IMG/VR virus record: IMGVR_UViG_3300043446_003993 | Location: 1-23,781 of that record | DNA length: 23,781 nt | From: a virus | Direction: 5' to 3' (one strand) | Shown here: piece by piece, positions 1 to 23,781 of the stretch | Layout: every line of letters starts with the position of its first letter | Numbering within the stretch: position 1 is the first letter of the stretch | Notes under the pieces: generated by a model | Seen by the model: the letters and a program-made list of their open reading frames with translations, nothing else | The model's database searches: none | What the model was told of the DNA's origin: nothing | Program-made: the position numbers and the translations under genes

Positions 1-303
1 TCTGCTACTCAAACCTCTATGTAAGTATTGGCGAGTAGAAGATTCATTTGGTGTTTCGCTAGAACCTCGAACAGTCAACATGTCCTGTTCAATTTCTACA
101 GCGATTTCGTGCTTTTTAAATCCAGCCACTGCAATTTCTATTACATAGTGTGTGTCATCAGTCTTGACAACATTGTGTGGGGGATAGTTTGTAGTCAATT
201 GATTTGCAAAACGTGCTTCGAATCCATCGAACAGTCTGTCAAATCCTACTAGTGCTCTATTTAGAGCCTGCGTATCAAAACGAGTCATAGTTCCATTATT
301 CAT
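1..303 (-). CDS. Hsp20/IbpA-type small heat-shock protein (3' end cut by window edge)
   Basis: The reading frame stays open from the ATG at 303 to base 1, giving 101 residues with no stop, so the C-terminus lies outside the window. The N-terminal arm (residues 5-38, FDTQALNRALVGFDRLFDGF and following) and the start of an alpha-crystallin domain (YPPHNVVKTDD, VIEIAVAGFKKHEIAVEIE, LTVRG) match IbpA-like sHsps, which hold unfolding proteins as ATP-independent holdases and pass them to DnaK. A good Shine-Dalgarno (AAGGAG) lies 7 nt before the ATG. It is the last gene seen in the dnaK-groES-groEL block and shares a leader box with dnaK and groES. The family call is firm; the true length is unknown. 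Confidence 0.88.
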   Translation of the reverse strand, partial: MNNGTMTRFDTQALNRALVGFDRLFDGFEARFANQLTTNYPPHNVVKTDDTHYVIEIAVAGFKKHEIAVEIEQDMLTVRGSSETPNESSTRQYLHRGLSSR

Positions 304-308
304 AATTT

Positions 309-327
309 TCTCCTTAATTAAGCAAGA
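309..327 (-). promoter_or_regulatory. Shared chaperone leader box upstream of hsp20
   Basis: The minus strand reads TCTTGCTTAATTAAGGAGA, ending in the Shine-Dalgarno of hsp20. The same 19 nt occur before dnaK (4255-4273), and an 18-nt variant occurs before groES (2325-2342). The palindrome CTTAATTAAG overlaps the Shine-Dalgarno, and UCUU at the 5' end can pair weakly with GAGA or AGGA. Identity is seen directly; a regulatory role is inferred. Confidence 0.55.
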
Positions 328-332
328 ATAGT

Positions 333-371
333 GTATGCGGCCTCACCCGAGCACCGCATACTTATTTATTT
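333..371 (-). promoter_or_regulatory. Late-promoter-like box plus hairpin in the hsp20 leader
   Basis: On the minus strand an AAATAAATAAG box (371-361) resembles the T4 late promoter core TATAAATA. It is followed at once by an 8-bp inverted repeat, GTATGCGG (361-354) and CCGCATAC (340-333), with a 13-nt loop. The region lies between the groEL stop and the hsp20 start. The stem lacks a following U-run, so a 5'-end stabilising or leader hairpin is more likely than a terminator. Confidence 0.4.
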
Positions 372-399
372 TACAATGTCTGTGTGTTTAAGTCAAATA

Positions 400-2031
<1,632 letters not shown>

Positions 2032-2319
2032 TTATTCGACAATAGCTAGAACATCATCTTCTTTAAGAACAATGTGTTCTACATCGTTAACTTTAACAGT
2101 CTGTCCGGCATACTTTGTATACAGTACAGTATCCCCTTCTTTAATAGACAAAGGTAATACTTTACCATCTTCTGTAACTTTGCCTTTGCCTACAGCAAGT
2201 ACTTTACCTTGTTGTGGTTTTTCCTGTGCATTATCAGGAATAAAGATACCGGCTTTAGTTACAGTTTCACTGTCTAAAGGTTTAATAATGATTCTATCAT
2301 GTAATGGTTTTAATTGCAT
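2032..2319 (-). CDS. groES: Co-chaperonin GroES (Hsp10)
   Basis: The 95-residue length is typical for bacterial GroES, the heptameric lid of GroEL. The N-terminal [13 protein letters not shown], the mobile loop around residues 17-32 ([17 protein letters not shown]) carrying the GroEL-binding GIFI segment, the [10 protein letters not shown] strand and the YTKYAG and DDVLAIVE C-terminal motifs are all present. The start is set by AAAAGGAG 7-8 nt upstream. It precedes groEL in the usual order. A terminator-like hairpin separates it from dnaK upstream, and its leader carries the shared chaperone box. Known phage lids (T4 gp31 type) are highly diverged, whereas this one is plainly of bacterial GroES type. 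Confidence 0.98.
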
Positions 2320-2324
2320 TTTAA

Positions 2325-2342
2325 TCTCCTTTTAAAGCAAGA
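2325..2342 (-). promoter_or_regulatory. Shared chaperone leader box upstream of groES (variant)
   Basis: The minus strand reads TCTTGCTTTAAAAGGAGA. It differs slightly from the 19-nt box before hsp20 and dnaK but sits in the same place, ending in the Shine-Dalgarno. Its presence before three different chaperone genes suggests common post-transcriptional control or recent duplication of the leader. Confidence 0.5.
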
Positions 2343-2370
2343 AAAATTGGGGGCCTTTTAGAGCACCCCC
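2342..2370 (-). terminator. Terminator-like hairpin between dnaK and groES
   Basis: On the minus strand GGGGG (2370-2366) pairs with CCCCC (2353-2349) across a 12-nt loop, with a possible U-G closing pair, followed by AATTTTT. This fits a modest intrinsic terminator or attenuator that would lower groESL expression relative to dnaK. The short stem allows read-through. Confidence 0.5.
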
Positions 2371-2380
2371 TTAAAGATGC

Positions 2381-4249
2381 TTAGGTAGCCTCTGTTACCT
2401 CAGCATCAACTATACCGTCAGCTTTGTCCTTTTCTTTAGCCTCTTTGGCTTTACGAACAGGTTCAGTTGCGGCTAGTAAATCGCTCAATGTTTGAGTGAC
2501 TTTATCCTTATCGTTGGCATTGGCAGCTTCTTGGAAGTTCTTGATAGCTTCTTCAATCTTATCTTTTTCTTCCTGGCTTAGTTTGCTTTCAACTTCGCTT
2601 AGGTCCTTACGGATAGAATGTATCTGTGCTTCTGCCATATTGCGAGTTTCAATTTCTTCGCGTTTCTTTTTATCGTCTTCAGCATTAGCTTCGGCTTCTT
2701 TGACCATACGATCAATTTCTTCACTGCTAAGTCCGCTATCACTTTTGATAGTGATCTTGTTTTCTTTGCCAGTATTTTTATCCTTAGCACTGACATGCAT
2801 AATGCCATTAGCGTCAATGTCAAGGGTAACTTCAATTTGTGGAGTTCCACGTGGAGCAGGATTAATACCTTCTAGGTTAAATTCACCTAATAGTTTATTA
2901 TATTGTACTAGCTCACGCTCGCCTTGGAAGACTTTAATAGTCACAGCTGGCTGGTTGTCGTCGGCAGTTGAAAATATTTGTTGTGCTTTAGTTGGGATAG
3001 TTGTATTCTTTTGAATTAACTTGGCCATAATGCCGCCCATAGTTTCGATGCCAAGGCTTAACGGTGTAACGTCTAACAGTAAAACATCATTACGGTCACC
3101 TGCTAGAACAGCACCCTGAACTGCGGCACCTGCAGCCACTGCTTCGTCAGGGTTAACATCTTTGCGTGGTGCTTTGCCAAACAGTTTTTCAACTATTTCT
3201 TGTACCTTGGGCATACGTGTCATGCCACCAACTAAGATAACTTCGTCAATGTCTCCAGCAGTCACACCTGCGTCTTTCATTGCTGTCTTGCAAGGCTCAA
3301 TTGACCGCTGAATTAATTCATCCACTAGGTTTTCTAATTTAGCACGAGTTAATTTAATGTTCATGTGCTTAGGACCTGTAGCATCAGCAGTTACGTAAGG
3401 TAAGTTAACATCAGTTTGAGCACTGCTTGACAATTCAATCTTGGCCTTTTCAGCGGCTTCTTTTAGACGTTGTAGTGCTAGAACATCTTTGGTAAGATCA
3501 ACGCCAGTGTCTTTCTTGAACTCATCAATCAAGTAGTCCATAATACGCTGGTCAAAGTCTTCACCGCCGAGGAATGTATCACCGTTAGTAGACAACACTT
3601 CAATTTGCTTGTCGCCGTCAACATTGGCAATTTCAATAATGCTAACGTCAAATGTACCACCACCTAAGTCGTACACAGCAATTTTACGATCCTGTTTGTC
3701 AGCTTTATCAACACCGTAGGCTAATGCGGCTGCGGTAGGTTCGTTGATAATACGCAGTACTTCTAAACCAGCAATTTGTCCAGCGTCTTTAGTAGCTTGA
3801 CGTTGTTGATCGTTAAAGTAAGCAGGAACTGTAATAACTGCTTTGGTAACTTCTGTGCCCAAGTAGTCTTCAGCAGTCTTTTTCATCTTACGTAGCACTT
3901 CTGCTGAAATTTGTGGGGGTGCTAGTTCTTTTTCATTTGCACGTACCCATGCATCGCCGTTTTTAGATTCCATAATCTCATATGGCATTAGGTCAATGTC
4001 TTTTTGTACAGCCTGTTCTTTAAACTTGCGTCCAATTAAACGCTTGGCTGCATAGATAGTGTTTTTGGGGTTTGTAACAGCTTGTCGTTTTGCTGAAGCG
4101 CCAACGAGGATCTCATCATTAGCATAGGCAACAATACTAGGTGTAGTACGAGCACCTTCGCTATTTTCAATTATTTTGGGAGTTCCGTTTTCGATGACTG
4201 CAACGCAGCTATTGGTAGTACCTAAATCGATACCGATGACTTTGCTCAT
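2381..4249 (-). CDS. dnaK: Molecular chaperone DnaK (Hsp70), full length
   Basis: The 622-residue protein is close to bacterial DnaK (638 aa in E. coli), the ATP-dependent chaperone that works with DnaJ and GrpE. The nucleotide-binding domain shows [13 protein letters not shown] at the N-terminus, [10 protein letters not shown] with the catalytic lysine, [32 protein letters not shown] and [14 protein letters not shown]. The interdomain linker and start of the substrate domain are [15 protein letters not shown], followed by an intact beta-sandwich and a charged helical lid. The tail ends [12 protein letters not shown], like bacterial DnaK tails. No dnaJ or grpE lies in the window, so it may use host co-chaperones. 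The start has AAGGAG 7 nt upstream. Given the iscU nearby, a role in Fe-S transfer (as for HscA) is possible but unproven. Confidence 0.98.
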
Positions 4250-4254
4250 TGTTA

Positions 4255-4273
4255 TCTCCTTAATTAAGCAAGA
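4255..4273 (-). promoter_or_regulatory. Shared chaperone leader box upstream of dnaK
   Basis: The minus strand reads TCTTGCTTAATTAAGGAGA, identical over 19 nt to the hsp20 leader box and overlapping the dnaK Shine-Dalgarno. Exact identity between two non-coding leaders 4 kb apart is unlikely by chance. Confidence 0.55.
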
Positions 4274-4283
4274 TTTAGTTTTT

Positions 4284-4335
4284 GGGCCCCGTGCCCGATT
4301 GTAAAACCCGAAGCGTTTTACAATTTTTATTTATC
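4284..4335 (-). promoter_or_regulatory. Late-promoter-like box and two hairpins in the dnaK leader
   Basis: GATAAATAAA (minus, 4335-4326) resembles the T4 late promoter core. It is followed by a perfect 10-bp inverted repeat, ATTGTAAAAC (4324-4315) and GTTTTACAAT (4307-4298), enclosing GCTTCGG, which can form a stable C(UUCG)G tetraloop. A second small GC-rich stem (GGGC with GCCC, 4284-4294) follows. A transcript starting about 6 nt after the box would begin almost at the first hairpin. The region sits between dexA and dnaK. Confidence 0.45.
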
Positions 4336-4343
4336 TCGCAGAT

Positions 4344-4925
4344 TTAGCGATTGTTAGCAAGTGGGCGGAAATATTCGCCGTCGGTAGAACTAGCAGTGCG
4401 TAGTTTTTGAAATATATTTTGAACACCCACAGCCTGGTTCCACGCATCCTCTAACGCATGGTGTTTTAATACAGGGGGACGCTTAGGATCAATGCCAATG
4501 TCAAAAAGTGTGCGTGTACAACGAACCTGCCAAAAACTCCACGGAACGGCTTTATTAATTTTCTTAAAAATGTGTTCGCAAATCACCACGTCAAAGGCAG
4601 CACCGTGACTCCATACACGTTTAGCACCCCAACAAAATTTATAAAGTTGATTCATTGCATCAACAATATCAATTCTGCCATCGGGGCTAAATGCTTCCTC
4701 TTGGGCTTCTTTACTTTGGTTTGCCCACCAGGCAATAGTGTCGTCGCTAGTAACTAAACCAATACGGTCGCAACTATCAAGATCTACTTTTACATAGAAT
4801 TTTTCACAAGTTGGGTCGTTAAAATCATCACCAAAGGGGTCAAATTTAACAGCGCCAATTGTTAGGACGGCAGCATCAGGCGATGTTGCCAGTGTTTCAA
4901 GGTCAATCATTATATCTGTAAGCAT
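4344..4925 (-). CDS. dexA: DexA-like 3'-5' exonuclease (DEDDh superfamily)
   Basis: The 193-residue protein has the DEDDh exonuclease motifs: Asp8 and Glu10 in MIDLET (Exo I), Asp112 in HGAAFDVVI (Exo II), and His155-x-Ala-x-x-Asp160 in HHALEDA (Exo III). The TIAWWANQSKEAQ segment matches the equivalent part of T4 DexA, a 3'-5' exonuclease that degrades DNA; related proteins also act on RNA. It acts in the cytoplasm, probably in host DNA breakdown or nucleic-acid processing. A consensus sigma70-type promoter ends 6 nt before the ATG with no Shine-Dalgarno, so translation may be leaderless. A second ATG five codons later (MIDLET) is an alternative start. Confidence 0.85.
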   Translation of the reverse strand: MLTDIMIDLETLATSPDAAVLTIGAVKFDPFGDDFNDPTCEKFYVKVDLDSCDRIGLVTSDDTIAWWANQSKEAQEEAFSPDGRIDIVDAMNQLYKFCWGAKRVWSHGAAFDVVICEHIFKKINKAVPWSFWQVRCTRTLFDIGIDPKRPPVLKHHALEDAWNQAVGVQNIFQKLRTASSTDGEYFRPLANNR

Positions 4926-4931
4926 TGTGCA

Positions 4932-4960
4932 ATTATAACACCAGTATAATGCAATGTCAA
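4932..4960 (-). promoter_or_regulatory. Sigma70-type promoter of dexA
   Basis: On the minus strand TTGACA (4960-4955) is followed by a 17-nt spacer and TATAAT (4937-4932), a perfect match to both consensus hexamers. The dexA ATG begins 6 nt after the -10, where the transcription start would be expected, so the mRNA would carry little or no leader. This suggests early transcription by host RNA polymerase. Confidence 0.82.
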
Positions 4961-4974
4961 CATATTTGACAATG

Positions 4975-4983
4975 CTAAATAAA
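4975..4983 (+). promoter_or_regulatory. Late-promoter-like box before the riboswitch
   Basis: CTAAATAAA on the plus strand resembles the T4 late core TATAAATA. A start about 6 nt downstream would put the RNA 5' end at the riboswitch P1 stem (4986). No convincing sigma70 pair was found for terC on this strand, although a TATAAT lies at 4945-4950 without a good -35. Confidence 0.3.
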
Positions 4984-4985
4984 AA

Positions 4986-5083
4986 TGTGGGGAGTAGCCC
5001 CCTGGTGCAATGCCAGGCACACTAATCGTCAGCACGACGAAAGTCCGGTTAGTGCGGGAAGTTTGGTTCTGGGCAAGACCATA
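4986..5083 (+). promoter_or_regulatory. yybP-ykoY (manganese) riboswitch upstream of terC
   Basis: The segment carries the hallmark conserved parts of the yybP-ykoY family: GGGGAGTAGC at 4989-4998 and GGGCAAGACC at 5071-5080. The ends pair as P1 (TGTGG 4986-4990 with CCATA 5079-5083). An inner hairpin is formed by CCTGG and CCAGG (5001-5016), and an arm by CACTAA (5020-5025) with TTAGTG (5049-5054). The family binds Mn2+ and controls Mn exporters and TerC-like genes, including alx of E. coli and ykoY of Bacillus. Here terC follows 17 nt later, with its Shine-Dalgarno AAGGA at 5090-5094, so translational control is likely. Motif, fold and gene context agree. Confidence 0.9.
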
Positions 5084-5100
5084 AATCTTAAGGAAAAATT

Positions 5101-5775
5101 ATGGATATCATATCCCTTGAATTCTTATGGGCACTCTTGGCCATCATTTTAATCGATGTAGTGCTAGGAGGAGAGAATGCCCTTGTTATAGCAATGGCTG
5201 CTAAACAACTACCCGAACACCTGCGTAAACGTGCTATGGTTTGGGGTACATTTGGTGCAGTAGCAGTTCGATTTGTCTGTGTAGCCGCGCTGACTTATCT
5301 GCTAATGATCCCAGGACTGCGGCTAGTAGGAGGTGCGTTACTAATTTGGATAGCATGGAAACTTACAGCAGGAAGCAATGATCATAAAGATATAAAAGCT
5401 GCCACTACATTTTGGGGTGCAATGGGTACTATAGTAATGGCAGACGCTGTCATGGGCTTAGACAATGCACTAGGTATTGCGGGTGCGGCTGGAGGCAACT
5501 GGATTTTGATCATTGCAGGATTATTAATCAGTGTTCCTATTATACTTTTTGGAAGTACTATAGTTTCACGTATACTTGATAAATATCCTAGCGCAGTTTA
5601 CATAGGTGCATTTGTACTGTACTATGTAGCAGGTAATATGATTATGCATGAGCCTTTTATCGATGAGTGGAATGATCCATTACACGATATTCTTGAAAAA
5701 TCATTACCGTTTATTGCAGCAGTATTATTAACTGCTAAACAATATTACCGTTTTGAAATAAGGAAAAAGAAATGA
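5101..5775 (+). CDS. terC: TerC-family integral membrane protein (YkoY/YjbE type), likely Mn2+ exporter
   Basis: The 224-residue protein has about seven hydrophobic segments and the TerC signature acidic motifs inside membrane helices: DVVLGGENALVIAMA near residue 20 and DAVMGLDNALGIAGAAGG near residue 120. TerC-family members such as Alx, YkoY and YceF export Mn2+ or help metalate exported proteins. The Mn2+ riboswitch directly upstream supports the metal role. AAGGA lies 6-7 nt before the ATG. The stop overlaps the ATG of the next small gene (ATGA), so the two are translationally coupled. It is one of the few plus-strand genes. The family is certain; metal specificity is inferred from the riboswitch. 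Confidence 0.93.
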   Translation: MDIISLEFLWALLAIILIDVVLGGENALVIAMAAKQLPEHLRKRAMVWGTFGAVAVRFVCVAALTYLLMIPGLRLVGGALLIWIAWKLTAGSNDHKDIKAATTFWGAMGTIVMADAVMGLDNALGIAGAAGGNWILIIAGLLISVPIILFGSTIVSRILDKYPSAVYIGAFVLYYVAGNMIMHEPFIDEWNDPLHDILEKSLPFIAAVLLTAKQYYRFEIRKKK

Positions 5776-5942
5776 AGCCAGTTCTAATACAAACACTACA
5801 CAGACACAATCAAAAGAAAAAACCTAAGAATTTAGAAACGGTTGAAATAGATCCTAGTCACGGAGGACCGCGCGATCGAGCAGGATTCATTATCCTGCTC
5901 ATTATTATAATGAGTATAATAATAGCAACGGTAATGAGTTAG
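5772..5942 (+). CDS. Small membrane peptide coupled to terC
   Basis: The 56-residue ORF starts inside the terC stop (ATGA overlap) and ends just before a terminator. The N-terminal half is basic and soluble (HRHNQKKKPKN); residues 38-56 form one strongly hydrophobic helix (AGFIILLIIIMSIIIATVMS). No family was recognised. Coupling to terC suggests a small partner or regulator of the transporter, but this rests on position alone. That it is a gene is supported by the overlap and the precise fit between terC and the terminator. Confidence 0.6.
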   Translation: MKPVLIQTLHRHNQKKKPKNLETVEIDPSHGGPRDRAGFIILLIIIMSIIIATVMS

Positions 5943-5947
5943 TAATA

Positions 5948-5971
5948 AGCCCCGAAAGGGGCTATTTTTTT
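5948..5971 (+). terminator. Rho-independent terminator after the terC unit
   Basis: AGCCCC-GAAA-GGGGCT forms a 6-bp stem with a GNRA tetraloop (5948-5963), followed by AT and a run of T to 5971. It ends the riboswitch-terC-small peptide transcript and lies 12 nt before the DUF2061 gene. Confidence 0.85.
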
Positions 5972-5982
5972 GGATGTAAAAA

Positions 5983-6156
5983 ATGGAAACACACAAACGA
6001 ACACTAGTAAGAGCCGCAAGCTGGCGCATAACAGCAACTCTAGTTACTGCTTATTTTACAGGCATTAGTGGAGCAATTTTAATTAACGTATGGATGACCA
6101 TAGTGCATTACATACACGAACGACTATGGTTAAAAATCAATTGGGGTAAAGAATAA
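5983..6156 (+). CDS. DUF2061 family small membrane protein
   Basis: The 57-residue ORF begins METHKRTLVRAASWRITATL, has a central hydrophobic segment, and ends HYIHERLWLKINWGKE. This is the layout of DUF2061: a basic KR-rich SWR-T start and a closing HERxWxxIxWG motif. Function is unknown; the family is found in bacteria and in marine phages. A weak GGAT ribosome site precedes the ATG. Its 3' end overlaps the convergent minus-strand gene by 20 nt. Confidence 0.78.
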   Translation: METHKRTLVRAASWRITATLVTAYFTGISGAILINVWMTIVHYIHERLWLKINWGKE

Positions 6157-6388
6157 GTTTCTTTATATCTTTTTGTTTGACAAAGATTATTTCGTAAACC
6201 TTGTCTTGATGTTTGATAGGTAAATCTAGAAAGATGCTAACTCTAGGTCCTTCTAGTTCACTTATCATATTATCATTGCCAACTGTTCCTATAAATGGAA
6301 TTTTATTCCATTGACCAAAAACTCTATCGCCGATGTGCCAAACAGCTTTTGGTCGATTAGCAGCAAAGTATTCTGCTAAGTTACCCAT
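6137..6388 (-). CDS. Conserved phage protein of unknown function
   Basis: The 83-residue ORF was not assigned to a known family. It looks like a soluble mixed alpha/beta protein with an early VWHIGDRVFGQWNKIPFIGTV stretch that resembles a small beta-barrel, and a lysine-rich end. Its ATG overlaps the stop of the bS21 gene by one base (TAATG), so it is translationally coupled to rpsU in the same minus-strand operon. It converges on and overlaps the DUF2061 gene. Confidence 0.7.
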   Translation of the reverse strand: MGNLAEYFAANRPKAVWHIGDRVFGQWNKIPFIGTVGNDNMISELEGPRVSIFLDLPIKHQDKVYEIIFVKQKDIKKLILYPN

Positions 6389-6624
6389 TAGTACATCTTT
6401 TTAGGTAGTTGTTCTTTTTCTAATTTCTTTTGATAACGAGCTTTGGCAGCACTGGCTTTACGTTTACGAGCAGTAGTTGGTTTTTCGTAAAACTCTTTCT
6501 TTTGTAAAGTTTTTAACGTACCAGCTTCTTCAACTTTATTTTTAAATCGGCGTAGAGCACGATTAATATCTTCGCCTTCTTTTAAAACTACGCCAGTTCC
6601 TTTAATTGTTTGTCTCATTGTCAT
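6388..6624 (-). CDS. rpsU: Ribosomal protein bS21 homologue
   Basis: The 78-residue basic protein has the bS21 pattern: an early GEDINRALRRFKNKVEEAGTL segment, then a helical basic C-terminus (YEKPTTARKRKASAAKARYQKK). bS21 binds the 30S platform near the anti-Shine-Dalgarno and affects start-site choice. Phage-encoded bS21 is known in some aquatic and large phages and may tune host ribosomes to viral mRNAs. Two ATGs two codons apart could serve as start (6624 or 6618). It overlaps the 3' end of the upstream gene by about 20 nt. A phage bS21 is interesting next to genes that appear to lack Shine-Dalgarno sites. Confidence 0.9.
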   Translation of the reverse strand: MTMRQTIKGTGVVLKEGEDINRALRRFKNKVEEAGTLKTLQKKEFYEKPTTARKRKASAAKARYQKKLEKEQLPKKMY

Positions 6625-7030
6625 CTTCTTGATCTTCCTCGTCAGTGTCTTCTTTATTAAGAACTTCTAAAATCCAGTCTAAATTATATATCCTATTTCT
6701 ACTGATCAACTGCCACGGAGTGATTTCATCTGTAGTTAGATAATGCGTGTTTGGTTGTGCTAACAAAAAGCTAACAAAGTTTTTGGTAATTGCATCACAA
6801 TTGTCAATATCAATAATAATATTATCAACTTGCTGACTAACGCTTAACATCCATTCAATATTAGTTTCATCAGTATCATAAATGAATACATTCAAATCTT
6901 CGTCGCTTTGACTTAGTATCTGCTGGAATTGCATCTTAACTTTGGTACTTGGTTTGATTAACAAATAAGCCGGATTAAGATTAAACAGTTTATCAGGTGG
7001 CGTAATTAAATTAATTTTTCCTAAACTCAT
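6602..7030 (-). CDS. Unknown phage protein with acidic tail
   Basis: The 142-residue protein is not assigned. It opens GKINLITPPDKLFNLNPAYLLIKPS, contains alternating hydrophobic segments suggesting an alpha/beta fold (LNVFIYDTDE, NIIIDIDNCD), and ends in a very acidic tail (about residues 126-142, rich in Asp/Glu). Similar proteins, as far as I recall, occur beside bS21 in T4-like marine phages. The start has no clear Shine-Dalgarno. It overlaps the bS21 gene. Confidence 0.7.
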   Translation of the reverse strand: MSLGKINLITPPDKLFNLNPAYLLIKPSTKVKMQFQQILSQSDEDLNVFIYDTDETNIEWMLSVSQQVDNIIIDIDNCDAITKNFVSFLLAQPNTHYLTTDEITPWQLISRNRIYNLDWILEVLNKEDTDEEDQEDDNETNN

Positions 7031-7094
7031 AATTTTTTACTTTGAATTCTTTGCCAAATAGATTTTTCACTTTGCTCACTATTTTGAACGTAGG

Positions 7095-8489
7095 TTACTC
7101 TTTGGTCTTCTTGATCTGTTGATCCTGTTCTTTGATTATGTAGCTGCTCTTTTTTTTTGATTCCTCTGCTTTTTGTGCATCGAGCTCTTCTACAGTTTCC
7201 CACGGTAATTGTTCGATTAGTCCCGCTTCATAAAGTGTTTCTTGACGTTTAATAGTATCGTCAGGATTTTCAGATTTCCATTGTTTTTTAGCAGCCTTTA
7301 ATCCTTCGTCTAATATTTCTTCAGCTGTTTGTTCTTCGTGTAGTTTATGTATAATATCTAACTTACGCTCGATATTTTTTACGGCAGCATCGTCTGCTTC
7401 TTCTGCTTCTTCTGCTTTGGCAACCAACGGTGAACCAAACATCCAACCTTCTGGATATTTAAATCCTTGTTTTAGGTAAGGGTGTGTATCTGGATGATGT
7501 GTCTTTGGTTCTTCTACAGGCTCTTCATATTCAATGCGATCGGCAGGATGTTCACCGGGATCATCAAACTGAGCAGACTTTGGAGTGATTTCCTCGTAAG
7601 TTGGAAAAGGCCAAATAGCTTCTTTTTCAATTTCTTGTTTTTCTTCTTCTGTTGGTTTTTCGCCAACATCAGCAACATACGGGTCAGGAGTAGTTTCTGC
7701 TTCCTCTCGAACTTTACGGAAATATTGGAAACTATATTGGCTGGCTAACAATAGTATAACGGCCAACGGATCAAATACAATAACTATGACAATAATAACC
7801 CAACGAACAGCACGTTCTAACAGATTAGTATCTGGGTTGTCTCCGTAGATCAATGCGGCAATGTATTTGATTGGACCTACTTCAGCTTCTACCTTACGTA
7901 CCTCTGCGGCAATTGGTGCCCGCTCTTCATTAAGGCTAGCAATTGTTTTCTGTTCGGCGGCGATTTCCGCTTGTAAACGACTACGTTCTTTAGCCTGGCT
8001 TCGACGTATCGCAACTGCTTTATCGGCACCTTTTTCATCGTTACTGCGGCCCATGATTTGGTCCACAGCTTCATCCATTTGTTTAAGTGCTTTGCGGTTA
8101 GCATCTATATTGTCCTTTGCGGTTTTTATCTTTTCGTCATAGATTGATATCTTGCTTTGAGCATCACCACTAACCAATGTTTGATCCATGTGTGCCTTTG
8201 ACAGGTAGCCAAAGATTCCCATAGAGGTAATGACCATAAGAATAGTCACTGCTACAAGGAGGTATGCTTTGATAAAACGTGGTGCAATAAACCAGTTTTG
8301 TTTAAGCCATACGGTTGCCACTAGCTTACTTAATTCTAACACAATACCCATAATAGCAATAGGTATTACCGCGGCGGCAAATATGCTAATTAAACCTGCT
8401 ACGGAGTAGTAAACTGCAACAGCACTAATTGACAGACCGCTTAATAACGTAAGCCAGGCGATAAATTTATCAGCCAATGTTATTTTCAT
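7095..8489 (-). CDS. Membrane protein with central coiled coil, T4-like marine phage type
   Basis: The 464-residue protein has four predicted membrane segments, around residues 8-28, 32-53, 75-96 and 229-250. Between the third and fourth is a charged coiled-coil region (about 110-205, rich in K/E/A/Q). The C-terminal 200 residues are acidic and soluble, with PT/EE/KK-rich stretches. I recall similar proteins in cyanophages and pelagiphages, sometimes listed as virion-associated, but no function is established. The KLVATVWLKQNW and ITSMGIFGYLSKAH segments looked most conserved. It could act in the host membrane during lysis or infection. GATAAATATTAAT lies just before the start, resembling a late box. 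Confidence 0.75.
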   Translation of the reverse strand: MKITLADKFIAWLTLLSGLSISAVAVYYSVAGLISIFAAAVIPIAIMGIVLELSKLVATVWLKQNWFIAPRFIKAYLLVAVTILMVITSMGIFGYLSKAHMDQTLVSGDAQSKISIYDEKIKTAKDNIDANRKALKQMDEAVDQIMGRSNDEKGADKAVAIRRSQAKERSRLQAEIAAEQKTIASLNEERAPIAAEVRKVEAEVGPIKYIAALIYGDNPDTNLLERAVRWVIIVIVIVFDPLAVILLLASQYSFQYFRKVREEAETTPDPYVADVGEKPTEEEKQEIEKEAIWPFPTYEEITPKSAQFDDPGEHPADRIEYEEPVEEPKTHHPDTHPYLKQGFKYPEGWMFGSPLVAKAEEAEEADDAAVKNIERKLDIIHKLHEEQTAEEILDEGLKAAKKQWKSENPDDTIKRQETLYEAGLIEQLPWETVEELDAQKAEESKKKSSYIIKEQDQQIKKTKE

Positions 8490-8492
8490 AGA

Positions 8493-8915
8493 TTAATATT
8501 TATCGATGAAATTCCATGTATTTCTAGTATTATTATAACAGGCTGTGTCTTCGTACGTACGCATTTGATCGCCAAATCTAGCCCACGAGTATACCCGACG
8601 ACACGGTCCACTATTGCTAGGCCATGTATAGATGATACGAGCCTTGCCATGGCTACCAGTGCGCTCGTTGAACCATTCTACTAGTTCGCCATTTTCAAGA
8701 TTGTTCAGTGCATGGTATACTGCCTGTGTATGATAGGCAGTATCTTGCTTATTCATCCTAGTTTCTAGTATTTTTCCTATAAGCCATGCAGAACCTAAAG
8801 CACTTTCTCCAGAGTTTGGACTAGGTCTAGGAAACTCCCAGCTTTGTGCCCAACTATTGGTACAGGCTAGGATGAGGCACAATTTCATAAGTGCCATCGT
8901 ATTTTTGACAGGCAT
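8493..8915 (-). CDS. Secreted surface-antigen-like protein (RT0821/Lpp0805 type)
   Basis: The ATG at 8915 is chosen because AAAGGAG lies 6 nt upstream; the frame extends further but without a ribosome site. The 140-residue product has a signal peptide (hydrophobic LCLILA, likely cut near NSWA-QS). Its C-terminal half resembles the 17-kDa surface-antigen C-terminal domain: VYHALNNLENGELVEW, ERTGSHGKARIIYT, CRRVYSW, DTACYN, NTWNFID, with paired cysteines. In bacteria such domains are periplasmic or outer-membrane associated. It overlaps the upstream lipoprotein gene by 62 nt. It may modify the envelope, but its role in a phage is unknown. Confidence 0.68.
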   Translation of the reverse strand: MPVKNTMALMKLCLILACTNSWAQSWEFPRPSPNSGESALGSAWLIGKILETRMNKQDTAYHTQAVYHALNNLENGELVEWFNERTGSHGKARIIYTWPSNSGPCRRVYSWARFGDQMRTYEDTACYNNTRNTWNFIDKY

Positions 8916-9219
8916 AGCCTCTCCTTTCTTGGACGCGACCTTTGAGGTTGATAAGATATTTGTATTCGCCACAATCTTTGGCTATTCCAGATTGGGCATG
9001 AAAAAGTCTTTCGACTCTATTATCATTACACTTCATTACCTCAAAGGTCTTTTCTACACGATTGCCATTTTCCATTATAACAACTGTTTCTGTTTTAAGA
9101 TCGCAGAATTGATTGTTAGCAACGGGCTTATAAGTACTCGAGCACCCTGCAAGAGCAATCACAATAAACAGTATTGCAATAACTATCCAAAGATAGTTTT
9201 TTACAGTGTACGGATGCAT
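8854..9219 (-). CDS. Small lipoprotein
   Basis: The 121-residue protein has a hydrophobic signal segment (residues 9-22) and a lipobox LAGC ending at Cys26, so it should be lipidated and anchored to a membrane facing the periplasm. The mature part carries several cysteines and a C-terminal RRGYACQKYDGTYEIVP, which faintly recalls the end of surface-antigen domains and so the neighbouring gene. Its ATG overlaps the stop of the preceding lipoprotein gene by one base. A role as an outer spanin or in superinfection exclusion is possible, not shown. Confidence 0.72.
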   Translation of the reverse strand: MHPYTVKNYLWIVIAILFIVIALAGCSSTYKPVANNQFCDLKTETVVIMENGNRVEKTFEVMKCNDNRVERLFHAQSGIAKDCGEYKYLINLKGRVQERRGYACQKYDGTYEIVPHPSLYQ

Positions 9220-9815
9220 TATTGTCTAGCCTGGTCAAGAACTTCCTTAGCAGTATCTTCTAAACTCTTACCTGCTACACGACCTTGAAGTTTGATCTGT
9301 TTGTTTTGATCATAAGTAGATGCCAGTGTTTTAACATCTTGCTGACTGATCTTTAACATGACAAATGCACGATAGTTATTAAGTTCAGGATTGTAAATGA
9401 TCATTTTCTTTTCTACGCCATAAGTACGAAGAACAGATTCTGCAATCAAATTAACAATAACATCCTGTGCGGCGCCAGAACCAACTGGATTGCTAGGAGG
9501 TCCCTTTTCATCATACTTAATAGTAGTTCGATTATTCATTTCGCCATTTACACGATCTGCAATTTTAGCTTTGGCTTTTAATGTAGCTTTTTTAAGCGCC
9601 ATTTCCATAGACGGGCTAACGTCCTCAGCTACTGCATAGTACATGCCAGCTCGATCCCACGGCTTATACCATTTTGTGGTTTCGCTACCGGTATCAGCGT
9701 GTTCGAGATACCAAGTAGGTACAGTTTTTTCCTGCACATTTTCTGTCTTAAGTGTACTCATTCCTGAGCAACCGGCAAGAACAGTAACAGCCGTAGCAAT
9801 AATAAGTTTTTTCAT
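9219..9815 (-). CDS. LPP20-like lipoprotein
   Basis: The 198-residue protein begins with a signal peptide and lipobox LAGC ending at Cys16. The mature part, PTWYLEHAD, YYAVAEDVSPSMEMALKKATLKAKAKIADRV, and a later YRAFVMLKISQQDV, follows the pattern of LPP20-type lipoproteins (an aromatic start, a YAVG-like strand and an A-rich helix). Its ATG overlaps the stop of a 42-aa membrane peptide, and GGGAGG gives a strong ribosome site. It belongs to the envelope/lysis block. The family call is by pattern only. Confidence 0.68.
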   Translation of the reverse strand: MKKLIIATAVTVLAGCSGMSTLKTENVQEKTVPTWYLEHADTGSETTKWYKPWDRAGMYYAVAEDVSPSMEMALKKATLKAKAKIADRVNGEMNNRTTIKYDEKGPPSNPVGSGAAQDVIVNLIAESVLRTYGVEKKMIIYNPELNNYRAFVMLKISQQDVKTLASTYDQNKQIKLQGRVAGKSLEDTAKEVLDQARQ

Positions 9816-9940
9816 TTTGCAGCCTCCCTTGAAATTTCTTGAATTTTGTTAACTCCGGAATCAGCAACTCGAGCCATACCGGTAAATCCAATTGTAGCTA
9901 CAATAATGCCTAGGATAAATGCAATGATGTGTGAGATCAT
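9812..9940 (-). CDS. 42-residue membrane peptide
   Basis: The ORF begins MISHIIAFILGIIVATIGFTG (one membrane helix, residues 4-22), followed by a short amphipathic tail. Its stop overlaps the lipoprotein ATG (ATGA), and AAAGG precedes its own ATG, so it is the first gene after the terminator at 9965-10002. It is too short for family assignment; possible roles include a small holin or an inner spanin-like partner of the lipoproteins downstream. Confidence 0.62.
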   Translation of the reverse strand: MISHIIAFILGIIVATIGFTGMARVADSGVNKIQEISREAAK

Positions 9941-9964
9941 TTTATGCCTTTCTGTGTGTGTTGA

Positions 9965-10002
9965 TAAAAAAGCCTCTACAGTATTAGTTTACTATAGAGG
10001 CT
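9965..10002 (-). terminator. Strong rho-independent terminator
   Basis: On the minus strand a 13-bp stem (AGCCTCTATAGTA with TACTGTAGAGGCT, one G-U pair) encloses a 6-nt loop and is followed by TTTTTT. It lies downstream of the membrane protein gene at 10025-10354 and separates it from the lipoprotein genes. Confidence 0.9.
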
Positions 10003-10024
10003 ATAAAATGTCAAGTGCTTTTGG

Positions 10025-10354
10025 TTACTTAAAAATGATTAAGGCACATAACATAGCTTGGACAAAGAATCCAAAACCAATAGTGATAATGTTCAGCAAA
10101 TCTTTGGCAATGACTGAACGCACAAAGAAAAAGAACAAACCTAACCACATAAGTCCAACCATATCAACTGGTGGTAGTTTTTCAGTTAAGCCTGTAAGGA
10201 CAGCGACCAGTGTAGGAATAGTGGCTAAATGTACCAGGATAACAGCGACCCATCCAAGTGTTTCAGCACTAAGGTGTCCAATATTTTCTTTCAAACTGTC
10301 CATCATGCGACGAATGTTAACCAAATTACGAAGTGTGCTAATACTCATGTTCAT
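10025..10354 (-). CDS. Three-helix membrane protein, holin candidate
   Basis: The 109-residue protein has three predicted membrane helices, around residues 33-55, 64-82 and 86-108, after a basic N-terminus (RNLVNIRRMMDSLKEN). Size and topology fit class I holins, and the gene follows the SleB-like hydrolase by 9 nt in the same direction, ending at a strong terminator. No sequence family was recognised, so holin is inferred from layout. AAAGGA supports the first ATG at 10354. Confidence 0.65.
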   Translation of the reverse strand: MNMSISTLRNLVNIRRMMDSLKENIGHLSAETLGWVAVILVHLATIPTLVAVLTGLTEKLPPVDMVGLMWLGLFFFFVRSVIAKDLLNIITIGFGFFVQAMLCALIIFK

Positions 10355-10363
10355 ATCAATCCT

Positions 10364-10894
10364 TTATCTATAAAAAACGTGACCACCGATGACTGCAACC
10401 TTTTCTCTATCCCATTTTGGATTTATATGCTTGGCATGAAAGTACAAAGCCTTTTCAAGACTAGGCAATCTAAATCCTTCAAGTAGGACCTGTTTGGCTA
10501 CAATTTCACTTTCTCTGTATGCGGCTGCATACTTTGGAGGTACTCTAGCCGGACCTTCACAATACCAACTGAATTGGCAAAGTACCTTGTCATAGACAAC
10601 ATTCTTTTGATAAATTACACGACAAATATCGCTAGGGAATTTTCCACTTTGAGTTCTATTAATTACAACTTGGGCAACTGCGACTTTGCCCTCAAATGGT
10701 TCACCCCCTGCTTCGTAGTAGATATTACGAGCCAGGCAATCTAATTGTTTGTTACGCACTTCGGCAGTAACGGCACTCATTTTTAGAGTGATCTCTTTAT
10801 TTGGATCGAGTTTGTACATTACTACTTTGTAGCCAATCCAGCCTACCAAGGCCAGTCCAACAGCTACTAATAGTAACTTAATAAATCGTATCAT
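10364..10894 (-). CDS. SleB/CwlJ-type cell wall hydrolase (endolysin)
   Basis: The 176-residue protein has an N-terminal membrane segment (residues 4-26) and a Hydrolase_2 (SleB) domain from about 50 to the end. Family motifs are LARNIYYEAGGEPFEGKVAVAQVVINR with the presumed catalytic Glu61, FPSDICRVIYQ, QFSWYC, and a closing ALYFHAKHINPKWDR, ending in HVFYR. SleB-type enzymes cleave peptidoglycan glycan strands. In a phage this is the likely lysin; the single N-terminal helix could act as a signal-anchor. AGGAG precedes the ATG, and the leader has a late-type box with a hairpin. Confidence 0.88.
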   Translation of the reverse strand: MIRFIKLLLVAVGLALVGWIGYKVVMYKLDPNKEITLKMSAVTAEVRNKQLDCLARNIYYEAGGEPFEGKVAVAQVVINRTQSGKFPSDICRVIYQKNVVYDKVLCQFSWYCEGPARVPPKYAAAYRESEIVAKQVLLEGFRLPSLEKALYFHAKHINPKWDREKVAVIGGHVFYR

Positions 10895-10912
10895 TATTTT
10901 CTCCTATTCGGA

Positions 10913-10941
10913 TGCCAATTTCACTTGGCAGTTTTATTTAC
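10913..10941 (-). promoter_or_regulatory. Late-promoter-like box and hairpin before the cell wall hydrolase
   Basis: GTAAATAAAAC (minus, 10941-10931) is followed directly by TGCCAA-gtgaaa-TTGGCA (10930-10913), a 6-bp hairpin. This repeats the box-then-hairpin layout before dnaK and hsp20. Late expression would suit a lysis gene. Confidence 0.42.
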
Positions 10942-10948
10942 ATCTGTA

Positions 10949-11344
10949 TTATCTACGCATTTTAGCAATGTCCTGCGCTTCTTCATCACTAAAGATAGGC
11001 ACAGCGTTACTCTTATGCATAGTACCGATTCCTTTAATTTTAGTCCCAGTGTAGACTTTAGGCGGTGCCTTAGTGGCAGTACCCATATCTAAACCTCCGT
11101 TGAGACTAGGGATACGTGGTTCGTCTGCACCTCTGTACATTGGCCTAGAGGGCTTCCAAACTTCAGCTTCAAGGGCTCTACGCTTGCGTTTTTCATCTGC
11201 TTCGAGTCCCCATCGTTTTTGTAATTCCTTCCAACTTTCGTCTAGCTCTCTGGCTTTTTTAGCATGTTCGGCTGAACGGAATTTCTGTTTGCCTTTTTTC
11301 TTACCTGTAGTAGATAACCACGGGCCTTCTAAATGCATACTCAT
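10949..11344 (-). CDS. Basic conserved phage protein of unknown function
   Basis: The 131-residue protein is rich in Lys/Arg, with a charged helical region (SAEHAKKARELDESWKELQKRWG, about residues 24-46) and a conserved-looking end, KVYTGTKIKGIGTMHKSNAVPIFSDEEAQDIAKMRR. I recall this C-terminal motif in many unrelated tailed phages, without known function. It lacks a Shine-Dalgarno and sits behind overlapping sigma70-type promoters with a dyad. A second ATG two codons in (MHLEG) is possible. Confidence 0.75.
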   Translation of the reverse strand: MSMHLEGPWLSTTGKKKGKQKFRSAEHAKKARELDESWKELQKRWGLEADEKRKRRALEAEVWKPSRPMYRGADEPRIPSLNGGLDMGTATKAPPKVYTGTKIKGIGTMHKSNAVPIFSDEEAQDIAKMRR

Positions 11345-11358
11345 TTATTTACACCAAA

Positions 11359-11405
11359 AGTTATACACATATAACTATTATAGTGTCAAATGAGTTATTT
11401 GTCTA
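11359..11405 (-). promoter_or_regulatory. Overlapping sigma70-type promoters with an operator-like dyad
   Basis: On the minus strand TAGACA (11405-11400), 17 nt, TATAAT (11382-11377) forms one strong promoter. A second pair, TTGACA (11389-11384), 18 nt, TATAAC (11365-11360), overlaps it. Between and over them lies a perfect 7-bp dyad, AGTTATA-TGTG-TATAACT (11376-11359), just where the first promoter would start transcription. This suggests an operator, though a transcript hairpin is also possible. Confidence 0.6.
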
Positions 11406-11738
11406 GTCGTTTGGTAAAGTTCTAGAAACCGTTTCTAACATCTCGTCCCAATCCATTTGGCTAAGACGTTCTCCAAGTTCTAGCACACAATCTTCGGCTT
11501 TTTCGTAGTCTTCTATGCCTAATAATTCGTAAATTTCTTGACGGCTAACATTTTCTGAACGCATGTGGCATACCCACAACACTGTAACAAAAGCCAATCC
11601 AAATATTTTTTCCTGGCTCCAAATTCCATTGGTTTCACACCATTCTATTGTTCGATTAAGATAATAATCTATGTCTTCAACTCTATTTTCCAACTGTGCT
11701 ATCCAATATTGTGTATCTTCTCTGCTCCAATATTTCAT
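11403..11738 (-). CDS. Unknown protein at the end of the isc operon
   Basis: The 111-residue, mostly helical, acidic protein (KYWSREDTQYWIAQLENRVEDIDYYLNRTIEW at the start; LGIEDYEKAEDCVLELGERL later) was not recognised. Its ATG overlaps the stop of iscA (ATGA), so it is translationally coupled to the Fe-S genes. It has one WCE and one WVCHM cysteine region, not a clear cluster site. Position suggests a link to Fe-S handling, but nothing in the sequence proves it. Confidence 0.68.
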   Translation of the reverse strand: MKYWSREDTQYWIAQLENRVEDIDYYLNRTIEWCETNGIWSQEKIFGLAFVTVLWVCHMRSENVSRQEIYELLGIEDYEKAEDCVLELGERLSQMDWDEMLETVSRTLPND

Positions 11739-12055
11739 ACCCTAAAACTTTCACCGCAACCACATCGGTCACGCTCATTTGGATTGCGGAACTCAAATCC
11801 TTCATTAAGGCCATTCCTTACCCAATCCATTTCAAGTCCAGTTATGTAGGCTGTACTTTTGGCATCTACATATACATGAACACCCTGCGATTCAAAAATA
11901 CAATCTCCTTCAAATATTTTATCTACATACTCAAGAACATAGGCAAGTCCCGAGCATCCAGTAGTTTTAACTCCTATCCGAATACCTAGGCCCTTGCCTC
12001 TTTTTTGTAGTTGTTGTTTGATCTTTCCTGCTGCCGCCTCAGTTAACGAGATCAT
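11735..12055 (-). CDS. iscA: A-type Fe-S carrier protein (IscA family)
   Basis: The 106-residue protein has the full A-type signature: Cys34 in TTGCSGLAY and Cys98-Gly-Cys100 near the end (RCGCGESF), equal in spacing to E. coli IscA (Cys35, 99, 101). A-type carriers move Fe-S clusters from scaffold to client proteins. It begins inside the iscU 3' end (17-nt overlap) and is coupled to the unknown gene downstream. All cluster ligands are intact, suggesting a working protein. Confidence 0.95.
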   Translation of the reverse strand: MISLTEAAAGKIKQQLQKRGKGLGIRIGVKTTGCSGLAYVLEYVDKIFEGDCIFESQGVHVYVDAKSTAYITGLEMDWVRNGLNEGFEFRNPNERDRCGCGESFRV

Positions 12056-12428
12056 GCTTTTTCTTATAATCTTCTATAGCAGCTTTAATTGCATCTTCAG
12101 CAAGGATTGAACAATGTATCTTTACCGGCGGAAGAGCAAGTTCTTCAGCAATCTGTGTGTTTTTAATTGTACCCGCTTCTTCCAGCGTCTTACCTTTGAC
12201 CCATTCTGTGACCAAACTACTGCTCGCAATAGCACTACCACAACCATAAGTTTTAAAGCGAGCATCTTCAATAATTCCTTCTTTAGTCACCTTTATTTGT
12301 AATTTCATTACATCACCGCAGGCAGGTGCTCCTACCATACCTGTACCTACGGATTCATCACTCTTGTCAAAACTACCAACATTGCGAGGATTCTCGTAGT
12401 GATCGATAACCTGACTTGAATATGCCAT
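12039..12428 (-). CDS. iscU: Fe-S cluster scaffold IscU
   Basis: The 129-residue protein matches IscU with unchanged numbering: Cys37 and Asp39 (GAPACGD), Cys63 (YGCGSA), His105 and Cys106 (IHCS), and the chaperone-binding motif LPPVK at 99-103. IscU assembles Fe-S clusters using sulfur from IscS; an Hsp70 (HscA) binds LPPVK to release the cluster. No iscS, hscA or hscB is in the window, so host partners, or the phage DnaK, may serve. AGAGG precedes the ATG. It lies 4 nt after the his-rich gene in one operon with iscA. Confidence 0.96.
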   Translation of the reverse strand: MAYSSQVIDHYENPRNVGSFDKSDESVGTGMVGAPACGDVMKLQIKVTKEGIIEDARFKTYGCGSAIASSSLVTEWVKGKTLEEAGTIKNTQIAEELALPPVKIHCSILAEDAIKAAIEDYKKKHDLVN

Positions 12429-12432
12429 TAGT

Positions 12433-12735
12433 TTATCCTCTTACTAAGACTTCTGTTTCAACACCATTGATGATCATTACCTGCTTAGTATAAACGACCC
12501 CGTCGATGATAACTTGATTAGGTTGCAACACCACGGTTGGTTGTTGAACAACCACAGGAGCAGGACGAGTTGCAGCATAAACTACCGCTCCACCAATTAC
12601 AGCAGGAACGACCCAACCATAATTAGGATGCCAATGTCTATGATGATGACCAAAATGTCTTGGTCCATAATGCCCATGTTGAGCAAATGCAACCGAACTT
12701 AGACTTAATAATAAAACGGCTAAAATCTTTTTCAT
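12433..12735 (-). CDS. His-rich secreted protein
   Basis: The ATG at 12735 is preferred over upstream in-frame codons because it starts a signal peptide (MKKILAVLLLSLSSVAFA, cut before Gln19) and has GGGGG about 8 nt upstream. The mature protein begins with a histidine cluster (about residues 20-36, nine His), then a hydrophobic Gly/Val/Ala segment, Pro/Val-rich region and a C-terminal strand repeat (VIIDGVVYTKQVMIINGVETEV). It resembles small periplasmic proteins of proteobacteria. Metal binding by the His cluster is plausible given the iscU-iscA genes 4 nt downstream, but unproven. A CTAAATAC box lies upstream near 12770. Confidence 0.72.
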   Translation of the reverse strand: MKKILAVLLLSLSSVAFAQHGHYGPRHFGHHHRHWHPNYGWVVPAVIGGAVVYAATRPAPVVVQQPTVVLQPNQVIIDGVVYTKQVMIINGVETEVLVRG

Positions 12736-12784
12736 AATATACCCCCTGTAAGTATATAACGTATTTAGCCTAGTTTTCGTTGAC

Positions 12785-12979
12785 TTACTTTGCCTCTTTA
12801 CGAGCGTTCTTAACTGCGGTAACATCGTTACGAACTTCTTTGCAAAGTTTAGCTAGTTCTTGTAAGTGCTTGCGTACACGAGTACCTGCGGCGCCAACTT
12901 CTTTATCGTAGAACTTTTCAAAGTCGCCTTCCATGGCTTCTACGATTTTTGTGAATTCTTGAAATTTATTTGCTGACAT
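12785..12979 (-). CDS. Histone H1-like (Hc1 family) small protein
   Basis: The start at 12979 is chosen for its AAAGGAG ribosome site; the frame runs further upstream without one. The 64-residue product, FQEFTKIVEAMEGDFEKFYDKEVGAAGTRVRKHLQELAKLCKEVRNDV, matches the Hc1-like pattern (FEKFYxK, AAGTRVRK, LQEL), small helical, lysine-rich proteins in bacteria and phages thought to bind DNA. It lacks the long Lys/Ala tail of chlamydial Hc1. It could compact or coat phage or host DNA. Confidence 0.78.
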   Translation of the reverse strand: MSANKFQEFTKIVEAMEGDFEKFYDKEVGAAGTRVRKHLQELAKLCKEVRNDVTAVKNARKEAK

Positions 12980-13004
12980 AATTGTCTCCTTTGTTATATA
13001 GTTA

Positions 13005-13196
13005 TTACCAGTGATGTATTGCGTTGGCAATAATGACACAACAGGTAATCACATGAATTATAACCCAAAACGTTTTAAGAAATAAAGCGATTCGAGCTTC
13101 TCTAAGTGTTAATATTGGTACGTCTGGACGATCGTGATCATCTTTGCCCATTAAATGTCCAGTGGCTCTAGCCCAAATGCGTTCAAAACTGTTCAT
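13005..13196 (-). CDS. Small single-helix membrane protein
   Basis: The 63-residue ORF starts MNSFERIWARATGHLMGKDDHDRPDVP and ends in one hydrophobic helix (about 38-60, FLKTFWVIIHVITCCVIIANAI). It overlaps the nucleotidase gene by 14 nt. The IWARATG and DDHDRPDVPILTL parts look conserved in aquatic phages as far as I recall. Function unknown. Confidence 0.68.
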   Translation of the reverse strand: MNSFERIWARATGHLMGKDDHDRPDVPILTLREARIALFLKTFWVIIHVITCCVIIANAIHHW

Positions 13197-13677
13197 TGAG
13201 TGTAGTCTCTAACCACTGTTTACATTCCGGCCACTCTTTATACAAATGAGCGCGGCCGCCTTGTCTATTCCATTCTTCATTGTTGCTACGACGATCGTCA
13301 ATTAAGATATCGCCCGGTGTGCAACGTTGCCACTTGTCATGACTGTAAGGTCCAAAGAATACAGGAATGCCAGGAAAGTGTAACTGTGCCCATATAACTT
13401 TATCATAGAAGGCCCACGGTACATCGTTGTTATGTGGAACTGCTGTTAAAAAATATAAACCGCAGTCATGTTTTTTGGCATAGGCTTTACACCAATCAAC
13501 TAATTCGTGTGCGCCTTCTTTAAGCGGAAGGTCTTGATACAATCGTTGATTGTCTGTTAACTTACGCCATTCTTTTTCTGGAACCATTTCTCCTTGATTC
13601 CAATGAAGTTTTAAGTATGATCTTGCATAGCCCATGAAATCGGCTACGACATCATCCATGTCGATGTAAATGTTCAT
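13183..13677 (-). CDS. 5'(3')-deoxyribonucleotidase, HAD superfamily
   Basis: The 164-residue protein has the NT5C-type HAD motifs: Asp6-Met-Asp8 in IDMDDVVADF (nucleophile and acid/base), Thr79 in YFLTAV, Lys115 in SHDKW, and Asp127-Asp128 in DILIDDRRSNNEEW. Such enzymes remove the 5' phosphate from (deoxy)nucleoside monophosphates. In a phage it may balance dNTP pools along with the nearby RNR. It has no Shine-Dalgarno, and a strong promoter ends 6 nt before its ATG, so its mRNA may be leaderless. Confidence 0.85.
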   Translation of the reverse strand: MNIYIDMDDVVADFMGYARSYLKLHWNQGEMVPEKEWRKLTDNQRLYQDLPLKEGAHELVDWCKAYAKKHDCGLYFLTAVPHNNDVPWAFYDKVIWAQLHFPGIPVFFGPYSHDKWQRCTPGDILIDDRRSNNEEWNRQGGRAHLYKEWPECKQWLETTLNEQF

Positions 13678-13683
13678 TAAATT

Positions 13684-13712
13684 ATTTTAATATAAGAAAA
13701 TGTGTTTGTCAA
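13684..13712 (-). promoter_or_regulatory. Sigma70-type promoter of the nucleotidase gene
   Basis: TTGACA (13712-13707), 17-nt spacer, TAAAAT (13689-13684) on the minus strand. The -35 overlaps the PAAR gene's stop, and the ATG at 13677 lies 6 nt after the -10, the same geometry as at dexA. Confidence 0.75.
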
Positions 13713-13730
13713 CTATTTGCAAACACATTT
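13698..13730 (-). terminator. Hairpin at the end of the PAAR gene
   Basis: An 11-bp perfect inverted repeat (AAATGTGTTTG with CAAACACATTT, 11-nt loop) spans the last PAAR codons and stop. A short U-rich tract follows on the minus strand (ttTTCTTAT). It may terminate PAAR transcripts; it also overlaps the nucleotidase promoter. Confidence 0.5.
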
Positions 13731-14008
13731 GGACTTCCGGCAGTAATAGCACCGCCGTCGGTGCTGTCACCTACTCTAGCTATTGGTTTGCCGTTAACAA
13801 ACACATTTCCAGAACCTACATTAATTGCTGCTGTATGTGTTACCGAACAATCTTTACCTGTAAGTCTATGAACAACGGTTGGATCACCTTGACGTTCTAC
13901 ACCAAGGTTATTGGCAAAAACATCACCAGAAGGACCGGTCACAGTTGTTGTTGCATCACATCCATGACCGGTTGTTGTAGGATCACCGTTTCTTGCTACT
14001 GGTGGCAT
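13709..14008 (-). CDS. PAAR-domain spike-tip protein
   Basis: The 99-residue protein is a complete PAAR repeat protein: PPVARNGDPTTTGHGC at the start, then GDPTVVH, HTAAINVGSGNVFVNGKPIARVGDST, ending GSPNVFAN. The His and Cys residues can form the metal site at the tip. PAAR proteins cap the tail spike of contractile phages (T4 gp5.4, 97 aa) and type VI secretion systems. It supports a myovirus. It ends in a hairpin overlapping the next gene's promoter. Confidence 0.92.
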   Translation of the reverse strand: MPPVARNGDPTTTGHGCDATTTVTGPSGDVFANNLGVERQGDPTVVHRLTGKDCSVTHTAAINVGSGNVFVNGKPIARVGDSTDGGAITAGSPNVFANS

Positions 14009-14015
14009 ATTGTAT

Positions 14016-14306
14016 TTAAACTAATTTAATTCCTGTAGTAGACTCGACAAACTGGTCTGCAAATTGTTTATCAGTTGCTTCACAAACTACTACAGTAGTT
14101 TTTAACAGTTTAATATCTTTGTCTGGACTTATTGTAAACAAATACGGCATTAAACCTGGACCTTTTTGACCCATTCCAATAACCATAACGTTTCTTACTT
14201 TATAATATGTAGGTGTGTCTTCTACTAGTTTTGCTACTATTTCTTCACCACTAGTCAGCTTTAGTGTAATAACTTCGCCTTCTGTTACGCCTTTATCAAT
14301 TAACAT
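14016..14306 (-). CDS. Small Sm-like (Lsm/Hfq-like) beta-barrel protein
   Basis: The 96-residue protein opens with a pattern of alternating strands, GEVITLKLTSGEEIVAKLVEDTPTYYKVRNVMVI, like the Sm1 motif of Lsm/Hfq folds (strand, turn SGEE, strand). The rest is mixed beta with a helical DKQFADQF. Related small proteins occur in marine T4-like phages as I recall. If the Sm-like fold is right it could bind RNA, but motif evidence is modest. It lies between PAAR and glutaredoxin. Confidence 0.6.
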   Translation of the reverse strand: MLIDKGVTEGEVITLKLTSGEEIVAKLVEDTPTYYKVRNVMVIGMGQKGPGLMPYLFTISPDKDIKLLKTTVVVCEATDKQFADQFVESTTGIKLV

Positions 14307-14315
14307 GTTTTTCCT

Positions 14316-14564
14316 TTAAAATGTACTTTGAGGTTCCATATTGTTTTGCACATAATGTTGCAATTCATTGAACCCGCCAATGAGTTTCCCGTCTAAGAAA
14401 ATTTGTGGAACAGTACGAGCATTTGGCACTGCTTCGAGCAATTCTTCTTTAGTATACCCGTCTCCAATTTTACGTTCTTCAAACTCAATATTCTTAGACT
14501 TTAGTAATGCCTTTGCTTGATCACAATAAGGGCAGTGATATTTACTCCATACAATTGCTTTCAT
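14316..14564 (-). CDS. Glutaredoxin
   Basis: The start at 14564 gives an 82-residue protein with AAAGGA upstream, overlapping the nrdB stop. It has the active-site Cys11-Pro-Tyr-Cys14, the cis-Pro segment TVPQIF and the GGFNEL glutathione-binding loop of dithiol glutaredoxins. It probably reduces the phage ribonucleotide reductase, as T4 NrdC does. Gene order nrdA-nrdB-glutaredoxin supports this. Confidence 0.94.
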   Translation of the reverse strand: MKAIVWSKYHCPYCDQAKALLKSKNIEFEERKIGDGYTKEELLEAVPNARTVPQIFLDGKLIGGFNELQHYVQNNMEPQSTF

Positions 14565-14574
14565 AATATTTCCT

Positions 14575-15684
14575 TTATAGTGCTGGTAATTCTTCGTAGT
14601 CAATAGCATCACTCATGACGCCAATAACATAATTAGTAGATTCGTTTTCTTGTAGTGCGGTTTGTTTCTTACTAGTGTCACTATGCTTATTAAACCACGG
14701 AATAGGTGTTGACTTTGGAGCAGGATTCCAGTATTTGATACCAATGTCTTTTAATGCGCCAACGGCTGTATAATCAACAAAATCTTTTAAGATATTGGCA
14801 TTAAGGCCAATTACCGGACCTTTCTTAAACAAATAGTCAGCCCATTCTTTTTCTTCACGGATAACATCTCTGTAAATGTTTATTACTTCTTCTTGGCATT
14901 CTTGAGCTGTTCGAGCAAAACGAGGATCCTCCTTAACTACTTGATTAATCATCCAAGCAGTCCATCCCTTATGGAGCAGTTCATCCTGTAGAATCAAACT
15001 AATAATGTTTCCGTTGCCGATAAAGATCTTGTTTTCTACCATTGCTAGACTTGTAGCAAACGATACCATAAAGCGGAATGCTTCTAGTGCGTAACTGGCA
15101 TGTAGGGCTAGGTAGATTGCTTTGATGTGTTCTTCCTCGCTGACAGCAATACCATTGTCATTTAATTCTTTACGACTGTTTAGTCTATGCAAATAATCAT
15201 AGTACTTGCCAACACTACTTGCCATGTCAACAATCTCTGCTGTATCATGAATAGTGTTAAACACTTCCTTGGGCACATTATAGATGTTGCGGATGATGTG
15301 ACTGTAACTACGGCTATGGATGTTGGTTTCAAAGAATGTCCAGTTATAGACCAATGCTTCAAGTTCTGGTAGGCTTACGACCGGAGTAAAGATTTGACTT
15401 GGGCCGCGGCCTTGCAGACTGTCAAGAGCAGTTTGCCTAAGCAGATTACTAGTGAAGATATGTTTAACTGCATCTGATGCATCCTTAAAGTCTTGTGCAT
15501 CTTTGGTTAAACTAATTTCTTCTGGTACCCAAAAGAAACCTCGGGCTGTCTTTTCAAAGTCTGCAATCTTGTTGTATTTGACTTCCTCAAATCGCTGAAT
15601 GGTAACTGGACCAGCTGGGTCTAAGAACATCTTACGATTTAGATAGTCTGTCTTTGTGTGTAGGTTATATTGTTGTTTACTCAT
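14575..15684 (-). CDS. nrdB: Class Ia ribonucleotide reductase small subunit (R2)
   Basis: The 369-residue protein has the ferritin-like R2 fold and radical-site residues: Asp88 (ALDSLQGRG), Glu119 and His123 (FETNIHSRSY), the radical Tyr127, Glu201 (LEAFRF), Glu235 and His238 (QDELLH). R2 makes the tyrosyl radical needed by NrdA to reduce NDPs to dNDPs. Oddity: the first helix reads Glu-x-x-x-His, while E. coli has Glu115-x-x-His118; one residue is inserted, but the spacing before and after is unchanged. The ATG overlaps the nrdA stop (ATGA). The call is firm; the metal (Fe or Mn) is not certain. Confidence 0.96.
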   Translation of the reverse strand: MSKQQYNLHTKTDYLNRKMFLDPAGPVTIQRFEEVKYNKIADFEKTARGFFWVPEEISLTKDAQDFKDASDAVKHIFTSNLLRQTALDSLQGRGPSQIFTPVVSLPELEALVYNWTFFETNIHSRSYSHIIRNIYNVPKEVFNTIHDTAEIVDMASSVGKYYDYLHRLNSRKELNDNGIAVSEEEHIKAIYLALHASYALEAFRFMVSFATSLAMVENKIFIGNGNIISLILQDELLHKGWTAWMINQVVKEDPRFARTAQECQEEVINIYRDVIREEKEWADYLFKKGPVIGLNANILKDFVDYTAVGALKDIGIKYWNPAPKSTPIPWFNKHSDTSKKQTALQENESTNYVIGVMSDAIDYEELPAL

Positions 15685-18023
15685 AATTTACAGCTTTCGC
15701 AATCATCTTCTAAAAATTCTTCTATTATTTCTCTTTCGTTGTGGAACCCATTATAGTGTACTTCGGGGGTCTTATCTTCATGCTTGGCCCCTGCTTTGTT
15801 GATGAGACTATAGTAGAAAGTCTTTAATCCCCATAGCTGTGCCTGCATTAGATTTTTAGCAATTAATGTAGTTGGAACTTTTCTATCGGAAAAGTGTGCA
15901 GGATTATAAAAAGTATTGGTACTAATGCTTTGATCAACATAAGCAGCCAATACTGCGGCTGTCTTAATATACCCGGCACAATCTTTTTGTTCCCACATTA
16001 ATTGATACTTATTTTTTAATCTATGGTATTCTGGAACAACTTGCGTAAAAGATCCTGCCTTGCTTTCCTTTGTTGATATGAGAGACATAGGCATTTCAAT
16101 ACCGTTAGTGCTGTTAATAACAACGCTACTACTTTCAACAGGAGCAATAGCCATAAGGGTAGCATTTCTAACTCCATGTTCTTTCATTTCCTTACGTAGA
16201 GATTCCCAATCTAATTCTGGAGCAAAGTTGGCCAATTCATTTACGCCTTTGGCTCGCCTTTCCCACGGAAAGATGCCTCGTCCATACCAAGTTTTATCAC
16301 TGTCTTTGCACTTGCCTCTTTCCTTGGCAAGTTCCACCGTGGCTTCTGTAAGGTAGAACGCTTGATGTTCCATCCAACTTTTAACTTCTGCCAAAGCATC
16401 TTTATCACCATATTTTAATCCTCGTTTGGCATGCCAGTAGGCTAAATTAGTAACACCAATGCCTAATGGCTGAATTTCGTCGTTGCTAAGTTTACTTTGA
16501 ATACTTAGGAAATCTTGGTAGTCAAGAATATTACATAGGCTGCGCTGAAGAATACGACAAGCCCTACGCATGTCCTCAGGGTTGCGGAAACTACCCCAGT
16601 TGATTGATCCAAGAGTACATAAAGCGATACGACCATTAGCATCATCGAGACGCTTAAAAGATTTAGTAGGTAAAAGTATTTCACAGCATAAGTTTGACTG
16701 ATAAATTGTATGATACTCGGGGTCAAAGGGTCCTTGATTCATAACGTTATCAATGAACACTAAGTAGATACGACCTGTATCAGTTCTCTCCTTTAGTATA
16801 CCACTTTTAAAAACTTCTTCAGCACTCATAGTCTTCTTACGTAGACCTTGTTGCTTTTCATATTTTACATAAAGCTCTTCAAATCTTTCGGTGTTTTGAT
16901 AAAAAGCTTCGTAAAGGTCAGGAACTTCATTTGGATCAAAGAATGTTATGTCTTCTTTGTTTTTAAATCTTCTCCAGAAGAAACTACTAAGCACAACCCC
17001 ATAATCCATATGACGGACTCGTGTTTCTTCAGTTCCTTGGTTGTTCTTAAGTACAATAAGGTCATCAAACTGATGATGCCAAATAGGATAGAATACAGTA
17101 GCACTTGCATTACGGATACCTCCTTGTGAACATGAGCGCAAATCACCAAACCACTTCTTTAGAAAAGGGATCATGCCGGTGTGCATTATTTCACCTCCCC
17201 TAATAGGGGATCCCAACGGGCGTAGGCGTCCAATTTCTAATCCAATGCCAGCACGTTTGCTAGCATACTTGGCCATCATTTCTCCACTAGCGAATATACT
17301 ATCGAGATCATCATCGCTGCGAATAAGAACGCAAGAACTGAATTGTTTAGTAGGAGTTCCAAGCCCAGCAAGAACAGGAGTAGCAAGAGTGAATAAGCCG
17401 TCAGACGCAGCATTGTAGTATTCCTTAATGAAACGTATACGAGCACTATTGGGTTCTTCTTTATGAAAGACTGTAGCGGCCGCTACAATATAACGAACCT
17501 GTGGTGTTTCATAAATTTCTTTGGTGCTGCGATTACGCACTAGATATTTTTCGATTAACTGTTCAATGGCAGCATACGAATACATTTCGTCTTTTTCGTG
17601 ATCTATGATCTCGTCCATTTTATTCCAGTCATCTTCCGAGTACCATTCAAGAAGTTCTGAGGTATACAATCCTACTTCAACATTACGCTTTACTATTTCA
17701 TATAACTTTGGAGGATCGTAGCTGCCATAGACGTCTTTACGTAACATACTAAGACGCTGTTTACCTGCTACGTATTGATAATTTACATGTCCAACGTCTG
17801 GGTTATGTTCAACGTCAATGAGGTCAACAATGGCACGTAGAGTTACTTCATCAATTTCTTTAGTGGTAATACCATCATAGAAGTGAGGTTGGCTTTTAAT
17901 TTCAATCATTGATTGACTAACATCTGCTATTCCTCGACACACTTTTGCAATTTGATTTTGCCACTTTTCGATTGTTAGGGGTTCTTTTTTGCCGGATCTT
18001 TTAGTTACTGTGATGTTAATCAT
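15681..18023 (-). CDS. nrdA: Class Ia ribonucleotide reductase large subunit (R1)
   Basis: The 780-residue protein has an N-terminal ATP-cone (about 1-90) and a full catalytic barrel. Active-site residues are visible: Cys231 (FSSC), Asn444, Cys446 and Glu448 (NLCCE), Cys469 (LCTLG), and the radical-transfer Tyr737-Tyr738 (TFYYS). The flexible tail ends in CESCKL, a Cys-x2-Cys that would relay electrons from glutaredoxin. The ATP-cone implies allosteric activity control, which many phage enzymes lack or have lost. It forms an operon with nrdB and glutaredoxin. The ribosome site is weak (AAAGAAT). Confidence 0.97.
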   Translation of the reverse strand: MINITVTKRSGKKEPLTIEKWQNQIAKVCRGIADVSQSMIEIKSQPHFYDGITTKEIDEVTLRAIVDLIDVEHNPDVGHVNYQYVAGKQRLSMLRKDVYGSYDPPKLYEIVKRNVEVGLYTSELLEWYSEDDWNKMDEIIDHEKDEMYSYAAIEQLIEKYLVRNRSTKEIYETPQVRYIVAAATVFHKEEPNSARIRFIKEYYNAASDGLFTLATPVLAGLGTPTKQFSSCVLIRSDDDLDSIFASGEMMAKYASKRAGIGLEIGRLRPLGSPIRGGEIMHTGMIPFLKKWFGDLRSCSQGGIRNASATVFYPIWHHQFDDLIVLKNNQGTEETRVRHMDYGVVLSSFFWRRFKNKEDITFFDPNEVPDLYEAFYQNTERFEELYVKYEKQQGLRKKTMSAEEVFKSGILKERTDTGRIYLVFIDNVMNQGPFDPEYHTIYQSNLCCEILLPTKSFKRLDDANGRIALCTLGSINWGSFRNPEDMRRACRILQRSLCNILDYQDFLSIQSKLSNDEIQPLGIGVTNLAYWHAKRGLKYGDKDALAEVKSWMEHQAFYLTEATVELAKERGKCKDSDKTWYGRGIFPWERRAKGVNELANFAPELDWESLRKEMKEHGVRNATLMAIAPVESSSVVINSTNGIEMPMSLISTKESKAGSFTQVVPEYHRLKNKYQLMWEQKDCAGYIKTAAVLAAYVDQSISTNTFYNPAHFSDRKVPTTLIAKNLMQAQLWGLKTFYYSLINKAGAKHEDKTPEVHYNGFHNEREIIEEFLEDDCESCKL

Positions 18024-18058
18024 TTTTTTATTCTTTAAAACTGTGTAGGAAGTCGTAT

Positions 18059-18490
18059 TTAGTGCAAAGTCTTCATAGTATAAACCTTTTGCGGTTTCAA
18101 CGACTTAGGTAATGCCCCTACGTCAATCCATTCATTTTCGACGTATCCATATACTTTATCATCTATTAACAGCAAATAATACACACATTTATTGTCTGTG
18201 TCAATAGCCACATTTATCTTTGGCTGGCAATTTTTAAAACGCTCGGTTAATTGAAGTGTATAACAAATGCCAAGGATGATATTGAATTCACAATATTCAT
18301 TTTCATCAATCAACTCCCAAGGAGTTGGCCAAGTGTCTTCATCGTATGGATTGGTATAGATTTTTACTCGAGGTAATCGGCAAAAGAATTTTGATACAGT
18401 ATTAAAAGGATCAGGATCTATTTCTAGATCCTGCCTAAGGCGATACCATAATTCAAAAAGATTTGATTTAACCTTACTAGAAATTAGCAT
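18059..18490 (-). CDS. Unknown conserved phage protein
   Basis: The 143-residue protein shows no recognised domain. It contains WPTPWELIDENEYCEFNIILGICYTLQLTERF in the middle and ends LPKSLKPQKVYTMKTLH. Similar proteins occur, as I recall, in T4-like aquatic phages. Its ATG overlaps the tail spike stop by one base (TGATG), so it is coupled to it and might be a chaperone or accessory for the spike; this is inference from position. Confidence 0.68.
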   Translation of the reverse strand: MLISSKVKSNLFELWYRLRQDLEIDPDPFNTVSKFFCRLPRVKIYTNPYDEDTWPTPWELIDENEYCEFNIILGICYTLQLTERFKNCQPKINVAIDTDNKCVYYLLLIDDKVYGYVENEWIDVGALPKSLKPQKVYTMKTLH

Positions 18491-20139
18491 CAGCTAATAA
18501 ACGAATATGAATAGGTTAATGTTCCGCTGTCAACAGCATTAGTATTGGTGTATTTGATAAGAACACATCCGCCAGAGAGACTAGCAGTAAATCTCAATTT
18601 TTTTTCTTCTTCTGATGCTGGCAATAGTGTGCCAATGAACTCGTAATCATCTACAAATTGAACAGTACCATGCACTTGATCAATTGCCACTGTCATTGTA
18701 CCTCGTTTCATCTGAGTATAAACTGTACTAGCCCATACATAATCAATTTTAACCCCTGCATTGGTGGTATAGGGAATTCGAATAGCATCTGCACTCTGTG
18801 GTGTTGATGTACCAATTGAAACCGTATATGTCTCTTTAAAGTCTGTAGATACTTTTCCTGCTATTTCTGGTTTGTAAGCATAAGCATACTTAGTTGGGTT
18901 AGCAGGGTTAGACAAATCTAATCTACGATCAAAGTGATCACCTACAGATAAGTTACTGTTGTTGGCAAAGTTGATAACTGAATATAAGTTACCGCTAACA
19001 GTATTACCAGCACCGTTGTTACCAACGTTGGCAAAATTATTGTTGGCAGATTTGTTACCGTAGCCATTGCTAATATTAATTGCTACACGGTCAATTACAT
19101 TGAAGTAAGTGTTTTCAATGTTATTAAATCTAGGTCCATACTTTTGTCCGTTAGAGAATAAATCTGCACCAGTACCAAAATCAATACCATATTGGCAGTA
19201 ATTAAAATAACATTCAGAAAATATATTGTTTGATATGTCTTGCTTGGCGTAAACACCGTAGGCAAAACCTTTAAAGTGGCAATTGATAAATTGACAACGT
19301 TGTGTTGTTACACCACCGCCATAGTCAAATCCAGACAGTGCATACATGCCAATACCAATACTAGTAGCAAATACTGTACTGTCGCCATAGCCTCCTGTGA
19401 ATCTAAGATCTTCAAATGTACTGTCACGAACAGCATCTAATTGCATGCCTTGTACATCGGGTTCATTAGTATTAACAGTAAATCCTGTTAGAGCACAATA
19501 CTTGGGTTGATTGTTATAGGTAGTAGAACCTATAACACTTCGGCTACTGGTGGTAGAAGATTCGTTGATAAATCTAAACACTGTACCGCTACTAGCAGTA
19601 AAATTAAAAATAGTCTTTTCAGAACCGGCGCCTGTTATTCTAGCATAGCTAGGAACATAGATTGTTGAGTTAAGTTTGTAAGTGCCTGGTCCAATTAACA
19701 AATCTACTTTGCTGTCTGGCAATGCTTTTGTTGCAACATTGAGAAATAATTGATCTAACGCACGTTGCAATGCAGGACTATAATCTCCACCGTTGGCTGC
19801 TAGTTCCGAATCGCTGATAAAATCTTCTAAAGAAACACGTTCATCTAGTACTGCCTGTACCGAACGGGTCACTGGTGTATTGGCATTAGGTCCTGTTTGT
19901 ATATAAGCAACATTTTTAGCGTATTGATATTGATCAACAAAATCTAATATGCTATCTTTATCTGTTAAGATCTTAGTATTACCTACAGCAGGTGCGCCTT
20001 CTGCTACAGCACCGTTGCCAATAAACAGTTCTTGTGAGTCTATAGCCCAAGCTAATTCTCCGCTGGCTAACTGCGGAATGCCAGTACTATACTTTTGTCC
20101 TCTTCGGATTTGAATGCGCGAAATTTGCACTACAGCCAT
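18490..20139 (-). CDS. Tail fibre/spike protein with MTD-like N-terminus and beta-helix
   Basis: The 549-residue protein opens with a phage receptor-binding N-terminal domain (RIQIRRGQKYSTGIPQLASGELAWAIDS, LFIGNGA, about residues 1-60) typical of major tropism determinant and hyaluronidase-type fibres. From about 110 to 390 it is rich in Asn/Gly and repeated short strands (FINCHFKGFAYGVY, IFSECYFNYCQYGID, NNIENTYFNVID), the pattern of a right-handed pectate-lyase-like beta-helix. The C-terminal 120 residues form a separate beta-rich domain. It probably binds or degrades host surface glycans. No catalytic site was identified. A late-type box lies upstream. Confidence 0.88.
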   Translation of the reverse strand: MAVVQISRIQIRRGQKYSTGIPQLASGELAWAIDSQELFIGNGAVAEGAPAVGNTKILTDKDSILDFVDQYQYAKNVAYIQTGPNANTPVTRSVQAVLDERVSLEDFISDSELAANGGDYSPALQRALDQLFLNVATKALPDSKVDLLIGPGTYKLNSTIYVPSYARITGAGSEKTIFNFTASSGTVFRFINESSTTSSRSVIGSTTYNNQPKYCALTGFTVNTNEPDVQGMQLDAVRDSTFEDLRFTGGYGDSTVFATSIGIGMYALSGFDYGGGVTTQRCQFINCHFKGFAYGVYAKQDISNNIFSECYFNYCQYGIDFGTGADLFSNGQKYGPRFNNIENTYFNVIDRVAINISNGYGNKSANNNFANVGNNGAGNTVSGNLYSVINFANNSNLSVGDHFDRRLDLSNPANPTKYAYAYKPEIAGKVSTDFKETYTVSIGTSTPQSADAIRIPYTTNAGVKIDYVWASTVYTQMKRGTMTVAIDQVHGTVQFVDDYEFIGTLLPASEEEKKLRFTASLSGGCVLIKYTNTNAVDSGTLTYSYSFIS

Positions 20140-20157
20140 AAAAATATCCCCGTTTTA

Positions 20158-20167
20158 GATATTTAGC
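20158..20167 (-). promoter_or_regulatory. Late-promoter-like box of the tail spike gene
   Basis: GCTAAATATC on the minus strand resembles the T4 late core, 18 nt before the spike ATG. Late expression fits a structural gene. It lies in the end of the nuclease gene. Confidence 0.4.
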
Positions 20168-20852
20168 TGTTTAATCTATAGTATTCGCTTACCCTATCAC
20201 ACCAGCGTTCTGTCCAGTAATCAAAGTCCTTAGGTTCTAGCACAAATTCTTGATACTCGTAGTCTTTGCTACACATTAAAATAACACCCTTGCGTATATT
20301 AGTTCCGTGTACTTCATTGTGTGCTAGAGCATAGGCTGTTAACTGTAAGAAGTAGTCATCAATCCACTCACGCTTTTTAGGTTTGTTAGTCTGTTTAAAG
20401 TCTAGTATACTTTGATCGCCTTGATGTACGCCCACGCAGTCAGTAGTTCCCGCATATAGTTCTGGAAAGTATAGAGGTACTTCGCTGCCCCATACTTCAT
20501 CTACAAAGGCCAAGCCGTGTGTAATAACTTTACGAGCCATTACTAGACTTTGTTGTGCATAAGGATTAGTTACGGTTTCAGGAAGTTCTTCTCCCTTGAT
20601 ATAACGCTCAAGGAAAGTATGCATACGTGTTCCGCGACTAGCAGCTTCAGTTACAATTTCTTGTGCCTTAGCTTCTCCAACTGCGGCTTTCCAACGGGCT
20701 AGTGCTTCTCGAGCTTCTGCTGGTTTGGTTTTATCTAAGATAGTAGTTACTGACGGAACTTTGTGACCTTCGGGCGTAGCATAAAGTCTACGCCCAGTTG
20801 AATCATCTCTAGATAGTGGTTTGTATTGATAACGTTCGATTAATAATGCCAT
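20163..20852 (-). CDS. PD-(D/E)XK superfamily nuclease (RecB/Cas4-like)
   Basis: The 229-residue protein has the RecB-like order of motifs: GTRMHTFLERY with His78, Glu124, Asp138 (GTTDCVG), Asp151-Phe-Lys153 (ILDFKQT) and Gln170-x3-Tyr174 (LQLTAYALA). This is the pattern of metal-dependent DNA exonucleases. It lacks the four-cysteine Fe-S cluster of Cas4 and AddB. It probably acts in phage recombination or host DNA breakdown. A perfect sigma70-type promoter lies just before it, and the ATG is 5 nt after the -10 with no ribosome site. Confidence 0.85.
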   Translation of the reverse strand: MALLIERYQYKPLSRDDSTGRRLYATPEGHKVPSVTTILDKTKPAEAREALARWKAAVGEAKAQEIVTEAASRGTRMHTFLERYIKGEELPETVTNPYAQQSLVMARKVITHGLAFVDEVWGSEVPLYFPELYAGTTDCVGVHQGDQSILDFKQTNKPKKREWIDDYFLQLTAYALAHNEVHGTNIRKGVILMCSKDYEYQEFVLEPKDFDYWTERWCDRVSEYYRLNS

Positions 20853-20857
20853 GATAC

Positions 20858-20886
20858 ATTATATAGTATCTACAGCACTATGTCAA
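20858..20886 (-). promoter_or_regulatory. Sigma70-type promoter of the PD-(D/E)XK nuclease
   Basis: TTGACA (20886-20881), 17-nt spacer, TATAAT (20863-20858) on the minus strand match consensus exactly. The -35 contains the stop of the upstream frame. The ATG begins 5 nt downstream of the -10, implying a leaderless transcript. Confidence 0.82.
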
Positions 20887-21203
20887 CCTGGTTGTTGAAG
20901 TGTTTTAGCCGCAGCACGTTTGGCGCTAGGTGCCGCATTAGATTTATCTGTTGCGGTTGGTTCTGGCTTTTCTTTGGTTTTAAGTGTTATACCACGGCCG
21001 TCAAACTGTTGTACAATATTTTTTAGTTGTGGTAGTTGATCAAACTCTGCTTTGAATGTTTCGTAGTCCATTTCTGTACCACTCATGTTCTGTAGCATAT
21101 TAGATATAGCTTCCCAACTAAATTGGGCAGGAACACCTTTTGAATTTGCTCTAGATTGAAGTTGTAGAAGGATGCGGATTAAGTTATCCGCATCTTCCGT
21201 TAC
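20883..21203 (-). CDS. -1 frame extension of the upstream virion-type protein
   Basis: This frame has no ATG before 21098, yet it stays open and reads as protein from the slippery A-run onward (VTEDADNLIRILLQLQSRAN, then FSWEAISNMLQNM). The helical pattern continues across the internal Met, so starting at 21098 would cut 35 coding-like residues. The likely product is a fusion made by -1 frameshifting: 298 residues plus this 106-residue extension, about 404 in total. The tail is Lys/Ala/Pro-rich. Alternatives are an independent 71-residue protein from 21098, or a homopolymer error splitting one gene. Function unknown. Confidence 0.72.
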   Translation of the reverse strand, partial: VTEDADNLIRILLQLQSRANSKGVPAQFSWEAISNMLQNMSGTEMDYETFKAEFDQLPQLKNIVQQFDGRGITLKTKEKPEPTATDKSNAAPSAKRAAAKTLQQPG

Positions 21204-21212
21204 TTTTTTTTT
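21171..21212 (-). other. Programmed -1 ribosomal frameshift signal (A AAA AAG slippery site plus hairpin)
   Basis: The minus strand has nine A then G (21212-21203), read in frame as AAA AAA AAG and then TAA. It contains the heptamer A-AAA-AAG (21209-21203), the same as in E. coli dnaX. After an 8-nt spacer comes a perfect 9-bp stem, GATGCGGAT (21194-21186) and ATCCGCATC (21179-21171), with a 6-nt loop. The zero-frame stop follows the heptamer directly; the -1 frame continues for 106 codons. Confidence 0.78.
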
Positions 21213-22096
21213 GGTTGACTTAGTATTGTGCCTAGTTTACGGCTATACTCGATTGATTCTCTTTTTGCACGGCCTGCGGCTTCTTCTCCGCCAGCTGCTG
21301 GTTCAGCAGCGGCAAACTGGTCAGGAGTTGGCATTTCTTCTGCACCCATCGAAGCAGATGCTGTCATATCAGGTGCGCCTGCTGGGCCTTCTTCACCTGT
21401 TAGGATTGCTACAGATTGTGCTAGTGTTGTACGTGTAGTTTCTAATGCTGTATATAAGTCTTCTAATGCTGGTTTAGCTGAGCCAGCAAATTGACTGCTA
21501 ATGTCTGAGCCTAATTCATCTCTTATAGAGTCTTCTAATTCTAGCATTGCTTCAGCTTTGAGCTGAGCAACATCTTCTAGCCATCCTGTTACTTTATCAA
21601 CCATATCACGAGCACTCATGATTAAGGCTGCTTTTTCTTCTTCGCCTTCTGTTAGGGTTCTTTCTGATAGGACAGAGCGTAGCACATCCATGGCCTCTTC
21701 AATACTTTCTTTCTTAGCCATCTTTGTAGCTGTTGCGTGCATTACTTCTTCGCCTTTGTCGCCATAACGCTTTTTAAACTCGCCTGACTTTTTCTTCATG
21801 CCTTTTACATACTTTTCTTTCTTTGCTTCTTCGCCTGGGCTTAGTGTACGCTCTGAAATTGCTTGTGTAATGACATCTAGGAACATACGATCTTTTTGGT
21901 ATTCGTTGCTTTCATAAACAGCATCATACTCGCGGCTGCTTTCAAATTTAACAATCTTGTCTGCAACACGGTCACGAGCAGCCTGTAGCTGTTCCATAGT
22001 AAACTTATCTAAGTTTAACTTATAACCAAATTTTTGAGCCATACTCTCGTTAAGAGTTGTACTGGTTTTTGGATGCGAAAGTTCTCTGATTTGCAT
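21200..22096 (-). CDS. Virion-associated type protein, zero-frame product of a frameshift gene
   Basis: The 298-residue protein is mostly helical and charged in its first two thirds (LTMEQLQAARDRV-like, then KKEKYVKGMKKKSGEFKKRYGDKGEEVMHATATKMAKKES near residues 92-130) and Ala/Gly/Pro-rich later (about 235-275). Two similar units contain AISERTLSPGEEAKKEKYV and VLSERTLTEGEEEKAALIM, an internal repeat. The GMKKKxxxFKKRYG and VMHATATKMA motifs recur in structural or prohead-type proteins of marine T4-like phages as I recall. It ends QPKKK at the slippery site. Exact role, such as scaffold or internal head protein, is not known. GATAAATAAAC lies upstream as a late box. Confidence 0.8.
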   Translation of the reverse strand: MQIRELSHPKTSTTLNESMAQKFGYKLNLDKFTMEQLQAARDRVADKIVKFESSREYDAVYESNEYQKDRMFLDVITQAISERTLSPGEEAKKEKYVKGMKKKSGEFKKRYGDKGEEVMHATATKMAKKESIEEAMDVLRSVLSERTLTEGEEEKAALIMSARDMVDKVTGWLEDVAQLKAEAMLELEDSIRDELGSDISSQFAGSAKPALEDLYTALETTRTTLAQSVAILTGEEGPAGAPDMTASASMGAEEMPTPDQFAAAEPAAGGEEAAGRAKRESIEYSRKLGTILSQPKKK

Positions 22097-22121
22097 TTTT
22101 AGAATCCTGAAATACTGTTAA

Positions 22122-22132
22122 GTTTATTTATC
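22122..22132 (-). promoter_or_regulatory. Late-promoter-like box before the frameshift gene
   Basis: GATAAATAAAC on the minus strand matches the box before dnaK (GATAAATAAA). It overlaps the stop of the upstream gene and lies 26 nt before the ATG at 22096, with AGGAT as ribosome site in between. Confidence 0.45.
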
Positions 22133-22565
22133 AAAAGTGTGTTTTGAACATCTGTGAAATCTTCCCTGCACTGCGTTTGCTTTTAGCAGTAGCTATATCA
22201 TATCTAGATCTCAACATGTCTTTTCTGTCTAGGTCTTTAGCTGTATCAATACGGTATTTAAAAATTTGGCTGTCACTTAGCCCAGTCCAATACTCTGTAT
22301 CTAATACTTTTATTTCGTTAAATTGATGCAGTCTATTTCTATCATAGAACTTGGCTGCTAGCAAGGCTGCACTTTTAGTTCTAAAATTTTCTATAAAATC
22401 ACCAGTTTTTGCATAACGTAAAAGCCAAAGACCATGTTTATTCTGTTTAATTTTATACTGTTTATAAACTATACTTTTGTCTGGAAGTATAGCTATAGGC
22501 AACTCTTTACTAAGTTCTTCCTGTAAAAAAGTTTCTAGCTGTTTTGCTTTTTGTTTAAAGTTCAT
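22131..22565 (-). CDS. Unknown conserved T4-like phage protein
   Basis: The ATG at 22565 is preferred to a TTG at 22571. The 144-residue basic protein begins MNFKQKAKQLETFLQEELSKELPIAILPDKSIVYKQYKI-like and contains WLLRYAKTGDFIENFRTKSAALLAAKFYDRN, then many Lys/Arg and Asp. I recall close relatives in aquatic T4-like phages, with no function. It overlaps the small gene upstream by 11 nt. It has no clear ribosome site, consistent with translational coupling. Confidence 0.72.
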   Translation of the reverse strand: MNFKQKAKQLETFLQEELSKELPIAILPDKSIVYKQYKIKQNKHGLWLLRYAKTGDFIENFRTKSAALLAAKFYDRNRLHQFNEIKVLDTEYWTGLSDSQIFKYRIDTAKDLDRKDMLRSRYDIATAKSKRSAGKISQMFKTHF

Positions 22566-22755
22566 TTGCAATTACTCTTGGGTTGTAATCCCCAATTTTA
22601 ATTACCAAACTTTTACGAATCAGTCCTTCAATTGTGAACTGATCACGTTCACTAAAACTGGCTAAAGGTCGAGCATCTTTTAACTTTTCTAAAATCTTTA
22701 GTTCTTCGTTAGAAGTATAGATTTCAACCTCGCTAAGAATTTCGTTTAGTTTCAT
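22555..22755 (-). CDS. Small helical protein of unknown function
   Basis: The 66-residue protein looks like a compact helix-turn-helix or winged fold: LNEILSEVEIYTSNEELKILEKL, then FSERDQFTIEGLIRKSLVIKIGDYNPRVIANEL, where a final helix and strand pair could form a wing. It begins inside the stop of the large gene upstream (ATGA) and overlaps the next gene. Role unknown; DNA binding is only suggested. Confidence 0.62.
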   Translation of the reverse strand: MKLNEILSEVEIYTSNEELKILEKLKDARPLASFSERDQFTIEGLIRKSLVIKIGDYNPRVIANEL

Positions 22756-23774
22756 AGTCCAGCTAGCTTTCTCATCTGTCCTAAATCGCTTTTACTGCCT
22801 GTTTGTACACTGACTGGTCCGTTATCCATTTCGTCTACATCTTTATGTAGTAACTTCTTTAATAAAGATATGATCATATCATGTTCTTCATCGCTGCCAG
22901 CAGAACCGCCGTGTATAGGACTAGTACTGTCACCTGGTGGCGCATTGTGATTTTGTTCGTTAGTCTCATCTGGAATAGAAACTTCACTGCCTACCTTAGG
23001 ACCTTCAGGTTTATTTTCTCCGTCACCGCCCGAAACTGCCTGCGGGTTTAGTGTGTATTGATTGGGTGCGCCATCTTTGGGCGCCAGTGCTGATGCCATC
23101 TTTGCAGGTAATGTAGTCTTAACACCAGATTCTGGATTGGTGATTTCTACGCCCTGTGGACCGCTGGCTGTAACTTTACCAGTAGTAGTTTCTGCAACAT
23201 CATCCTCATTTTTCTTAGTTAAAAAAATCTTACCTTGTAGTTCTGGCCTATTTTTTAATACAGCAAGTGCATAGTTATTAGCACCTTTCTTCCAATCAAA
23301 TACTTTTGGTTCGCCTTTGACCTTAAGAATCTTGCCGTTGACTTTTAAGTACCATGGGCCACGATCGCGATCCATTGCCTGTTGTTTTAATTTACGTTCG
23401 AAGTCAGGGTCATCCTCATGTCCTAGCTCATGCTGTAGTTCTTGACGCTTAAACTCTCTTTTATCATAATCCATTTGACGTTGTTGATCACGCTCGTAAT
23501 CCATAGGATTGTAATAATTGCTACGACCAAAGCGGCCTTCATCTACATCATCAGCACCGTTAAACTTGTCAACTAATTTCCATGCTAGTGATTCTGAATC
23601 CGACCTGCCATCTAAAACATCTGAGGCAAAGTGTATAGCTTTATTAAACAGTGCGTTGTCATCACCAGATTCGTCATCTAACGGAGCATACTCGCTATTC
23701 ATCCAACGATCTAAAAGTTTATCCATTTTGCTTTCAGCCACACCTTTCTTTTCTTTCTTTACAGGTTTAGCCAT
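22752..23774 (-). CDS. Virion-type protein, possibly 5' incomplete
   Basis: The visible 340 residues comprise a charged N-terminal part (KEKKGVAESKMDKLLDRWMNSEYAPLDDES and an Arg/Gln/Asp-rich region, about 1-135), a compact domain (PWYLKVNGKILKVKGEPKVFDWKKGANNYALAVLKNRPELQGKIFL, about 140-187), and a Pro/Gly/Asn-rich low-complexity linker with an acidic end. Similar layouts occur in marine T4-like virion proteins. The ATG at 23774 has no Shine-Dalgarno and the frame is open to the window edge (Asp-Gln before Met), so the true start may lie outside. Confidence 0.68.
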   Translation of the reverse strand: MAKPVKKEKKGVAESKMDKLLDRWMNSEYAPLDDESGDDNALFNKAIHFASDVLDGRSDSESLAWKLVDKFNGADDVDEGRFGRSNYYNPMDYERDQQRQMDYDKREFKRQELQHELGHEDDPDFERKLKQQAMDRDRGPWYLKVNGKILKVKGEPKVFDWKKGANNYALAVLKNRPELQGKIFLTKKNEDDVAETTTGKVTASGPQGVEITNPESGVKTTLPAKMASALAPKDGAPNQYTLNPQAVSGGDGENKPEGPKVGSEVSIPDETNEQNHNAPPGDSTSPIHGGSAGSDEEHDMIISLLKKLLHKDVDEMDNGPVSVQTGSKSDLGQMRKLAGL

Positions 23775-23781
23775 TTGATCT

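Follow-up and report, generated by a model that had tools for sequence, protein, structure and literature searches.

Comparison with relatives shows that a gene on the minus strand of this phage DNA carries a conserved -1 recoding signal and that the -1 frame behind it is under selection. We consider it likely that ribosomal -1 frameshifting gives rise, from a single start, both to a protein that we call z and to a minor fusion of two head proteins, in which z is joined to an extension that we call ext; the comparative evidence for this is strong, and no product has been observed. The window, by which we mean the whole stretch of DNA analysed, is virus record IMGVR_UViG_3300043446_003993, positions 1 to 23,781 (23,781 bases).

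The z/ext locus and its slip site

The zero-frame open reading frame of z (21200..22096; this and all other features of the locus lie on the minus strand) encodes 298 aa plus stop, a helical protein of virion or head type that is a distant homologue of GAP32_293. Its 3' end reads CCA AAA AAA AAG TAA, a slippery run (21203..21212) of nine A at 21212-21204 and a G at 21203, which holds the in-frame heptamer A AAA AAG (21209-21203) and, overlapping it from one codon further 5', A AAA AAA; the zero-frame TAA (21200..21202) stands immediately 3' of the slip site. A spacer of 8 nt (21202-21195) leads from the heptamer to the presumed stimulator, a stem-loop (21171..21194; GATGCGGAT-AACTTA-ATCCGCATC) whose arms at 21194-21186 and 21179-21171 form a perfect 9-bp stem (9/9 pairs) closed by a loop of 6 nt (21185-21180). 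For the 81-nt stretch the folding energy is -19 kcal/mol, compared with a shuffle mean of -6.96 (z-score -5.26), and none of 200 dinucleotide shuffles folded as low as the native sequence. In the -1 frame, ext (20883..21203) is open from its GTA codon (21203) as far as the stop (20885-20883), giving 106 residues plus stop, with a predicted winged-helix domain and a low-confidence C-terminal tail; the predicted length of the fusion is 298 + 106 = 404 aa. The first ATG, or other start codon, of this frame lies 35 codons in, and the ext domain is easily overlooked because a plain ORF listing of the window makes just a 71-aa fragment of it visible. The next gene (20163..20852) encodes a PD-(D/E)XK exonuclease (phrog_298), a syntenic anchor common to named jumbo phages.

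An earlier note, made from the sequence alone, had claimed a -1 frameshift signal at 20883-22096, consisting of nine A and a G with A-AAA-AAG in frame, a TAA next to it, an 8-nt spacer and a 9-bp stem with a 6-nt loop, together with a -1 frame open for 106 codons, without ATG for 35 codons, and a long form of about 404 aa. All of these elements are present on the minus strand, and these claims held. Its further claim, that one gene makes short and long forms of a virion-type protein, is supported by the comparison, the basis being the slippery run, the zero-frame stop, the selected -1 frame, covariation within the clade and the virion-protein counterparts of both halves, with the product itself not observed. 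Beyond that note, we found that the two halves are separate genes in named relatives and that a protease-type motif lies at the junction.

Elsewhere in the window, positions 1-4249 hold a chaperone set consisting of Hsp20-like (truncated where the contig ends), GroEL (539 aa), GroES and DnaK (622 aa) genes; the Hsp20-like, GroES and DnaK genes are what we take them to be from their sequences, and GroEL turned up in 3 of 16 related phage contigs when these were searched for the Cpn60 family. There are also what we take, by eye, to be genes for a TerC-like membrane protein and IscU/IscA-like iron-sulphur proteins (5101-5775, 11735-12428) and, further on, nrdA/nrdB and glutaredoxin-like genes.

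The recoding layout is conserved in relatives

Searching viral contigs with the z protein yielded 51 loci, and searching with ext yielded 10, every contig of which had also been reached by z. Three zero-frame alignment searches confirmed 583/599, 549/599 and 567/600 candidate stretches, from each of which the best 80 were kept, a limit that leaves more distant relatives unseen. All of the 299 loci examined, many of them sharing contigs, had a z match, and 297 had a zero-frame stop; the 193 distinct gene sequences formed 129 clusters at 90% aa identity, two genes cut by contig ends being left out. All relatives' contigs were thereby reached by z, with no need of ext.

The frameshift layout, that is, a run of A8-A10, a zero-frame stop and an open -1 frame, was found in 127 of the 129 clusters (126 by an automatic rule, plus L212, for which the rule was misled by a second downstream copy), while in the other two, L264 and L300, ext is a separate gene. 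The run is A9 in 113 of these 127 clusters, A10 in 11 and A8 in three, and the base that follows is G (112), T (11) or C (4); the zero-frame stop is TAA in 107, TAG in 17 and TGA in three. An in-phase A AAA AAN heptamer is present in every one (A AAA AAG in 110, A AAA AAC in four, A AAA AAA alone in 13). Past the stop, the -1 frame runs for 96-132 codons in the 127 clusters, the exception among 188 distinct frameshift-type genes being L244, with 63 codons. Of the 126 clusters whose contigs extend far enough, 122 have the exonuclease gene downstream of ext at a distance of no more than 2.5 kb, and 84 at no more than 400 nt. Among 64 candidate stretches from genome_contigs, two loci showed the layout as well, in MAGs that bear the titles Rickettsiales and Neomarinimicrobiota. 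The earlier note had proposed homologous loci as a check, and in these the slippery run and the open -1 frame are kept (127/129 clusters) and the stem covaries within the window clade; relatives fused in one frame without a slippery site, which by its account would have refuted the reading, are not what the 129 clusters showed.

In the relatives, purifying selection acts on the -1 frame. Pooled pS was 0.646 and pN 0.220 (120 of 251 available cluster pairs), with a median pairwise ratio of 0.17 (31 pairs gave none), while the same DNA read in the other two frames gave pS of 0.33 and 0.31 and pN of 0.36 and 0.36 (33 equal-length pairs only).

Some lineages vary the layout. Two in-frame slippery sites precede one zero-frame stop in L252, L255-L260, L262, L263, L267, L270, L271 and L277, one of them an A9G 25-28 nt upstream and the other an A AAA AAG right at the stop. 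About 1.2 kb downstream of its first z stop, L212 has a second, apparently near-identical copy of the z C-terminus and ext, possibly a tandem duplication or an assembly artefact. A tree of the 129 z proteins (quick method, midpoint root) sets L300 beside the frameshift lineages L261 and L296 with a support of 97, and for this reason the frameshift was likely lost in L300; L264 sits on a very long branch and its placement is unsure. Around the z stop of L300, ext has its own ATG and a leader, MRVSEILKE, resembling a T4-type capsid-targeting sequence; given that ext has its own start there, free ext seems viable.

RNA structure 3' of the run

Among 26 sequences picked from the window clade (a 27th, L086, was excluded for its shorter loop), the stem is formed in 97.4% of cells. 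Compensatory changes affect five of the nine stem pairs, and there are 18 doubly changed cells compared with 4.7 in shuffles (0/500 as high); when the stem was slid as a control, pairing fell to 31-42%. Across the 127 clusters, the 60 nt past the run had a mean fold z-score of -2.09, compared with -0.47, -0.23 and -0.25 at three control places, and the score was below -2 in 50% of clusters, compared with 12, 6 and 5%. Without the window clade, the mean was -1.55 (controls -0.49, -0.25 and -0.27) and 40% of clusters were below -2 (controls 13, 4 and 6%). Hairpins of at least 7 bp were found in 63/127 clusters, and in 37/100 outside the window clade, compared with 202/1270 control windows. As far as local structures go, to which this analysis was confined, a hairpin is thus frequent but not universal in the family, and half of the clusters lack a significant one.

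Two-gene counterparts in named jumbo phages

Using blastn and tblastn with three family members, we found no relatives among named phages; these were located via the neighbouring exonuclease and a core-domain search. The core-domain query gave nine records, seven of them jumbo phages at E 0.04-0.3, which were taken up on synteny, z then being confirmed by profiles. The nearest named relatives are the T4-type jumbo phages GAP32, CBB, 121Q, RaK2 and PA5oct. GAP32, CBB, Hallingskeid, XbC2, Kaldavass, RaK2 and 121Q all have two adjacent genes upstream of the exonuclease, in the z/ext position, and both are annotated as (virion) structural in six of the seven, the second gene of XbC2 being hypothetical; PA5oct has a similar gene pair, annotated with ESI-MS/MS notes. 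In CBB, virion mass spectrometry recovered 10 peptides of CBB_298 and two of CBB_299 (PMC5259590 Table 4). These GAP32_293/GAP32_294-type pairs (CBB, 121Q, RaK2, PA5oct) resemble the window in lying beside the exonuclease gene, in the homology of their z halves, and in a small second gene whose short leader ends in [I/L]TE (LVE in PA5oct), like the start of ext. They differ in being two genes with their own starts and in lacking an A8-A10 run where the first gene stops; at that place RaK2 and 121Q have A6, which, unlike the run in the window family, is not an in-phase A AAA AAN.

That z is the counterpart of the GAP32_293-type genes is shown by homology and synteny. Its profile matched the GAP32/CBB/121Q/RaK2/PA5oct family with an hhalign prob of 98 (E 2e-13), the match beginning around L-T-E followed by G, which aligns to L-T-E followed by S in the named-phage family. 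PHROGs gave partial matches to phrog_12788 (unknown function, 4.3e-9), phrog_14154 ('virion structural protein', 2.8e-7) and phrog_727 (unknown function, 3.5e-7), and Pfam gave nothing over cut-offs for z or ext. The AlphaFold2 model of z is all-helical (mean pLDDT 78.3, pTM 0.44), with a low-confidence linker at residues 146-149 (pLDDT < 50). The L024 group has a large variable insert in z, at residues ~90-250, with a KPDFLDMDKDGDKKEPMKKA-like acidic, EF-hand-looking stretch.

For ext, the evidence is of a different kind. A winged helix, with the order H-E-H-H-H-E-E, is predicted by the AlphaFold2 model, in which mean pLDDT per 10-residue block is 84-95 for residues 1-80 and 47-53 after; the C-terminal tail contains an A-x-R-A-A motif. 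PHROGs had no match for ext, and Foldseek against the PDB gave none with E <= 0.001, the lowest E being 0.023 and winged-helix domains accounting for many of the 50 weak PDB matches; against a viral library, the best matches were uncharacterised proteins of uncultured phages (E 3.1e-5). In sequence, ext bears only a weak likeness to the family of GAP32_294 (hhalign prob 5%, E 0.008). An hmmsearch with filters off against a handful of proteins gave E values of 0.0045 for CBB, 0.006 for GAP32, 0.009 for RaK2, 0.021 for Hallingskeid and 0.25 for 121Q, and no match to the PA5oct second gene (E 1.6). At the same time, ext and the second genes agree in position, in a T-E start, in a C-terminal A-x-K/R-A motif and, by eye, in helix-strand order. 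We therefore regard ext as the likely counterpart of the GAP32_294-type genes, the sequence evidence being weak alone and supported by synteny, the [I/L/V]-x-E start and the helix-strand order.

The junction motif

The first three ext codons of the window (21195..21203) encode V-T-E, followed by D, a putative prohead-protease site. [V/I/L]-x-E occurs within the first 14 ext residues in 126 of 127 clusters, compared with 2.3% of 14-residue windows elsewhere in ext, and within the first six in 115/127, compared with 0.8% of control windows; L103 is the only cluster of the 127 without it near the junction (VMREERDP). The residue after the Glu is A in 43, G in 25, S in 19, D in 18 and another in 21. 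P3 is most commonly V (83/126), not the L or I reported for T4, and its codon overlaps the zero-frame stop in 111/126 clusters, the remaining 15 keeping the motif nearby. Because the overlapping stop almost forces P3 to be V, I or L, the independent signal at the junction is mainly the Glu, which is one of three invariant columns in a 56-sequence ext alignment. In the two-gene counterparts, where no overlapping stop forces it, [I/L]-T-E follows a short leader in 6/6 aligned sequences; other starts of the junction type are L-V-E in PA5oct and L-K-E in L300, and the separate ext of L264 (MRFAEFQSDAVSD) has no [V/I/L]-x-E at its start.

A second putative protease site, L-T-E followed by G151 (z codons 148-150, 21647..21655), lies in the predicted flexible linker of z. 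This internal [V/L/I]-x-E motif followed by G precedes the core domain, with V, L or I at P3 in 110 of 112 scored clusters (17/129 were left unscored by the pattern), and E150 is invariant in a 52-sequence alignment.

In T4, gp21 cuts after L/I-x-E, and internal proteins have N-terminal targeting propeptides of 10-19 residues that are removed (PMC9026906). A survey of 11 related contigs and three named phages, not including the window, found Peptidase_S77 and Gp23 capsid genes in 3/11 family contigs (364.6, 357.6 and 330 kb), and Peptidase_S77 with a Gp23-type capsid also in all three named phages (GAP32, 121Q and PA5oct); the other eight family contigs (66-275 kb, completeness unknown) had no Peptidase_S77 match. 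In four capsid proteins (from one family contig, GAP32, 121Q and PA5oct), L-x-E stands before SATAGA/SATSGA/NASAGA. On balance we lean towards the start of ext being a cut site of the phage's own gp21-type prohead protease, which is an inference, as cleavage has not been shown.

Discussion

In the mechanism that we propose, most ribosomes would end at the TAA after the A run and release the 298-aa z, while a fraction would slip back one base on A AAA AAG, aided by the stem-loop 8 nt downstream, and append the 106-aa winged-helix ext to make the 404-aa fusion. Since z and ext match two separate virion-protein genes of T4-type jumbo phages, we infer that the slip would set the fusion-to-z ratio during head assembly. 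And since ext begins with a gp21-type [V/I/L]-x-E, the fusion may well carry ext into the prohead on z and then be cut at or near the junction, a step that is inferred and for which the balance of evidence tips only slightly in favour.

The rival that deserves most attention is transcriptional slippage, in which the A9 run would gain an A when RNA polymerase transcribes it, and the lengthened mRNA would be read straight into the fusion. In its favour, A9 is kept in 113/127 clusters, more than the A6G that the heptamer needs; the first A of the run is the last base of a codon in 122 clusters, and the ninth A is kept while the residue encoded there changes (Ser in 108, Pro in 10, Gly in two, Leu and Arg in one each, five amino acids in all); and the phase of the run is a different one in two A9 clusters. 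Against it stand the stem that in the window clade covaries and follows the run at a spacing suited to the ribosome, the single phase of 114/116 A8/A9 runs (which shared descent could also explain), three clusters with A8 only, and the two overlapping heptamers given by A9, which would equally favour A9 for the ribosome. An argument that an A6-only group rules out transcriptional slippage was dropped, as that group has A9G further upstream. This rival is unlikely, though not excluded; from the position of the stem, its covariation and the phase of the run we infer that the ribosome rather than the polymerase slips, and the fusion is inferred to be minor, with the frequency of slipping unmeasured.

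Termination and re-initiation, by which the -1 frame would be expressed separately and not as a fusion, could draw on an ATG within 12 codons of the -1 frame in 13/127 clusters (nine as TAATG), on an ATG, GTG or TTG there in 26/127, and on L300 and L264, which carry ext as a gene with its own ATG. Yet none of these codons is found there in 101/127, the first start codon of the window is 35 codons in, inside the predicted domain, and the conserved slippery run would be without a role, making this very unlikely. Also improbable is a pair of tail assembly chaperones like lambda G/GT, where a short form is likewise accompanied by a long one made by frameshifting (PMC5009743). Lambda-type tail assembly chaperones are not known to occur in virions and lie next to the tape measure; here, counterparts of both halves are found in CBB virions, the genes of GAP32, CBB, Hallingskeid, XbC2, Kaldavass and 121Q lie between the replicative helicase and NrdA, no tape-measure gene is annotated in that stretch of those six phages, and there is no chaperone family match in PHROGs or Pfam. 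Finally, a one-base homopolymer error, named by the earlier note as the main alternative, or a decayed gene might be suspected with an A9 homopolymer in a metagenome assembly, but is excluded by the relatives: the same layout occurs in 127/129 clusters, the -1 frame is under purifying selection, and 11 A10 lineages still keep the zero-frame stop, so that an A9/A10 error cannot account for the pattern.

Ribosomal frameshifting, the preferred reading, has several parallels. E. coli dnaX shares the heptamer, A AAA AAG, and it too has a stimulatory element on the 3' side (PMC5009743). In dnaX the short product is the one made by frameshifting; in the window, whose slip site adjoins the zero-frame stop, it would be the long one. 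In the frameshifts of phage major head proteins (T7/T3 gene 10, Lactobacillus A2, Listeria phages), some of the molecules of a structural protein gain a C-terminal domain through a -1 (or +1) shift, as proposed here (PMC5009743), but z belongs to another gene family and is not a major capsid protein, ext is a predicted winged helix unlike the Ig-like domain of T3/A2, and the window junction has a protease-type motif. Lambda G/GT likewise combines a short form with a low-level -1 fusion, as we propose for the window, whereas the window's counterparts are virion proteins with no tape-measure neighbour annotated. Retroviral Gag-Pol is a minority frameshift fusion that is packaged via its upstream part and cut by the viral protease; this is an analogy only, without homology, as ext is not a known enzyme and its cleavage has not been shown.

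A bolder reading, as likely to be wrong as right and not excluded, is that the locus is a DNA phage counterpart of Gag-Pol, in which a fixed minority of the carrier head proteins would bear a winged-helix internal head protein as a fusion, and the cut site would be encoded by the slip site itself. The NTA codon (Val, Ile, Leu) overlapping UAA/UAG would supply the hydrophobic P3 of the protease motif, one short stretch serving as slippery site, stop codon and protease site, and lineages such as L300 would have re-split the fusion, giving ext its own start and the targeting-like leader.

Frameshift-made C-terminal extensions of phage structural proteins are already known (PMC5009743, PMC10885494). 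In agreement with the earlier note, which knew of no frameshift for this gene type, we found no description of one in the z/ext family in the open-access literature searched, most subscription papers being outside its scope; nor was a prohead-protease motif at a frameshift junction described there, including the parts consulted of PMC9026906, PMC7247149, PMC5259590, PMC10885494 and PMC5009743. The locus represents a large class of programmed frameshifts that, in T4-type phages, have apparently gone undescribed, in a family known here only from uncultured contigs. Its natural variation (A8/A9/A10 runs, three stops, displaced sites and two-gene lineages) amounts to a ready evolutionary experiment. 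If the junction is indeed cut, these phages would combine frameshifting and proteolysis to load a winged-helix protein into the head at a set dose.
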